Source: Enterococcus sp. DIV0212c
GTDB lineage: Bacteria; Bacillota; Bacilli; Lactobacillales; Enterococcaceae
Length of the DNA stretch: 64,000 nt
Assembly: GCF_017377505.1 (NCBI RefSeq)
Contig: NZ_JAFREN010000008.1
Span: 239,184-303,183, forward strand
Direction of reading: 5' to 3'
The position numbers and the translations under genes were made by a program. Numbering within the stretch: position 1 is the stretch's first letter; each line of letters opens with the position of its first letter. Below the pieces are notes generated by a model, which did not search any database, was not told the origin of the DNA, and was given only the letters and a program-made list of their open reading frames with translations. Positions 1-64,000 of the stretch are shown piece by piece.

Positions 1-8
1 ATTTATCA

Positions 9-644
9 CTATTCTTCTACAGGATCTGCGTATTCATCTTCATCGTCGAAGTCATCATCTACATCGTCTTCATCGATAATTGTAAGATCTTCTTCAATTC
101 CTGGCAATACTTCCTCTTCATCGTCAGAATCTGCTCCGATTTCTTGAAGGTCAGAGTTGTAGGCTTTGATCTCTTCATCTTCTTCATCGTCATCATCATC
201 ATAAAGAATATCATCGTCATCACCAGTTAATTCAGCATCTTCCGGATCATCATCATTATAGTCGATCACATCTTCATCATTGGCATCAATAATAAAGGCA
301 TTGACTTTTTTGCGTTTTCTACGGCGTGGTTTGTCTTCTTCGTCTTCATCCAAACCATGTGTTACTTCTTCGTCGATAGAATCGATTGGATACCATGAGC
401 GCAAGCCCCAACGGTTATCTCCAAGAGAGATAAAACTGCCATCAATATTTAAGTCAGTATAAAATTGTGCTAAAGAGTCACGAATTTCGCTGTCAGATTT
501 TCCAAGATAATTTTGAATTTGGTTTACTAAATCAGAGAAGTCCATCACATCTTCACGTTGTTCTAAAATTGCGTGCGCAACTTCGATCATGGATAGTTCA
601 TCTTTGTTCAACCCGTCAAATACATTAATTTCCAAACGGTACAC
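9..644 (-). CDS. rpoE: DNA-directed RNA polymerase delta subunit
   Basis: Delta subunit of Gram-positive RNA polymerase; it lowers non-specific DNA binding and speeds enzyme recycling in the cytoplasm. The 211-residue protein has a folded N-terminal domain (about residues 1-90, HARE-HTH type) and then a basic patch rich in R and K near residues 106-114. The C-terminal half is an extremely acidic tail of D and E runs. This two-part design is diagnostic of the family. The gene ends eight bases from the window edge; pyrG commonly lies next in Firmicutes but cannot be seen here. Confidence 0.96.
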
Positions 645-710
645 GTCCTTTCACAGTCTACTCCTTATCATACAAAAACATCAAGAAAAAATCAATTGAT
701 TCTTTCATAA

Positions 711-1145
711 TTACGCAGTAAATTCTAATTCTAAATGATATTCCCCGATTTTTTCAGCTTGAGAATATAAATCATAGTCAATCAAGATGCTTCCAGCTAT
801 CGGTTGATCCTTTAAACTAAAACGTAAATTACGAGTAAATGTAGTTATTTGGAATAAACCATATGGTGTTTTATAACTCGTATCTAATCGTTCTTGATAG
901 GCAAATTTTAACCGCATTCTTAATCCGCCAGCCCGAATCAATTGAATTTTCCCATCTGGTTCAACTTTGATCGTTACAGGTACAGGATCGCCTTCTTCTT
1001 GCTCTTCCTTATATCGTATATACAATGTATCTCCCATTTTTACGATTTGACCTTCTAAGTCAAAATAAAAATTTTTCTTCTCACCAGCTTGATCTACAAC
1101 TGTTTTTAATTGAATAGATACTGGTGTTCCTTGTGATAAATCCAT
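711..1145 (-). CDS. DUF1934 (YwiB-like) beta-barrel protein
   Basis: A 144-residue cytoplasmic protein of the DUF1934 family, as in Bacillus YwiB. No signal peptide or membrane segment is present. It is mostly predicted beta strand, with a central GQIVKMGDTLYIRYKE stretch and GLFQITTFTRNLRF near the end, which fits a small lipocalin-like barrel. The biochemical role is unknown. It is codirectional with and just upstream of rpoE, and the SD AAGGAG lies about ten bases before the ATG. In Firmicutes this family often sits next to rpoE or argS. Confidence 0.8.
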   Translation of the reverse strand: MDLSQGTPVSIQLKTVVDQAGEKKNFYFDLEGQIVKMGDTLYIRYKEEQEEGDPVPVTIKVEPDGKIQLIRAGGLRMRLKFAYQERLDTSYKTPYGLFQITTFTRNLRFSLKDQPIAGSILIDYDLYSQAEKIGEYHLELEFTA

Positions 1146-1263
1146 TTAACGCACTCTCCTTAATTTAAAAACGTAGCAGATTCGTCCAATCTTGATAGAA
1201 AATAAAACGTTCTTTGCTACAATCAGATTTTTCTTTTATCCCGAATTGCTTCCATGAATAACC

Positions 1264-2205
1264 TCAAAGTAAAGCCTCAGCGATCATCTGATCAATGACT
1301 AAAATAGTACAACAGTTGCTAAGCAGCAATGGTTTAATGCTTTCAGCTTTTTCCTCTCCGCATCCAATCACCATCACATTTGAAATTCTCGCTAGATCTT
1401 CCACTTTTATCCCTAACATTCGTTTACTTATGTCATTGTTCACTGTTTGACCATTTTTGTCAAATAAGGAAGCCACGGCATCTCCTTTGACGCCTGTTTT
1501 TTTTATGATTTCCAATTCTTTTGTTTCTATATAACCTAGTCGTTTCCATGTAGAACTTTCATTTGGATTACCTACGCCTATAATCGCAAAATCAACATTT
1601 TTTGCTTGATTCAGCGCTTTGCCGACTAATTGGGTCTTGTTTAAAACATCTGCTAATTCGATACTCTCAGCTAGTGCAGGACCGTAAAAATACTGGCAGC
1701 GACTATTAAGTTTTTCAGCTAATCGAAAAACCAAATGATTTGTATCATAATAGAGATGTTCACTTGACACACCTCCAACTAGCGGGCAAACATTGATTGT
1801 TGGAAATGAACAATAAGGCATTTCATCGATCATATCAGCTAGCGTTGTGCCCCACGACAGGCCCACACTCATATCGGGTTTTAGTCGTTCTTTTAAATAA
1901 AATGAAGCGGAGCGACTGACTTCTAATTGTACTTTATCTGTTCGACTTTGATCACTTGCAGGTACCACGATCACATCATCTAACTGATATTTTTTTTCCA
2001 ATCGCAAGCCAAGTTCTACCGCATAAGCAGACTCATCTTTGATTGAAATGGAAACAACTCCAATTTCTTTTGCTTGCTGAAGAATTTTAGAAATAACGGG
2101 ACGTGAAACACCCATCTTTTGAGCGATCACAGCTTGAGTCAAGCCTTGTTCATAATACATCGTAACGATTTTTAGCATTCTTCTACGATCTTCACTAATT
2201 TTCAT
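1264..2205 (-). CDS. SorC/DeoR-family sugar-binding transcriptional regulator
   Basis: A 313-residue regulator of the SorC family. An N-terminal helix-turn-helix (about residues 15-45, with GLTQAVIAQKMGVSRPVISK) is followed by a sugar-phosphate sensor domain related to glucosamine-6-phosphate isomerases. Seen in that domain are SVGLSWGTTLADMI, NVCPLVGGVSSEH and FAIIGVGNPNESSTW. These regulators respond to phosphorylated sugars and usually control their own operon. The start lies three bases after the E1 beta stop, so it is the last gene of a three-gene operon and probably regulates it. SD GAGG precedes the ATG at good spacing. Confidence 0.87.
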   Translation of the reverse strand: MKISEDRRRMLKIVTMYYEQGLTQAVIAQKMGVSRPVISKILQQAKEIGVVSISIKDESAYAVELGLRLEKKYQLDDVIVVPASDQSRTDKVQLEVSRSASFYLKERLKPDMSVGLSWGTTLADMIDEMPYCSFPTINVCPLVGGVSSEHLYYDTNHLVFRLAEKLNSRCQYFYGPALAESIELADVLNKTQLVGKALNQAKNVDFAIIGVGNPNESSTWKRLGYIETKELEIIKKTGVKGDAVASLFDKNGQTVNNDISKRMLGIKVEDLARISNVMVIGCGEEKAESIKPLLLSNCCTILVIDQMIAEALL

Positions 2206-2208
2206 AAA

Positions 2209-3198
2209 CTATGCCTCGATCTCTACCATCAGTTTCTCTACAGCGTTCACTAGTGAATCAACTTGTGGAGTCGCACGGGCTTCCAATACTTTTTGCGCCG
2301 GCATTGGGACAAATTCTCCACCCAAACGAACAATTGGTTTCTTTAGATCCAAAGCGCTGTCAGATTCGGCTATAATTGCTGTAATTTCTGCGCTAAAACC
2401 ACTGTTTTTCACTGCTTCTGTTGCAACGATTACTCGTTTGGTTTTTTCAACCGAACGCAAAATAGTTTCTTTATCAAGCGGTACTAAAGTTCTTGGATCG
2501 ACTACTTCAACAGAAACTCCTTTTTCTTTCATAATTTCTGCAGCCTCTAACGCTTTATTGACCATAATTCCTGTCGCGACGATCGTTATATCATCACCTG
2601 TACGTTTAATGTCTGCAACACCGATTGGTATTGTATATGGCTCACTTGGGACATTTCCGCTCGTTTTATATAATAATTTATGTTCATAGAACATCACAGG
2701 ATTATTATCTTTTATTGCAGCATGAAGCAACCCTTTGGCATCATACGCATTGGTCGGCTGAATTACCTTTAGACCGGGAATATGAGCCATCCAGTTTTCT
2801 AAATTTTGGGAATGTTGAGCAGCAGCACCTGTCCCTGAACCAGCTGCTGTTCGCATTACTAATGGAACTTTGGCTTTCCCATTATACATATAATGGATTT
2901 TAGCCGCTTGATTGACGAGCTGATCCATTGCTACGGTAATAAAGTCAGAAAATTGTAATTCTATTACTGGACGCATCCCTGTCATAGCAGCGCCGACTGC
3001 CGCACCAGCGATTGCACTTTCAGATATTGGTGTATCCCGAACTCTTTGCTTACCATATTTTTCCTGAAGTCCTTGAGTGGCACCAAAACCTCCGCCGTAA
3101 ACCCCGATGTCTTCCCCTATAAGAAAAACATGCTCATCCTCTGCCAACGCTTCGTCTAAGGCTTCATTGATTGCTTGCAAATAACTAATCGTTCTCAT
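2209..3198 (-). CDS. Thiamine-diphosphate dehydrogenase E1 component, beta subunit
   Basis: Beta subunit of a 2-oxo acid or acetoin dehydrogenase E1 (AcoB/PdhB type), 329 residues, the normal length. Family motifs seen are EDIGVYGGGFGATQGL, a pyrimidine-binding-domain stretch with SAIAGAAVGAAMTGMRPV, and a C-terminal transketolase domain with VVDPRTLVPLD. With the alpha subunit it would decarboxylate a 2-oxo acid or acetoin with thiamine diphosphate. Its ATG overlaps the alpha stop codon (ATGA), indicating translational coupling. No E2 or E3 gene is nearby, so the substrate is uncertain; acetoin is the closest resemblance. Confidence 0.88.
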   Translation of the reverse strand: MRTISYLQAINEALDEALAEDEHVFLIGEDIGVYGGGFGATQGLQEKYGKQRVRDTPISESAIAGAAVGAAMTGMRPVIELQFSDFITVAMDQLVNQAAKIHYMYNGKAKVPLVMRTAAGSGTGAAAQHSQNLENWMAHIPGLKVIQPTNAYDAKGLLHAAIKDNNPVMFYEHKLLYKTSGNVPSEPYTIPIGVADIKRTGDDITIVATGIMVNKALEAAEIMKEKGVSVEVVDPRTLVPLDKETILRSVEKTKRVIVATEAVKNSGFSAEITAIIAESDSALDLKKPIVRLGGEFVPMPAQKVLEARATPQVDSLVNAVEKLMVEIEA

Positions 3199-4193
3199 TG
3201 TTCATCCTCCGCATAGACATGTGTCCAAAGATCCTCAATAGTCGGCTCACTGTCAAGTTTTACTGAAGCAACTAAGTCAGCAATTTCTTTTCGGATCGTC
3301 TGTTCTAATTTCCGGATAGCAGCTTCATTAAGCAGACCTTTTTGGATCACTTCTTTTTCTAAACGTAAAATAGGATCATTATTTTCTTGCCATTGACGAC
3401 ATTCGTCTTCTGAACGGTACATCAGCTTATCTGATTTAGAGTGCCCTTTATGGCGATAAGTCAGTGCTTCTATCAATGTCGGTCCATGGCCATTTCTAGC
3501 TTTTTCAACTGCTTTTGCAACAGCATCTGTTACAGCATCCAAATGATTACCATCAATTGTTACACCTTCAATACCATAGCTCTTCCCTCGTTCAGAAAGT
3601 TTATCGATATTGACCATGTGTTCAATTGAGCTGCTCATCCCATATTGGTTATTTTCAATGAAATAAACAACAGGTAACTGCCAGATAGAAGCTAAATTCA
3701 GCGCTTCATGAAAACTGCCTTCATTGGTCGCACCATCACCAGCATAACATAGCACCACTTGATCTGTTCCTTGCATCTGAGCACTTAATGCAGCACCAGC
3801 AGCAATAGGAAAACCCGCTCCAACAATACCATTTGAACCTAAATTTCCAACGTCTAAATCCGCAATATGCATACTACCGCCTTTGCCGCCGTTAGTACCT
3901 GTTTTTTTTCCCAGCATCTCAGCTAACATGCTTCTGATACTTGTTCCTTTAGCGATAGAATGTCCATGATTTCTATGTGTAGAGACAATCCAATCACTCT
4001 GTTTTAAAACAGCAGCGCCACCAACAGCTGTAGCTTCTTGTCCAATACAAAGATGCATCGTACCATATAGTTCTCCTGCTTCAAAAAGTGCTTGAATCGT
4101 TTCTTCAAAAATGCGAATTTCCCACATTTTTTTTAACGCCTCTGTCTCATCTATCCATTTGTTTGGTTCATCTTGGACCACCGTTTGGTTCAT
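3195..4193 (-). CDS. Thiamine-diphosphate dehydrogenase E1 component, alpha subunit
   Basis: Alpha subunit of the same E1 enzyme. The thiamine-diphosphate motif is present as GDGATNEGSFHEALNLASIWQLPVVYFIENNQYGMS. The phosphorylation-loop-like YRHKGHSKSD segment and MHLCIGQEATAVGG are also typical. I place the start at 4193 (MNQTVVQ), behind the SD AGGGGTG; a longer frame opens at 4232 but has no comparable SD. It leads the operon E1 alpha, E1 beta, SorC regulator. The LipL-type lipoyl-transfer gene lies divergently 550 bases away and could serve the missing E2, but that link is only suggestive. Confidence 0.88.
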   Translation of the reverse strand: MNQTVVQDEPNKWIDETEALKKMWEIRIFEETIQALFEAGELYGTMHLCIGQEATAVGGAAVLKQSDWIVSTHRNHGHSIAKGTSIRSMLAEMLGKKTGTNGGKGGSMHIADLDVGNLGSNGIVGAGFPIAAGAALSAQMQGTDQVVLCYAGDGATNEGSFHEALNLASIWQLPVVYFIENNQYGMSSSIEHMVNIDKLSERGKSYGIEGVTIDGNHLDAVTDAVAKAVEKARNGHGPTLIEALTYRHKGHSKSDKLMYRSEDECRQWQENNDPILRLEKEVIQKGLLNEAAIRKLEQTIRKEIADLVASVKLDSEPTIEDLWTHVYAEDEQ

Positions 4194-4387
4194 CTTTTCA
4201 CCCCTCTTTACATTTGTTCCCTGACGAATCATATGTAAACATTTTATAGCTTTCTTTAACTGATAGCAAGATTTTCTAGGTATTTTTTGGATTTCCTTAA
4301 AAAATCGTCATTTTCCTCATCATTTCTGCACAGATAAGCTGATTTTTCTTTTAAATCGTTTATAATAGAGCATGGAGGTGGAAACAA

Positions 4388-4747
4388 ATGTTATTTCACG
4401 ATGAAGAAGCGATGTTATTTTGTATGCATTGCCAAAAAGAAACACTTCATGACATTCAATATATGAATGAAATCATTTCCAGCATTGAATGTGAGGAGTG
4501 CCATAATCAAATGAGTATTGATATCGATGCAATGAATCATTTCTATCATTATTTATATGAACGCTTAGTTTCTAAACCTGGGCGTTTGACTGAAGAAGCC
4601 AGACAAGATTTTAGTAAATTTTTAGCCACCATGCCGATGAGGATTATTAGTAAACCGATGCGTTTTACGAATGAATATAATCAAATGAATAAAGAAGTGA
4701 AAGACTACGTGTCACGCGTAAAACAGGACGAAGAACAAGATGACTAA
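4388..4747 (+). CDS. Small zinc-ribbon-like conserved protein
   Basis: A 119-residue protein with two Cys-x2-Cys pairs near the N-terminus (CMHC at about 14-17 and CEEC at about 36-39). It therefore probably binds one zinc, and the rest is helical and charged. It resembles small bh-type proteins found upstream of lipoate-transfer genes in lactic bacteria, but I cannot assign a function. SD GGAGGTGG lies just before the ATG, and a TATAAT box sits about 20 bases further upstream. Its last codons overlap the start of the LipL gene by eight bases, so the two are coexpressed. Confidence 0.72.
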   Translation: MLFHDEEAMLFCMHCQKETLHDIQYMNEIISSIECEECHNQMSIDIDAMNHFYHYLYERLVSKPGRLTEEARQDFSKFLATMPMRIISKPMRFTNEYNQMNKEVKDYVSRVKQDEEQDD

Positions 4748-5588
4748 TTTAAACCAGCTCTTTACAACCGATACGATTTATTTATATGATCAGTTTTGCT
4801 TGACTGAAAAAGACTACTATCTTCCTTTTGCACTTACTGATACGTTAACAACGTTTTCCGGGATCAACCAGCAGCCGATCATTCATTTTTGGCAGCTTGA
4901 TCAAGCGATGATTTTAGGAATGAAAGATACTCGAGTTCCTGATTTGAAAAATGGGTTAGCTTCTTTAAGGCAAGATGGGTATAATATTGTGATCCGTAAT
5001 GCTGGCGGCTTGGGCGTGATTGCTGATGAGGGAATTCTAAATGTTTCGTTGATTCTTCCAAATCAGGAAAATAAAAAACTCAGCATTGATGAAGCCTACA
5101 CCTTTATGTGGCAATGGATCAAACATGCATTTGAAGATTCTAGTCACTTAATTGAGGCCTTTGAGATTACAGAATCCTATTGCCCCGGGACTTTTGATTT
5201 GAGCATTGCAGGTAAAAAATTTGCAGGGATTGCGCAACGTCGGGTGAAAGACGGCACAGCTGTGATGATTTATTTAAGTGTCAATGGCGATCAGCAAAAG
5301 CGTGGCGAAAGTGTTCGCCGTTTTTATCAAGCTAGTTTGCATGAAGATTTCGGGAAAAATGGTTATCCGCCTGTTGCTCCTTCCGTAATGGCAAACTTAG
5401 AAGATTTGCTGCAACAACCTTTAACAATAAATAAAGTGAAAAAACGTTTAATTGACGTATTATTAACTAACGGGACATTGACTATTGATAAACATACCCT
5501 ACCCCAATTATTGACGTCAGAATGGTTTACAACTGAAACAAACAAACAGATGGACAAAATGATTCAGCGAAATGAACTATTGAGATAG
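4740..5588 (+). CDS. lipL: Octanoyl/lipoyl-[GcvH]:protein N-acyltransferase (LipL type)
   Basis: A cofactor-transfer enzyme of the BPL/LplA/LipB fold, 282 residues. LipL moves octanoyl or lipoyl groups from GcvH to the E2 subunits of 2-oxo acid dehydrogenases through a cysteine thioester. Seen are RNAGGLGVIADEGILNVSL (the lipoate-pocket strand), Cys148 in ESYCPGTFDLS at the position expected for the catalytic cysteine (Cys150 in Bacillus LipL), and Lys160 in AGKKFAGIAQRR. It overlaps the preceding gene by eight bases. A lipoate-protein ligase is the alternative, but the CPGTFD motif favours LipL. Confidence 0.83.
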   Translation: MTNLNQLFTTDTIYLYDQFCLTEKDYYLPFALTDTLTTFSGINQQPIIHFWQLDQAMILGMKDTRVPDLKNGLASLRQDGYNIVIRNAGGLGVIADEGILNVSLILPNQENKKLSIDEAYTFMWQWIKHAFEDSSHLIEAFEITESYCPGTFDLSIAGKKFAGIAQRRVKDGTAVMIYLSVNGDQQKRGESVRRFYQASLHEDFGKNGYPPVAPSVMANLEDLLQQPLTINKVKKRLIDVLLTNGTLTIDKHTLPQLLTSEWFTTETNKQMDKMIQRNELLR

Positions 5589-5668
5589 ATTTATCTACGT
5601 ATGTTACTACTTCGTTCATCTTTTCTAGAAAAAGATTAATCTACAGTTTAAATAAAAGGAGTGAAATA

Positions 5669-7030
5669 ATGCCGACGCCTTACAAGAACCAAATTTTACC
5701 GATTGAAAAAGTCTTTCGAGACCCCGTTCATAATTATATTCACGTACAACATCAAGTGATTTTAGACTTGATCAATTCAGCAGAAGTGCAACGGTTACGT
5801 AGAATCAAGCAATTAGGTACCTCTTCGTTTACCTTTCATGGTGCAGAACATAGCCGTTTTGCCCACTCTTTAGGCGTTTACGAAATAACTCGCCGTATTT
5901 GCGACATCTTTCAACGCAATTATTCAGCTGAACGTTTAGGTGAAGAAGGTTGGGATGATAACGAACGCTTAGTAACACTTTGTGCAGCCTTACTTCATGA
6001 TGTTGGTCACGGACCTTATTCTCATACATTTGAACATATTTTTAACACAGATCATGAAGCAATTACAGTAGAAATCATCACCTCTCCTGAAACAGAAGTT
6101 TTCCAAATATTGAATCGTGTTTCAGCTGAGTTTCCTGATAAAGTAGCAAGTGTAATTACCAAACAATATCCGAATCCTCAAGTTGTTCAAATGATTTCCA
6201 GTCAAATAGATGCTGACCGCATGGATTATTTATTGCGCGATGCTTATTTTACAGGAACAGAATATGGAACATTTGATTTAACTAGAATTTTAAGAGTTAT
6301 TCGACCTTATAAAGACGGGTTAGCGTTTGCGATGAATGGAATGCATGCAGTAGAGGACTATATTGTTAGTCGTTATCAAATGTATGTTCAAGTTTATTTT
6401 CACCCAGTTTCTCGTGGTATGGAAGTTATTTTAGATCATCTTCTTCATAGAGCCAAAGAATTGTACGAACAACAACCAGAAGATTATCAATTACATTCCC
6501 AATTGTTGGTGCCGTTTTTCAAAGGGAATTTTTCGCTACAAGAATACTTAAGATTGGATGACGGTGTTTTAAATACGTATTTCACCCAATGGACTTCGTT
6601 GCCTGATCCAATTCTAAACGATTTAGCTAACCGCTTTTTAATACGAAAACCACTTAAATCTGCAACATTTTCTGGTAATCGCGATTCAGTGACTATCCGT
6701 CATTTAAAATCCCTGATCGAAAAAGTCGGCTATAATCCAAAATATTATACAGCAATCAATTCAAGCTATGACCTACCCTATGATTTTTATCGTCCAGAAA
6801 AAAATAGCCACCGAACACAAATTGAAATCATGCAAAAAGATGGAACATTGATCGAATTATCTAAAATCAGCCATCTTGTTGCGGCTCTTGCTGGGCAAAC
6901 ACAAATTGATGAACGTTTTTATTTTCCAAAAGAAATGGTTGACCCAAAAAGACAGCAACATTATGATTTATTTGATGACACCTACCGCGAATTTGCTTCC
7001 TACATTCACAACGGTGCATTAGTTGAATGA
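5669..7030 (+). CDS. HD-domain deoxynucleoside triphosphate hydrolase (YwfO/EF1143-like)
   Basis: A 453-residue HD-superfamily phosphohydrolase. The metal ligands are visible as His66 (RFAHSLGVYE), His110-Asp111 (ALLHDVGHGPYSHTFEH) and the Asp of QIDADRMDYLLRD. The C-terminal half is the extended helical and beta part of dGTPase-like enzymes. Its length and sequence style match Enterococcus faecalis EF1143, a tetrameric dNTP triphosphohydrolase regulated by dGTP. It would remove excess dNTPs in the cytoplasm. SD AAAAGGAG precedes the ATG. It is followed within 35 bases by the HAD gene on the same strand. Confidence 0.9.
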   Translation: MPTPYKNQILPIEKVFRDPVHNYIHVQHQVILDLINSAEVQRLRRIKQLGTSSFTFHGAEHSRFAHSLGVYEITRRICDIFQRNYSAERLGEEGWDDNERLVTLCAALLHDVGHGPYSHTFEHIFNTDHEAITVEIITSPETEVFQILNRVSAEFPDKVASVITKQYPNPQVVQMISSQIDADRMDYLLRDAYFTGTEYGTFDLTRILRVIRPYKDGLAFAMNGMHAVEDYIVSRYQMYVQVYFHPVSRGMEVILDHLLHRAKELYEQQPEDYQLHSQLLVPFFKGNFSLQEYLRLDDGVLNTYFTQWTSLPDPILNDLANRFLIRKPLKSATFSGNRDSVTIRHLKSLIEKVGYNPKYYTAINSSYDLPYDFYRPEKNSHRTQIEIMQKDGTLIELSKISHLVAALAGQTQIDERFYFPKEMVDPKRQQHYDLFDDTYREFASYIHNGALVE

Positions 7031-7063
7031 ATACCCTAAAGAATATATTTACAGGAGGAACCT

Positions 7064-7870
7064 ATGACAGTTAAATTAGTTGCAATAGATATTGACGGAA
7101 CATTACTTGATTCAAACAGAAAGATCAGCCCCAAAGTAAAAGAAACACTTCAAAAAGCTAACGAAAGCGGTATTTCTATCGTTTTGTGTACTGGTCGTCC
7201 GTTGCCTGGTGTAAAAGAACAGCTGGCAGAATTAGATTTATATGGTGATAATGATTATGTAATCACATATAACGGATCTTTAGTGCAAGCAACCAAATCC
7301 AATGAAATTATTTCTCAGTATTCATTAAGTTATGATGACTTTTTAGAAATCGAATTAATGTCACGAAAAGTTGGCGCTCACCTGCACACCATCGATGACC
7401 AAGCGATTTATACGGCTAATCGAGACATCGGCAAATACTCAGTGCATGAAGCCTATTTAGTTGATATGCCTTTGAAATATCGGGCCGTTGACGAGATGAC
7501 ACCTGATATGTCGTTTATCAAAATGATGATGATCGATGAGCCTGAAATTTTGGATAAAGCGATCAGCCAACTCCCAGAAGATTTCGTTAATAAATATACA
7601 ACTGTTAAAAGTACTGAATTTTATTATGAAATTTTAAACAAAGAAGCCAGCAAAGGAAATGCCTTAGCAAAACTTGCGGAACACTTAGGCATCTCTCAAT
7701 CAGAAACAATGGCGATTGGAGATAACGAAAACGATCTATCAATGATCGAATATGCTGGTATTGGTGTGGCTATGGGAAATGCTACAGAAAATGTGAAACA
7801 AGCAGCAGATGTTCAAACAACTAGTAATGATGAAGACGGCGTTGCTGAAGTTCTATTAAAATATATGTAA
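7064..7870 (+). CDS. Cof-type HAD-IIB sugar-phosphate phosphatase
   Basis: A 268-residue phosphatase of the HAD IIB (Cof/YidA) subfamily, acting on small phosphorylated metabolites such as sugar phosphates. Motif I is DIDGTLLD at residues 9-16 with the nucleophile and acid-base aspartates. Motif II is the Thr in CTGRP, the conserved Lys lies in SKGNALAKL, and motif IV is GDNENDLSMIEYAG. The IIB cap lies between residues about 85 and 190. SD AGGAGG is well placed. The substrate cannot be predicted. A bidirectional terminator follows. Confidence 0.9.
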   Translation: MTVKLVAIDIDGTLLDSNRKISPKVKETLQKANESGISIVLCTGRPLPGVKEQLAELDLYGDNDYVITYNGSLVQATKSNEIISQYSLSYDDFLEIELMSRKVGAHLHTIDDQAIYTANRDIGKYSVHEAYLVDMPLKYRAVDEMTPDMSFIKMMMIDEPEILDKAISQLPEDFVNKYTTVKSTEFYYEILNKEASKGNALAKLAEHLGISQSETMAIGDNENDLSMIEYAGIGVAMGNATENVKQAADVQTTSNDEDGVAEVLLKYM

Positions 7871-7931
7871 TTGTTCATTATCAAAAGGTTGTGGCGGAGT
7901 TGCTTCTGCTCCTACCGTTTATTCAGATTTT

Positions 7932-7977
7932 AAGCGAGTGTAACGTGACTCAGAGAGTTATGTCCCACTCGCTTTTT
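7932..7977. terminator. Bidirectional terminator between convergent genes
   Basis: Inverted repeat AAGCGAGTG ... CACTCGCTT (7932-7940 and 7966-7974), followed by TTTTT on the plus strand and by a weaker U-rich stretch on the minus strand. It serves the HAD gene (plus) and the PRD regulator (minus). Read on the minus strand it contains GAGTGGGACA, a sequence that recurs at the end of this window. Confidence 0.7.
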
Positions 7978-7990
7978 CTCATTGATGCCT

Positions 7991-10069
7991 CTAACTTTCC
8001 ACCGTAATAATTTCTTCTTGATTCAAATAGTGATAAATTTCTTGTGGATCATTACTTGTATCCAATAAACTGTAAAATTGTGGGTCTTCTAATAATTTTA
8101 CCAACTCTACCATCGCATTCAAATGACGATTATTTTCGGTAGCAGCGAGACAAAAAATATATTTCACTGGATCATTTTCCTTGTTTCCGAATACAATTGG
8201 CTGCTTTAACACACTGATACTCATTCCTAATTTTCTTCCCCCATCTATTGGTCTTGCATGAGGTAAAGCAACATATTTAGAAATCACCATGTAGGCTCCT
8301 TCTTTTTTAGCCGTATCGATCATTGTTTCAATGTAATTTCTAGTAATTCTGCCATCTTTTAATAAAGATGCCGCACAAAGACGAATGGCCTCTTCCCAAT
8401 CCTTGGCTCTCATATTAAGTTGAATTAATTCTGGCGCCGTAATTTCTGATAGGCTTGGCCCATCCTCTTCATTTTTAGCAGGTGCTTCTTGATTGATGAG
8501 GTATTCATATAACTCTTTTTCTAACCCTGATCCTTCAGTAATTGAAGCATGTCGTTGAATAATGTCCATGATCTTAGCCACACTTGGTAATTTGAAGTTT
8601 AAATTTCCAATTTGGGTATAAACATCACTGATCAAACGATATTTTTCTCTTGTGTTCATGATTGGGCTAACAATATACACTGGCTTTTTTGTGTAAAACA
8701 AGCGGATATTAGGGACCGTTGAAAAAATCAAATCGTAAGAATCCGATAACTGCTCAATCTCATTGGTTTCAACTGGCCCCAAAAACGACAACTCTGGAAA
8801 AAGTGCTTTTAGTTCTGTATAAACGATCGAGGAACTACCTATTCCGTTCGGACAAACAATTAATGCAACCTTTTGTGTTGTCATGTATTCATCAAAATTA
8901 GAGCATAATGAAGCAAAATGCATAGTCAAAAACGCCACTTCATCTTCTGGAATTGGATGTTCGAATAAAGAAGCAAAAGGTTTTAACGTTTCTCCAACAA
9001 TATTGAATAACTCACTGTATTCATCCTTTATCTTACTATGCAAAGGATTTACAATAGGCAACTTGAAATATAAGCGATAATAAGCTGGTCTCAGATGAGA
9101 ATAAAGTTGACGAATCACTAATTCCTGGTTATTAAAGCGAATGCCTGATATCGCTTCAAAGCGTAAAATAATTCGTTTAACTAAGTTCATGATTGTTTCA
9201 TAATCTTTTGTGGAATCATTTGGACTACCGATAGATAAGCCCAATATCCATGCACAGAGGTAGCCACACGCAGACTCATCTTCAATTCCAAAATGATCTA
9301 GAATACTTTTAGAAAATTGATATTCTTTCATTGCGATCAAAGCGGGCAGTTGATACCTGTCATAACAACCTGCTGGCAAAGTAAATAATCTCTTTTTTAA
9401 AAAGATAAAAGTATACAGAAATTCAGTCAAACGATTTTCCACAAATGAAATACCATATTTTGCTGTATAATGTTCAATCAATTCTTTCGTTGATTCGATG
9501 GTATCCAGTTGATTCTTTTCGATAAATTGATCATAGATAAATACTGCATTACTTTCCGTTAAATCCCAGATAATCATTTTCATCAGATGATATCTGATCT
9601 GTTCTTCGCTACCCAATAACGTATAACCATTTTTTCTAGTGTAAATGAGCTGGATATTTTCTTTTTCCAATTCTAGAGTTAAATTTTTTAGGTCATTGAT
9701 AATTGTTGTTTTTCCAACACCGAGTTCTTCAATAAAATGATTGATAGAAAGATAGTCATCTAAGTAATAAAATAACAGTAAATACAAATATTTTGATCGT
9801 TCCACTGAGTTCATTAGATACTCTTTTGCATAGGTCTTATCTGAAAGTAAAGAAACAAACTGTTCTTGGAGTTGGTTCGTTAAAATAATCCGATTATTCT
9901 CAATCATTAATTTTTGTTCACTGTAAGGTGCAACGTATTCATTGATTTTTTCCAAAGAATATTCCAGTTGCCTTTTGGTTAAACCTGTTTGAGCGGTTAG
10001 TTCATTTATTTCGTGTATTGAACGCTCAATCAGGTATTTCATTAATTTTCTAGAACGCTCATCAGTCAT
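7991..10069 (-). CDS. BglG/MtlR-type PRD transcriptional activator with C-terminal EIIA domain
   Basis: A 692-residue PTS-controlled regulator. Order of domains: N-terminal helix-turn-helix segments (about 1-150, including ELGVGKTTIINDLKNL), two PTS regulation domains (about 190-400), and an EIIB-like domain near 405-490 with the phosphocysteine candidate in VALIVCPNGIGSS. A mannitol/ascorbate-type EIIA domain fills about 545-690, with the active histidine in VALPHARPIDGG. Phosphorylation by HPr and EII proteins should set its activity. It is the last gene of the PTS operon it probably activates. SD GAGGGG precedes the ATG. Its EIIA domain is strikingly similar to the separate EIIA at 13915-14460. 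Confidence 0.9.
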   Translation of the reverse strand: MTDERSRKLMKYLIERSIHEINELTAQTGLTKRQLEYSLEKINEYVAPYSEQKLMIENNRIILTNQLQEQFVSLLSDKTYAKEYLMNSVERSKYLYLLLFYYLDDYLSINHFIEELGVGKTTIINDLKNLTLELEKENIQLIYTRKNGYTLLGSEEQIRYHLMKMIIWDLTESNAVFIYDQFIEKNQLDTIESTKELIEHYTAKYGISFVENRLTEFLYTFIFLKKRLFTLPAGCYDRYQLPALIAMKEYQFSKSILDHFGIEDESACGYLCAWILGLSIGSPNDSTKDYETIMNLVKRIILRFEAISGIRFNNQELVIRQLYSHLRPAYYRLYFKLPIVNPLHSKIKDEYSELFNIVGETLKPFASLFEHPIPEDEVAFLTMHFASLCSNFDEYMTTQKVALIVCPNGIGSSSIVYTELKALFPELSFLGPVETNEIEQLSDSYDLIFSTVPNIRLFYTKKPVYIVSPIMNTREKYRLISDVYTQIGNLNFKLPSVAKIMDIIQRHASITEGSGLEKELYEYLINQEAPAKNEEDGPSLSEITAPELIQLNMRAKDWEEAIRLCAASLLKDGRITRNYIETMIDTAKKEGAYMVISKYVALPHARPIDGGRKLGMSISVLKQPIVFGNKENDPVKYIFCLAATENNRHLNAMVELVKLLEDPQFYSLLDTSNDPQEIYHYLNQEEIITVES

Positions 10070-10095
10070 TCAATCCCCTCCTCCAAAAACTATTT

Positions 10096-10734
10096 TTAGT
10101 TAGCTTGTGTTCTGTAATTAATCACTGCCTGTTTTAACTGCTTTGCATTGGCTGCAATTTCTTCTTTTGTTCCTTTTGTTAAAAGACTGCCAATTCCAAC
10201 GCAATCTACCCCGCTTTTCAACCATTCGTCGATATTTTCTAAATTCGCTCCTCCAGAGGACATAATTGGTAGATAAGGTGTCGGCGTTTTTAAAGTCGTA
10301 ATAAGAGTAGGTCCATAAAAACTTGAAATTGGAAAAGCTTTAACCATTGCTGCTCCAGCTTCGATTGCTGTAATCATTTCAGTTACGCTGGTACAACCTG
10401 GCATATAAGGGATTTGATATCGATTACATAATTTACAAACCGATGGATCGTAATTTGGAGCAATGATAAACTTTGCTCCAGCTAAAATAGCTAATCTCGC
10501 TGTCTCGCTATCTAACACAGTTCCTGCGCCAATTAATACTTGCTCTCCATACTGTTGAGTCAACTGTCGAATGATCTGTCCAGCATTTGGTAAGGTGTAA
10601 CTAATTTCAAGACAATCTACTCCGCCAGCTAAACAGCCATCTACGATTTCGATTGCTCGCTCCATTGTATCCACTCTGACAATCGCCATGATTGCAGTTT
10701 CTTCCATACGATTTAGTATAGTTGTTCGAAACAT
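10096..10734 (-). CDS. KDPG/KHG-family class I aldolase
   Basis: A 212-residue TIM-barrel aldolase of the 2-dehydro-3-deoxyphosphogluconate / 4-hydroxy-2-oxoglutarate family, which cleaves a 2-keto-3-deoxy acid phosphate to pyruvate plus an aldehyde. Seen are the catalytic-Glu strand CLEISYTLPNAG, the LIGAGTVLD phosphate loop, the Schiff-base lysine in AAMVKAFPISSFYGP and MSSGGANLENI. It is SD-led (GGAGG) and lies 17 bases after the DHDPS-like gene in the PTS operon. It probably carries out the last cleavage of the imported sugar derivative; the exact substrate is unknown. Confidence 0.87.
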   Translation of the reverse strand: MFRTTILNRMEETAIMAIVRVDTMERAIEIVDGCLAGGVDCLEISYTLPNAGQIIRQLTQQYGEQVLIGAGTVLDSETARLAILAGAKFIIAPNYDPSVCKLCNRYQIPYMPGCTSVTEMITAIEAGAAMVKAFPISSFYGPTLITTLKTPTPYLPIMSSGGANLENIDEWLKSGVDCVGIGSLLTKGTKEEIAANAKQLKQAVINYRTQAN

Positions 10735-10751
10735 TATTTTCCTCCTCAGGA

Positions 10752-11639
10752 CTATTGATTAATTTCTGCGTAAAAATCCATCGTTTTTGCAACTTCCAAG
10801 AGTTCTTCTTCGCTAAGTGGCTGTACTGGCAGCCTTGGATTTCCAACATCTATTCCTTGATACGCGATTGCTGCTTTCAATACTGATGGAATCGTTCCTA
10901 ATTTTAAAATCTGACGAAATGCTTCTATACTTTCCTGCATAACTTGAGCTTTTTCCAGGTTGCCTTCTAACCAGTACTTATAGATTGCTACGTCGATTGC
11001 AGTTAAAACATTTGATGTAGCAGCAATTGCTCCAGTAGCGCCAGCCTGTAAAGCTTGTAATATCAACGAATCGGATCCTGATAAAACTGAGAAATCTTTG
11101 TCTTTTGATGCATCAATATATTCTTTTATATTTTCAATTTTTCCGCTGCTGTCTTTGATACCGATAATATTCTGATGGGCAGCTAATTTTTTTACTGTAT
11201 TACAAGTGATATTTATTCCGGTATTTTTAGGTATATTATATAGCATGATTGGTGCTGTATTCGCTTCAGCGATGTTTAAATAATGACTGATCAACTCGCT
11301 TTCGGTTGGCGAGACAAAATAGGGCGTGATAACAGATAATGCATCTGCCCCTAAATCTGTCATTTGTTTTGATAAAGAAATAACTTGATTGGTGCTATTA
11401 CCACCCGTTCCTACATAAATAGGGACACGGCCATTCGTCTCAGCAATAACTATCTCAGCAAAAGTTAGTTTCTCTGAATCACTTAATGCATGAAATTCAC
11501 CGTTTGTTCCAAGAATAAACAAGCCATCGACTTTTTTTTCAATCAAATGATTCACTAACTGTTTTGTGGCAATAGGATTAATTTTATTTGTTTTATCTAA
11601 TGGTGTGACCATTGCCGTAATGATTCCTTCTGGCTTCAT
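10752..11639 (-). CDS. Dihydrodipicolinate synthase/N-acetylneuraminate lyase-family aldolase
   Basis: A class I pyruvate-type aldolase of the DapA/NanA superfamily, 295 residues from the start chosen at 11639 (MKPEGIIT), which follows SD AAGGAG. Motifs seen: GTNGEFHALSDSEK, the catalytic tyrosine in YNIPKNTGINI, and the Schiff-base lysine in IIGIKDSSGKIENI. In true DapA the first motif is normally GTTGE. The context of a PTS, a SIS isomerase and a second aldolase argues for catabolism of a keto-deoxy sugar acid rather than lysine synthesis. It follows the SIS gene by 16 bases. Confidence 0.84.
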   Translation of the reverse strand: MKPEGIITAMVTPLDKTNKINPIATKQLVNHLIEKKVDGLFILGTNGEFHALSDSEKLTFAEIVIAETNGRVPIYVGTGGNSTNQVISLSKQMTDLGADALSVITPYFVSPTESELISHYLNIAEANTAPIMLYNIPKNTGINITCNTVKKLAAHQNIIGIKDSSGKIENIKEYIDASKDKDFSVLSGSDSLILQALQAGATGAIAATSNVLTAIDVAIYKYWLEGNLEKAQVMQESIEAFRQILKLGTIPSVLKAAIAYQGIDVGNPRLPVQPLSEEELLEVAKTMDFYAEINQ

Positions 11640-11655
11640 TTTGATTCTCCTTCCT

Positions 11656-12270
11656 TTACTCATTTACTGAAATACTTTGTCCCAGCGTTCCACCAGGATG
11701 CCATTTTACGTATTCTTTGTTTGTGATTGCTTTTTCTTCTTGTAGGAGAACACTTAATGATTGGAGAATCAAAACTTCCGCTAAAATTGAGGCGCGGGGT
11801 GGTTTGTTCAGAGTATCTCCCTCTTTTTCTACACCAGCAAAAAGAAAACAGTCACTATTTTTTGCCAACCAAGAGTTCTTTTTACCTGTAATCGAAATGA
11901 TTTTAGCACCGTTTTTTTTCAGTGTTCGGACTGTTTTTATCAGCTCTTCTGTTTCACCGCTATTTGAGATGGATAAAACAATATCTTCAGCTCGGACCTG
12001 ACCTGCAGATCCATGAATCGCTTCTGTCCCATCTAAAAAATAGGCAGGTGTTCCTGTTGAGGATAAAAGAGAAGCGATATACTCTGCAACATGTCCTGGT
12101 TTGCCAATGCCAGTCACATGAACCCGCCCCCCATTTTTTTCTGAAGCTAAAATCAACTCCTTAGCAGCAATTAATCTTTCTATTGATATTTCTTGAATGA
12201 ATTTATTCAATTCTTCAGATGTGTTTTCAAAAAAATTCACTATCACTTGATCTGTTGCCTGTTTCATCAT
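11656..12270 (-). CDS. SIS-domain sugar-phosphate isomerase
   Basis: A 204-residue single SIS domain related to the N-terminal half of arabinose-5-phosphate isomerases (KdsD/KpsF), without the CBS domains found in the full-length family. Seen are HVTGIGKPGHVAEYIASLLSS, VLSISNSGETEELI and the C-terminal WHPGGTLGQS signature. It probably interconverts aldose and ketose phosphates. In the PTS operon it would be the first step after uptake and phosphorylation. SD is a weak GGAG about 8-10 bases before the ATG. Confidence 0.82.
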   Translation of the reverse strand: MMKQATDQVIVNFFENTSEELNKFIQEISIERLIAAKELILASEKNGGRVHVTGIGKPGHVAEYIASLLSSTGTPAYFLDGTEAIHGSAGQVRAEDIVLSISNSGETEELIKTVRTLKKNGAKIISITGKKNSWLAKNSDCFLFAGVEKEGDTLNKPPRASILAEVLILQSLSVLLQEEKAITNKEYVKWHPGGTLGQSISVNE

Positions 12271-12338
12271 TTTTTCTCCAATCTACCGATTATATTAATT
12301 TATTCGGCAAGTATTTAGCTATTGATCAATCTTTTATA

Positions 12339-13598
12339 TTAAGAAAAAAGACTTAATATTTTTTCAATGAATATACCGATAACGTTGTAATCAATATTTG
12401 GGAAGGTTGAACCCTCTAATCCCATACTTCCATAAACCGGATAAAGAACTGTCGGTAAAAAGGCTAATAATAAACCCACGATGAAAGAGCCAGCAACAGC
12501 ACCTCGCCAACCTCCTGTTGAGTTGCCAAAAACACCTGCAGTTCCACCAGAGAAAAAACAAATATGAGCAGCTGGAATAATCACGATTGGGAATTTAAAA
12601 ATCACCATGATCGCAACTCCAACCAAACCTGCAGCGTAAGCAGATAAAAAACCGACAATTACTGCTGTTGGTGCATAAGGAAAAACGGTGGGAACATCTA
12701 ATGCCGGACGAGAATTTGGAATAAATTTTTCTGAAATAGAAACAAATGCCGCTGTAATTTCTGCCAAGAACATCCGCACACCTGTCATTAAAATAGACAT
12801 CCCTGCTGTAAAAGTAAAAGCCTGAATCATTGGAAAGACTAACCAATGTGTGGTTCCAGCTAATTCTTGAGTAACATCACGACCTGCTTTTAAAGCGGAT
12901 ACATAGAATAGCACCAACATGATTACTGCAACACCCATCAAAAAATCTCTGAAAAAAGATAACCATTTTGGAAAATTGATATGTTCAGTGCTTTTTTCTT
13001 CATGTTTGCTGAAAAGTTTACCGATATATCCTGATAATGAGTAACCGATCATATTAAAGTGTCCGATTGCAACATCATCACTTCCAGTAATCTTACGCAT
13101 AAACGGCTGACACAATTGAGGAAGTGCTGCTGAACAAAAACCTAAAATCGTTCCTCCTAAAATAATTGCCGCAATATCTGATAACCCATGAGACTTGATA
13201 ATCAATGACAAAACACAAGCGAAAAATAAACTATGACCTGTTGTAAAGAAGATATTTTTCATTGGTGTAATTCGAGCAAAAACCAGATTCATTAAAAAAC
13301 CTAGAATCAATGTACATGATGTGACCAATGCATATTGCTCTTGAGCCATCGCGGTTGCAGCTTCAGGTGAAGCAACAACCCCAACAATATTGAAGCCTGT
13401 TTGAAATAATTTATTGAAATTTTGTAACGCACCAGTCATCAATGCTCCCCCAGCACTAAAAACCATAAATCCAATAATTGTTTTAAATGTTCCAGTTAAA
13501 ATTTCGGTTCCTGTTTTCTTTTGGGCAACTAACCCAACGAATGCAACGATTCCTAGTAAGATTGCTGGTGTACTTAAAAAGCTAATAATAAAATCCAC
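12339..13598 (-). CDS. PTS EIIC, ascorbate (UlaA)-type membrane permease
   Basis: A 419-residue integral membrane PTS permease of the ascorbate/UlaA type, with about ten to eleven hydrophobic segments. The N-terminus (FLSTPAILLGIVAFVGLVAQKK) and GFMVFSAGGALMTGALQ are characteristic. It carries the sugar across the membrane while EIIA and EIIB phosphorylate it. The start is GTG at 13598, ten bases after GGAG. It lies between EIIB and the SIS gene. The substrate cannot be called from the family alone; the downstream aldolases suggest a sugar acid or a derivative. Confidence 0.88.
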   Translation of the reverse strand: MDFIISFLSTPAILLGIVAFVGLVAQKKTGTEILTGTFKTIIGFMVFSAGGALMTGALQNFNKLFQTGFNIVGVVASPEAATAMAQEQYALVTSCTLILGFLMNLVFARITPMKNIFFTTGHSLFFACVLSLIIKSHGLSDIAAIILGGTILGFCSAALPQLCQPFMRKITGSDDVAIGHFNMIGYSLSGYIGKLFSKHEEKSTEHINFPKWLSFFRDFLMGVAVIMLVLFYVSALKAGRDVTQELAGTTHWLVFPMIQAFTFTAGMSILMTGVRMFLAEITAAFVSISEKFIPNSRPALDVPTVFPYAPTAVIVGFLSAYAAGLVGVAIMVIFKFPIVIIPAAHICFFSGGTAGVFGNSTGGWRGAVAGSFIVGLLLAFLPTVLYPVYGSMGLEGSTFPNIDYNVIGIFIEKILSLFS

Positions 13599-13623
13599 TT
13601 TTTTTCATCTCCTTCTATTTGAA

Positions 13624-13902
13624 TCAGTTATTCAAAAATCCACTTAGTTTGCTTTCGATTTCGACCTTGTCTACAATATTATTGATGCCAATAATCGTTT
13701 GCTTTAATCCCTGAGTTTCTAATTCTTGTGCAACATCTGCTAGTGTAATCAATAAATCACCATCAAAACTTGGTACTGCATCTAAAGAAGAATGTTCAAT
13801 TTGGATGGGAAATCCATTTTCTTTAATTACTTGTTCCGTTTTTATTTTTAGCATCAAACTTGACCCTACTCCTGCTCTACAAGCAACAAGTGCTTTATGC
13901 AT
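13624..13902 (-). CDS. PTS EIIB, ascorbate/galactitol type
   Basis: A cytoplasmic phosphotransfer domain of about 92 residues. The phosphocysteine is in ALVACRAGVGSSLMLKIK near the N-terminus, the typical C-x4-G-S-S loop. I place the start at 13902 (MHKALVA), because the ATG at 13911 directly abuts the SD AGGAG, while 13902 has nine-base spacing. It receives phosphate from the EIIA encoded just upstream and passes it to the sugar bound by EIIC. Confidence 0.87.
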   Translation of the reverse strand: MHKALVACRAGVGSSLMLKIKTEQVIKENGFPIQIEHSSLDAVPSFDGDLLITLADVAQELETQGLKQTIIGINNIVDKVEIESKLSGFLNN

Positions 13903-13914
13903 ATTGTTCATCTC

Positions 13915-14460
13915 CTATTCATTTTCAATAATGTAGTTTAAAATATCAGCTGGATGTTTCGCTGTATCTAATAGTTGGTAGAATTTCTGATCCGTTAATA
14001 AATTTACCAATTCAGCCATTGACTCCAGATGCGTTTCGCTGTCTTTAGCACTCATACAAAAAAGATATTTTACTGGATCGTTGGATTTGTTTCCTGAAAT
14101 GATGGGTGTTTTCAATGTTGTTATGCCCATCGCAAGATCCAATGCACCATATTGAGTTGGTGCATGCGGCAGTGCAACATGTTTTGTGATCACAATATAA
14201 GGACCCGATGTTCGAGTTGTTTCAATAATCTTCTCAATATATTCTGCTGTGATCTTGCCTCCATTAAGCAAAGGTTCTGCTGATCGACGAATAGCCTCCT
14301 CCCAATCTGATACTTCAAGTTCCAATTGAATAAATTCTTCTTTTATCATCTCACTTAACAATATGCAACACCCCTTTTGAATTTCACCAAGCGTACGACT
14401 TATTGGTTCCATTTCAATATAATCTGTTTGCGAAGCGCTTTCAATCTCTTTTGACGACAT
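13915..14460 (-). CDS. PTS EIIA, mannitol/fructose/ascorbate type
   Basis: A 181-residue PTS EIIA protein. The core domain begins near residue 45 and carries the phosphorylatable histidine in KHVALPHAPTQYG and the NDPVKYLFCMSAKD strand. The first 45 residues are a less typical extension. It is the first annotated gene of the PTS operon, preceded by AGGGA eight bases before the ATG and by a short leader ORF. Residues about 48-181 align along their whole length with the EIIA domain of the operon regulator, suggesting domain duplication. Confidence 0.88.
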   Translation of the reverse strand: MSSKEIESASQTDYIEMEPISRTLGEIQKGCCILLSEMIKEEFIQLELEVSDWEEAIRRSAEPLLNGGKITAEYIEKIIETTRTSGPYIVITKHVALPHAPTQYGALDLAMGITTLKTPIISGNKSNDPVKYLFCMSAKDSETHLESMAELVNLLTDQKFYQLLDTAKHPADILNYIIENE

Positions 14461-14692
14461 ATTTTGTATGTCCCTAATACAAAAAGTGGTCTATAAAAAC
14501 CAAGTATGTGTGATAAAAATATCTAACTGATTAAATCAATAATACTAAGGTCCAGTATCTCAATCATCTTTTTCACTATCATCTTTTTTTCACCTCATAA
14601 AACGTATTATTTAAATACAAAATCTGAACTGACTTTTCTTAATTTAGAAACGTAAATGTATTTTCTCATGTTTATTTCAACTTTTTTTCATA
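14461..14692 (-). promoter_or_regulatory. Leader and promoter region of the PTS operon
   Basis: Between the EIIA start and the Nudix terminator lies a non-coding AT-rich stretch, which must hold the operon promoter. I see no clean -35/-10 pair, no sigma-54 box and no convincing BglG-type RNA antiterminator. The one ordered element is a 19-codon ORF with a good SD (listed separately). A weak activator-dependent promoter upstream of about 14600 is the simplest reading. Confidence 0.4.
14523..14582 (-). CDS. Possible 19-residue leader peptide of the PTS operon
   Basis: Short ORF reading MIVKKMIEILDLSIIDLIS. Its ATG is preceded by GAGGTG at eight-base spacing, a better ribosome site than that of the EIIA gene downstream. 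The stop lies 62 bases before the EIIA start. The peptide is hydrophobic, with alternating I, L and D. It could be a leader peptide that tunes operon translation, a small functional peptide, or a chance ORF. No homology is known to me. Confidence 0.35.
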   Translation of the reverse strand: MIVKKMIEILDLSIIDLIS

Positions 14693-14738
14693 AAAAAAGC
14701 GTGAAGCAAAAGTAAAAAACACTTTTGCTTCACGCTTT
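14690..14738 (-). terminator. Strong rho-independent terminator of the Nudix gene
   Basis: A perfect 18 bp stem (14696-14713 with 14721-14738), with a 7-base loop, is followed on the minus strand by a run of seven T. It lies 80 bases past the Nudix stop codon and insulates the PTS operon promoter from readthrough. Confidence 0.88.
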
Positions 14739-14818
14739 GATGTAGAATAAATAATGGTAAAAATGCAACTTATCTGTAAATCATTTGAAACTCTAGTAGC
14801 TAAACACTTTTATTTATA

Positions 14819-15259
14819 TTAAATCGCTTTCCATTTTTTTACTGCCCACTTATGGCTCCCTCTTTTTAGTAAATCAATTCCCTGTTCAACAGAGACCCAG
14901 CAAATCGTATTTGTTTTCTCTAAAGGTTCACATACTTTTTTCCAACTATCAGCAACATAAAAATAACCTGGATTGTAATAATCTGTACTTCGGTGTCTTG
15001 AATGAAAATATTCATCTGCTTGTCCAAGATATTCCCCAATAACCACTTCAAAACCAAGCTCTTCGATCATTTCCCGTTCAATCGCAGTTTCCTTAGTCTC
15101 CCCCAACTCAATTTCTCCGCCAGGTAAAAAATACGCTCCATTCGGTGCTTGGACTAATACAATTTCAGTACCGTTATTTCTTGAAACGATAATATACGCC
15201 CCTAGCCTTTTTTTATATACCAATGTTTCTGATTTTTCACCAAATGACGGTATTTCCAT
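14819..15259 (-). CDS. Nudix hydrolase
   Basis: A Nudix pyrophosphohydrolase of 146 residues from the chosen start. The Nudix box is complete: GGEIELGETKETAIEREMIEELG, with the metal-binding REMIEE core. These enzymes hydrolyse a nucleoside diphosphate linked to another group; the substrate is unknown. I choose the start at 15259 (MEIPSFGEK) because AGGGAG lies eight bases before it; the longer frame to 15340 has no SD. It is a single-gene unit with its own terminator. Confidence 0.85.
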   Translation of the reverse strand: MEIPSFGEKSETLVYKKRLGAYIIVSRNNGTEIVLVQAPNGAYFLPGGEIELGETKETAIEREMIEELGFEVVIGEYLGQADEYFHSRHRSTDYYNPGYFYVADSWKKVCEPLEKTNTICWVSVEQGIDLLKRGSHKWAVKKWKAI

Positions 15260-15433
15260 AAGAACAACTCCCTTTTCGTTTAGCCTAATTTTACATGAGA
15301 ATTTTCTCATGAACAAGTAATATCTTATCATTTCGCTCACAAGTTCAGTAAAGTCTATGCTACTATAAAAATGTCGACAGTTTAATTGATTTAATCTGTG
15401 ACACTATTCATTTATGAAAGGAAGATGACTCAT

Positions 15434-15808
15434 ATGAAAATGGCTCACACTTGTGTTCGTGTCAAAGATTTAGAAGCGTCGCTGGAATTTTATCAAAAGG
15501 CATTCAATTTTGAAGAAAGCCGCCGCCGTGATTTTCCAGAACATAAATTCACTTTAGTTTACCTAACCTTACCTGGTGATGGTTATGAACTAGAGCTTAC
15601 GTATAATTATGATCATGAAGCGTACGATCTTGGAGATGGCTATGGCCATATTGCTATCAGCACAGACGAAATCGAAAAATTGCATGAAGAACAAAAAAAT
15701 GCAGGATTCACAGTGACTGATATGAAAGGTTTACCTGGAACTCCACCATCTTATTATTTTATTACTGACCCAGATGGTTATAAAATCGAAGTAATTCGTA
15801 CTCGTTAA
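15434..15808 (+). CDS. gloA: Lactoylglutathione lyase (glyoxalase I)
   Basis: A 124-residue glyoxalase I of the vicinal oxygen chelate fold, two beta-alpha-beta3 modules long. The expected four metal ligands are visible: His in MAHTCVRVKD, Glu in YELELTYN, His in GYGHIAIST and Glu in GYKIEVIRTR. It converts the hemithioacetal of methylglyoxal and a thiol to the lactoyl thioester, detoxifying a glycolytic by-product. The start at 15434 has the SD AAGGAAG; an upstream in-frame ATG-like start at 15398 lacks one. Confidence 0.9.
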   Translation: MKMAHTCVRVKDLEASLEFYQKAFNFEESRRRDFPEHKFTLVYLTLPGDGYELELTYNYDHEAYDLGDGYGHIAISTDEIEKLHEEQKNAGFTVTDMKGLPGTPPSYYFITDPDGYKIEVIRTR

Positions 15809-15815
15809 AAAAATC

Positions 15816-15871
15816 AAAAAGCGTTCATTCATTTTTTAGGCCGATCCTAATCAGTGAATGACGTTTTTTTT
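15816..15871 (+). terminator. Terminator of gloA
   Basis: A stem of GCGTTCATTCA against TGAATGACGT with one bulged base, plus an inner 5 bp hairpin (TTAGG/CCTAA), followed by a run of eight T on the plus strand, eight bases past the gloA stop. Confidence 0.75.
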
Positions 15872-15953
15872 AATATATAAAGTTCATTTATCCCCTTTTT
15901 ATTAAAAAAAATGATACACTGTTACTCTACACAAAAATTTAGGACGTGATCAA

Positions 15954-16673
15954 ATGAAACCTATTATCGGCATAGCCGGAAATCAAATTATTCAATCCGT
16001 TGAAATATTCAATGGTAACTATGTGAGTTATACACCTCAAGGATTCGTGACAGCGATTCAAAAAGCTGGCGGATTACCGATTGTTTTACCAATTGGTTCA
16101 CAAGAAACAGCAGAGGCCTATATTTCAAAAATCGATAAATTATTATTAGCTGGCGGACAAGATATTTCTCCAGATTTTTTTGGCGAAGAACCGCATCCAA
16201 AACTTGAAGAAACGAATCGAAACAGAGATGTTTTTGAAATAGCGTTGATTAAAGAAGCCATCAAACAACAAAAGCCAATTTTTGCAGTTTGTCGCGGCAT
16301 GCAATTGATTAATGTCGTTTTAGGTGGGACTTTATATCAGGATCTTTCTTTATACTCCGATTGGAAAGTCAAACATGGACAACAACCTACCCAACCACAA
16401 TTCGCTACCCACAATATTCAAGTAGAGAAAGACAGCTCTCTTTACAATTTGCTGGGAGAACAATTTAAGGTTAATTCTTATCATCACCAAGCGATCAACA
16501 AGTTAGCCGCACCTTTGAAAATCAGTGCAAAATCTTCTGATGGTATTGTAGAAGCTATTGAATCAGTTGATTCACGCCAGCGTGTATTAGGTGTTCAATG
16601 GCATCCTGAGCTTCGTTTTGATGTTGAAACAAAAGAATTTAAACTCTTTGACTATTTTGTGAATCAACTATAA
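15954..16673 (+). CDS. Gamma-glutamyl-gamma-aminobutyrate hydrolase family protein (peptidase C26)
   Basis: A class I glutamine amidotransferase-like hydrolase, 239 residues. The nucleophile lies in PIFAVCRGMQLINVVLGG, and the His-Glu pair in GVQWHPELRFD. The family member PuuD cleaves gamma-glutamyl-GABA in putrescine breakdown, while other members act on unrelated gamma-glutamyl compounds. No other puu gene is nearby, so a specific substrate is not supported. SD AGGACG precedes the ATG. A strong bidirectional hairpin follows the stop. Confidence 0.85.
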   Translation: MKPIIGIAGNQIIQSVEIFNGNYVSYTPQGFVTAIQKAGGLPIVLPIGSQETAEAYISKIDKLLLAGGQDISPDFFGEEPHPKLEETNRNRDVFEIALIKEAIKQQKPIFAVCRGMQLINVVLGGTLYQDLSLYSDWKVKHGQQPTQPQFATHNIQVEKDSSLYNLLGEQFKVNSYHHQAINKLAAPLKISAKSSDGIVEAIESVDSRQRVLGVQWHPELRFDVETKEFKLFDYFVNQL

Positions 16674-16720
16674 AAAAAAGCTAGAAGATTGGGGTATTGT
16701 CCCCGTTCTTCTAGCTTTTT
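16674..16720. terminator. Bidirectional terminator between convergent genes
   Basis: Inverted repeat AAAAGCTAGAAGA with TTCTTCTAGCTTTT and an inner GGGG/CCCC pairing, with A and T runs on both sides. It serves the C26 hydrolase (plus) and the aldo/keto reductase (minus). Confidence 0.88.
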
Positions 16721-16730
16721 TAATGCTTAT

Positions 16731-17555
16731 TTAAAAATCAAAGTTATCTGGATCTGGACCTAAACGCTCATTTGTATTTAGTTGATCGATTCGTTGCATG
16801 TCATCTTCAGTCAATGAAAAATCGTAAACATCAAAATTTTGCTTGATACGATCTTGGTGAACTGACTTTGGAATAACGATGATATCACTTTGTAAATGCC
16901 AACGAATAATCACCTGAGCCGCTGTTTTATCATATTTTTTACCGATTTCTACTAAGGTAGGATCTTCTAAAATTTTCCCTTGTCCTAGCGGAGACCACGC
17001 CTCAGCTGCAATATTATGATCAGCTAAAAATTTACGTAATGGTTCTTGCGTCAATGTTGGATGGATCTCGATTTGATCGACCATTGGCACAACAGTTGCG
17101 TCCTTCAATAAGTCTTCAATATGATGCTCATGGAAATTAGAAACACCGATTGCTTTGGCACGTCCACTTTGATAAATTTCTTCCATCGCACGCCAAGAAT
17201 CCTTGTATTTTCCTTCTACTGGCCAATGGATCAAATATAAATCAATATAGTCTAGTTCAAGTTTTTTTAAACTTTCATCAAAAGCTTTTAGTGTAGACTC
17301 GTATCCTTGATCTGCATTCCATAATTTTGTTGTTACGAAAATCTCATTCCTAGGGACACCAGATGTTCGAATTCCTTCACCAACACTAACTTCATTTTTA
17401 TAAGCAGCAGCTGTATCAATTAAACGATAGCCTGCTTCTAACGCCCATTTTACAGAATCAACTGCTTCTGCTCCATCTTTTACTTGCCATACCCCTAAAC
17501 CTAAACGTGGGATAATCGAACCATTCGCCAACTCTTTTGTTTTTTCTAAAGACAT
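16731..17555 (-). CDS. Aldo/keto reductase
   Basis: A 274-residue NADPH-dependent reductase of the AKR5 group (2,5-diketo-D-gluconate reductase-like), a TIM barrel. The family signatures are [21 protein letters not shown] (catalytic Asp and Tyr), the catalytic Lys in [12 protein letters not shown], the catalytic His in [16 protein letters not shown], and the cofactor loop [20 protein letters not shown]. It reduces aldehydes and ketones, including methylglyoxal in some members. SD AAGGAATG precedes the ATG. Confidence 0.9.
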
Positions 17556-17643
17556 GTTTGGTTCATTCCTTTCTTTAAAAAGTGAATACTTATTTAGTAT
17601 ACTCCTTAAACGATCATATGAAAAACAACTGGATTATGTCTAA

Positions 17644-17704
17644 CTAGACTTTTCTTCATTTTTTCTTTTCAAGTCTAGATATCTCTGACTAGGTAGCTTA
17701 TGAT
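17644..17704 (+). promoter_or_regulatory. Inverted repeat and candidate promoter of the recombinase gene
   Basis: CTAGACTT (17644-17651) and AAGTCTAG (17671-17678) form 8 bp arms with a 19-base T-rich spacer. A TATGAT box lies at 17699-17704, and its poor -35 position overlaps the right arm. This would suit a repressor or autoregulatory site for the recombinase, but the promoter call is weak. Confidence 0.4.
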
Positions 17705-17745
17705 AAAGAATGATCCTACTTGGTACATAGAAAGGCTGACTCATA

Positions 17746-18681
17746 ATGACATTTGATTTTAAAACCCATATCGACAACTATCTTGAAGAACGAAAGACAT
17801 TCAGTAATATTTCAAAAAAAACTTTAAAAGCTTATTATTCAGATCTAATCAACTTAAATCAATTCTGTTCGAAAAATAATTACCCTTATCCAGTTGGCAT
17901 TACTAAATATATCAGCGAGTTTCAAAAAACGTTGAAAGCAACCACTTTAAAACGTAAAATCGTAGTCTTTAAAATGTTTTATAGATATCTAACAAATGAA
18001 AACTTAATGGATATCTCAACAATACAAAAACCTAACTTTAACTATTATTACATCACTCCAAGAAAATTGCCGAAAATAGTAACTCCGGATGAGATAAATA
18101 CAATGTTAAAGCAAATGTACTTACTTCAGGAATCAGGGTTGACCCCGTCAAAGTACAGAAACCTTCTTAGAGACATCGCATTAATTGAACTATTGATAGC
18201 AACAGGGATCAGAATCGGCGAAGCACATGCTTTAAATATTGTTGATTATCAACCTAATAGCCGTTTACTTTTAATAAAAGGTAAAAATCACAAAGAACGC
18301 CTTATTTATATTTCACCTTTTGAAACAAACAATGCTTTAACTGAGTATCTTTGTGCAAGAGAAGACTACCAACCCAAATCTAATGCTATATTTCTAAACA
18401 AATATGGTAAACGCCTTTCCATTTATGGCATTGAAAACATTTATTCAAAATATCGAGACTTAGCAAATATCGCCCCTGCTTCTACACCTCACCATTTACG
18501 ACATACATTTGCTACTGAACTTTTATCAAATGGTGCTGATATCCGAGAAGTTCAGGAGTTGCTTGGTCATTCAAGCATTGTAACCACACAGATTTATACG
18601 GCAGTAAGTACAAATCAGAAAATTAAAGTGCTGGATACTTATAATTTAAGGAATAAATTGCATCCAAAAACCTCCGAATAA
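17746..18681 (+). CDS. Tyrosine recombinase (XerC/XerD-like), candidate DNA invertase
   Basis: A 311-residue tyrosine recombinase. An N-terminal SAM-like core-binding domain (about 1-95) precedes the catalytic domain. Catalytic residues are all present: Arg156 (ATGIRIGEA), the hairpin Lys near 178-183 (IKGKNHKER), His249 and Arg252 (HHLRHTFATE), His275 (LLGHSS) and the nucleophile Tyr284 (TTQIYTAV). The last seven codons, including TAA, form the outer arm of the 26 bp repeat site at 18677-18702. The second repeat copy lies 3.5 kb away inverted, so this enzyme most likely inverts the DNA between them. It is not the housekeeping XerC or XerD by context. AT-rich like the two genes that follow; probably acquired. 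Confidence 0.92.
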   Translation: MTFDFKTHIDNYLEERKTFSNISKKTLKAYYSDLINLNQFCSKNNYPYPVGITKYISEFQKTLKATTLKRKIVVFKMFYRYLTNENLMDISTIQKPNFNYYYITPRKLPKIVTPDEINTMLKQMYLLQESGLTPSKYRNLLRDIALIELLIATGIRIGEAHALNIVDYQPNSRLLLIKGKNHKERLIYISPFETNNALTEYLCAREDYQPKSNAIFLNKYGKRLSIYGIENIYSKYRDLANIAPASTPHHLRHTFATELLSNGADIREVQELLGHSSIVTTQIYTAVSTNQKIKVLDTYNLRNKLHPKTSE

Positions 18682-18709
18682 CTATAAATTATTTGGAGGT
18701 TTTTGGATG
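18661..18709 (+). promoter_or_regulatory. Long hairpin covering recombinase stop, SD and ATG of the next gene
   Basis: Two 21-base arms (18661-18681 and 18689-18709) pair with a single G/A mismatch around the 7-base loop CTATAAA. In RNA the stem would bury the GGAGG SD (18695-18699) and the ATG (18707-18709) of the ATP-grasp gene. It also contains the recombinase stop TAA. No U-run follows, so it is not an ordinary terminator. It could block translation of the downstream gene, or allow it only when a ribosome finishing the recombinase opens the left arm. Confidence 0.75.
18677..18702 (+). repeat. Left 26 bp inverted repeat, candidate recombination site
   Basis: Identical, in opposite orientation, to 22131-22156. 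The core is an asymmetric 7 bp centre CTATAAA (18682-18688) with arms AATAA and TTATT, matching the two-arm plus spacer layout of tyrosine-recombinase core sites. In this copy the arms extend to 21 bases with one mismatch. It carries a GGAGG SD used by the adjoining gene. Confidence 0.88.
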
Positions 18710-19762
18710 TGTTATTTAAGTAAAAATAGTATTAATGAACTGGGTTGTCAAGGCGCACAATATATGAACAGCAAAACTCTTGTAATTATTTACAATGCTA
18801 TAGGTTTTACAGAAAAAATAGATAGTGAACAAGAGGACAGTGATTTCTTCTCCAATAAAGAGATAGGTGAAATTTTTGATGCTTTATATCTATCAAAAAT
18901 AACTATACTATCATATTCAAATGAGCTAGCTTTCGTTGATGATATTATCAACAAAAAATTAGATTTTGATAAAATAGTTGTTTGGAACCTATCTAGACAG
19001 GGATTCGATACTAATAAAAAATCTCTAGCAACAAGTTTATGCGATTTTTTACAAATTTCATATATAGGATCTAGTGTTTATACTATGAACCTTTGTCGAC
19101 ACAAATATCATTTTCAAAAAATTCTGTCGTCTTTTAGCCTAGCCTCAATTCCGACCTTTCTTCCCCATGAAATAACTAATAATAATGAACTATTTATGGA
19201 GAATCAGTATATCACAAAATATTTAAACGGTTCCGCTAGTCGAGGTATGAATCCAACAGATGCCATCAAGTCTTATGAACAAATCCATAAATTAGTAGAT
19301 ATTAAAACCCCAATAGTGATTCAAGAATATCAATCTGGCTATGAAATCGAGGTGCCGTTGTTCCAAATAAATCAAAAGTTCCAAGCTTTGGGAATTGCTG
19401 GGATTGCTATCAATGGGGAACGGTATTTCAAATCGGAATTTGTTCCAGAAGAACTATTCGAAACTACTTATTCTTTTTATAACTTTAGTCATTTTGCAAA
19501 AGAATTTTTGAATTATAATTCTCTTGATTTTATTGTTGATACTGCTATAAAAATAGCTGAGATTCTTGAATTAAAAGACTATTGTCGCATTGATTTCAGA
19601 ATAAATAATTTTGGTGAACTATTCTGTTTTGATATTTCAACTACTCCATACTTAGTCGAACACTCAAGTTTTAGTTTTTTAATACAAGATTATGGACTAA
19701 ATTATTCAAGCCTTCTCCCACTCATGATAGGAGCTTTTAACTCCAATATTGATAATCACTAA
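18707..19762 (+). CDS. ATP-grasp ligase related to D-alanine-D-alanine ligase
   Basis: A 351-residue ATP-grasp enzyme. Ddl-like blocks seen: YIGSSVYTMNLCRHKYHFQKIL (about 119-140), an ATP-binding Lys171 with glycine-rich GSASRG, IQEYQSGYEIEVPLF (205-219), CRIDFRI with Arg294 and Asp296, and a final metal motif FDISTTPY (308-315). Ddl normally has E-x-N-T-x-P-G there; here the Glu is Asp309, the Asn is Ser311 and the Gly is Tyr315, and the N-terminal EHSVS-type loop is not evident. It is therefore probably a ligase for another amino acid or peptide, not the essential Ddl. The start is ATG seven bases after GGAGG, inside the repeat hairpin; ATG at 18764 is an alternative. Its 3' end overlaps the NTPase gene by 26 bases. 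Confidence 0.75.
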   Translation: MCYLSKNSINELGCQGAQYMNSKTLVIIYNAIGFTEKIDSEQEDSDFFSNKEIGEIFDALYLSKITILSYSNELAFVDDIINKKLDFDKIVVWNLSRQGFDTNKKSLATSLCDFLQISYIGSSVYTMNLCRHKYHFQKILSSFSLASIPTFLPHEITNNNELFMENQYITKYLNGSASRGMNPTDAIKSYEQIHKLVDIKTPIVIQEYQSGYEIEVPLFQINQKFQALGIAGIAINGERYFKSEFVPEELFETTYSFYNFSHFAKEFLNYNSLDFIVDTAIKIAEILELKDYCRIDFRINNFGELFCFDISTTPYLVEHSSFSFLIQDYGLNYSSLLPLMIGAFNSNIDNH

Positions 19763-22124
19763 ACTGCCATAACTTCTGTAGTATAGGAGTTTGTTCACCA
19801 AAAATATTTGATAGTTCTGACTCTATATCTTTAATACTATAATTCCCTTCATTTTTATTTAGATAATTAATAATATATTTACTTTTTTTCTCAAAAGCAT
19901 TTTGAATATATTTTGTTTGGAATAGTGTAGGAATTTTGAGTGACTTTAGTTCTTCTAGATAATTATTTTTTTTACTTTTACTTGTTGGTTCTGAAAATAA
20001 TTGGATGAGTTTAAGATTGTATTGACAGAAGTAAATATAGAAGTCATCATTTGGTTCTTCACTTAGTACTTTTGTCAATAGTTTCTTTGCATTATTAAAT
20101 TCGCTCAGATAAAAGTAAAGACCAGCTAAATTTATTTTTATGATATGACTTTCGTTTTTGACGTTTAAAAAATTTTTAATCGATTTTTTTATAAACGATT
20201 TAGTTGGTGAGTTACATAGGATATACTTAGCTAAATAGATGTTATTGTCTAATTTATATCGCTTTTCAGAAAAGTTATAAATACATTGTTCATTTTTTTC
20301 AAAGTTTTTTAAAGATATACTCAAGGTTTCTTTTGTCAGATAAAAACTCACTCCTAATAAATTAGTTATAGTTAGAGCTACCAAATCATTCTCGTTAATG
20401 GCATAGGATGATGATTTATTTTTTATTTCTAATAATAGATTTTCAAGTTCTTCATAGGATTCCTCTGGAGGTAATAAACATGAAGAGAACAGTCTCATTT
20501 TTATGGCATAAGCATCATAAAACCCATTTTCTTGATATTTTTTTTCGTCCAAAATTAATTGAAGATCATCATAAATTTTAATAGCTTCTTTCAAGAATTC
20601 TTTATTAAGAACATTTACTAGTTGAGTGCTTAGCAACAACCCTATTTTCACTTGCATTTCGGTTTCTTTTTCAACTTTTAATTTTTTATAAATATCAAGT
20701 AACGTGCGTAACTCTAATTTAAGTTTTGGAAAGCGATCCACTCTATTTTCATAACTGTATGCTAATAGTAAGAAAGTATAGTAATAATGGTACTCAGCTT
20801 TTTCTAATAAATGAAGTCTCCGAGAGTAAGTACTTTTTAAGTTAGTAATTCTTTTAGTTATAATCAAATCATTTTCTTTGTCACTTAATTCGTCACTTGT
20901 ACCCAATTCTGTATTTAAAATTTTCAACAAATCATTGTGATATTTACTTAACTCGACACTATTTTGATCATTATTTCTTAAGGTATTTAAAAACAAATAT
21001 GTCTCGGATAAGTTCTTACTATAATATTTTGCATTCTCAGCTCGAAAAAGATAATCTTCTGAGTGAGTTTCTCTAATTAAATGATCAATTAGAAAAGAAG
21101 TATTCCTCCTTAGTCTCTTATTTGAATAATTCTCAATAAATTCGTCTCCTAATGCGCAAATTTCAGGGCTCAATTTAAAATTTACTCCATCAGATTTCAA
21201 TATATTTTTCATCTCTAGTTTTTCAAGCACACTGATGTAATCAAAAGATGAGTCTACATAAAATTTTTCCAAAATATCAAAATTAATATATTGATCAAAC
21301 ATATAAAAATATAAAATCAATCTGTTAGTGTCTACCAATGACTTATCGGTAGTATAGAAGATTTGATTTAAAATGTATTCCATTGACTTTTGCTCTTCAG
21401 AAATGGTAGCTCCATCTTTAAATAAAGAAAGTAAATGATATAACGTGCCGTATACTCCTTTAGTCATATCAATGAATAATCTTACTTCTTCATCATTTCT
21501 ATGTCGTAATAGCTCGAAAATTGCGCTTTCATTTCCTAATTTTCGCGACTTTTTTTTATAGTTTTGAAAATCTGAAAAAGATATTTTAGGAATTTCAATT
21601 GTGATAGGGTTCCTTTTGTTCATATTCTCAATAATAGTATTAGCAAGATTTTTATCTGAAGTTGTTATTATTGGTAAAATATTAGGGTTTTCAGAAATTA
21701 ATTGAAAAAAATGACATGAGTTTATTTCATTAATTTTTTCAAAATTATCTATCCATATAATGTATTTTTTTCTTTTGTTTTTATATTGTAAGAATTTTTC
21801 CCAAACACTTAAAGTGACATCAATTTTGTTAATTCCTGTAGAAATCCTGTTTGATAAGAAAGTTTCTTCAGGTTTTCCATTTTTTGATAATATTAAGTAT
21901 TGGGTATTACTTCCATAAATTTTGGTGATCTCTTCGATTTGTTTGTCTTTTCTGTATGAATCTATAAGTTTCTCAGCAACAGTTGATTTACCAGAATTTT
22001 TTTCCCCATGAATAACAATTATTCTATTTTTTAATATATTAAAATTAAATTTTCCAGATTCGCTTGGAGTAGCTGATGAGAAGAAATGATCAAATTTATC
22101 ATCCCAAAAATCAAATTCTGACAA
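19737..22124 (-). CDS. STAND-like NTPase with helical-repeat C-terminus
   Basis: A 795-residue P-loop protein with no signal peptide or clear membrane span. Walker A is GEKNSGKST (about 40-48), Walker B is YIIWIDNFE (about 121-129), and ILPIITTSD (about 149-157) resembles a sensor strand. A winged-helix-like region follows (about 190-330), then a long helical C-terminal half with TPR-like repeats, for example LAGLYFYLSEFNNAKKLLTKVL. This suits a STAND or MalT-like signalling ATPase, a class that includes regulators and anti-phage sensors; no HTH or effector domain is recognisable. The start is TTG at 22124, nine bases after GGAGG in the right repeat. Strongly AT-rich. Confidence 0.72.
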   Translation of the reverse strand: MSEFDFWDDKFDHFFSSATPSESGKFNFNILKNRIIVIHGEKNSGKSTVAEKLIDSYRKDKQIEEITKIYGSNTQYLILSKNGKPEETFLSNRISTGINKIDVTLSVWEKFLQYKNKRKKYIIWIDNFEKINEINSCHFFQLISENPNILPIITTSDKNLANTIIENMNKRNPITIEIPKISFSDFQNYKKKSRKLGNESAIFELLRHRNDEEVRLFIDMTKGVYGTLYHLLSLFKDGATISEEQKSMEYILNQIFYTTDKSLVDTNRLILYFYMFDQYINFDILEKFYVDSSFDYISVLEKLEMKNILKSDGVNFKLSPEICALGDEFIENYSNKRLRRNTSFLIDHLIRETHSEDYLFRAENAKYYSKNLSETYLFLNTLRNNDQNSVELSKYHNDLLKILNTELGTSDELSDKENDLIITKRITNLKSTYSRRLHLLEKAEYHYYYTFLLLAYSYENRVDRFPKLKLELRTLLDIYKKLKVEKETEMQVKIGLLLSTQLVNVLNKEFLKEAIKIYDDLQLILDEKKYQENGFYDAYAIKMRLFSSCLLPPEESYEELENLLLEIKNKSSSYAINENDLVALTITNLLGVSFYLTKETLSISLKNFEKNEQCIYNFSEKRYKLDNNIYLAKYILCNSPTKSFIKKSIKNFLNVKNESHIIKINLAGLYFYLSEFNNAKKLLTKVLSEEPNDDFYIYFCQYNLKLIQLFSEPTSKSKKNNYLEELKSLKIPTLFQTKYIQNAFEKKSKYIINYLNKNEGNYSIKDIESELSNIFGEQTPILQKLWQFSDYQYWS

Positions 22125-22130
22125 TTTTCT

Positions 22131-22156
22131 AAACCTCCAAATAATTTATAGTTATT
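22131..22156 (-). repeat. Right 26 bp inverted repeat, candidate recombination site
   Basis: Exact inverted copy of 18677-18702. On the minus strand the centre CTATAAA (22151-22145) has perfect 7-base arms CAAATAA and TTATTTG, but beyond these the outer arm diverges, so this copy cannot form the long hairpin of the left site. Its GGAGG serves the NTPase gene. Confidence 0.88.
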
Positions 22157-22164
22157 TGAATATT

Positions 22165-22195
22165 ATTATATCACATATGAAAGTAATTATTAACA
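22165..22195 (-). promoter_or_regulatory. Inward promoter outside the right repeat
   Basis: On the minus strand TGATATAAT forms an extended -10 (TATAAT at 22170-22165, TG at 22173-22172). The -35 region is poor (TTAATA), as is usual for extended -10 promoters. Transcription would begin near 22158, at the very edge of the repeat, giving a leader of about 35 bases to the NTPase start. Because it lies outside the repeats it would drive whichever gene is on the right. Confidence 0.62.
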
Positions 22196-22430
22196 TTAAA
22201 TTGTTTTAACAATACATTCAGCTCTGTTTCATTCCCAGCATTTTTTAGTAATTTTTAGTAATAAGATAAAAACTCATTTTATATGAAAGCTTATTATTCC
22301 TATTTTTATAATTTACTAGTTATTAAGTACTTACTTACATCCCCTTTTCCTTGACCATTCTTCCTAACATAGTTTTATACGCATTAATTTAGTTTTTAAT
22401 TAAAAAGTCGAATCAGTATATCTAAATTGA
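22174..22430. other. AT-rich intergenic region
   Basis: Apart from the NTPase promoter at its left edge I see no gene here. There is a short tandem repeat of TTTTTAGTAAT near 22240-22262. The rest is AT-rich sequence without ORFs that carry an SD. This is the right-hand junction of the island. Confidence 0.5.
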
Positions 22431-22467
22431 AAAAAAGGAAAACAACGAACGAATTCCGTCATTTCCC
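22431..22467 (-). terminator. Terminator of the lipoprotein gene
   Basis: On the minus strand GGAAATGACG pairs imperfectly with CGTTGTTTTCC across a short loop and is followed by seven T, 18 bases after the lipoprotein stop. Confidence 0.6.
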
Positions 22468-22484
22468 TTCTTATTTCATAAATA

Positions 22485-23177
22485 TTATTTTTCGTCTGGC
22501 ACTTCAATCTTCTCAATTTTATTAAAATCATCTAATTCTGACTCAATCTTGATAATGACTTTGCCTTTTTTGTTTTTTCCAATGATTTTTATTTTCATTT
22601 CTTGTACATTAAATGATTGTTTATCAACATATATCCCTAGCTCAATTGTTAAATCCTCATCCGTGTCAAAACCAGTAAATGAGACATTATAGTACTTTTT
22701 CAACATTTTAAATAATTTTTTATCATAACCTTCATACGTAAAATGATACACATCTTGGGTTGTTTCCATCTCTAAATCTTCAGAAACTAACCTTATTATT
22801 TCTAAAGGAACACTATAATCTACTTGTTTGCTAAATTCTTTAGCGTCAACTTTCGCTGTTTTTTTCCAAACTCCTGGTCGATCTTCTAAAAAAGCTTTGC
22901 CAGATGTTACAATAAATTCAAAGTCTTCACCCTCAGCACTAGTTAAATCAATATGATAGCTGTTATTTTTACGATCTACTTCTGTACTCATTTCAACAGT
23001 TGAACTATCTTTTTGACCATATGAACTTGTATTTACACTGATATCCATATCCAATGAATAGCTGTCTATCTTTTTTTCTTGTGTATCCATCCGCTTAAGC
23101 ACAGCATCCTTTGAAAGTGGTTTATTACAACCAGCTAATGTAAATAATAAAACAATTACCAAAACAGTTTTTTTCAT
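22485..23177 (-). CDS. Cell-surface lipoprotein, unknown function
   Basis: A predicted 230-residue lipoprotein. A basic start MKKTVLVIVLLFTLAGC carries a lipobox LAGC, so it should be diacylated and anchored outside the membrane. The mature part looks like an all-beta LolA/LppX-type fold: IDSYSLDMDISVNTSS, VTSGKAFLEDRPGVWKKT, and later LGIYVDKQSFNVQEMKIKI. This resembles DUF6612-type lipoproteins of Firmicutes. The ATG at 23177 follows GGGGAG; a TTG at 23198 would add seven residues before the signal peptide. Single-gene unit. Confidence 0.78.
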   Translation of the reverse strand: MKKTVLVIVLLFTLAGCNKPLSKDAVLKRMDTQEKKIDSYSLDMDISVNTSSYGQKDSSTVEMSTEVDRKNNSYHIDLTSAEGEDFEFIVTSGKAFLEDRPGVWKKTAKVDAKEFSKQVDYSVPLEIIRLVSEDLEMETTQDVYHFTYEGYDKKLFKMLKKYYNVSFTGFDTDEDLTIELGIYVDKQSFNVQEMKIKIIGKNKKGKVIIKIESELDDFNKIEKIEVPDEK

Positions 23178-23314
23178 TTTCTCTCCCCAAATCCCCAATT
23201 TATTTACTCCATTAATTATTATACTAAACCAAAATCTAAAATACGACTTTTTTTCTAAAGTTATTCATGATCCAAAATCGAGATGTAAAAGGTTCACCAT
23301 TTTATTTGGATTTT

Positions 23315-23358
23315 AAATAAGCTGGAAATAACTCGTGGAGTTATTCCCAGCTTATTTT
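23315..23358. terminator. Terminator of ilvE
   Basis: AAATAAGCTGG ... AATAACTC, loop GTG, then GAGTTATT ... CCAGCTTATTT, nearly perfect. The T-run is stronger on the plus strand, but the only adjoining gene is ilvE on the minus strand, which ends seven bases to the right. Confidence 0.72.
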
Positions 23359-23364
23359 TTTATT

Positions 23365-24381
23365 CTACACTCGTATATTTCTAATCCAGCCGTCTGGTGC
23401 TGGAATATCGCCAAACTGAATACCAGTCAATTCATCATACAACTTCTGTGTCACTGGCCCAACTTGAGTCTCACTATAAAATACATGGAAATCATCATAT
23501 GTTTGAATGCCGCCAATAGGTGAAATTACAGCAGCTGTTCCACAAGCTCCAGCTTCTTTAAATTGATCTAGAGAATCTAGATATACATCTTCTTCCGCAG
23601 CTTCTAAACCTAGGTTATGCTCAGCTAAATAAAGTAGTGAATATTTAGTGATACTAGGTAAAATTGACGGAGATAACGGTGTCACAAATCGATTGTCTTT
23701 AGTAATCCCAAAGAAATTGGCAGAACCAACTTCTTCAATTTTTGTATGTGTAGCTGGATCAAGATAAATACAATCAGAAAAGCTCTTCTCTTTTGCTTCT
23801 TCTCCTGGCAACAAACTAGCAGCATAATTCCCGCCCACTTTAATTGCGCCAGTCCCTTGAGATGCGGCTCGATCATAATCAGAGACAACAAAATTCGTTG
23901 GTGTTAAGCCACCTTTGAAATAAGCGCCTACAGGCATACAAAATACAGTAAATAGATACTCAGGTGCTGGATGTACCCCAATCCCTTCACCAACACCTAT
24001 CAGTAAAGGACGAATGTACAGAGTTCCACCACTACCATAAGGAGGCACATAAGCTTCGTTTGCTCTTACAACCTCTTCTACAGCATGAATAAATTTATCT
24101 TCTGGAACCTCAGCCATCAATAAACGTCTGGCACTTCGATTCATACGTTTAGAATTTTCATCCACTCGAAATAAATTGATCGAGCCGTCTTTACAGCGGT
24201 AGGCCTTTAATCCTTCGAAACATTGCTGACCATAATGTAACGCTGCGGAACCTTCATGAATATGCAACGTATTTTCTTCTGTTAATTTTCCTTCATCCCA
24301 TTGTCCATCTTTCCAAGTTGAAATATAGCGAAATGGTGTTTTTATATAATCGAAGCCTAAGTTATCCCAATCAATTGTCAT
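23365..24381 (-). CDS. ilvE: Branched-chain amino acid aminotransferase
   Basis: A fold type IV PLP aminotransferase, 338 residues from the chosen start. It interconverts leucine, isoleucine and valine with their 2-oxo acids using glutamate/2-oxoglutarate. Seen are the QQCFEGLKAYR segment, FRVDENSKRMNRSARRL, the PLP lysine in AIKVGGNYAASLLPG, and EEVGSANFFG. The start at 24381 follows AAGGAG at eight bases; the longer frame to 24495 has no SD. It probably supports branched-chain degradation or final synthesis; no other ilv gene is present. Confidence 0.93.
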   Translation of the reverse strand: MTIDWDNLGFDYIKTPFRYISTWKDGQWDEGKLTEENTLHIHEGSAALHYGQQCFEGLKAYRCKDGSINLFRVDENSKRMNRSARRLLMAEVPEDKFIHAVEEVVRANEAYVPPYGSGGTLYIRPLLIGVGEGIGVHPAPEYLFTVFCMPVGAYFKGGLTPTNFVVSDYDRAASQGTGAIKVGGNYAASLLPGEEAKEKSFSDCIYLDPATHTKIEEVGSANFFGITKDNRFVTPLSPSILPSITKYSLLYLAEHNLGLEAAEEDVYLDSLDQFKEAGACGTAAVISPIGGIQTYDDFHVFYSETQVGPVTQKLYDELTGIQFGDIPAPDGWIRNIRV

Positions 24382-24522
24382 ACGATCACTCCTTATTTTC
24401 AGAATATTGTAACATATTTCCAATGAATTTGTTAAGCTTTTTACATAAATAATGACATCTTTTTTCAAATTCAAGTATAATGATAAAGTAATCATAGATA
24501 AAAAAAGAAAGTTGGGCTATCC

Positions 24523-25455
24523 TTGTTTATTCTTGGACAAACAATCTCCAGTGAAACAGTTGAAAGTACAATGGATTCTACACTTGATATAAAAGCTGTC
24601 ACTGAAAATAAAGTGAACGCTTTTCAACGTTTTTGGAATGGAATCAATTGGGATCAAATCATCGCTACGTTGATTGAAAAAACGATTTATCTACTATTTC
24701 TGATTCTTCTTTTTGCATTTTTGAATCGTATAGGTAAAACGCTTATTGATAAAACATACGGTAATTATAGTAAAAAACAATCATTCAGTGAAAGTCGTTT
24801 GAAAACACTTCATACCTTGATTAACAACGCCTTTCAATATACACTATTTTTCTTTTTCATCTACTCCTTACTAACAGTTGTTGGGGTGCCCGTTGGCTCC
24901 CTCCTTGCTGGAGCAGGTATTGCGGGTGTGGCGATCGGTTTAGGCGCTCAGGGGTTTATGAATGATATCATCACTGGTTTTTTTATCATTTTAGAACAAC
25001 AAATGGATGTTGGTGACTATGTTCGTCTGACGGCTCTTGGTATTGAAGGAACCGTTACAGCTGTTGGTCTTAGAACAACACAAATGAAAGCCTTAGATGG
25101 GACTGTTCATTTTATTCCTAATAGAAATATTACCACCATAAGTAACCTTTCACGCTCTAATATGCAAGTTTTGATTGATGTTCGGATTATGCCAGATGAA
25201 GGATATGATCAAATCACAGCTATCATCGAGCAAGTCAATCTTGAATTGAAAGAAAAGTATTCTGAAAGCATTCAAACAGGTCCTACGATTTTCGGGATGG
25301 TCGATCTCGGAAATGGAAATTTTGCAGTTCGTACAACAATGTATGTGTTAAACGGAAAACAAGCGCCGATCAGAGAAGAATTTTTGGCTCAATATGTGAA
25401 AAAATTATCTGAAGCGCACTTTACTATTCCGAATACGCCAATTACAATCAAATAA
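24523..25455 (+). CDS. Small-conductance mechanosensitive channel (MscS family, YkuT-like)
   Basis: A 310-residue MscS-type channel that releases solutes on hypo-osmotic shock. Transmembrane helices lie near residues 53-68 and 104-122, with the pore helix near 128-155 rich in Gly and Ala (GSLLAGAGIAGVAIGLGAQGFMNDIITGFFIILEQQ). The beta domain follows (VGDYVRLTALGIEGTVTAVGLRTTQ, FIPNRNITTISNLSR). The first 40 residues are a soluble extension. The start is probably TTG at 24523 with a weak SD; ATG at 24571 is an alternative. Bacillus ykuT likewise lies near dapH and dapL homologues. Confidence 0.9.
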   Translation: MFILGQTISSETVESTMDSTLDIKAVTENKVNAFQRFWNGINWDQIIATLIEKTIYLLFLILLFAFLNRIGKTLIDKTYGNYSKKQSFSESRLKTLHTLINNAFQYTLFFFFIYSLLTVVGVPVGSLLAGAGIAGVAIGLGAQGFMNDIITGFFIILEQQMDVGDYVRLTALGIEGTVTAVGLRTTQMKALDGTVHFIPNRNITTISNLSRSNMQVLIDVRIMPDEGYDQITAIIEQVNLELKEKYSESIQTGPTIFGMVDLGNGNFAVRTTMYVLNGKQAPIREEFLAQYVKKLSEAHFTIPNTPITIK

Positions 25456-25458
25456 AAA

Positions 25459-25497
25459 AAACGATGCTAACAAAAAAGTTAGCGTCGTTTTTTTTTA
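25459..25497. terminator. Bidirectional terminator after the MscS gene
   Basis: AACGATGCTAAC, loop AAAAAA, GTTAGCGTCGTT, with T-runs on both sides. It serves the MscS gene (plus) and the M20 deacetylase gene (minus), which ends within the T-run. Confidence 0.85.
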
Positions 25498-26622
25498 TTT
25501 ATCCAATGATTTCAAAAAGTTGCTGATATGTTCTACAGCAAAAGGAATCGCTTCTTCTTTAGGTTCAAATTTACCAGAATGCAGACCGTACGCACTATCA
25601 ACACCTAGCCAAAACATCGTTCCTGGTACTTTAGATAACAAATAACCGAAATCTTCACCTGTCATAGCCACTTCTGCCTCTTCAAATAAAACACCTGATT
25701 CGTGTTCCATAAATGACATGAAATTTTCTGTCTTTTCCTTATTATTGATTACTGGAACATATCCTTTTTGATCTAAGAAAACATCTACCATACAATTGAA
25801 CGACTTCGCAATCCCCTCGCCAATTTCCCTGATTCTGATTTGCGTCAATTGATTCATCTCTTCTGTCAAGGTTCGAATCGTACCTGAAATCGTCGCTTTG
25901 CCTGCAATCACATTCGTCGCAGTCCCTGCATTGAATGTACCGAAAGTGACTACTGCACCTTCAATGGGATTCACATTTCGACTGACGATTGTTTGTGCTT
26001 GCTGCACAAGATTCATCCCAGCTACGATCATATCATTTGAGGCATGAGGAAATGCTGCGTGTCCTCCCTTACCTGTTAAAGTGATTTGAACTTCACATGT
26101 TGCGGCGAAAAGTGTACCGACTTTTGTTGTGATTTTCCCAACGGGTAATTCAGGATTTACATGCAGCCCATAAAATTCATCTGGAAGCCAAGAACCAAAA
26201 GCCCCCGCTTCATACATCAACATACCGCCGGCTTCATTTTCTTCGGCAGGCTGAAAAAGAAACAAATAATTATTTTCAGGCTGTTCTAAAGTCATTTGTT
26301 CCAGCAATCCTAAGCCAATCGTCATATGAAAATCATGCCCACATGCATGCATATAGCCACTATGAGTAGATTGAAAATCAGAAATAACTTCTTCTTTTAT
26401 CGGCAAACCATCAATATCAGCACGCCAACCAATTGTTTTTTGTGGAGCTTTTCCATGAACGAATACTAAAATCCCCGTCCGCCAAGTTTTATATTCTATA
26501 AATTCTTTGTCGATCGATTTAATAATTTCAAGTAAGTATTTTTGTGTTTTCACTTCTTCTAATCCAATTTCCGGTATCTGGTGCAGCTGTCTACGAATCT
26601 CAATCAACTGTTCTTGAATCAC
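25495..26622 (-). CDS. N-acetyldiaminopimelate deacetylase (M20 peptidase family, YkuR-like)
   Basis: A 375-residue M20D amidohydrolase. Seen are [14 protein letters not shown] at the N-terminus, the metal-site signature [38 protein letters not shown] with the catalytic Glu pair, and [16 protein letters not shown] in the dimerisation insert. It would remove the acetyl group from N-acetyl-LL-diaminopimelate in the acetylase branch of lysine synthesis, fitting dapH at 31040. The two are separated by the flavodoxin, MarR and exporter genes, unlike the adjacent ykuQ-ykuR of Bacillus. A general aminoacylase is the alternative. Start GTG with SD AGAGG. Confidence 0.82.
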
Positions 26623-26740
26623 TATTCATCTGCCTCTTTTCTATTTCTCTATCTCTTATTGTTGAATAAAAAGAGCCTTCTGTCAATCCTTCGCTAAGAG
26701 AAATTTCGCAACATTTAACAATTCGAATATCGCAGAGCTT

Positions 26741-27181
26741 TTATGAATGTTTTAAATAGTTTTGAGCAAACTCACTGATTTTATCCAAATCAATACCTTT
26801 TAGCTTATTTTCTTCACTTACGGGAACCCAAGAAGGTTTGTAGCCTCCAAAAGAAACAATTTCGAGTGCTTTCTCTCTGATTGCTTCTGGAATACTGGCG
26901 ATAATCACCTCTTGTGTTGTTTTTGGTTTGGAATTGCATAAGTAACAAGCGATGGTTTTAGAGAGTAGATCCGTTTGACTTTTTTTCAAAAAGTCTCTGA
27001 TTGGTTTATACATCTTATCGTTTCGAACGCCGGCACCAACAATAATATGAGTAAATTCATCTATAACTGGTTTCTCCTGATCTATATCAATAATAGTAGA
27101 ATTACTTAATTTTTCTCCCAAAATTTCTGCGCATTCCTTGGATGCCCCTGATTTCGTTCCATATACGACCAATGTTTTCAT
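26741..27181 (-). CDS. Flavodoxin-domain protein
   Basis: A 146-residue flavodoxin-like protein, similar in size to HemG-type or menaquinone-dependent flavodoxins. The FMN phosphate loop is YGTKSGASKECAE at residues 8-20, and FTHIIVGAGVRNDKMYKPIRDFLKK follows the second strand. No heme-synthesis gene is nearby, so a protoporphyrinogen oxidase role is not supported. It is divergent from the MarR gene with about 130 bases between them, and the shared region could allow common regulation. Confidence 0.78.
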   Translation of the reverse strand: MKTLVVYGTKSGASKECAEILGEKLSNSTIIDIDQEKPVIDEFTHIIVGAGVRNDKMYKPIRDFLKKSQTDLLSKTIACYLCNSKPKTTQEVIIASIPEAIREKALEIVSFGGYKPSWVPVSEENKLKGIDLDKISEFAQNYLKHS

Positions 27182-27269
27182 TCTTTTCAGCCTCGATTCT
27201 TTCTTTGCTTTACAGATAACATTAAGCTTGCTATGATATATTTATTAATTTATATTTTGATAAAAAAGA

Positions 27270-27286
27270 ATCTCGTCAAACGAGAT
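27270..27286. promoter_or_regulatory. Palindrome in the MarR promoter region
   Basis: ATCTCGT and ACGAGAT, a perfect 7 bp inverted repeat with a 3-base spacer, 29 bases before the MarR TTG start. A size and place typical of a MarR autorepressor operator. It could also affect the divergent flavodoxin gene. Confidence 0.5.
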
Positions 27287-27314
27287 ATATTAAGCATAAA
27301 GTGAGGGAGAGCAT

Positions 27315-27779
27315 TTGTCAAATAATCAAGGCTCAACAACAAACGTATCTATAGATCAACTTACCACTTTATTACGAGGATTCGGCTCACGTTCTATTTT
27401 ACATCAACAAGCAATCGTTCAATCTCTAGGAATCCCAGCAAATGACTACATTTCAATTGATTTATTGAATGGGTTAGGACCACTTACAGCTGGAGAATTA
27501 GCAGAAAAAACAGGCTTATCCACTGGAACGATCACAGCATTGATCGATCGCTTAGAAAAAATTGGCTATGCCCGTCGAGAAAAAGATCCTAATGATCGTA
27601 GAAGAGTAATCATTGTACCAACATACGATGATAAAGAGGAAATAAAAAAAGCTTATCAGCCACTTGATACTGCTATGAGAAAATTAGCACACGAATATTC
27701 AGAAAAGGAGTTAGAATTGATTAACCATTTTTTAGCAAAAGCTGTTTCTGTATTGGATCATCAATTACAAACTAAATAG
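27315..27779 (+). CDS. MarR-family transcriptional regulator
   Basis: A 154-residue winged-helix regulator. The DNA-binding core is LTAGELAEKTGLSTGTITALIDRLEKIGYARREKDPNDRRRVIIVP (about 55-100), with the DxRRR wing. MarR proteins usually repress and respond to small ligands or oxidation. The start is TTG at 27315, behind GGGAG. The convergent MacAB-like exporter ends just downstream, but its promoter lies 3 kb away with a different palindrome, so a link to it is not supported by operator sequence. Confidence 0.9.
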   Translation: MSNNQGSTTNVSIDQLTTLLRGFGSRSILHQQAIVQSLGIPANDYISIDLLNGLGPLTAGELAEKTGLSTGTITALIDRLEKIGYARREKDPNDRRRVIIVPTYDDKEEIKKAYQPLDTAMRKLAHEYSEKELELINHFLAKAVSVLDHQLQTK

Positions 27780-27786
27780 TTTACCT

Positions 27787-27826
27787 AAAAAAGCCAACTA
27801 ATGTTTAAATTAGTTGGCTTTTTTTA
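27787..27826. terminator. Bidirectional terminator between MarR and the ABC permease
   Basis: A perfect stem AAAAAGCCAACTAAT / ATTAGTTGGCTTTTT with a 6-base loop and A and T runs on both flanks. Confidence 0.9.
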
Positions 27827-29032
27827 TTACTTCATAATATCGATTAAATCTTTTTTAGACGCTGCTGATGCTGGCATATAACTAAAGACAACACCTATCA
27901 ATATTGAAATTCCTACAGCTAGACCAATCGTAAATAAGTCTGGTCGCACTGCAAAAGGTAAAAATATAGATGAAACTAATCCTAGTATCATTCCCAATAG
28001 ATAACCAATTAAACCACCGAACAATGTTAACGTTAGTCCTTCAGCTAAAAATTGTTTTCTGATATCTTTTTCTGTTGCGCCTAAGGCACGGCGGATTCCT
28101 ATTTCTTTTGTCCGTTCTGAAACAGAAATATACATCATATTCATAACACCCACTCCAGCAATAAATAATGAAATGCCAGCTACAGCTGAAATGAATAATG
28201 TAAGATTATCCAAAATACTACCCATTTGATCGATATCTGATTTTGGATTGTATTTTTTATACTCACCAATATTTTTCAAACTACCGTTAAAATTGAGTTG
28301 TTTTAAAACTTCTTTAGTAACCTCGTCTTTATTTTTTTCTGAATCTATTTCTACATTCAAAATGTATTGACTTTCAGTTTTTTTGAAATAATGATCATAA
28401 CTTTTTATTGGAAAATATGCAAGCGGAGCTTGATTTTCCATTGATAAGGTACCATTGCTACTGGCTATAACTCCAACAACTGTAAATAGTTCATTCTTTA
28501 ATTCGAACCCTTTTCCAACTGCTTTTTCAGGATCACCATATAACTTTTGAGCTAAAACTTCATCGATCACAACTACTTTATTCAACGTTTCGCTATCTTT
28601 AGGTTCAATTTGCCGACCCACTAATAAGTTTGCGGATGTTTTCTCAACGCGTTCTACTCTTTTAGTTAGTTTTTTACCGCGAATGTATAAATCTACTTCC
28701 TTTTCGGTCAATTTTACCTTTGGCTTATAAAAATCTACTTTTTTGACTCCTTTTATATTCTTGATCAAGTCAAAATCAGCTTTTTTAAATACTTCACTTT
28801 CAGAAAGTGCAGCAGATAAGTCATAATAGCTAAATGTGATCGTACTAATATTCTCATTCGTGTTCGTCATCGAAATTTTATCGATCATATCGCGTTTAAA
28901 ACCGTTACCGATGGAAACAATCGTAATAACTGATGCAATCCCGATAATGATCCCGAACATCGTTAAAAAACTACGTTTTTTATTTTTTAGAATTGATTTT
29001 AATGCTGTTTTCCAAATGACAAAATTTTTCAT
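27827..29032 (-). CDS. MacB/FtsX-type ABC transporter permease
   Basis: A 401-residue permease with the MacB topology: one N-terminal transmembrane segment (about 20-42, SFLTMFGIIIGIASVITIVSIG), a large extracellular domain (about 45-275), and three C-terminal membrane helices. MNMMYISVSERTKEIGIRRALGATEKDIRKQFLAEG is the FtsX signature loop. With the ATPase and membrane-fusion adaptor encoded upstream it forms a YknXYZ/MacAB-like exporter, a class that moves peptides or toxic compounds across the cell envelope. It overlaps the ATPase gene by four bases (ATGA). Confidence 0.92.
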   Translation of the reverse strand: MKNFVIWKTALKSILKNKKRSFLTMFGIIIGIASVITIVSIGNGFKRDMIDKISMTNTNENISTITFSYYDLSAALSESEVFKKADFDLIKNIKGVKKVDFYKPKVKLTEKEVDLYIRGKKLTKRVERVEKTSANLLVGRQIEPKDSETLNKVVVIDEVLAQKLYGDPEKAVGKGFELKNELFTVVGVIASSNGTLSMENQAPLAYFPIKSYDHYFKKTESQYILNVEIDSEKNKDEVTKEVLKQLNFNGSLKNIGEYKKYNPKSDIDQMGSILDNLTLFISAVAGISLFIAGVGVMNMMYISVSERTKEIGIRRALGATEKDIRKQFLAEGLTLTLFGGLIGYLLGMILGLVSSIFLPFAVRPDLFTIGLAVGISILIGVVFSYMPASAASKKDLIDIMK

Positions 29033-29709
29033 TTAATCAACTCCTCTTCAACAATGACGCCATCTTTAACGCGAATCAAGCGACCACAATAAGAGACCAT
29101 ATCTGGGTTATGAGTTACTAAAATGATTGTTACGCCCTCTTCTTTATTCAAGTCTTGAAATAGTTGCATAATATCATCCGACGTTTTTGAATCTAAAGCG
29201 CCTGTCGGTTCATCAGCTATGATAAATCTAGGTGAGTTCACAATCGCTCTTGCAATCGCCACACGCTGTTGTTGCCCCCCAGAAAGTTGTTTTGGGTACT
29301 TACTCCCTTTCTCTCCTAGACCGACCTTTTCTAATACTTCTTGTACTCTTTCTTTAGTGTTGGTATAAGCTGAACCATTGTATAATAAAGGTAGCTCGAC
29401 ATTTTCAAAAACAGTATTATTTTCAATTAAACTAAAATTTTGAAAAACAAAACCCACTGATTTATTTCTGATAGCAGAGAGTTCTTTGTCTGAAAAATCT
29501 GTAATCTCTTTTCCTTCAAACAAATATTTCCCTTCAAATTTCTTATCAATAAAACCTATTAGATTGATCAGTGTCGATTTTCCTGAGCCAGAAGGCCCCA
29601 TCACAGCAACAAACTCTTTTTCTTTGATTTCAAAGTTAACGTCCTTCAAAACATGAAGTTTTTCTTCTTCTAAAGAGTAGAATTTGTTGATATTTTCAAG
29701 TTTAATCAT
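29029..29709 (-). CDS. ABC transporter ATPase (MacB/LolD type)
   Basis: A 226-residue ATPase of the exporter. Walker [11 protein letters not shown]-loop [18 protein letters not shown], signature [15 protein letters not shown], Walker [13 protein letters not shown] and the His switch LVTHNPD are all present. I place the start at ATG 29709, six bases after AGGTGG; a TTG at 29715 is in frame but too close. It overlaps the adaptor gene by eight bases and the permease gene by four, showing tight coupling. Confidence 0.94.
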
Positions 29710-30853
29710 TTTCAACCACCTGCACTTCTGTATTATCTTTTAATACATCATCTGGGTTCCCAATGATTTTTGTTCCTTTTGATACGCCGGATTCTACATT
29801 TTTAGCACCATTCACATCAGAAACCTTAACATCTGTTTTCACTGCTCGGCCATTTTTATAAGCAAAAACAAACGTCTTATTATCTTTTGATATAACAGAT
29901 TTTTCAGGCAAAACTAATTGTGGTTGTGGTAGTGAAACTTGTGTAGAAGATCCATACGCCCATGGGAATTCTCCCTCTACAATAAATTCATAGGTAGGAA
30001 TTTCTGAATCATTGCCGTTTTTCGATTTAGGAAGTTGGTTAATATTGCTGATTTTCCCCTGAGCAGTTTGGTTAGAACCAATTGATGTTACGCTGACTTC
30101 TTGCCCTACTTTTAGTTTATTTAAGTCATACTCTGTGACGATTCCTTTAATCTGCTTCGTTTTACTTAATACTTGAATTAAAGGCTGATCCAATGATTTC
30201 TTTCCAGCTTCATTGACCATTGCAACACCATCGATCGTAGATTTCACAGATGATGTGACTTTACCTTGTTCTGTTTCCAACGCTGCAGATTCATCATTCA
30301 CCTCTGCATAGGCTAAATCTAACGCTTGTTGGGCTTGGATCACTTCATTGTTGGTGCCAGTCACTTCGGCTTTTTGTTGTTCCGATTTTCCTTTTAGTTC
30401 CTCTTTTTTCTCAGGATCTGCTTCCCGAGCAGAATTAGCATTGATCTGATTTAAACTTGCTTGCGCTTCATTATAACGAGCTTGTGCACGGCTTAAATTT
30501 TGAGCTGCTTGTTGAGCAGATAAATTACTTTTATTTACGGCTCGTTGCTGTTGGTCTACTCGAGTTTGGGCCTCACCATTTAGATAATTGAGTACAACAT
30601 CCCCATTTTTCACTTCTTGTTCATTTTTTACTGGAATATCGGTAATCGTTCCTAATGTCTGATCGTAGAAAATATCTTCCGTTTGGGTTGCTTTAACTTC
30701 GCCTTTCAAAAGAAGTGGATCTTGTTGATTTAGAGTGAATACCTTATAGCTAGGCTCAACTTTTTTTGAGGATGAGAAAAATAGAAAATAACTTCCCACA
30801 CACACTCCGATTAAAATACCGCCAATAACTAATTTCATCTTTTTACTTTTCAT
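29702..30853 (-). CDS. Membrane-fusion adaptor of the ABC exporter (YknX/MacA-like)
   Basis: A 383-residue adaptor. One N-terminal membrane anchor (about 7-27, LVIGGILIGVCVGSYFLFFSS) is followed by a split lipoyl-like domain, a long alpha hairpin rich in Ala and Gln (about 100-195), and beta-barrel domains. It joins the MacB-type permease outside the membrane. It leads the three-gene operon and has SD AGGAGG. Expression is probably tightly controlled, since a 24 bp palindrome overlaps the -10 box upstream. Confidence 0.88.
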   Translation of the reverse strand: MKSKKMKLVIGGILIGVCVGSYFLFFSSSKKVEPSYKVFTLNQQDPLLLKGEVKATQTEDIFYDQTLGTITDIPVKNEQEVKNGDVVLNYLNGEAQTRVDQQQRAVNKSNLSAQQAAQNLSRAQARYNEAQASLNQINANSAREADPEKKEELKGKSEQQKAEVTGTNNEVIQAQQALDLAYAEVNDESAALETEQGKVTSSVKSTIDGVAMVNEAGKKSLDQPLIQVLSKTKQIKGIVTEYDLNKLKVGQEVSVTSIGSNQTAQGKISNINQLPKSKNGNDSEIPTYEFIVEGEFPWAYGSSTQVSLPQPQLVLPEKSVISKDNKTFVFAYKNGRAVKTDVKVSDVNGAKNVESGVSKGTKIIGNPDDVLKDNTEVQVVEND

Positions 30854-30880
30854 AATACTTGTTCCTCCTAATTTATCTTA

Positions 30881-30904
30881 TATAACTGATTATAGTCAGT
30901 TATA
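30881..30904 (-). promoter_or_regulatory. Exporter-operon promoter with palindromic operator
   Basis: TATAACTGA and TCAGTTATA, perfect 9 bp arms with a 6-base spacer. On the minus strand the spacer and flanks form a TATAAT -10 box (30894-30889). A regulator bound here would cover the promoter of the MacAB-like operon. The -35 match is poor. The cognate regulator is not obvious in this window. Confidence 0.65.
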
Positions 30905-30964
30905 AGCATGCTGGGAATTGAATAGACGAACATTTACCTTACATATTTGAAAGCTTACTATAAT

Positions 30965-31012
30965 GCTAAACAAAAAAGGACTAAAACTAAATAACAGTTT
31001 TAATCCTTTTCC
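30965..31012 (-). terminator. Terminator of dapH
   Basis: A 15 bp stem with one G-U pair (30974-30988 with 30996-31010), loop of 7, followed on the minus strand by TTTTTTG, about 28 bases past the dapH stop. Confidence 0.85.
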
Positions 31013-31039
31013 TAAAATTAATTTTATTGATGTCCCTGA

Positions 31040-31741
31040 TTATAATTTACGTAGCTCTTCCATCATGTTTGTTTTACTTTTAGTTTTTGCATCGATGTCT
31101 TTTATCTTTTTAGCTGGCACCCCGGCAACGACAGTATATGGTGCAACATCGTCAACAACGATTGCTCCAGCCGCAACAACAGCACCTTCACCTACTCTAA
31201 TTCCTTCTAAAACAACGGCATTTGCACCAATCAAAACATTGTCTTCAATTACTACAGGCTCTGCGCTAGGTGGCTCGATTACGCCAGCTAAAACGGTTCC
31301 CGCACCAATATGACAGTTTTTACCCACTGTTGCACGTCCACCTAAAATTGCGCCCATATCGATCATTGTTCCTTCACCGATCACAGCGCCAATATTGATT
31401 ACAGCTCCCATCATGATTACAGCATTATCGCCAATTTCAACTTGATCTCTAATCGTTGCACCTGGTTCGATTCGAGCATTGATTTCTTTAATATCCAGCA
31501 TAGGAATCGCAGAATTGCGCGAATCATTTTCAATCACGTAATCGATGATACTATCTTTATTTTTTTCCAAGAATTCTTTGATTACTTTCCATTCACCAAA
31601 TAAAGTCCCTGTTTTACAATTGGTAAATGCTTGAATCTCATCAGGAAAGTTTACTTCTTTTAGCTTGCCTTTCAGTGTAACCTTTACTGGTGTCTTTTTC
31701 TCAGCATTCCCGATATAATTAATAATTTCATATGCGTCCAT
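31040..31741 (-). CDS. dapH: 2,3,4,5-tetrahydropyridine-2,6-dicarboxylate N-acetyltransferase
   Basis: A 233-residue left-handed beta-helix acetyltransferase. Hexapeptide repeats run from about residue 85 to 200 ([37 protein letters not shown] and on). The N-terminal domain begins [21 protein letters not shown]. It transfers acetyl from acetyl-CoA in the acetylase branch of diaminopimelate and lysine synthesis, so it feeds lysine and, where diaminopimelate is not used in the wall, protein synthesis. The start at 31741 has GGGAG at eight bases. A structured leader precedes it. Confidence 0.93.
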
Positions 31742-31762
31742 CAAAATAACTCCCTTCAAATT

Positions 31763-31863
31763 AAGAGGTCAGTACAAAAGCATTTAGCTTCGAAACAGGT
31801 TTCTTAGGTGCGAAGCTCTCAACACTTAGTAGTTGTTACTTTTGAGTCACTGTTTGTCCTCTT
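31763..31863 (-). ncRNA. Structured 5' leader of dapH (possible cis-acting RNA)
   Basis: In the transcript, AAGAGG (31863-31858) pairs with CCTCTT (31768-31763). Inside this, CAGT and CAAAAG pair with CTTTTG and ACTG, and an AGCTTCG/CGAAGCT hairpin (31817-31811 with 31792-31786) and a small AACA/TGTT hairpin fill the interior. This is a closed multi-branch fold of about 100 bases just before the SD. It does not match the lysine riboswitch consensus as I know it. It may be a cis-regulatory RNA, a protein site or simply a stable leader. Confidence 0.4.
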
Positions 31864-31919
31864 TTTACTGTTTAGCTTATCAAAAAATCAGATTAAAGTG
31901 AATAGTTAATTTTAAATAA

Positions 31920-32417
31920 TCAAATCACTTTCATTTCTATTGATTCTCCATCAGATTTTGGTAAAATAACATTTTTTCGTTCTAATTCATGAGCCATATG
32001 ATTGATTGCTTTTAACAATTCTTTGCGAGTAATGATCCCTTTAAAACATTGGTTGTCATCTACTACTGGTAGAAATGATGCATCAACTAACAAATGAAGA
32101 ACATCTTCAAGTTCCCATTGCTCACCAATCACCGGAACATTGACTTCCATCACATCTGCCACAGTAAAATCTTGTAATTTATCAAAATCAACAGAGGAGA
32201 TATCGAACATTTTATCCACAACATCAGATAAGCTAATCAATCCAACAAATCGATCACCTTTATCTAAAACTGGGATTTTTGAGTATTTTACTTGAGATAA
32301 TACTAGTAAAGCATGACTTAACGGATTCAAACACATTACGTTTGCTACATTCTCCGCTGGTATTAAAAAGGTTTCCTGTTTTTCTAATAATAATTCTTTT
32401 ACAGCAGTTCCAATCAT
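31920..32417 (-). CDS. cbpB: CBS-domain c-di-AMP-binding protein (CbpB/DarB-like)
   Basis: A 165-residue protein made of two CBS domains, near residues 15-75 and 85-150 (IPVLDKGDRFVGLISLSDVVDKMFD and LPVVDDNQCFKGIITRKELLKAI). Its size and layout match Bacillus YkuL (DarB) and Listeria CbpB. These bind c-di-AMP and, in the free form, activate the stringent-response enzyme Rel. The Bacillus gene also lies close to the dapH (ykuQ) cluster, which supports the call. SD GGAGG precedes the ATG. Confidence 0.82.
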   Translation of the reverse strand: MIGTAVKELLLEKQETFLIPAENVANVMCLNPLSHALLVLSQVKYSKIPVLDKGDRFVGLISLSDVVDKMFDISSVDFDKLQDFTVADVMEVNVPVIGEQWELEDVLHLLVDASFLPVVDDNQCFKGIITRKELLKAINHMAHELERKNVILPKSDGESIEMKVI

Positions 32418-32561
32418 TGGAGTGCCTCCATTTCATTTTCTTTGCCACAACTATCATTGTACAGAAAACGACTGCAAATGTCTTTAAATTCAAACTTTTT
32501 TCATAACTCTAAAGAAAAATTAAGATTTGAACTTAGTTTCTTCACTTATTAAATTCGAATC

Positions 32562-32615
32562 AAAAAAAACAAAAAAGCCTGAGACAAAACTAAAAATCAG
32601 CTTTATTTCAGACTC
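32562..32615 (-). terminator. Terminator of the phosphodiesterase gene
   Basis: On the minus strand AGTCTGAAATAAAGC pairs with GTTTTGTCTCAGGCT, using several G-U pairs, followed by a TTTTTTGTTTTTTT run about 40 bases past the stop. Confidence 0.75.
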
Positions 32616-32654
32616 TTTATCCGAATAACTCGTTCTGTCTTGAAGGGATTTAAA

Positions 32655-33170
32655 TCAATTTTTATGGAATACAAAATGTAGTTCTTTAAACCGTTTGTGA
32701 TCTCTCCCATAATACTGAACAACAAATTCATTTGAGGTACTTTCAATCACTGCATATGATTTCAATTGGATTGGCCCTCTTGGTTGACTTATACTGCCTG
32801 GATTTAAATAAAGGACATTTCCCCGCACTTCACAACCAATTTCATGGGTGTGACCGAATAAAGCTATTGTTGCATCAACCTCAGCAGCCTGCATTGCTAA
32901 TGTAGTTAATCCAAAACGAACATTGGCTAAATGACCATGTGTCATAAAAACTGTATCGATTCCAGTATGTTCTACAATTGACTCAGGGAACTCTGGATCA
33001 TAGTCACAATTTCCCTTAACAATAATGAAATCGTTCCACAATACATCATTTGGTTCTAATTCTGAATCACCACAATGGAACATTTTATCAACTTTTCCTC
33101 TGTACGTATCAGCTAAATCGACCAAAACATCACGATCACCATGATTATCACTTACTACTAGATATTTCAT
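32655..33170 (-). CDS. Metallophosphoesterase (YfcE/YsnB family)
   Basis: A 171-residue calcineurin-like phosphodiesterase. Metal ligands are visible in SDNHGD, HCGDSE, VKGNCDYD, THGH and GHTHEIG. Such proteins hydrolyse small phosphodiesters in vitro, and the physiological substrate is unknown. It lies ten bases after the rph-rdgB stop with SD AGGAGG, and so closes the murI, rph-rdgB, phosphoesterase operon, an arrangement common in lactic bacteria and enterococci. Confidence 0.9.
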   Translation of the reverse strand: MKYLVVSDNHGDRDVLVDLADTYRGKVDKMFHCGDSELEPNDVLWNDFIIVKGNCDYDPEFPESIVEHTGIDTVFMTHGHLANVRFGLTTLAMQAAEVDATIALFGHTHEIGCEVRGNVLYLNPGSISQPRGPIQLKSYAVIESTSNEFVVQYYGRDHKRFKELHFVFHKN

Positions 33171-33180
33171 ACAAAACCTC

Positions 33181-34530
33181 CTAGTTTATCAACCAATCTT
33201 CCCATTGATCTTTTAATTTCTCAACGGCTTTCCCTCTATGACTAATTTCATTTTTTCGTTCATCAGACAGTTCTGCTGCTGTTTTTTGTTCCTCTGGTAC
33301 AAAGAATAACGGATCATAACCAAATCCGTTGTCACCGCGAGGGATTGACCCCACTTCTCCTGACCAATCACCTTCTACAACTAAGCTTTCTTTGTTAGGT
33401 GCGGCAAAAACAAGAGTACAATGGAATCTTGCTGTACGTTTCTCTTTTGGTACGCCTGTTAATTCATGCAACAATTTCGCATTGTTGGCTGCATTATTGG
33501 TAGGTTCACCAGCAAATCGAGCTGAGAATATGCCCGGCATACCATCTAATGCATCCACGATTAATCCAGAATCATCTGCTAGGACTGGCTGTTTTAAAAT
33601 ATCAGCAATCGTCTCGGCTTTTAAGCGAGCATTTTCTTCGAAGGTTTTCCCTGTTTCTTCAACATCTGGAAGTTCTGGATAATCCAGTAATGTTTTTACA
33701 AGATAACCTTTTTCAGCAAATATTTTCTTGAATTCTTTCGCTTTCCCAGGGTTTCTCGTTGCAATCACTATTGTTTTAGCATCAGCTGAGTGATCAGTCG
33801 TAGGCGTTTGGCTCATTAACGCTTCTTTTTGATAGGCTATCAAATCTTCAATGCCGGTCTTGCCATAAAATAAGAGTGAATTTAGCTCATCACCTGTAAA
33901 AGTCGCTTCTTCTCCAGTTCCTTGGAGTTCAACAAAGTTGCCTGATCCAGTCATTACTAAGTTCATATCTACAGCTGCTGCAGAATCTTCCACATAGTCC
34001 AAATCAAGAACACAAGTGCCATCTGTTAAAATTCCAGCGCTGACCGCTGCTAAATATTCCTTGATTGGATTTTCCTGTAAATCACCTTTTTTCAGCATTT
34101 TATCGACTGCGATTTTCATGGCAACAAATGCTCCCGTAATACTTGCTGTTCGTGTGCCGCCATCAGCTTGGACAACATCACAATCAACAACGATGCTTCG
34201 TTCTCCTAATTTTTTCAAATCAATAACCGCTCTTAAAGATCGACCAATCAAGCGTTGGATTTCCATGGTTCTGCCAGTGAGTTTTCCTTTAGCACTTTCA
34301 CGAATATTCCGTGTATTGGTCGCTCTAGGCAACATGCTATATTCTGCGGTTACCCATCCTGTTCCTTCACCTCTTAAAAATGGCGGCACCTTTTCTTCCA
34401 CGGTCGCAGAACAAATTACTTTCGTATCTCCAAATGAAATCACTACGGAACCTTCTGGATACTTGTAAACGTTTGTTTCTATTGTGATTTTTCTTAACTC
34501 TTTTACTTGTCTACCATCATGTCTGATCAT
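33181..34530 (-). CDS. Fusion: ribonuclease PH and RdgB/HAM1 dITP/XTP pyrophosphatase
   Basis: A 449-residue two-enzyme fusion. Residues about 1-245 are RNase PH, a phosphorolytic 3' exonuclease in tRNA maturation ([58 protein letters not shown]). Residues about 255-449 are a HAM1/RdgB pyrophosphatase that removes ITP, dITP and XTP ([51 protein letters not shown]). Elsewhere these are usually separate adjacent genes; the fused form is known in enterococci and relatives. SD AGGAGG. Confidence 0.94.
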
Positions 34531-34610
34531 GTTTGTTTCCTCCTAAATTTAAAAGCTAGTCAAGCTTGATCTACTCTTTAGCAAAAATGAAAAAACGTTG
34601 GTTCAAGGAA

Positions 34611-35429
34611 TTAGCTCGTGAAGCTAGCCAGTCTAATTTGTCCTACTGTGATACTTTCCATATCTAACCAATTATTAGCAATAGCTTGAAACATTTTTGC
34701 TGATCCTGTTGTATAAAATTCATTTGGTTCATTTTTGTGTTGCGGGCTATTAGCGATGCCAAAATAATCCAGCAACATACTGACTTCACTCACCGTTTCA
34801 GCACCTGAATCAATCAAGCTAACTTGATTTCCCATAACATTTTGAATCAACGGTCGCAATAATGGATAGTGAGTGCATCCTAATATCAATGTATCTAACT
34901 TCTTCAATTGTAATGGATTTAATGTTTCTGACACTATCTTTTTAGCAACAGATGAGTGGTACTCGTTACTTTCAACGATCGGAACAAATTTTGGACAAGC
35001 TAAACTAGAAACAAATGTATTTGGTGCTTTGCCTTTTAAGGCATCTTCATACGCATTACTTTTGATTGTTCCGGCTGTTCCAATTACACCAATACGATTA
35101 TTTTTTGTTGCCTTCAAAGCCGCTCTAGTACCAGGCAAGATTACACCAACCACGGGTATCTTCAATTGGGCCTTGATTTCTTCTAAAGCAACAGCTGTTG
35201 CTGTGTTACAAGCAATCACTAACATTTTTATGTTTTTCTCTAAAAGAAAATTGGTCATTTCCCAAGTATACTGCACTACTTGTTCAGCAGGTCTAGGACC
35301 ATATGGACACCGTGCAGTATCCCCGAGATAAATCAGTCGTTCATTTGGTAATTGTCTCAATGCTTCCTTTACTACCGTAAGTCCACCGACTCCGGAATCT
35401 ATAAATCCTATTGCTTCGTGATTATTCAA
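34611..35429 (-). CDS. murI: Glutamate racemase
   Basis: Converts L- to D-glutamate for peptidoglycan. About 272 residues from the chosen start. Two catalytic cysteines lie in [12 protein letters not shown] and [11 protein letters not shown]; also seen are [18 protein letters not shown] and [14 protein letters not shown] place the start at a TTG at 35429 (NNHEAIGF follows), which has AAAGG upstream and agrees with the usual N-terminus. The longer frame, which also begins with TTG at 35459, lacks an SD. It is the first gene of the murI, rph-rdgB, phosphoesterase operon. Confidence 0.93.
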
Positions 35430-35459
35430 GTCAATCAAACCTTTACAGTATTTTTTCAA

Positions 35460-35885
35460 TAGTCTTATTTTCTACTTTTTGGGACTTTTTTTCAAGTTTT
35501 ATCATCTTGTCTACTATTATAGCATTTTTTAATCAGCAATTTTCCATTTGATTCAAGCTTTTTATTGTTTTCTTTTATCGCTGTTGAAAAAAAACTAGTA
35601 ATCTTATTTTTCATATGTTATAATTTCTAACATTAACGTATGAATAGATTTATGATGAATAGATTAAACAAAAAAGATAACTGTTTTTATAAAGAGAAAA
35701 TATTTCCTTTCTTATTTCCAGCTACCAAACCTTATATATAAGGATAAACAACCACCTAAACACTCTTATCATATTCTCAGTTTTAATATGATGTTTGTTT
35801 TTTCTGCGTAAACATCTATCTATTTTTTTACTTTCCAATCAACATTCATTTAAAAATGATGTGATAATTTTATACATAAAGGAGA
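35460..35885. promoter_or_regulatory. Intergenic region between murI and the glutamine-type importer
   Basis: A 426-base AT-rich divergent promoter region. On the plus strand an extended -10 box TGTTATAAT lies at 35616-35624, more than 250 bases before the importer start, implying a long leader. Within the leader a direct repeat ATGAATAGATT occurs twice near 35639-35665. A 28-codon ORF at 35655 lacks an SD and is not annotated. I find no known riboswitch pattern. Confidence 0.45.
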
Positions 35886-35891
35886 ATGACT

Positions 35892-36620
35892 ATGATTTCT
35901 TTAGAACATGTCAATAAATTTTTCGGAGACCATCATGTACTTAAAGATGTTTCTTTAGAAGTTAATGAAGGCGAAAAAATTGTGATTATCGGACCTTCTG
36001 GTTCTGGAAAGAGCACATTGATTCGTTGTATCAATCGTTTAGAAAAAGTCAGTGACGGGCACATATTTGTTGACGGAATTGATATCACCGAACCTAAAGC
36101 ACCAGTTCAAAAGGTTCGTCAAAAAGTGGCGATGGTTTTTCAAAGTTTTAATTTATATTCCCACAAAACAATTATTCAAAATCTTACATTAGCACCTATC
36201 AAAGTCAAAGGTGTCAGTAAAGAAGAAGCAACAAAAACTGGTATGGAATATTTAGAAAGAGTCGGTCTAGCTGACAAAGCCAATGCCTACCCTGCCCAAC
36301 TTTCCGGCGGACAACAACAACGAGTTGCCATTGCACGAGCGTTGAATATGCATCCAGAGATTATTCTATTTGATGAACCAACTTCAGCTCTTGATCCTGA
36401 GATGATCCAAGAAGTTTTGGATGTTATGGTTGATTTATCTAAGCAAAATATCACGATGATTTGTGTCACTCATGAAATGGGTTTTGCACGCCAAGTCGCT
36501 GATAAAGTTATTTTTATGGATGACGGTCAAATTATCGAAACCGGTACGCCAGAACATTTCTTTACGAATACTCAAAATGAGCGGGCTAAAGAATTTCTAA
36601 GTAAAATTATTCATAATTAA
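35892..36620 (+). CDS. glnQ: Polar amino acid ABC transporter ATPase (GlnQ-like)
   Basis: A 242-residue ATPase of the polar amino acid uptake family. Walker [11 protein letters not shown]-loop [13 protein letters not shown], signature [16 protein letters not shown], Walker [15 protein letters not shown] and CVTHEMGF are present. With the binding lipoprotein and two permeases downstream it imports glutamine, glutamate or a similar amino acid. I place the start at 35892, seven bases after GGAG; the ATG at 35886 abuts the SD. Confidence 0.92.
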
Positions 36621-36667
36621 ATTCATTTTCATCACAATTCACATTAAACCTATAAGGAGGAACTATT

Positions 36668-37489
36668 ATGAAAAAGACAAAAAAATTATTAGGTGCTCTA
36701 TCTCTTACACTGTTACTTGGATTAATTGTCGGCTGCGGCAGTGGCAATGAAAATGAATCTAAAGATTCCAGTAATAAAGGAGCTACAGGCATTCAAAAAA
36801 TCAAGGATGCTGGAGTGGTTAAAGTTGGTGTCAAAGAAGACGTACCAAACTTTGGATATATGAATCCAGATACAAACAAAAATGAAGGCATGGAACCAGA
36901 CATTGCTCGTTTGATTGCTAAAGATTTAACCGGCAGTGAAGATAATGTAGAGTTTGTAGGGGTAACAGCTAAAACTCGCGGACCGTTATTAGACAATGGT
37001 GAGTTGGATATGGTAATTGCTACCTTTACGATCACTGATGAACGGAAAGAAACGTATAACTTTACCACTCCTTATTATAAGGATGAGGTTGGTTTCTTAG
37101 TTAGAAAAGCAGATAAATTTACTGATACTGCCAGCTTAGATGGAAAAACGATCGGTGTTATACAATCAGCTACAACAAAAGAAGCTATCGAAAAACAAGC
37201 AAAAGAGTTAGGTGTTTCATTCAAGTATCAAGAACTTGGTTCTTACCCTGAGCTAAAAACAGCCCTAACTTCAAAACGAATCGATGCTTTTTCTGTTGAT
37301 AAATCCATTTTAACGGGTTATGTTGATGCCAATACTGAAATCCTAAAAGACGGTTTTTCACCACAAGAATACGGTATCGCTACGAAAAAGGCGAATACTG
37401 AATTAGATGATTACTTAAATAAATCCATCGAAAAATGGGAAAAAGACGGTACTTTAGAAAAAATTTACAAAACATGGAATCTAGATTAA
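36668..37489 (+). CDS. Amino acid ABC transporter substrate-binding lipoprotein
   Basis: A 273-residue solute-binding protein of family 3. The signal peptide MKKTKKLLGALSLTLLLGLIVGC ends in a lipobox, so it is anchored outside the membrane. The mature protein shows GIQKIKDAGVVKVGVKEDVPNFGYMNPDT, EPDIARLIAKDL, and the typical signature LDNGELDMVIATFTITDERKE. Ligand is likely glutamine or glutamate by family, but Arg/Asp contacts alone do not settle it. SD AGGAGG; second gene of the importer operon. Confidence 0.9.
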   Translation: MKKTKKLLGALSLTLLLGLIVGCGSGNENESKDSSNKGATGIQKIKDAGVVKVGVKEDVPNFGYMNPDTNKNEGMEPDIARLIAKDLTGSEDNVEFVGVTAKTRGPLLDNGELDMVIATFTITDERKETYNFTTPYYKDEVGFLVRKADKFTDTASLDGKTIGVIQSATTKEAIEKQAKELGVSFKYQELGSYPELKTALTSKRIDAFSVDKSILTGYVDANTEILKDGFSPQEYGIATKKANTELDDYLNKSIEKWEKDGTLEKIYKTWNLD

Positions 37490-37536
37490 AAACTCTCGGT
37501 TCTATAAGGTTTTGTTAGGATTGGGGAGAAAATTGG

Positions 37537-38235
37537 ATGTTCATTATAGCAAACGCAAGCCCTTTTGCGCTTTATCGATGGGAAGCCTTATTGAAAGACT
37601 GGAAACTTTTCGCTGATGCTTTCCTTTATACCATATTATTAGCCATCGGATCACTGATTGTTGCAATGTTGTTAGGTATTTTATTTGGCAGTCTATCTGC
37701 AATGAAGAATAAGTTGATGAATATCATCAGCCGAATTTATGTTGAATTCTTCCAGAATACCCCTTTATTGATTCAATTCATTGTAGTCTATTACGGTTTT
37801 CCTTTAATTAGTCCATCGTTGACTTTTTCTACAACTACGATTGCTATTCTTTGTGTCGGCTTTTACCACGGAGCTTATATATCAGAGGTTGTTCGTTCTG
37901 GAATCGGGGCAGTTCCTAAAGGGCAATTTGAAGCAGCATTCTCACAAGGTTTTTCTTATGGTAAAACGATGCGCTATGTTGTTTTACCTCAAGCTTGGCG
38001 CATTATGTTACCACCTTTAACAAACCAAATCGTTAACTTGATCAAAAACACCTCTACCGTTGCAATTATTTCTGGTGCGGATGTCATGTTTACGGCAAAT
38101 AGTTGGTCTTCGATTAATTTGAATTATATTCCCGCTTTTGCTGTAGCAGGATTTCTTTACTTCATCTTATGTTTCCCTCTAGCCAAATTAGCTCGACGAC
38201 TAGAAGAAAATAATAAGAAAGCATACACCAGATAG
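37537..38235 (+). CDS. Amino acid ABC transporter permease (HisM/GlnP family)
   Basis: A 232-residue permease with about five membrane helices. The EAA-like coupling loop is GAVPKGQFEAAFSQGFSYGKTMRYVVLPQAWRIMLPP. NTPLLIQFIVVYYG is the usual start of helix 3. It pairs with the following permease as a heterodimer across the membrane. SD GGGGAG lies about ten bases before the ATG. Confidence 0.92.
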   Translation: MFIIANASPFALYRWEALLKDWKLFADAFLYTILLAIGSLIVAMLLGILFGSLSAMKNKLMNIISRIYVEFFQNTPLLIQFIVVYYGFPLISPSLTFSTTTIAILCVGFYHGAYISEVVRSGIGAVPKGQFEAAFSQGFSYGKTMRYVVLPQAWRIMLPPLTNQIVNLIKNTSTVAIISGADVMFTANSWSSINLNYIPAFAVAGFLYFILCFPLAKLARRLEENNKKAYTR

Positions 38236-38247
38236 GAGGTTGTGACT

Positions 38248-38904
38248 ATGTCATTTTCAGAGCAAATGAGTCAACTTCTTACCGCTAATAATTTACGATT
38301 TTTATTTGATGGTTTGAAGCTCACTCTTTATATTTCGTTCGTTGCGATTGTTTTAAGTACAATTTTTGGGACAATTCTGGCTGTTTTACGAAACCAAAAA
38401 AGTGGTCCTCTAAAATTTTTAGCTAGTTTATATATTGAAATTGTTCGGAATATTCCTAACTTATTGTGGATTTATGTGATATTTTTGATTTTCAAAATAA
38501 AATCTACGCCTGCCGGTATTGTTAGTTTCACAGTCTTTACCACTGCGGCTTTAGCCGAAATTATTCGTGGCGGATTAAACGGTGTAGATAAAGGTCAAAA
38601 AGAAGCCGCTCGTTCACAGGGATTTAGTAATTTTCAAATTATTATTTACATTGTTTTGCCTCAAGCGATCCGAAATGTATTGCCGGCAATCGTTTCACAA
38701 TTTGTAACAGTCATCAAAGATACTAGTTTCTTATATTCTGTTATAGCTTTACAAGAATTATTTGGAAAGTCATATATCTTGATGGGACGTTATGCGCAGA
38801 CAGAACAAGTTTTTGCGATTTACGGATTGGTCGCCTTGATGTACTTTGTTATTAATTTTTCCATTTCTCAGTTTTCTCGATGGTTATCTAGAAACTGGGC
38901 ATAA
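38248..38904 (+). CDS. Amino acid ABC transporter permease (second subunit)
   Basis: A 218-residue partner permease with the EAA loop GVDKGQKEAARSQGFSNFQIIIYIVLPQAIRNVLPAIVSQF and EIVRNIPNLLWIYVIFLIF. I choose ATG 38248 behind AGGAGG; GTG 38242 lies within the SD spacing. It closes the four-gene importer operon and is followed by a strong terminator shared with pheT. Confidence 0.92.
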   Translation: MSFSEQMSQLLTANNLRFLFDGLKLTLYISFVAIVLSTIFGTILAVLRNQKSGPLKFLASLYIEIVRNIPNLLWIYVIFLIFKIKSTPAGIVSFTVFTTAALAEIIRGGLNGVDKGQKEAARSQGFSNFQIIIYIVLPQAIRNVLPAIVSQFVTVIKDTSFLYSVIALQELFGKSYILMGRYAQTEQVFAIYGLVALMYFVINFSISQFSRWLSRNWA

Positions 38905-38908
38905 ATTA

Positions 38909-38950
38909 AAAAAAGGCCAGCTTTCTGAATTGAAAGCTGACCTTTTTTAT
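38909..38950. terminator. Bidirectional terminator between the importer and pheT
   Basis: AAAAGGCCAGCTTTC, loop TGAATT, GAAAGCTGACCTTTT, with one C/A mismatch and A and T runs on both flanks. Confidence 0.9.
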
Positions 38951-41373
38951 TATCTAATCGTTACATCAAATTGTTCAACTAAAGCTTTTTCTACCTTTGC
39001 TAATGATTGATTGATTTCTTCATCAACCAATGTTGCTTCAGCATTCACAAAAGTTAGGCTGTATGCCATTGATTTTTTACCTTCAGCGATATTATCGCCT
39101 TGATATACATCAAATAAATGAATTGATTGCAAGAATTTACCCGCATGTTTAGAAATAACTTCAACTAGCTCTTGATTTGTTACTGTTTCATCCACTAGTA
39201 ATGCAATATCTCTTGAAATTGCAGGGAATTTCGAAACTTGTTGATAAACTAAAGCATCATTTTCTTCTTCAATGATGGCTTGAATATTCAATTCAGCTGC
39301 ATATGTTTCAGGAATATCATATTCTTTGGCAATCGTTGGATGAACTTGACCGACAAAGCCGATCACTGTATCATTCATTTTTACTAAAGCAGTTCTTCCT
39401 GGGTGTAATTCTTTGTTTTCTTTTGTTGCTTCATAAGAAATTTTATCAGCAATACCTACAGAGTCAAATAAAACATCAAGCATTCCTTTGATTGTATAAA
39501 AATCAACTGGTGCTTCTTTTGTCTGCCAATCTTTTACCACTCTATTTCCTGATAAGACAATTCCTAAATGATTTTCTTCATATGGCAATTCTTTTTCAGG
39601 ATCATTATCTTGGTAAAACACTCGTCCGATTTCATAAAGAGCAACATTGTTATTTTTACGAGCAACATTATATGCCACATCATCAAGTAATCCTGAAATC
39701 AAGTTCATTCTTAAAACAGAACGTTCTTCACTCATCGGCCATTGTAGACTTGTCGTTAAGCTTTCTCTCATCATAAATTGACGAGATTTTTCTTCTGTTG
39801 TCAAAGCGTAGCTGATTGCTTCACTTGCACCACAGCCTTCTAATAAACTTTTGATTTTACGAACTAATAATTGTCCGCTCGTTAAGCTACCTGCCACGGT
39901 TTCACCTTTTGGTAAGGTTGATGGTAGGTTATCATAACCGTAGATACGTGCAACTTCTTCAATCAAGTCTGCTTCGATCGTAATGTCCCAACGTCTAGGT
40001 GGAATCGTTACAGAGTATTTTTCTTGCTCAAGTTCGTAAGCAAATCCTAACGTATCGAAAATTTCACTAACTATCGCTTGATCCATCTCAGTACCCAGAT
40101 ATTCATTGATTCGTGAAATCGTTACACTCACAATAACATCTTCAAGTGTTAATTCCGAGCCAACTGCTTTTCCTGAAACAACAGTTCCGCCAGCTAATTT
40201 AGCAATCATGGCTGCAGCTACATCCCCTGCTTCACCAATTGTTGCAGGGTTAATTCCTTTTTCAAATCGGCTTGATCCTTCACTGCGTAAATTGAATTTT
40301 TTTGACGTTCTACGGACAGTCACACTATCAAATAGAGCAGATTCTAAAGCTACAGTTGTCGTTTCATCCGTAATTTCAGAATCTTCTCCACCCATAATTC
40401 CGGCTAAAGCAACGGGTATTTCTCCATTTGTAATCACAAGATCTTCTTCAGACAGTTTTCTTGTTTCACTATCCAAGGTAATCAATTCTTCTCCTTGTTT
40501 ACCACGGCGAACTGAAAGTTTTTTGCTGTTTAATTTTTTATAATCAAACGCATGCAATGGTTGTCCAAAAAGTAAAAGAATATAATTCGTCACATCTACC
40601 ACGTTATTGATTGGACGAATCCCTTCATTCATTAAACGTGTTTGCAACCACAACGGACTTTCAGCAATTTTTACGTCTTTTATGATTCTGATTTGATAAG
40701 CGGATGCATCTTTTTTATCTTCCACGTCAACAGAAATGTACTCAGCAGCCGTTTCGCTAGCATCTTCTTCTAAAACTACATCATTGAATTTAGGCGTTTG
40801 GCGGTAAATAGCCCCTACTTCATAAGCAACCCCACGCATACTTAGCGCATCAGCACGGTTTGGAGTGATCGATAATTCGATAATATGATCATCCATATCT
40901 AAATAAGAAAAGACATCATCGCCATTAACTGCCTCCTGCGGCATATAATAAATACCCTCAGAGTAAGCTTTAGGAATCACATTATCAGAATAACCTAATT
41001 CTTGTAGAGAACAGATCATACCATTTGAGACTTCACCGCGCATTTTACCTTTTTTGATTTTTTGATTGCCAGTAATACGAGAACCAGGTAAAGCTACAAT
41101 CACTTTGATACCTACTTTGACATTCGGTGCGCCACAAACGATTTGCGACAGCTCTTCTTCACCGATATCCACTTGGCAAATCGATAAATGATCTGAATTT
41201 GGATGAGGAACACATTCTTTGACCTCACCAACTACTATTTTTTTCAAGCCTTCTTCTGGTACTTCAACACCCTCGACTTCGATCCCAGTCAAAGACATTT
41301 GATCAGATAATTCTTTTGCAGAAATTTTTGAAAGATCTAAATACTCACTTAACCATTTATAAGAAACTAACAT
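38950..41373 (-). CDS. pheT: Phenylalanine-tRNA ligase beta subunit
   Basis: An 807-residue beta subunit, the usual bacterial length. Domains in order: N-terminal segment, tRNA-binding OB fold (about 40-150, [25 protein letters not shown]), B3/B4 editing domain, B5 (about 405-475, [17 protein letters not shown]), the catalytic-like core and a C-terminal anticodon-binding FDX domain (about 710-807, [17 protein letters not shown]). It attaches phenylalanine to tRNA-Phe with PheS. It starts six bases after the pheS stop with SD AAGGAG and is under T-box control. Confidence 0.97.
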
Positions 41374-41379
41374 CGTCGA

Positions 41380-42426
41380 TTACTCCTTTACCTTGAACTG
41401 ATTTAAGAAACGTAAATCGTTTTGATAGAAATTACGAATATCGTTGACACCGTAACGTAACATAGCCACACGATCTGGTCCCAAGCCAAAAGCAAAACCA
41501 GTGTATTCGTTTGGATCGATTCCTGACATAGATAAGACATCAGGATGAACCATACCGGCACCTAAAATCTCGATCCAGCCCGTTTGTTTACATACATTAC
41601 AACCTGCTCCACCACATTTGAAACAGCTAACATCTACTTCAACTGAAGGTTCAGTAAATGGGAAATAACTTGGTCGTAAACGGATTTTACGATCTTCACC
41701 AAACATTTTTTTCATAACTACTTCTAGTGTTCCTTTAAGATCGCCCATTGTAATATTTTTATCAATAACTAAACCTTCAATTTGATGGAATTGATGGCTG
41801 TGTGTCGCATCATCAGTATCTCTACGGAAAACTTTTCCCGGAGAAATCATGCGCAATGCGCCTTTTGAAAAATCATGTTTTTCCATTGTTCTAGCTTGTA
41901 CAGGTGAGGTATGTGTACGAATCAAAATATCGTCTGAAATATAAAATGTATCTTGCATATCACGAGCCGGGTGATCTTTCGGTAAATTCATACGCTCAAA
42001 ATTATAATGATCTGATTCTACTTCGTATCCATCAACGATTTGATAACCCATACCAACGAAAATATCTTCGATTTCTTCCATTACTTGAGATAATATATGA
42101 CGCGTCCCATGAGCCATTTGCTTACCTGGCAAAGTCACATCAATTGTCTCTTGTTCTAAGGCAGCATTTAAAGCTGCTGTTTCCAAGACTTCTTTTCGTG
42201 CTTCAACCGCTTCTGTCAATAAATCTCGAATTTCGTTTGCAAAACTTCCAACTACTGGACGTTCCTCTGCGGATAAATCTTTCATTCCTCTCAACACTTC
42301 TGTGATAGGACCTTTTTTACCTAGTGTTTCTACTCTGATTTGGTTCAATGCTTTAAGATCAGCTACATTTTGGATATTCGTCAATGTTTCATCTCTTAAT
42401 GCTTCTAATTGAGCTTTTAATGTCAT
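41380..42426 (-). CDS. pheS: Phenylalanine-tRNA ligase alpha subunit
   Basis: A 348-residue class II synthetase subunit. The N-terminal coiled coil binds tRNA, and the catalytic domain shows motif 2 ([26 protein letters not shown]) and motif 3 ([18 protein letters not shown]), with the Phe pocket [20 protein letters not shown]. Cys pairs in that segment are usual in Gram-positive forms. First gene of pheST, 250 bases downstream of the T-box terminator. Confidence 0.97.
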
Positions 42427-42460
42427 TTTTCTATTCCTTTCTTTTGCTTGGTATTAAATA

Positions 42461-42562
42461 AAAACTGAGCAGGCTCATTCAGTTCTGACAGAAAAATAGG
42501 AGAATATGGTTGTGACTCTTTTGGTCACGGGCATATTTTATCTTTTTTCCGAAAGGCTAGCC
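42461..42562 (-). repeat. Diverged direct repeat A between the T-box and pheS
   Basis: About 102 bases sharing its two ends and general layout with 42586-42688: both contain GAAAAATAGGA near one side and end GAAAGnCTAGCC at the other. Read on the minus strand, unit A holds a hairpin TGAGC/GCTCA followed by GTTTTTATTT just before pheS, and an internal GTGAC/GTCAC hairpin. Confidence 0.6.
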
Positions 42563-42585
42563 TGAGAAGCTAGATAATGCATGGT

Positions 42586-42688
42586 AAAAGCTGAACAGAC
42601 CCTTTTAGTCTTGTTTGAAAAATAGGAAAAATTAGCTGTAGCGTTTTTTCCTATTTTCATTTTCATCTTTTTTTCTGAAAGACTAGCC
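42586..42688 (-). repeat. Diverged direct repeat B between the T-box and pheS
   Basis: About 103 bases, the partner of 42461-42562. It holds its own central inverted repeat, AAAATAGGAAAAA against TTTTTTCCTATTTT, and the CTGAAAGACTAGCC end. It follows directly after the T-box terminator in the direction of transcription. Confidence 0.6.
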
Positions 42689-42694
42689 AAAATA

Positions 42695-42918
42695 AAAAAC
42701 GATAGCCCGCCCCTTTATAAAGGAACGAGCTATCGTGTTACCATCCTACTTCATGAAAAAATTCATGCACTCAATTCTTATAACGGCTTTCACCGGTCTA
42801 TTCTCTTTGGAACAAACAAACTCCGGAAGTGAACTTCATTTTTCGATTACGTAACCTGTTTGCAGTCTAAGACAGGTATTCCCTTGAACGTATCTAGCCA
42901 AATTACTCTTTTCCATCA
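42695..42918 (-). ncRNA. T-box riboswitch controlling pheST
   Basis: A tRNA-sensing leader on the minus strand. The T-box itself, AGGATGGTAACACG, is at 42747-42734. It is followed by an intrinsic terminator, CGATAGC with GCTATCG (42735-42729 and 42706-42700), and a T-run. The antiterminator would use the T-box and the 5' side of this stem. A UUC phenylalanine codon lies at 42833-42831 in the specifier region, fitting pheST downstream. The leader starts near the promoter at 42926-42953. Uncharged tRNA-Phe should allow readthrough. Confidence 0.9.
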
Positions 42919-42925
42919 ACATTTT

Positions 42926-42953
42926 TTATTATTCAATTGATTACAGTTTACAA
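42926..42953 (-). promoter_or_regulatory. Promoter of the pheST leader
   Basis: On the minus strand TTGTAA (42953-42948), 16-base spacer, TAATAA (42931-42926). It sits at the 5' end of the T-box leader. Confidence 0.55.
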
Positions 42954-42969
42954 GAAGTTAAGTCTCAGG

Positions 42970-43314
42970 TCAACTGCATTCTTCAGCTGTGACCCATTTT
43001 TCTGCCCAATGCTGAATTTGTTCCATTGCTTGTTGTAAGTCCTTGCCTTTATTTGTGAGGAAATATTCTAGACGACTGCTCTCATCACAGCGAACTGCTT
43101 TTGAGATGATCCCCTCTCCTTCTAACTCTTTCAAGCGTTCTACCAACACTCGATCGCTAAGTTCAGGGATCTTTTGTCTTAACTCACCAAATCGTTGAGG
43201 ACCATTTTCCAACAAGACGTCAATAATCAAACCATTCCATTTTTTCCCTAAAATCGCAAAAGCTTTTTCAAATTTAGGACATAATAAAAATTCGTTTGTT
43301 TTTACTTGCTCCAT
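42970..43314 (-). CDS. HxlR-family transcriptional regulator
   Basis: A 114-residue winged-helix regulator of the HxlR type, from MEQVKTNEF at 43314 with SD GAGGTGAGG. Family blocks: CPKFEKAFAILGKKWNGLIIDVLLENGPQRFGELRQKIPELSDRVLVERLKELEGEGII. Cys11 near the N-terminus is conserved in redox- and aldehyde-sensing members, and the C-terminus holds another Cys. Many HxlR proteins respond to electrophiles or aldehydes, but the target gene is not apparent here. It lies alone between the pheST leader and rexA, with its own palindromic promoter. Confidence 0.88.
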   Translation of the reverse strand: MEQVKTNEFLLCPKFEKAFAILGKKWNGLIIDVLLENGPQRFGELRQKIPELSDRVLVERLKELEGEGIISKAVRCDESSRLEYFLTNKGKDLQQAMEQIQHWAEKWVTAEECS

Positions 43315-43334
43315 TTTCCTCACCTCGTGAATTG

Positions 43335-43364
43335 AGTATAGCACACAACTTACAATTTGTAAGT
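43335..43364 (-). promoter_or_regulatory. HxlR promoter with palindromic operator
   Basis: ACTTACAA-T-TTGTAAGT is a perfect 8 bp inverted repeat around one base (43348-43364). On the minus strand it covers the -35 region of a promoter whose -10 is TATACT (43340-43335). Position and size fit autoregulation by the HxlR protein 20 bases downstream. Confidence 0.7.
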
Positions 43365-43379
43365 ATATCTGCTTTCATT

Positions 43380-46300
43380 TTATTTCATTTTTTCAATAAT
43401 TTGTTCCTTATCCATATCAATGATGATCCCAGCCGATAGTAAAACTAAAAATACATGGTCTACCGATTTGTTTGTTGCTTGAGCTAAAGCTTTGCGATAA
43501 AGGTTCAGCTGCCCTCTATAACGGCGGATGATTTTTTCAATTTCAAGGCTGTTTTCAGTATCTTGAACAAAATCCGTTTTATAATCATATAGCGTGCAGA
43601 ATTCTTCATTTTCGATATACCCATCGATCATTCCGTGGATCAATAAATCATCTTCTGTTTTCTTTGGATAATCTTTGATAAGTTCTTCTGCTCTCAGTAA
43701 CATTGAAAACGGCTGTTCACGTACAACATAAGCAGGATTAGCTAAAAGTTGTTGTCCTAAATTTGTTTGATAAAAGGATAGGACCTGATCAATATTGATT
43801 TGTTTCGCTACATTTTCTTGGATAATTTTTGTTTGAACCAATTCTTCAGTCAATTGTTCAATACTAGCTCTAGTTGGTTCTTTAGTCAAATCCAGAAGTT
43901 GCAATACATAGTGCGTTGCTGTACCAACTTCTACAGCGGAGGGCTTGCGGATAGTTTCAATAAATCTAGGTTTTCCTAACTCACCTTCGCTCATTCGATG
44001 CACGATCATAGGAGTTGCCTGAATCGTATTCTTTTCATCTAATTCTATTTTGGCAATCTCTTTATTATCAGGGTCTTCAAAAACACGTTTGATTTCTGAA
44101 ACTGACTGATAATTTGTCGTTTTTGTAGCCAGTTGATACGGATATGCATAGTTTAAACGATGAAGACCTTTTTCAATCACTTTCGGGTCGCTTTTATTCG
44201 GATCTTTCTCTTTTATAGAACCTGCATCGATAAATTGAAGTGTTGCAAATTGTTCTTGAATCGCTTTTTCTGTCATAAAAGCAACAGTGAAATTAGCCGG
44301 ATGTTGTGTGATTCCTGGGACTTTCTCAGTTAAATACTCTGTCTGAAATTCAGTCATTTTCTGATGACGAATCAAGCTCATACCAACCCAGTTCATCAAG
44401 CTGCTCTTGCCCTGCAACCGATTTTCGCTAGGTAAAACCTTTGTTTGAACATCGCCGACCTTAAGCCATTCTTTCCAGGTCGCCTCTTGATTATTGTATG
44501 ATCCAACAAGATAGAGTTTTTGTTCCGCACGTGTCAAGGCAACATATAGTTTGCGCATTTCTTCAGAAAGCAATTTCTTTAACTTCGCCTGCTTGATCGC
44601 TAAAAATGGTAATGTTTCATAAAGCATTCGATCAGTTTGATCAAGGTAACGAATGCCTACACCTAGTCGATCATCAAAAATATATCGCTCATTTAAATCG
44701 CCTAAGTTGAATTCTTTCGTCATATCTAACACAAAGACTACCGGAAATTCTAAGCCTTTACTAGCATGAATTGTCATCACCCGAACAGCATTTTCTTCGC
44801 TCAAAATCACAGGCTCCGCTAGATCTTTATCTTTTTCCTGCATTTTTTCAATAAAACGAACAAATTGAAACAATCCTCGAAAACTCGTTTGTTCATAACT
44901 AGCTGCTCGATCCACTAAAGCATACAAATTCGCTTGTCTTTGTTTTCCTGCTGGCATACCACCTACATAATCTAAATACGCAGTATCTTGGTAAATTTCC
45001 CAAATCAGTGTAGATAATTGGTTTCGTCTGGCAATTTCCCGCCATTTTTCTAACCATTGTGCAAAGTGCTGCGTTTTTTCTTTTAATTTTTGATGTTCTT
45101 TATCCTCAGTCTCATTTTGATTAAAGGTTAAAAAAGCATCGTAATAGGAACTCTTTTTAGCTGCTAATCGAATCGTAACTAATTCATTTTCTTTTAATCC
45201 AACGATTGGTGAACGTAGAACAGCTGCTAATGGAATATCCTGATACGGATTGTCGATGATTTGTAACAGAGCAACCATTGTTTGAACTTCTGTTGCTTGA
45301 AAATAGTTTTGCGCATCATTCACTTGGATCGGAATTCCAGCTACTTTAAGAATTTCAAGAATCGTTAAATTATTTTTCTTTGTTGGTGTCAATAACACAA
45401 TGTCGCTGTATGTGACTGGTCGATTTTCTTTAGTTGATTTGTCATAAATCAAAAACTGCTGATCAATCAATTCTCTGATTTTTAGCGCGGTCATATGCAG
45501 TTCGCCTTCGGTTTTATCTTCCAAAATCAGTTGAGGATCATCTGGATTTAAGCTTTCTTCTAATTGTTCTGCTTTTTTTTCATAAATTAGTAGTTCTGTA
45601 TCATAATTCTCAGCTTCTGCAAATTGATCAAATCCATGAACGAGCTGAGCTGCTTCATCATAAGCGATTTGACCAACTCGTTCGTCCATCAATTGTTCAA
45701 AAACTAAGTTAGTAAAATCTAAGACATTTTTGCGTGAACGGAAATTTTCAGCTAAAATGATTCGTTTGCCCTCTTTATTTTGCCCATACTGATTATATTT
45801 TTCAATGAACAATGTGGGATCTGCTAAACGAAAGGAATAAATCGACTGTTTCACGTCACCTACCATAAACAGGTTTCCCTCATCAGCAGCTGGTCTTCGC
45901 AACCAATAAAGAATTGTTTCTTGTAATCGGTTGATATCTTGATATTCATCGACCAACACTTCATCAAATTTATCACGATAATATTTAGAAGCTTCTGTTT
46001 CTGTCCACTGATTGGCTTCTTTTTTAGCTAGGATTGCCAAGGTAAAGTGTTCCAAATCATTGAAATCAACTAACCCTTTCTTTAATTTTTGCGTGCTGTA
46101 TTGATCGATGAAGGCTTTGCCGACTTTGGCCATTTCTTCAACAATCGGCATCGACAATTCCATGATTTCTTTCATTTGTTCAGGTGATAGAGTGAATAAA
46201 TTGTCGATTGTGTCATTGATTGCTTTTTTATTTTGCTCACGTAAATTTTTTGCTTGAGCAGCTATTCCCTTCAGTTCTTCTACGCGAACTGTTGGGTAGC

Positions 46301-47177
46301 GTTCGAAAGTGACTGTTTTTGATATGTCAAAACCTGATTCTAAATCATTATCGGCTAATTGACTGCTGAAAGTTTCAACAAATTCTTTTTCATTTCTAGC
46401 AAGAATCGCTATTTTTTCTAATTTTTCTTCGCCTTCCGTCAGACGAATCATTTCTTCATAACGATCCACACAACGAAAGAGATTTTCCATGATTTGAGGC
46501 TTCAAAAAATCTTGGAATAAAGCAGAGTCTCCTAAGCGACCAGTCACGCGATAACTGTCAGCTAAACAGGTCAGCCATTCTTCTGGATCTGGATTTGCTC
46601 TGGCAAATTCATAGAGTGAAAAAATCAACTTCGTTAATCCGTCATCACTACGATCATTAGAAAAATTACTCGTTAATTGATAAAACGATTCTCGATTATC
46701 TGCATAACATTTTTCTCTGAGTTCATCCCAAACATCTTCTTTCAAAAGTAACATTTCCGTCTCATCGGTTAATAAACGAAAAACAGGATCCATCTCTATC
46801 AAATAATAAAAACGACGAATAACAGTTAAACAAAAAGCATGTAATGTACTAATATTAGCTGTTGGAAGCAGTGTCAGCTGTCTAACAAAATGTTGTTTTT
46901 TCTCTTGATCACTTTCGCTTGTAATTGCTTTTTGAAGTGCTACTTGAATTCGGTCTTTCATCTCTTTAGCTGCAGCTTCTGTATAGGTTACGATCAGCAA
47001 TCGATCAATATCCACACCACTTTTTACTTTTTCGATTACTCGCCGAACGAGAACCGTCGTTTTTCCAGAGCCTGCTGAAGCAGAAACTAGGATATTATCA
47101 TCCCCGTCAAAGACTGCTTGCCACTGATTATCAGTAAATTGTTCATTTTCTGGACGTAAAGGAATTTCTTTACTCAT
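43380..47177 (-). CDS. rexA: ATP-dependent helicase/nuclease subunit A (RexA/AddA)
   Basis: A large (about 1265-residue) UvrD-like helicase with C-terminal nuclease. Walker A is SASAGSGKTTVLVRRV near residue 32-47, DExx is LVDEYQDINRLQ, and motif VI is LYVALTRAEQKLYLVG. The nuclease motif appears as HGMIDGYIENEEFCTLYDYKTDFV near the end. With RexB it resects double-strand breaks for RecA loading, replacing RecBCD. I place the start at 47177 (MSKEIPLRP), eight bases after GGAGG; the frame from 47207 overlaps rexB more. It overlaps rexB by eight bases. Confidence 0.95.
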   Translation of the reverse strand: MSKEIPLRPENEQFTDNQWQAVFDGDDNILVSASAGSGKTTVLVRRVIEKVKSGVDIDRLLIVTYTEAAAKEMKDRIQVALQKAITSESDQEKKQHFVRQLTLLPTANISTLHAFCLTVIRRFYYLIEMDPVFRLLTDETEMLLLKEDVWDELREKCYADNRESFYQLTSNFSNDRSDDGLTKLIFSLYEFARANPDPEEWLTCLADSYRVTGRLGDSALFQDFLKPQIMENLFRCVDRYEEMIRLTEGEEKLEKIAILARNEKEFVETFSSQLADNDLESGFDISKTVTFERYPTVRVEELKGIAAQAKNLREQNKKAINDTIDNLFTLSPEQMKEIMELSMPIVEEMAKVGKAFIDQYSTQKLKKGLVDFNDLEHFTLAILAKKEANQWTETEASKYYRDKFDEVLVDEYQDINRLQETILYWLRRPAADEGNLFMVGDVKQSIYSFRLADPTLFIEKYNQYGQNKEGKRIILAENFRSRKNVLDFTNLVFEQLMDERVGQIAYDEAAQLVHGFDQFAEAENYDTELLIYEKKAEQLEESLNPDDPQLILEDKTEGELHMTALKIRELIDQQFLIYDKSTKENRPVTYSDIVLLTPTKKNNLTILEILKVAGIPIQVNDAQNYFQATEVQTMVALLQIIDNPYQDIPLAAVLRSPIVGLKENELVTIRLAAKKSSYYDAFLTFNQNETEDKEHQKLKEKTQHFAQWLEKWREIARRNQLSTLIWEIYQDTAYLDYVGGMPAGKQRQANLYALVDRAASYEQTSFRGLFQFVRFIEKMQEKDKDLAEPVILSEENAVRVMTIHASKGLEFPVVFVLDMTKEFNLGDLNERYIFDDRLGVGIRYLDQTDRMLYETLPFLAIKQAKLKKLLSEEMRKLYVALTRAEQKLYLVGSYNNQEATWKEWLKVGDVQTKVLPSENRLQGKSSLMNWVGMSLIRHQKMTEFQTEYLTEKVPGITQHPANFTVAFMTEKAIQEQFATLQFIDAGSIKEKDPNKSDPKVIEKGLHRLNYAYPYQLATKTTNYQSVSEIKRVFEDPDNKEIAKIELDEKNTIQATPMIVHRMSEGELGKPRFIETIRKPSAVEVGTATHYVLQLLDLTKEPTRASIEQLTEELVQTKIIQENVAKQINIDQVLSFYQTNLGQQLLANPAYVVREQPFSMLLRAEELIKDYPKKTEDDLLIHGMIDGYIENEEFCTLYDYKTDFVQDTENSLEIEKIIRRYRGQLNLYRKALAQATNKSVDHVFLVLLSAGIIIDMDKEQIIEKMK

Positions 47178-50100
47178 CGATTGGTCCTCCTTCTTGTTCA
47201 TTTTCAATCAACCGATCCATCACTTCTTTTTTAGATAAAGTTTCGATGCGATTGTAATTATTTTCTTTTAACATCACATCAAAGTTACACACACTCCTAA
47301 ACGGACAAAAGCGGCAAGCAATGCGTTCTTTCCCTTGATATGCTGGATTTAAGTCAATTTCTCCACTAGTGATTTTGTTACCCGCTTCAATAAACTTACT
47401 GCGATTATGTGTTAATAGAGCCTCTAACTCAGGCTCAGTCACAAATTTGTCTTCTTGACGGCGACCTGGTTTGATGATTTCTTTTGCCGATTCTTCGATT
47501 GGATAAATCAACGAACTTTGTTTCGCTTGTAAGCTTTTATCTAAATGACCCAACAAATCTGGATCATTTAATAACAATCCATCAAATTGAAATTTCTTTA
47601 AAAGCTGCTGCTCTTTTTTGTCTTCTGTTTCATAAGGAAGAATCGGATTATGAACATGGAGATAAAATGATCCCGCAGGCTTGGCTGTTTGACCAACCAA
47701 GTTTACAGCATCCATCAAAGCTACATCCAAATAAGTCAGCATTTGCATCGCTAATCCATAATAGGCTTCGGTAATATTGAATTTCTTATGACTGGATTTA
47801 TAATCGATTACTCCGAGATATAAAGAATCAGGTGTAACTAATTGGTCTAAGCGATCGATTTTACCTCTAACACTAATATTTCCGCCATTTTTCAACGGTA
47901 ATTCTAAGCCTTTAATGCCTTTTTGACTGGCAATTTGACCAAATAAAACCTCAGTCTGAACGGTACTCATTCCACTACGTTCACTTTGTCGTTTTAACGC
48001 CCAGCTAACTTTTTTGATTGTCTGAGCTAACTGATAGCGAATGTAATTCATACGGCTAGAAGAATCTAGAATCGAAAATTTAATCTCACCAAACACAGTA
48101 TTCAATATCTGCTCTGTAAATTCATTTACTTCTCGATCGGTCAACTCTGATAACTGTTTATTTTGCATAATCAATAATTTAAAGAATTGATCTAAGGCTT
48201 CATGAAAAAAGTCTCCAGTTGCAGCCGGCGATAAACCAAAAACATCTCTTTCTTTCAATCCCAATCCAAAACGAGAGAAATACTGATATTGACAGCGATA
48301 AAAACTTTCCATTCTCGAAACCGAGGTATAAATTTGTTTCGTATACAATTCGTCAGCTAGCTGTTCGTCTAAATTTTCCGGCAAGTTTTGATGACCTAAA
48401 CTCTCAAAGACATGTTGAGCTAGTTCAGCAAGAGTGTGTCCCATCAATTCCCGTTCCAACGCTAACCAAAACGCTGAAATTCCTTCTTGTGTTTCTTTTT
48501 TCTGCCGTTTCAAATTCGTCAAATCACTGATCAAGGTTCGATAGGTTCCAATATGTTCTAAACTGACTTGTTCGTCATCAAAAATCGTTAGCGCATTTCT
48601 CTTTTGCACCCTTAAGCCTAAATCATTTTGTATATTTATTAGATAACTTGAGACTTTAACGTCTTTGACCGTATCTTTCACACTTGGATAAGAAAAATAC
48701 AAACGCTCAGTTGCCGAAGAAAACATGATATACGCATTAAAGGGTTCCTTGGCGATGCTTTTTCTCGTATCATTCAATAAAAATTGTGTATCATCCAAAT
48801 ACCCATTCACAAATTCTCGCTCTTCATCAGAAAGCAACGTTTTATTATCAAATTTTTGCGGTAAAACTTGATCGGTCAACCCAATTGCAAAAACCACTTT
48901 TGCTTGCCCTGGACGAGCTAAATCTATTGCACGAACTTGTACTTGGTCAATGGCCGTTGGTACTTTATTATAGCGAAGCCCTTCAAGACCACTAGAGAAA
49001 ATTTCTTCAAATACAGCCAAATCAAATGGATCATTGCCATAAATCGTCACGTATTCATCTAATAAAGTCATCAAGGCTTCCCAAGTCTGTTCATGATTTC
49101 TGGCCGCTCCTAATTGTCCACTTTCAATTGCTTGGCTACGCCACATCATCAATTGCTTTTCTACACCATTATTCACTAAGAAGCGATAAAAATAATCCGC
49201 AGCCTCAATCCCAGTTTGTGCTTTTTGGATTTTTTTGAAAAAGGCTGGAATGCTTTGTTGGATCATTTTACGTACGGTATTCGCATCTTTTTCAATTAAT
49301 TCAGTATCATCTTGTTGATCAGCTTCAAAATCATACCGGATAAAATGCCAGTCTTTATTATTCTCCCAATGATATCCTTCATAGCCATAAGCCAGTACGA
49401 CATTTTCAGTTACATCGATTTTACGGCGCCACTCATTTCGTGTAATCTGCCAATCTTCTATCGCAAGCTGATCTTCAATCGGAAAAAACAACTCTGTTCT
49501 TAAAAAACGCAACACATCACGATAGCGATAGCGGTATGCATGAATCGCAAATAACGACTGAATAAATTCAACTAAAGGATGCTGTTCCATCGCCATATCT
49601 CGATCTAAATAAACAGGAATCTCATGCAAAGAAAATAAGGGCTCGATCATCGTTTCGTAACTATCAAGTTCTCTTGTCACAATTTGAATATCTTTATAAC
49701 GATAGTTTTCTTCAACAACCAACCTTCTGATTTCTTTTGCTATATGATTGATTTCTTCTTTGGGATTTTCCGCACACCAAAATTGCAGATGATCATCACT
49801 AAGTGTTTCTTTCTTTCTCTTTGGATGATTCTCTTGAGCTGAGATCCAGTATTCTTCAAGAGTTTGAATACTCTCGTTTTCAATCAGGAATTTACTTGTT
49901 TCTACATAATCAGGCAATATCGGAACATTTGATTTTCTAGCTAATTGATAAAGTTGATAATACGTAGTTCCTGTTTCATAAAATAAATTCATCATTGTTG
50001 GTACTTCATTCGGATACTTTTTATCCAAAATAAAAGAAATTTTGACTTCACCCCCTCGGCGCATCAGCACATCGATCAGCTTTAATTCTCTTGCGGAAAA

Positions 50101-50748
50101 ATGATGATAACCATTGATCACGAAAAGAACCTTACTAAGATCTTTGGTTTCCAGATAATCGGTTAAATAATTAATGATTTCTGCCGATTTGATTCCATAC
50201 TGATCCATAATTTCTTCAAATTTAGTAAAAACTAATTTAATATCTTGAATCTTTAATTGTAAATCCTGTTCTTTACTCGTTGATTCAGGTCCTGACATAT
50301 GAGCGAATAAGTCTTCTAAATCAATATTGCCCTCTTTCATCTCCTGATATAAATCAAACAACTGTTGGATAAACCCAGATTTATTGATTTCTCCGCGGAA
50401 CACTTTTAATGATTCTTCATTTTCTGATAAAATCTTTCTCAAAACCATTGCAGCGCCAGCTTCTGAAAGTACTTCTGAGCTGTAGTATTGTGTATGTTGT
50501 AAATAGTACCATGCTAAACGGTAAAAACTAAACACTTGTAAACGCATAGTAGCTATTGAATCACTTTGATCGTTTTGAATTTTCTTTATTCGTTTAAGTG
50601 CATTGATCTCTTGTTCAAATTTCATGTGATTCGGTACTAAATAGAAAACTTCATGTGCCTCATCATCAGATAACCATTTAACAGAAGCTTGCAAAAGCGC
50701 TTCTTCTAAGTCCATCTCTGCAGTTCCACGGATAAATTGTAAACTCAT
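47170..50748 (-). CDS. rexB: ATP-dependent helicase/nuclease subunit B (RexB/AddB)
   Basis: A 1192-residue partner of RexA. The N-terminal half has an inactivated UvrD-like helicase fold, without a convincing Walker A. The C-terminal nuclease is visible as GVIDYKSSHKKFNITEAYYGLAMQMLTYLD. Four cysteines that would form the AddB-type iron-sulfur staple are seen: one in FYRCQYQYF and three in CRFCPFRSVC. SD AAAGGATG precedes the ATG. First gene of the rexBA operon. Confidence 0.94.
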   Translation of the reverse strand: MSLQFIRGTAEMDLEEALLQASVKWLSDDEAHEVFYLVPNHMKFEQEINALKRIKKIQNDQSDSIATMRLQVFSFYRLAWYYLQHTQYYSSEVLSEAGAAMVLRKILSENEESLKVFRGEINKSGFIQQLFDLYQEMKEGNIDLEDLFAHMSGPESTSKEQDLQLKIQDIKLVFTKFEEIMDQYGIKSAEIINYLTDYLETKDLSKVLFVINGYHHFSARELKLIDVLMRRGGEVKISFILDKKYPNEVPTMMNLFYETGTTYYQLYQLARKSNVPILPDYVETSKFLIENESIQTLEEYWISAQENHPKRKKETLSDDHLQFWCAENPKEEINHIAKEIRRLVVEENYRYKDIQIVTRELDSYETMIEPLFSLHEIPVYLDRDMAMEQHPLVEFIQSLFAIHAYRYRYRDVLRFLRTELFFPIEDQLAIEDWQITRNEWRRKIDVTENVVLAYGYEGYHWENNKDWHFIRYDFEADQQDDTELIEKDANTVRKMIQQSIPAFFKKIQKAQTGIEAADYFYRFLVNNGVEKQLMMWRSQAIESGQLGAARNHEQTWEALMTLLDEYVTIYGNDPFDLAVFEEIFSSGLEGLRYNKVPTAIDQVQVRAIDLARPGQAKVVFAIGLTDQVLPQKFDNKTLLSDEEREFVNGYLDDTQFLLNDTRKSIAKEPFNAYIMFSSATERLYFSYPSVKDTVKDVKVSSYLINIQNDLGLRVQKRNALTIFDDEQVSLEHIGTYRTLISDLTNLKRQKKETQEGISAFWLALERELMGHTLAELAQHVFESLGHQNLPENLDEQLADELYTKQIYTSVSRMESFYRCQYQYFSRFGLGLKERDVFGLSPAATGDFFHEALDQFFKLLIMQNKQLSELTDREVNEFTEQILNTVFGEIKFSILDSSSRMNYIRYQLAQTIKKVSWALKRQSERSGMSTVQTEVLFGQIASQKGIKGLELPLKNGGNISVRGKIDRLDQLVTPDSLYLGVIDYKSSHKKFNITEAYYGLAMQMLTYLDVALMDAVNLVGQTAKPAGSFYLHVHNPILPYETEDKKEQQLLKKFQFDGLLLNDPDLLGHLDKSLQAKQSSLIYPIEESAKEIIKPGRRQEDKFVTEPELEALLTHNRSKFIEAGNKITSGEIDLNPAYQGKERIACRFCPFRSVCNFDVMLKENNYNRIETLSKKEVMDRLIENEQEGGPIDE

Positions 50749-50825
50749 ACTCTCACATCCTTTATCAATCTTCTCATGCTCTTAGTTTATCATAAATCAG
50801 CCGCAAATATGGCTTTTACTATCTA

Positions 50826-50852
50826 ACAAAAAAAGCCTCTTAATTAAAAGAG
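50826..50852 (-). terminator. Weak terminator after lepB
   Basis: On the minus strand CTCTT and AAGAG form a short hairpin followed by a TTTTTTTG run, about 45 bases past the lepB stop. The stem is only 5 bp, so the call is uncertain. Confidence 0.4.
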
Positions 50853-50898
50853 AACTTTCTTCTATAAGCTAGTTGCTTTGTATTTAATTGCCACTTTT

Positions 50899-51438
50899 TT
50901 AAATCGTTCCAAAACGATTTAGCGGCCACAAGACAAATTTAACGTCACCTAATATTTTATCATGACTAATAAATCCAATCATTCGGCCATCTTTGGAATT
51001 CCGACGATTATCACCCATCACAAAATACTCACCTTCTGGTACTTTCTGCTCACCAGTCACTTCGTTAAGTGTAAAATCAAGTGTTAGCGGTAAACCATCT
51101 GTCACTTCGCCTTTAAACTCATCTAAATAAGGTTCTTTTACTTCTTTGCTATTGATATATAAAATATCATCTTTGTACTCAATAGTATCACCTGGCAAAC
51201 CAATCACACGCTTGATATAATTCTTTTTAGGTTCATCCGGTGCTGGAAATGTTACGATATCAAAACGTTTGATTTCCGTATTTTTCAAGGCAATCACACG
51301 TTCACCATCAGCTAATGTCGGGTCCATCGAATGACCTTTTACTACGACTGGTGTAAAAACAAATTGTCTCAATAAAAATAATAGTGCTGCTAATCCAATA
51401 AAAAATAATACTGTATGTAATAACTCTTTAGATTTCAA
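50899..51438 (-). CDS. lepB: Signal peptidase I
   Basis: A membrane-bound type I signal peptidase, about 180 residues. One N-terminal membrane helix (LLHTVLFFIGLAALLFLLRQF) leads to the catalytic Ser in VVVKGHSMDPTL and Lys in KKNYIKRVIGLPGDTIEY; the GDNRRNSKDGRMIG box is present. It cleaves signal peptides of secreted proteins outside the membrane. The ATG at 51444 lies only one base from GGAGG, so I prefer the TTG at 51438 with seven-base spacing; the difference is two residues. Confidence 0.93.
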   Translation of the reverse strand: MKSKELLHTVLFFIGLAALLFLLRQFVFTPVVVKGHSMDPTLADGERVIALKNTEIKRFDIVTFPAPDEPKKNYIKRVIGLPGDTIEYKDDILYINSKEVKEPYLDEFKGEVTDGLPLTLDFTLNEVTGEQKVPEGEYFVMGDNRRNSKDGRMIGFISHDKILGDVKFVLWPLNRFGTI

Positions 51439-51613
51439 ACTCATTCCTCCAAAAAACTTGCTTTCTATAGTTTACCACAGACAATGAAATTTCTACAGGA
51501 TTCTTTTCTTTTTACCTAACTTTTTAATGCATATCTTAATAATTAAGACGTTTAAACAAAATACTCTTCAATAAGCCACTCCATGAAAAAATGAATTCGT
51601 ACCACGTTAATAC

Positions 51614-52345
51614 TTACATGTCTGTTACAACAATATAATAAACAGCTAATGGTCCATGTAATCCCACAACTAATTGCATTTCAATATCACCGGAGTTTGA
51701 AGGACCTGAAATAAAGTGAATCGCAGAACCGACTTTTTCCCCTTTTTCTTGTTTTTTTGCATAATAAGCTGCAGCTTGTGTAGAACGAGGAACAATTTTG
51801 CTCATTGGAATGATTGAAATATAATGCTGCGGTAAAAAATGGAGCGAACGCCCCTGTCCAGCATTTGTTTCGACAACGATTGAACCAGATTCTGCTAATA
51901 AAAATTCTGCAAAAGCTATAGCAATATTGGCGCGTTCGGCATTAGCGATATTCGTTTCTCTTTGTTCTGCGCCTTTTTCCCAAAACATTAGCTGGTCATC
52001 TGCTGGCTCCAAGCGATGTTCTTTAGAAAATTGTTCCAATCCATATTCTGCAAATCTTTCATCGATCGGCAATAAAATCTTGCCTTGACCTAGTTCTTTG
52101 ATTAACTGATCGATTGTATCTTTTAATTGCGCTTTTGTTGTTTCTATAAGATTAGTATTAATCTTTTCTACTCTTTTTTTTGCGATCTCTAAAAGCTCTT
52201 CTGATGACTTATCTTGAAGTGTTGTTTCAGGTAAATCATTGATTGGGTGAAATGGATGATCCGCTACATTTTGCCGTTCTATTCCTAGTTTTTCAGTTAG
52301 ATTGTTTAGAAACGATTCTCTATTCTGACTATCGATATTAGTCAT
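51614..52345 (-). CDS. lutC: Lactate utilization protein C (LUD domain)
   Basis: A LUD-domain protein of about 243 residues, third part of the LutABC L-lactate dehydrogenase system. Seen are NIAIAFAEFLLAESGSIVVETNAGQGRSLHFLPQHYISI and HFISGPSNSGDIEMQLVVGLHGP. I place the start at 52345 (MTNIDSQN), behind AGGTG. The in-frame extension to 52474 lies wholly within lutB and is not used. It overlaps the lutB end by eight bases. Confidence 0.9.
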   Translation of the reverse strand: MTNIDSQNRESFLNNLTEKLGIERQNVADHPFHPINDLPETTLQDKSSEELLEIAKKRVEKINTNLIETTKAQLKDTIDQLIKELGQGKILLPIDERFAEYGLEQFSKEHRLEPADDQLMFWEKGAEQRETNIANAERANIAIAFAEFLLAESGSIVVETNAGQGRSLHFLPQHYISIIPMSKIVPRSTQAAAYYAKKQEKGEKVGSAIHFISGPSNSGDIEMQLVVGLHGPLAVYYIVVTDM

Positions 52346-53810
52346 TTTTTTCACCTGCTTTATGCTTTTTGTACCAACTTCTAAAATTCTCTGAACTTTT
52401 TGGCGGACGTGGTAAATCCCTAACATCGGTCCAACCTTTAACAAGACCAGGCCCTTTTGATACAAAACCGCCATATTGGAACATATTATCTACTGTAATT
52501 TTGTTTTTCTTACTCAATGGTGCAAGTCCTGCATGATCTACCTTCATCGCCATTTTAAATAAACTTGGAGTAGCTGTGGCTTTACCCACGACCCGCATTT
52601 GGAAATCATCGAAACCATGCTGCATTTTCAACTCATTTGTCATCACTCTTCGATGCTCAATCAATAACTCATGCAAAGGAATTTTCACAGGACAGGTATC
52701 TGTACAAGCACCACATAGACTAGACGCATAGGGCAGATCGCCAAACTGTTTGTATCCACCTAAAACAGGGGATAAAACAGCACCAATTGGGCCAGGATAA
52801 ATAGAGCCATAACCATGACCGCCAATATGACGATACACTGGACAAACATTTAAACATGAACCACAACGAATACATTGAAGGACAGATTGAAAAGCGGTTC
52901 CTAAAGCATTTGAGCGTCCATTATCTAAAATTACAACATGAAACTCTTCTGGACCATCAGATTCATCTTCATTTTTAATACCGGCAAAAGTCACGTAAGT
53001 TGTTAGGCTTTGACCGACTGCACTTCTAGCTAACAGATTATCCAACACTTCTGCTTCTTTCATACTTGGGACGATTCGCTCCATTCCCATCAAAACAATT
53101 TGGGTTTTTGGAATACTGATCGTCAAATCTGCGTTTCCCTCATTCGTATCTAGATTGATCATACCACTGTCAGCGATTGCAAAGTTACAGCCTGTGATAC
53201 CAACTTCTGCTTCTAAGAAAAATTTTCGCATGACCTCCCGAGCACATCGGGCCAAGTTCACAGGATCATTATCTCCTTTATAACCTAATTTCTTTTCAAA
53301 TACTTGGCGAATTTGTTCACGGTTTTTGTGAATACTAGGGAAAACAATATGGGAAGGTTCGTCCCAATCATCCATTTGGAGAATAAATTCGGCTAAATCT
53401 GTTTCCATGACGCTCACACCGTTCAACTCTAATAACATTGGATCAATATCAACCTCCGTCGTTACCATGGATTTTGATTTAACAACTTTTTTGGCATTTT
53501 TATCTAAAACGACTTGCTTTACATAGGCTGTGGCTTCTTCTGCTGTTTTAGCGAAAAAAACTTTCCCACCTTGTTCTGCTACTTTGTCACTAAACTGTTC
53601 TAAATAGTCTGGTAAATAAGCAATCGTATGTTGTCTAATCTGCTCGCCTAATTCACGCCACTGTTCCCAATTACCCAGTTCTGCTCTAGCACCTTCTCGT
53701 TTGATCCATTGATCATCTTGGGCTTTCGCCACAGCTTTTTGCATAAAGCTATCTTTTTTACTATCTTCTAATCGTTCTTTAAATGGTTTTGAGCTAGTTG
53801 TTAATCCCAC
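52338..53810 (-). CDS. lutB: Lactate utilization iron-sulfur protein B
   Basis: A 490-residue iron-sulfur protein. An N-terminal LUD domain (about 70-300) is followed by two ferredoxin-type clusters: CIRCGSCLNVCPVYRHIGGHGYG and CGACTDTCPVKIPLHELLIEHRR. It passes electrons from lactate oxidation in the cytosolic LutABC complex. The start is GTG at 53810, seven bases after GGAGG. It lies 11 bases after lutA. Confidence 0.93.
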   Translation of the reverse strand: MGLTTSSKPFKERLEDSKKDSFMQKAVAKAQDDQWIKREGARAELGNWEQWRELGEQIRQHTIAYLPDYLEQFSDKVAEQGGKVFFAKTAEEATAYVKQVVLDKNAKKVVKSKSMVTTEVDIDPMLLELNGVSVMETDLAEFILQMDDWDEPSHIVFPSIHKNREQIRQVFEKKLGYKGDNDPVNLARCAREVMRKFFLEAEVGITGCNFAIADSGMINLDTNEGNADLTISIPKTQIVLMGMERIVPSMKEAEVLDNLLARSAVGQSLTTYVTFAGIKNEDESDGPEEFHVVILDNGRSNALGTAFQSVLQCIRCGSCLNVCPVYRHIGGHGYGSIYPGPIGAVLSPVLGGYKQFGDLPYASSLCGACTDTCPVKIPLHELLIEHRRVMTNELKMQHGFDDFQMRVVGKATATPSLFKMAMKVDHAGLAPLSKKNKITVDNMFQYGGFVSKGPGLVKGWTDVRDLPRPPKSSENFRSWYKKHKAGEKND

Positions 53811-53821
53811 ACTATTTCCTC

Positions 53822-54583
53822 CTAGATGACCGTCATTATTTTTGGTTGATCCATACGTGTCAGATCTACCTGTTGGTTTAAAACTTCTGCGATATGCATA
53901 ATTTTAATCGGCTTGCCTTCTCGATTGAATTTGCCACCAATATTCATTAAACAGCCCATATCAGCACTGATCAGAATTTCTGCTCCTGTATCAATCACAT
54001 CATTCATTTTTTCGGTAACCATTTGTTCAGATATTTCCGGCATTTTGACTGAGAAGGTTCCGCCGAAACCACAACAGTTTTCGATATGATTTAACGGTAC
54101 CATCTCTAATCCTGCCACGTGATCCAACAAGATAAATGGCGCTTCTCGTTCTTTTAGAATTCTAGTCATATGGCATGAACGATGATAGGTTGCCTTAGCA
54201 TTTAATGTTGCACCAACATCCGTAACTCCTAAGACACGATAAAGAAATTGGCTAAATTCAAATGATTTTTCTGCTAACGCTTCAGCCTTTGGTCCATAAA
54301 TAGGATCATCTTTTAAGAAATGTTTATATTCTCTTAACATCCCTACGCACGAACCAGCAGGGCCGACCACATATTCTGCATCTTCAAAACAATCGATTTG
54401 ATTTTTCAACGTGGCATAACTTTCTTCCACATAACCACTGTTATAGGTTGGCTGACCACAACACGTTTGATTTTCCGGAAACGACGTCTCGCAACCTAAA
54501 CGTTCTAAAACTTCCACCATTGCCTGCCCCACGTTAGGGAATAATAAATCAACAACACATGTAGAAAAAATACTTACTTTCAA
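53822..54583 (-). CDS. lutA: Lactate utilization protein A (CCG-domain)
   Basis: A 253-residue protein with two CCG domains: CCGQPTYNSGY in the first half and ENCCGFGGTFSVK in the second, with AGSCVGML and SADMGCLMNIGG. Such domains bind heterodisulfide-reductase-type iron-sulfur clusters. With LutB and LutC it oxidises L-lactate to pyruvate. The start is TTG at 54583 behind AGGAGGG. A palindrome further upstream may be the operator. Confidence 0.92.
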   Translation of the reverse strand: MKVSIFSTCVVDLLFPNVGQAMVEVLERLGCETSFPENQTCCGQPTYNSGYVEESYATLKNQIDCFEDAEYVVGPAGSCVGMLREYKHFLKDDPIYGPKAEALAEKSFEFSQFLYRVLGVTDVGATLNAKATYHRSCHMTRILKEREAPFILLDHVAGLEMVPLNHIENCCGFGGTFSVKMPEISEQMVTEKMNDVIDTGAEILISADMGCLMNIGGKFNREGKPIKIMHIAEVLNQQVDLTRMDQPKIMTVI

Positions 54584-54962
54584 AAAAATGCCCTCCTCGT
54601 AAAGTTGTACGAAAAGGGCAGATCAGTCATCTATATAGTCAAAAATAACATTGGCATATACATTCGTTTTTACCTTGGTAAAAGTCGATCACTAGTCCCG
54701 TCATCATACAACTTAGAATCAAAATCATTTTGTAATAATTATTATACAAGAATAATTTTATCAATGATGGGGCTATTTAGCAATCAATTTCTATATGCTT
54801 TTTCGCATACTACTATTTTAATTTAGATATATTTTTCAACTAGCTAATTCGTTTTCGTGAATAATCAAACTTAATTACTCATATAGAAGAAAAATAGATG
54901 ACTGTACACCGAAGATTTGATAAACTGAAGAAGAACAGGATTAATAAGGGAGGATTACCACC
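54584..54962. promoter_or_regulatory. Divergent promoter region of lutABC and the small membrane gene
   Basis: A 379-base AT-rich region. It contains the inverted repeat at 54668-54683 and a second AT-rich near-palindrome (TTGTA ... TACAA) at about 54728-54747. I see no confident -35/-10 pair and no gene with an SD other than the flanking ones. Confidence 0.45.
54668..54683. promoter_or_regulatory. Candidate operator upstream of lutABC
   Basis: TTTTACC-TT-GGTAAAA, a perfect 7 bp inverted repeat with a 2-base spacer, 85 bases before the lutA start. GntR-type regulators such as LutR bind sites of this general size, but the regulator gene is not in this window. Confidence 0.5.
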
Positions 54963-55280
54963 ATGTTTATCTCATTTGGCATGTTTATTGGTTTAATTAT
55001 ATTAACAATTATTATGATCGCTTTGATTATTTATTTAACATTTACAGGAGGCAATAAAAAAGCGCGTCATGAGCACACTCGTCAAGCGGAAACAGCTGCT
55101 AAAGAACGGTTGGCTCAAAATAATATTGCTTCTAAGGAATTTAGCCAGAGCAACTTAAATCATCATGACGATTTTAGGCAGGAAAATAACACGGAGAATC
55201 ATTATTATCAGGAGTCAAATTCGGAGGATGATTCCTCGTTACACGTCCTTCCTTACCCCAAGGATGATGATTTCAAATGA
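54963..55280 (+). CDS. Small membrane-anchored protein, unknown function
   Basis: A 105-residue protein with one N-terminal membrane helix (about residues 5-27, FGMFIGLIILTIIMIALIIYLTF). A basic stretch, KKARHEHTRQ, follows and then a hydrophilic, low-complexity tail rich in N, H, E, D and S. No domain is recognised. The tail looks disordered and is probably cytoplasmic given the positive charges after the helix. SD GGGAGG is strong. It is divergent from lutABC and followed by a strong hairpin. Confidence 0.65.
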   Translation: MFISFGMFIGLIILTIIMIALIIYLTFTGGNKKARHEHTRQAETAAKERLAQNNIASKEFSQSNLNHHDDFRQENNTENHYYQESNSEDDSSLHVLPYPKDDDFK

Positions 55281-55332
55281 AGTAAAAGCCACGAAGTCAT
55301 TGCTTGTGCTCCACCATTAATCCGTATTTTTT

Positions 55333-55379
55333 TGTGACTGAGATATAACTTTTAAAAGTTGTATTTCAGTCATTTTTTT
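55333..55379 (+). terminator. Terminator after the small membrane gene
   Basis: TGACTGAGATATAACTT against AAGTTGTATTTCAGTCA with two mismatches, a 4-base loop, and T-runs on both sides, about 55 bases past the stop. Confidence 0.82.
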
Positions 55380-55523
55380 ATAGTATAAAATAAATAAAAA
55401 AGCTAATTTTTTTGTATCATAAAAATAAATAATGGCTGTTATATGTGATACTATCCAAATAATTTGACTTTAAATCATTCTGTTTCTATAATTTGGGAAA
55501 AATAGAAAAAAAGGGTTGATGAA

Positions 55524-56984
55524 ATGGAATTCATATTAAACGAAAAAAGCAAAAAAAAGATTGAACTTTTTAATGAATTACTATATAGAGAAAATGAAGA
55601 AATATCTTTTTCTTATTTACAATACTTCCTCGATGTTTCTTTAAGTACATTAAAACGATATTTTAACGAACTATCGGTGGATATTAAGGCCAGTCGCAAT
55701 CTGAAACATATCCTGCTCAAAAAAAAGGTAGGTGGTTACCTCATCCAGAATCATTCTACTCATAATTCAGATTACCTCTCGATAAGATTGCGCCTAAACT
55801 ACTTGGAGCAATCGCTACAATTTAAAATTCTTTCGGAACTTTTGTTAAAACATTATAATACAGTAGAAGATTTAGCCGAAAAACTGTATGTTAGCCCCTC
55901 TCACCTCTATAAAAATATCACTGCTCTAAACGTTGAGTTAAAACGATACCCTTTGAAAATCGTTTTTGATCCAACAACAAATTTTCAAGGAAAAGAAAAG
56001 TATATAAGAATGCTCAATTTCTATTTTTTTTGGAGTACCTATCGAGGAATTACCTGGAAATTCGATTTTAAAAACATGACTCATTTTTCTAACTGTGTTG
56101 ATTTTACCGAATTAAAAAAGAATTATTCAGAATCCGTCATTAAACGTTTAGAATTTATGGTTGGTTTGTTTATGGGTAGACAAGAAAAATACCCTATTCA
56201 CTTACCAAAAAATATCAAAGAATTATCAAAAAATTTTTCAACAACAAATGATATCTCTCAACTTATTGAACCATTTCTTTCATCAGAGGATGAGATTTTA
56301 TTCTTCAATTTAATTTCAAGATGTTATATTTCTGAAATAGATACTTTACAAGATCAGATTAGGCTTTATAACTCATTTCCAAGGACACTTCCTTTGATTA
56401 AAGATTGTGATTTATTAGTTGAAGAATATGAAAAATACTTTTTCCCAGATCTTTCTATGGGGAAAGAACAAAAGGCAATAATCTTCTACTACTCTTTAAT
56501 TGGAATGATTCAAGCAACTTACTTTTCTATCAGTCCTTTTCAATTTTTTAGAGCTGCGTTTACTCACGAAACACAAAATTCACTATCTATTAAAAATAAT
56601 CCGAAAATTCAACGGTTTTACAAGAGCTTTAGAGAAAACAATCCAGATTTTGCCGTTCCCATTTCATTTGATTTTGGAATGTGCATCTTATTAACGGTTT
56701 TGACAGAGACATTTTTAGTTCCTTCTTTATCAGTGTATATCCAATACTCTAGAAATAATCTGGGTTCGGTTTACCTCAAAAATAGATTGCATACAATTTT
56801 TAATCCTAAAACATTGCATTTTACCAATAGTATTGAAGAGGCGGATCTGGTAATCATTGACTGCTTTGAATCTAGAATTAGCAAAACAAACCAAAAAGTT
56901 TTGTATGTTTCTAACATTCACGATGAACGAACGTGGTTTGAATTATTTTCTTGCATTCAGACCTTTTTATTCAAAACTGAATAA
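55524..56984 (+). CDS. Mga/AtxA-like PRD-type transcriptional regulator
   Basis: A 486-residue regulator. Two N-terminal helix-turn-helix segments are seen (about 15-60, YLQYFLDVSLSTLKRYFNEL, and about 105-135, NTVEDLAEKLYVSPSHLYKNITAL). They are followed by a helical middle with divergent PRD-like regions and a C-terminal EIIB-like part (EEADLVIIDCFESRIS). This is the layout of Mga family virulence regulators in streptococci and enterococci. The target is unknown; neither neighbour is an obvious virulence gene. AT-rich compared with pgi next door. Confidence 0.78.
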   Translation: MEFILNEKSKKKIELFNELLYRENEEISFSYLQYFLDVSLSTLKRYFNELSVDIKASRNLKHILLKKKVGGYLIQNHSTHNSDYLSIRLRLNYLEQSLQFKILSELLLKHYNTVEDLAEKLYVSPSHLYKNITALNVELKRYPLKIVFDPTTNFQGKEKYIRMLNFYFFWSTYRGITWKFDFKNMTHFSNCVDFTELKKNYSESVIKRLEFMVGLFMGRQEKYPIHLPKNIKELSKNFSTTNDISQLIEPFLSSEDEILFFNLISRCYISEIDTLQDQIRLYNSFPRTLPLIKDCDLLVEEYEKYFFPDLSMGKEQKAIIFYYSLIGMIQATYFSISPFQFFRAAFTHETQNSLSIKNNPKIQRFYKSFRENNPDFAVPISFDFGMCILLTVLTETFLVPSLSVYIQYSRNNLGSVYLKNRLHTIFNPKTLHFTNSIEEADLVIIDCFESRISKTNQKVLYVSNIHDERTWFELFSCIQTFLFKTE

Positions 56985-56992
56985 ACATTATC

Positions 56993-57043
56993 AAAAATAC
57001 CGTCACCAAGGATTACTTTCTTCCTCGTTGACGGTATTTTTAA
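56993..57043. terminator. Bidirectional terminator between the Mga-like gene and pgi
   Basis: AAAAATACCGTCA against TGACGGTATTTTT, with a small inner AGGA/TCCT pairing, T-runs on both strands. Confidence 0.87.
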
Positions 57044-57058
57044 TTAAAATCAACCTAA

Positions 57059-58408
57059 TTATAGGCGTGCATTCAATTCTTTCGCTAATTCTTCAAAACC
57101 AGGTTTTCCAAGTAAGGCAAACATATTTTTCTTGTAAGCTTCCACACCTTCTTGATCAAATGGATTTACACCATTTAAATATCCTGAAATTCCAACAGCA
57201 ATTTCAAAGAAGTACATTACATATCCTAATGAATAAGCATCCATTGCAGGGATTTTAACGATCATATTCGGTACGCCACCATCGGTATGCGCAAGTAACG
57301 TTCCTTCAAAGGCTTTTGTATTCACAAAATCAATTTCTTTCCCTTGTAAGTAGCCTAAGCCATCTAAGTCTTCAGCTAATTCTGGAATAGAAACGACGTG
57401 ACGTGGAGTGTCCACTTTAACAACCGTTTCGAATAAGTTACGCATTCCATCTTGAACATATTGACCCATTGAGTGCAAATCAGTAGAGAAATCTGCTGCT
57501 GCTGGGAAAATACCTTTTTGGTCTTTACCTTCTGATTCACCGAAAAGTTGTTTCCACCATTCAGAGAAATAGTGCATTCCTGGTTCGTAGTTGATCAACA
57601 TTTCTGTTGTTTTACCTTTACGGTATAAAATATTTCTTAACGCCGCATATTGATACGCTTGGTTTTTGCTTAAGTCAGTTGTTGATGCGTATTCTTTACG
57701 TGCATCGTTGGCACCTGTCATCAATGCATCAATATCGCCACCACTTACTGCAATCGGTAATAAGCCAACTGGAGTTAATACAGTGAAACGTCCACCAACA
57801 TCATCAGGAATCACAAATGTTTCCCAACCTTCAGCGTCTGCTTCAACTTTAACAGCACCTTTAGCACGATCAGTTGTTGCATAAATACGTTTATTTGCTT
57901 CTTCTTTACCATATTTTTTGATCAATAATTCTTTAAATACTCTAAATGCGATTGCAGGTTCTGTTGTTGTACCTGATTTTGAAATCACATTTACAGAGAA
58001 GTCACGGTCACCAATAACATTGATCAAATCAGCTAAGTAAGTTGAGCTGATGCTATTTCCAGCAAAGAAAACTTGTGGTGCTTTTCTTTCATCTGCTGGT
58101 AATAAATTATTAAATGAATGGTGTAAAAATTCAATTGCTGCTCTTGCACCTAAGTAAGAACCGCCAATACCAATCACAACTAAAACTTCAGAATCTGATT
58201 GAATTTTTTCAGCTGCCTTTTTGATACGTGCAAATTCGTCTTTATCATAATTTTCTGGTAGATCGATCCAACCAGTAAAATCACTTCCAGCTCCTGTTCC
58301 TTCTCGTAATGCTTTGTCTACTGCAGTCACTTGTGTCTGCATGTATTCCAATTCATGATCAGCAACAAATGGTGTCAAATTGGAATAATCAAATTGAATG
58401 TGTGACAT
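57059..58408 (-). CDS. pgi: Glucose-6-phosphate isomerase
   Basis: A 449-residue phosphoglucose isomerase of the Gram-positive length class. It interconverts glucose 6-phosphate and fructose 6-phosphate in glycolysis. Seen are [19 protein letters not shown], the SIS-loop [34 protein letters not shown], and the catalytic Glu/His segment [18 protein letters not shown]. The start ATG follows GGAGG at short spacing. Single-gene unit. Confidence 0.97.
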
Positions 58409-58659
58409 TCCTTCTCCTCCTTGAAATTAAACTTAGTACAGTATCTACTTTACGTTTTTTTTGAACTTTTTTCAAGCAAATTATAACTGTCTGTACCAAT
58501 TTTTAAAATTATTCTTTATGTGCAAAGTAATTTCATTGCTATTCATCAAACGAATACAAACTATTATAAGCTATACCAAAGGTCAATTTTCAATTTATTA
58601 TAAGCTAAAACAGATACAACCTAGACTGGTCATATCTGTCTTTATAGCCTCAAAAAAAT

Positions 58660-60975
58660 TTAAGGGCCGTCTTCAAGTGTTAAAAAAATCTCCGTCTGAT
58701 ACTCTTTGTCTGAACGGACACTCCCTGGTAAAACCTCTAAAAGGATCGTCTGCGTATCTTCTTCATTGAATCTTATAGAAGATTCTCCATTTCCACTTTT
58801 CTTTGTTGCATACAATTCTGTGCTCATTTGATCACTTAATATTTGTTTCGTCTCTTTTCCATCAGAATTTTTCTTTCTTACACTTAAATAACTTAGTGTT
58901 TTTTCTCCATCGCTCAATTGCAATGGTTTACTTAACTGGGCTACCAAACGCCAATTCATTGTCGTAAAGCGTGTATCTTTGACTAAATATTCCACCTTTG
59001 TTTGCGGAAAAACAACTTGTTTTGTTGACTTAATTGTGGTTGTCCCATATGAAATTCTATTTGTTGATTGACCAAAAGATAAGTTGCCAGGATGCAGTGT
59101 TACTTTTATTCGCTGGCTCATTTTACCGACATGAAACTCTACTTCATAGGTTCCTGGTTTTCGACTTAACTCGCTATCCTCTATGACAAGTTTTGATAAT
59201 TCATTTTCTCCTGTTTCCATATTCCAAACACCAGCTTGGCTATTTTTTATCAAATATTCCCTTTGTTCTTCTTGTTTACTAGGAAAATCAATTGCCAAAA
59301 CAGATATATCCTTTGCAAAAAACATATGTTGACCATCATCAAGTGTTTGCTTATCTTTCACAAAAATTGGCACGATAACAATAAATTTGTTTTGAGCTTT
59401 ATCTTTCAAAGTGACTTCTGCTGTTGTAAAACCAACTTTACCTAGGATAGGTTCCTTTGTCAATGAAGCAGTGACATTATTACTACCAGCATTATCATTC
59501 AAATTTTGATAGAGTGTTGTTAAATCGGGTAGAGCTTCACCTAACTCTAATATCTGTTTCACTGAATCAGCTTTAGGAGGCAATGTATCTGCTACCTCTT
59601 GCAACGAAGATTGTTTGCTGATATTACCAGAAGCATCGGTTGCTGTAACATAATATTTTCTATATGGAACTAACGGGCGCTTTTCTTCTGGTATCGTCAA
59701 AGAATAATGATTGTCTGCATCTGCTTTACCTTCCAGAAATGGTTGAATATCGGTTGATGAATCATAAACTTTTATGGTTGCTTCTTTTTCAGCTTCACCT
59801 GTAAACGCCGAGGCTACGTCCTGAATTTTTTCAAGAGTAGGCTGATTTGGAGGTGTGGTATCCAAGACCATCTTGACTTGTGACAGTTCTTTCCCATGCA
59901 AAGCGGTGACGATCGTAATCTTATCACCAAATTTAAAATGGCTATTCCCTGCTAGAGAATAACTAAAGTCACCTTTGTCATCTGCTCGCATTTGATATTT
60001 TCTAGTATCGAATGCTACTTCCGAGGTTAAATTTCCTTCAGTTATCGCTGGATGTCCAGAAAAATTTAAAAAAGCATTTGGATATGTCGTTCCACTAATT
60101 GTTTGACTGTGACTATCTTGTTGGTTATCTACAAGGTCTTCAACAGTTAATTTCTGAACCACCGCATTTAAAAGATTTTGAGCTTTTGTTAATTTTATAT
60201 CCATCTTTGACCATTCAGTAGCATCCAACAATTCTTTATAATCCGTTAAGCGATTTCTCAGATCTGTCAATTCTTTTTGTGTCACATTCAGTTTGAGTGC
60301 TGTCAAGTTGCTATCTGTAAACAACGCATCAATTTCAGAACCTATTTGAATTACGTTTTCTGTGATATCCGTGAGAGTTGGCTGAAACATACTTGTTGCT
60401 GCCCATTGATTACTAAATCCATTAAAACGATAACTGGAAGCTTCAAGTACTATTTCGTTTGACGTTTGCAAAGCCTTAAAATTTAATTTTACGTTTCTTT
60501 GAGTAGTCGATGGATTAACTTGGTTTATATATAGGTTCTTTATTGCTTTATCACCATTTATATATATGTATATATTAAATCGTTTATCCGGATTTACTTG
60601 AGACCATTCAAACCCAACTGTCGTTTGAAATTGATAATATCTATCTGGAGAAAGAGCGACTGGTTGTTTAAGAATAATCGGTTCATCATTATACGAACCT
60701 ATTTCAAATGCATTTTTTTTAATGTAGACCCTCTCATCTGTTACTTGTACGGCTCCAATAGTATTAAAAATCACTTTAATATTTTTTAGAGTAGAAGTTG
60801 CTTTCCATGAATGATCGCTTCGTCCAGCATACGTATCCCATTCCGTACTTTTTAAGAGATTTTCCTTCTCTGCAGCTTTAACGTTAAAACTATAATTTTT
60901 ATGATTGTTATTCCTTATAAATAAAGTAGTAGAAAAAACTGCCATCAAAGCAATAGCTAACGATGTTCTCAACAT
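58660..60975 (-). CDS. Large secreted surface protein with WxL-like C-terminal domain
   Basis: A 771-residue exported protein from the ATG. A hydrophobic N-terminal segment (MLRTSLAIALMAVFSTTLFI) is a signal peptide, followed by AEKEN near residue 35. A carbohydrate-binding-like or jelly-roll N-terminal region (about 40-210) precedes a helical segment (about 215-285) and two or three bacterial Ig-like units (about 290-470, each containing DTTPP or DTLPP). The last 140 residues resemble a WxL domain: NWRLVAQLSKPLQL contains the first W-x-L, and EIFLTLEDGP stands where WTLSDxP is usual. WxL domains bind peptidoglycan. No LPXTG motif, no DUF916 neighbour. The SD favours an upstream ATT start (see findings). 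Confidence 0.72.
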   Translation of the reverse strand: MLRTSLAIALMAVFSTTLFIRNNNHKNYSFNVKAAEKENLLKSTEWDTYAGRSDHSWKATSTLKNIKVIFNTIGAVQVTDERVYIKKNAFEIGSYNDEPIILKQPVALSPDRYYQFQTTVGFEWSQVNPDKRFNIYIYINGDKAIKNLYINQVNPSTTQRNVKLNFKALQTSNEIVLEASSYRFNGFSNQWAATSMFQPTLTDITENVIQIGSEIDALFTDSNLTALKLNVTQKELTDLRNRLTDYKELLDATEWSKMDIKLTKAQNLLNAVVQKLTVEDLVDNQQDSHSQTISGTTYPNAFLNFSGHPAITEGNLTSEVAFDTRKYQMRADDKGDFSYSLAGNSHFKFGDKITIVTALHGKELSQVKMVLDTTPPNQPTLEKIQDVASAFTGEAEKEATIKVYDSSTDIQPFLEGKADADNHYSLTIPEEKRPLVPYRKYYVTATDASGNISKQSSLQEVADTLPPKADSVKQILELGEALPDLTTLYQNLNDNAGSNNVTASLTKEPILGKVGFTTAEVTLKDKAQNKFIVIVPIFVKDKQTLDDGQHMFFAKDISVLAIDFPSKQEEQREYLIKNSQAGVWNMETGENELSKLVIEDSELSRKPGTYEVEFHVGKMSQRIKVTLHPGNLSFGQSTNRISYGTTTIKSTKQVVFPQTKVEYLVKDTRFTTMNWRLVAQLSKPLQLSDGEKTLSYLSVRKKNSDGKETKQILSDQMSTELYATKKSGNGESSIRFNEEDTQTILLEVLPGSVRSDKEYQTEIFLTLEDGP

Positions 60976-61084
60976 TTTTTTTGAAATAGCTAACTACCTC
61001 CTTTAATTCCTTCTCCTATTCTACAGCATTTTCATCCTGTTTAGTTATCTAAAACTGAACTGTTTTTTATCCAACTTTTGCTTT

Positions 61085-61134
61085 ACGCAAAAAAATATTT
61101 GAGCTATCACTCTTTGAGTAACAGCCCAAATATT
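61085..61134 (-). terminator. Terminator of gdhA
   Basis: Stem AATATTTG-GCT-ACTC with GAGT-AGC-CAAATATT, small interior mismatches, followed on the minus strand by a TTTTTTT run. It lies 70 bases past the gdhA stop, well before the surface protein gene. Confidence 0.82.
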
Positions 61135-61205
61135 GAAAATCCAGATAAACAACAGAATAAAATTAATCACTCTGTTTCTCCTAAATCAGATATTTATAAA
61201 TCAGT

Positions 61206-62552
<1,347 letters not shown>

Positions 62553-62690
62553 TTAATCACCCTCTCATCGTTATAATCCTATTTTAACCTAAATTCTGAA
62601 AATTTCCACAATTTTTTAGCATGAATTGCAAAAAAAGTAGAAAAAGTTTTGAAAATTGTGTTAAACTACCATTGAACTGGAGGAGAATTT

Positions 62691-63977
62691 ATGAAATTAT
62701 TCGACGTTATTGTCGTTGGAGCTGGGACTAGCGGCATGATGGCAGCTATCGCAGCAGCTAAAGCTGGCAGTAATACTTTATTAATAGAAAAAAACAAACG
62801 CGTAGGTAAAAAACTCTTATTAACTGGCGGTGGACGCTGTAATGTGACCAACAATCGTCCAGCAGATGAAATTATTGCACATATTCCAGGAAATGGAAAG
62901 TTTTTATATAGCGCCTTTTCACAGTTTAACAACTACGATATCATGGAGTTCTTCGAATCAAACGGAACCCATTTAAAAGAAGAAGATCATGGCCGAATGT
63001 TTCCTGTTACCGACCGTTCAAAAACAATCGTTGAAACCTTGTTTAATCAATTAGAACAACTAGGTGTCACAATTTATACAGAAGCAAAAGTTGAGAAAAT
63101 CTTGCGTAAAGAAGATCAAGTCATCGGGATTGCGCTGGAACACGAAAAAATTTACGCTCCTTGTGTCATTTTAACAACTGGTGGTCGAACCTATCCTTCT
63201 ACTGGTTCAACTGGTGATGGCTATAAACTCGCTAAACGATTAGGTCATACAATCAGTCCTTTATACGCGACTGAATCTCCTATAATTTCTAATGATGATT
63301 TTATTAAAGAAAAAACGTTACAAGGTCTTTCATTACAGGACGTTTCACTTTCAGTTTTAAATGATACAGGTAAAGTAATCGTAGAACATCAGATGGATCT
63401 TCTTTTCACTCATTTTGGTATCTCTGGTCCAGCCGCTCTAAGATGTTCAAGTTTTGTAAATCAAGAACTAGATAGAACTGACCAAAAACCTGTTACTTTA
63501 CAACTAGATATTTTCCCTGAAACATCAATGGTGGAACTGAATAAGGTAATAAAGGAAAAACTTTTAGAACAACCAGACAAATCATTAAAAAACTCTTTGA
63601 AAAATCTTGCACCTGAACGTTTACTTGATTTCATCTTAAACAAAAGTGGCCTTTCTGATTTCCAAGCTAAACAAGTCTCGGACCAACAACTTGATCAGCT
63701 CGCTTACCAATTAAAGTCTTTTTCGATAAAAGCAGAAAAAACATTGCCTATCGAAAAGTCTTTTGTAACTGGTGGTGGTATTTCATTGAAAGAAATCCAG
63801 CCGAAAACGATGGAAAGTAAATTAGTCAACGGATTATTTTTTGCAGGGGAATTACTTGATATCAATGGCTACACTGGTGGGTATAATGTCACCGCAGCTT
63901 TTGTCACTGGACATGTTGCTGGAACACATGCTGCCAGTATTGCAGAATACACCTATTTACCACCTCTAGATGAATAA
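62691..63977 (+). CDS. HI0933-family FAD-dependent oxidoreductase
   Basis: A 428-residue flavoprotein of the HI0933 (BaiN, aminoacetone oxidase-like) family. FAD is bound through VIVVGAGTSGMMAAIAAAKAG near the N-terminus and KNKRVGKKLLLTGGGRCNVTN. The C-terminal SFVTGGGISLKEIQPKTMESKLVNGLFFAGELLDINGYTGGYNVTAAFVTG motif closes the fold. The physiological substrate is unknown. SD TGGAGGAG. It is divergent from gdhA. Confidence 0.9.
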   Translation: MKLFDVIVVGAGTSGMMAAIAAAKAGSNTLLIEKNKRVGKKLLLTGGGRCNVTNNRPADEIIAHIPGNGKFLYSAFSQFNNYDIMEFFESNGTHLKEEDHGRMFPVTDRSKTIVETLFNQLEQLGVTIYTEAKVEKILRKEDQVIGIALEHEKIYAPCVILTTGGRTYPSTGSTGDGYKLAKRLGHTISPLYATESPIISNDDFIKEKTLQGLSLQDVSLSVLNDTGKVIVEHQMDLLFTHFGISGPAALRCSSFVNQELDRTDQKPVTLQLDIFPETSMVELNKVIKEKLLEQPDKSLKNSLKNLAPERLLDFILNKSGLSDFQAKQVSDQQLDQLAYQLKSFSIKAEKTLPIEKSFVTGGGISLKEIQPKTMESKLVNGLFFAGELLDINGYTGGYNVTAAFVTGHVAGTHAASIAEYTYLPPLDE

Positions 63978-63978
63978 T

Positions 63979-64000
63979 TAAAAAGAGTGGGACAATAATC
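63979..64000 (+). repeat. Start of a GAGTGGGACA-type repeat, cut by the window end
   Basis: After the stop codon the sequence AAAAAGAGTGGGACAATA begins. GAGTGGGACA also occurs in the minus-strand terminator at 7932-7977. Such sequences are common terminator-linked repeats in lactic bacteria; here only the first half is present. Confidence 0.35.

Follow-up and report, generated by a model that had tools for sequence, protein, structure and literature searches.

We describe a locus of Enterococcus that probably operates as an inversion switch, in which a tyrosine recombinase would choose between the two genes of a cassette that itself probably represents a two-part conflict system. The locus lies within a 64,000-nucleotide stretch of the Enterococcus sp. 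DIV0212c genome (G000, 3.54 Mb), referred to below as the window, and it consists of a tyrosine recombinase gene followed by a 3.4-kb two-gene segment between perfect 26-bp inverted repeats. Comparison with related loci demonstrates the anatomy of this arrangement, its conservation, the differences in orientation between genomes, and the modularity of the cassettes. The most striking result is that ThsA and a TIR partner are found apart in an invertible cassette, one at either end.

Anatomy of the locus and its two ends

The features of the locus are collected in Table 1. The initial annotation, made from the sequence of the window, had described a recombinase gene encoding all catalytic residues, and this was borne out: the protein matches Pfam Phage_integrase and carries the R, K, H, R, H, and Y residues (R156, K180, H249, R252, H275, and Y284), which are identical across all 10 aligned recombinases, the window's included. 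The perfect inverted repeats that it reported (AATAACTATAAATTATTTGGAGGTTT and its inverted copy) are likewise present, the left copy overlapping the 3' end of the recombinase gene; the longest perfect inverted repeat with a spacing above 200 in 100 Markov shuffles of the 8 kb containing the locus reached 17 nt, against the 26 observed. With up to 2 mismatches allowed, the genome holds two copies of the site, both at this locus. As annotated, the two sites share an identical, asymmetric CTATAAA centre in opposite orientation, and the only genes between the repeats are two convergent ones, which overlap by 26 nt and whose SD sequences each lie within a repeat. The extended -10 element reported outside the right repeat and pointing inward was also recovered. 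Genes in the neighbourhood, judged by eye, are metabolic. Searches with the recombinase matched two plasmid records, from Paenibacillus (which has a cassette) and Aliarcobacter, and one phage contig.

Table 1. Features of the invertible locus, in window coordinates
Feature	Position	Strand	Remarks
Tyrosine recombinase (XerC/XerD-like), presumed invertase	17746..18681	+	Pfam Phage_integrase, E 1.4e-36
Hairpin over SD and ATG of ATP-grasp gene, terminator-like	18661..18709	+	Folding; terminator scan
Left (terminator-side) recombination site	18671..18699	.	CCTCCGAATAA-CTATAAA-TTATTTGGAGG
Inverted repeat, left copy	18677..18702	+	26 bp; SD GGAGG at 18695-18699
ATP-grasp protein, D-Ala-D-Ala ligase fold, 351 aa	18707..19762	+	Predicted OFF in assembled orientation
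P-loop, TPR-like (STAND-like) protein, 795 aa	19737..22124	-	Predicted ON in assembled orientation
Inverted repeat, right copy	22131..22156	-	26 bp; SD GGAGG at 22134-22138
Promoter-like TTAATA-17-TATAAT, upstream TG	22165..22193	-	8 nt outside right site, inward-pointing

The ATP-grasp protein resembles Ddl in the D-Ala-D-Ala ligase fold of its predicted model and differs in genetic setting, its gene being convergent with the STAND-like gene within the flip cassette. Its identification as a D-Ala-D-Ala or D-Ala-D-Ser ligase was considered and rejected, the best NCBIfam score being 59.7 bits against a cut-off of 245.65, and the protein scores below all the listed cut-offs curated for Ddl and Van. 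For its partner, in which the Walker A motif GEKNSGKS was read directly in the sequence, the initial annotation as a STAND-like NTPase is plausible, but the assignment is weak, as the best Pfam matches, to AAA/nSTAND models, lie below the cut-off (AAA_14, E 5.6e-5) or barely at it. The structure model of this protein is of low confidence (mean pLDDT 51.5), and several of its relatives match NB-ARC, nSTAND, or TPR models. PADLOC returned E-values of 0.059 for the ATP-grasp protein and 0.005 for the STAND-like protein.

The two ends of the cassette are unequal. On the left, AAAAACCTCC outside the site is predicted to pair with GGAGGTTTTT, forming a hairpin that covers the SD and ATG of the ATP-grasp gene and also spans the left site; this structure was absent from the initial annotation. 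The hairpin region (18650-18730) folds at -33.8 kcal/mol (z -9.3) with an SD unpaired probability of 0.00, and at the gathering threshold the hairpin matches no Rfam family, the scan returning one T-box elsewhere. The outer CCTCC arm is found on the left site only, the promoter-side site being without it. Sites of the same class were compared at 12 loci (G000, G077, G081, G085, G086, G087, G088, G073, G078, G084, G240, and G145). TATAAT or TACAAT lies 8-9 nt outside one site (5 nt in G085) in all 12; on the terminator side, the best match to a -10 hexamer departs from it at 2-3 positions in 11 loci and at 1 position (TATAAA) in G085, and the outer arm AAAACCTC(C/T) is present in 12 of 12 (CCTCC in 11, CCTCT in 1). 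The automatic -10 scan chose an overlapping AATAAT in G077. Across the same loci, terminator-side SD accessibility was 0.00 in 23 of 23 folds, whereas promoter-side accessibility was 0.01-0.80 (<0.2 in 7 of 23), there being 23 cases per side because one gene end per state was too short for folding in G085. When fold start and length were varied, terminator-side accessibility never exceeded 0.001 at any of the 12 loci, and the promoter side gave per-locus means of 0.24-0.79 and fell as low as 0.02. The SD is thus closed off in all terminator-side folds and open to differing extents in those of the promoter side.

With a -10 element on one flank and an SD-hiding hairpin on the other, the gene at one end should be ON while its partner is OFF, which supports the earlier proposal that one gene or the other is expressed under a single promoter. 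In the assembled orientation, the STAND-like gene is predicted to be ON and the ATP-grasp gene OFF, and the recombination site would double as crossover point, ribosome-binding site, and RNA off-switch. In another family of the same order (f3), no CCTCC arm accompanies the sites and a -10-like element lies on each flank, so that in that family the choice between the two genes may be less than strict, and either/or expression may be graded.

Inversion between genomes and exchange of modules

Between the window and E. quebecensis (G081), a member of the same genus, the order of the flanks is the same and the cassette is inverted, with breakpoints at the repeats; in G081, it is the start of the STAND gene that adjoins the recombinase, with the ATP-grasp gene facing the promoter, the opposite of the arrangement in the window. 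A 3.4-kb cassette is similarly inverted, again with breakpoints at the repeats, between two f3 genomes (G237 and G354), which are 78% identical over the cassette and 89-90% over the flanks. The comparison of orientation among related genomes that the initial annotation had proposed beforehand thus yielded opposite orientations in both pairs. Different cassette ends also adjoin the recombinase in G072 and G083.

Breaks were counted in 14 assemblies with both sites or broken ends and at least 6 contigs (G000, G073, G078, G081, G085-G088, G183, G237, G255, G327, G351, and G354), 4 of which are broken at a repeat. For two of them, G081 and G088, the cassette forms a separate contig that runs from site to site (3503 bp in G081) and shares exactly 97 nt with the contig of either flank; the G085 contig carrying the recombinase stops at the site, with a 26-nt match to both cassette ends; and one contig of G255 terminates within the repeat, at its outer end. 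Such breaks, expected of an assembler when reads carry both orientations, are indirect evidence that the two occur within one culture. Both sites were assembled through in the other 10 assemblies, the window's included, which suggests that flipping may be rare. A search of 5.8 billion proteins with the ATP-grasp protein returned 24 matches, the window's own included, and for 4 of these, at 48-53% identity, the longest contig measures 3374-3512 bp, the size of the cassette. Furthermore, the 7-bp centre is equal in both sites at 12 of 12 loci and takes six forms across them, a pattern that strand exchange demands. Opposite orientations between related genomes, assemblies broken at repeats, and centres matched per locus thus uphold the inversion proposed from the window's repeats, and the window cassette is presumably still flipping.

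The site, with up to 2 mismatches, occurs in 8 of 105 genomes of the family, and a palindromic site with a free centre in 11 of 395 genomes of the order, in both cases with no matches in controls. One of these 11 genomes, G207, carries a single isolated site, and no recombinase or cassette was seen in its vicinity. Relatives of the ATP-grasp protein were found in 6 of 105 family, 7 of 395 order, and 2 of 398 phylum genomes (each count including the window's own), and none was found in viral_contigs. The full design, namely recombinase, inverted repeats, and a convergent partner of ~780-840 aa, was present in 10 of the 11 ATP-grasp loci opened (G000, G081, G088, G073, G072, G083, G237, G354, a Paenibacillus plasmid with a 30-bp repeat, and Methylobacterium radiotolerans pMRAD01 with a 17-bp repeat that contains both start codons); the ATP-grasp locus of G440, from the phylum sample, has no such repeats and no convergent partner. 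Other cassettes place an SHMT-like enzyme opposite a P-loop/TPR protein (G077, G086, G084, and G240), a methyltransferase opposite a membrane-like protein (G078 and G145), or a polyprenyl synthetase opposite a membrane-like protein (G085). The SHMT-like frame is split in G077, and the G240 enzyme was judged by eye. Across loci, cassettes range from 1.5 to 4.3 kb, and those opened have two convergent coding ends, one per site. Since site sequences differ between groups, it is the architecture, rather than the sequence, that is conserved. Known defence genes adjoin several cassettes, as judged from neighbour proteins picked by eye and not from a blind count.

Sister recombinases accompany unrelated cassettes, as seen from the supported groupings in a tree of 21 recombinases. 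ATP-grasp/STAND in G000 and G081 and SHMT/STAND in G077 occupy the same chromosomal place, and the window recombinase is 82% identical to that of G077 (support 100/100). The recombinases of G087 (ThsA/TIR) and G088 (ATP-grasp/STAND) are 84% identical, with flanks that align (support 100/99), and those of G085 (prenyl synthase) and G086 (SHMT/STAND) are 74% identical, with the same neighbours by eye (support 97/93). The G+C content of the cassette is 2-12 points below that of the flanks in 16 of 17 loci, Methylobacterium being the exception. In G074, the cassette has been lost from the window's chromosomal place, leaving one site, and the recombinase has an in-frame stop upstream of the last catalytic His and Tyr. 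Judging from these sequence comparisons, the window cassette is a member of a family of interchangeable two-gene modules.

These observations bear on three other readings of the locus. The repeats could be transcription or translation signals, with a terminator on one side and a leader on the other, that resemble recombination sites and never flip, as the terminator-like fold of the left site and the SD sequences in both repeats might suggest; however, the opposite orientations with breakpoints at the repeats, the intact recombinases adjoining them, the centres matched within and differing among loci, and the assemblies broken at sites make this highly improbable, and a simple terminator was rejected along with it. 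We also regard it as unlikely that the sites serve cassette capture or exchange, integron-like or recombinase-mediated, with inversion a by-product devoid of regulatory meaning: 12 of 12 loci retain a promoter-like -10 outside one site and an anti-SD arm outside the other, and opened cassettes present one convergent coding end to each site, even though the unrelated cassettes at the three sets of sister recombinases, the AT-richness of the cassettes relative to their flanks, and the loss of the cassette in G074 are all in keeping with exchange. An integron was weighed on the basis of the anatomy.

A switch once able to flip but since locked in the window strain would fit a locus assembled through both sites, as well as the interrupted recombinase and missing cassette of G074, but the window recombinase is intact and its repeats are perfect, so a frozen relic was set aside as quite improbable. 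The inversion switch remains the reading that we prefer.

ThsA and TIR partners in invertible cassettes

ThsA lies opposite a TIR protein in seven related invertible loci (G087, G255, G351, G327, G203, G183, and a gut contig), a likeness to Thoeris that the window itself does not share, its cassette holding ATP-grasp/STAND and no SIR2-type ThsA or TIR ThsB. A search of 395 genomes with the ThsA model gave 30 matches, 16 of them full length. Six of the 16 (G087, G327, G351, G203, G183, and G255) are convergent to a TIR gene and lie between 18-40-bp inverted repeats with a recombinase of the same kind adjoining. The other 10 run, by eye, in the same direction as a TIR-like gene and show no repeats of this kind over ~1.5 kb to either side, and none were seen over that distance around the 14 partial matches. 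Four of the six invertible loci are close relatives (87-95% identical DNA), so the independent cases are fewer. The gut contig, from human faeces (MT835475, filed as unverified phage), has the ThsA/TIR pair with 19-bp repeats and a recombinase alongside, and its ThsA found no match in viral_contigs.

PADLOC E-values for ThsA, a protein combining SIR2 and STALD/SLOG domains, were 4e-100 in G087, 2.7e-97 in the gut contig, 8e-100 in G255, and 2e-153 in G351, and the genome search gave ThsA model E-values of 4.1e-151 or better for G327, G203, and G183; G087 ThsA also matches PDB 6lhx (E 2e-61). For the TIR partners, the PADLOC ThsB E-values were 1.6e-9 (G087), 3e-7 (gut), 6e-7 (G255), and 1e-7 (G351), and those of the candidate model PDC-S66 were, in the same order, 1.6e-9, 4e-13, 6e-13, and 8e-16. 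With PDC-S66 scoring equal or better in all four partners scanned, they do not appear to be clear-cut ThsB proteins. The Pfam TIR match is clear for the G087 partner, and Glu74 is invariant in six TIR partners. Among the four aligned invertible ThsA proteins, the catalytic Asn112 is kept in all, and the position of His152 is occupied by Asn in three, in which the usual NAD hydrolysis may therefore not occur.

Known switches, proposed mechanism, and meaning

The G segment of phage Mu is inverted by a serine recombinase, Gin, and provides alternative versions of one function. The present locus resembles it in having alternative genes in an invertible segment and a promoter outside, and differs in that the recombinase is of the tyrosine type, two unrelated proteins alternate, and the site would also be a ribosome-binding site and RNA hairpin; a serine-invertase G/P-segment switch was rejected because the window enzyme is a tyrosine recombinase. 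According to PMC7096588, PsrA moves sequence between the hsdS genes of one subunit at the pneumococcal cod locus. That system, which targets a restriction-modification locus, likewise has a tyrosine recombinase adjoining inverted repeats, whereas here whole genes of a pair would be exchanged at the promoter. RecV switches flip 154-230 bp in C. difficile and the fim switch 314 bp, according to PMC5903667; short inverted repeats, a site-specific recombinase, and ON/OFF expression are common to these and to our locus, in which, by contrast, the promoter is fixed and a coding cassette of 1.5-4.3 kb flips. Searches of open-licence papers, a corpus with most subscription journals and all preprints outside it, turned up no title or abstract on either an ATP-grasp/STAND flip cassette or invertible Thoeris.

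We propose that the 3.4-kb cassette flips through recombinase-driven strand exchange at the 7-bp centre of each inverted site. The promoter outside the right site would start transcripts at or beside the repeat, so that the SD is exposed and the gene at the promoter end is ON; its counterpart behind the recombinase, with the CCTCC arm folded onto its SD, would be OFF, and the hairpin at the left site may also terminate transcription. Each flip would swap the ON and OFF genes. We lean, with moderate confidence, toward reading the pair as a two-part anti-phage (conflict) system comprising an enzyme and a P-loop/STAND-like protein, with a putative role in defence.

A bolder and rather doubtful extension is that the locus acts as a recombinase-run socket for two-part immune systems, the halves of which are kept apart and armed stochastically, with modules swapped over evolution. 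The pair would then comprise a signal-making enzyme and an effector, each cell making one half or the other; encounters between the halves would be confined to the period following a flip in which the older protein lingers, or to cells with differently oriented chromosome copies, and only a minority of cells would, by chance, have their defence armed. Thoeris defence needs both ThsA and ThsB, according to PMC7272460, yet the halves face each other in an invertible cassette, which poses a testable arming paradox. If the ATP-grasp/STAND pair works likewise, it would represent a two-gene defence family outside the PADLOC models, and inverted repeats adjoining a recombinase would provide a handle for finding further immune pairs. 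A crossover point, ribosome-binding site, and RNA off-switch combined in one site would be a compact regulatory solution.

A remnant locus and a split cassette gene

The locus retained in G074 is a remnant of the locus that carries the switch in the window: the cassette has been lost, a single hybrid site remains, facing the promoter, and the recombinase gene is interrupted by an in-frame stop. The SHMT-like gene of the G077 cassette is split between two frames, so that one half of this gene pair, that on the terminator (putatively OFF) side, may be broken.

Feature coordinates in the window and in loci (L) of compared genomes (G)
Feature	Sequence	Positions	Strand
T-box leader (Rfam RF00230, 101 bits)	window	42718-42928	minus
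DUF6612 lipoprotein gene	window	22485-23198	
Relic of window-type locus	L030 (G074)	7600-7870	
SHMT-like gene	L031 (G077)	9857-10920	
Type I-C CRISPR-Cas operon	L041 (G088)	2404-10302	
Lone site	L059 (G207)	7709-7741	
ThsA	L038	7107-8471	
ThsA	L068	4580-5986	
ThsA	L100	7797-9164	
TIR partner	L068	5974-6681	
TIR partner	L100	9123-9854	
TIR partner	L101	4764-5477	

Neighboring genes and site forms

In the window, the DUF6612 lipoprotein gene lies between the cassette and a branched-chain aminotransferase gene; it is not listed at the corresponding spot in G074, G077, and G081. The CRISPR-Cas operon of G088 adjoins the recombinase of an ATP-grasp/STAND cassette.

Sites of family f3, with the sequence TAGTGATAATAAATAGTTATC and near forms, differ from the CCTCC class in that each of their two outer flanks bears a −10-like element (L079-L082, L065, and L066). 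The G207 site is a solitary palindrome that shares the form of the window's sites, and neither a recombinase nor a cassette was seen close to it; it may be a relic or a chance terminator.

ThsA and its TIR partners

Alignment places Asn at the position of the catalytic His152 in ThsA of 3 invertible cassettes (L038, L068, and L100), and His in the family f3 ThsA (L101). Among PADLOC models, the candidate model PDC-S66 outscores ThsB for the TIR partners in L068, L100, and L101; these partners may constitute a separate TIR subfamily linked to invertible cassettes.
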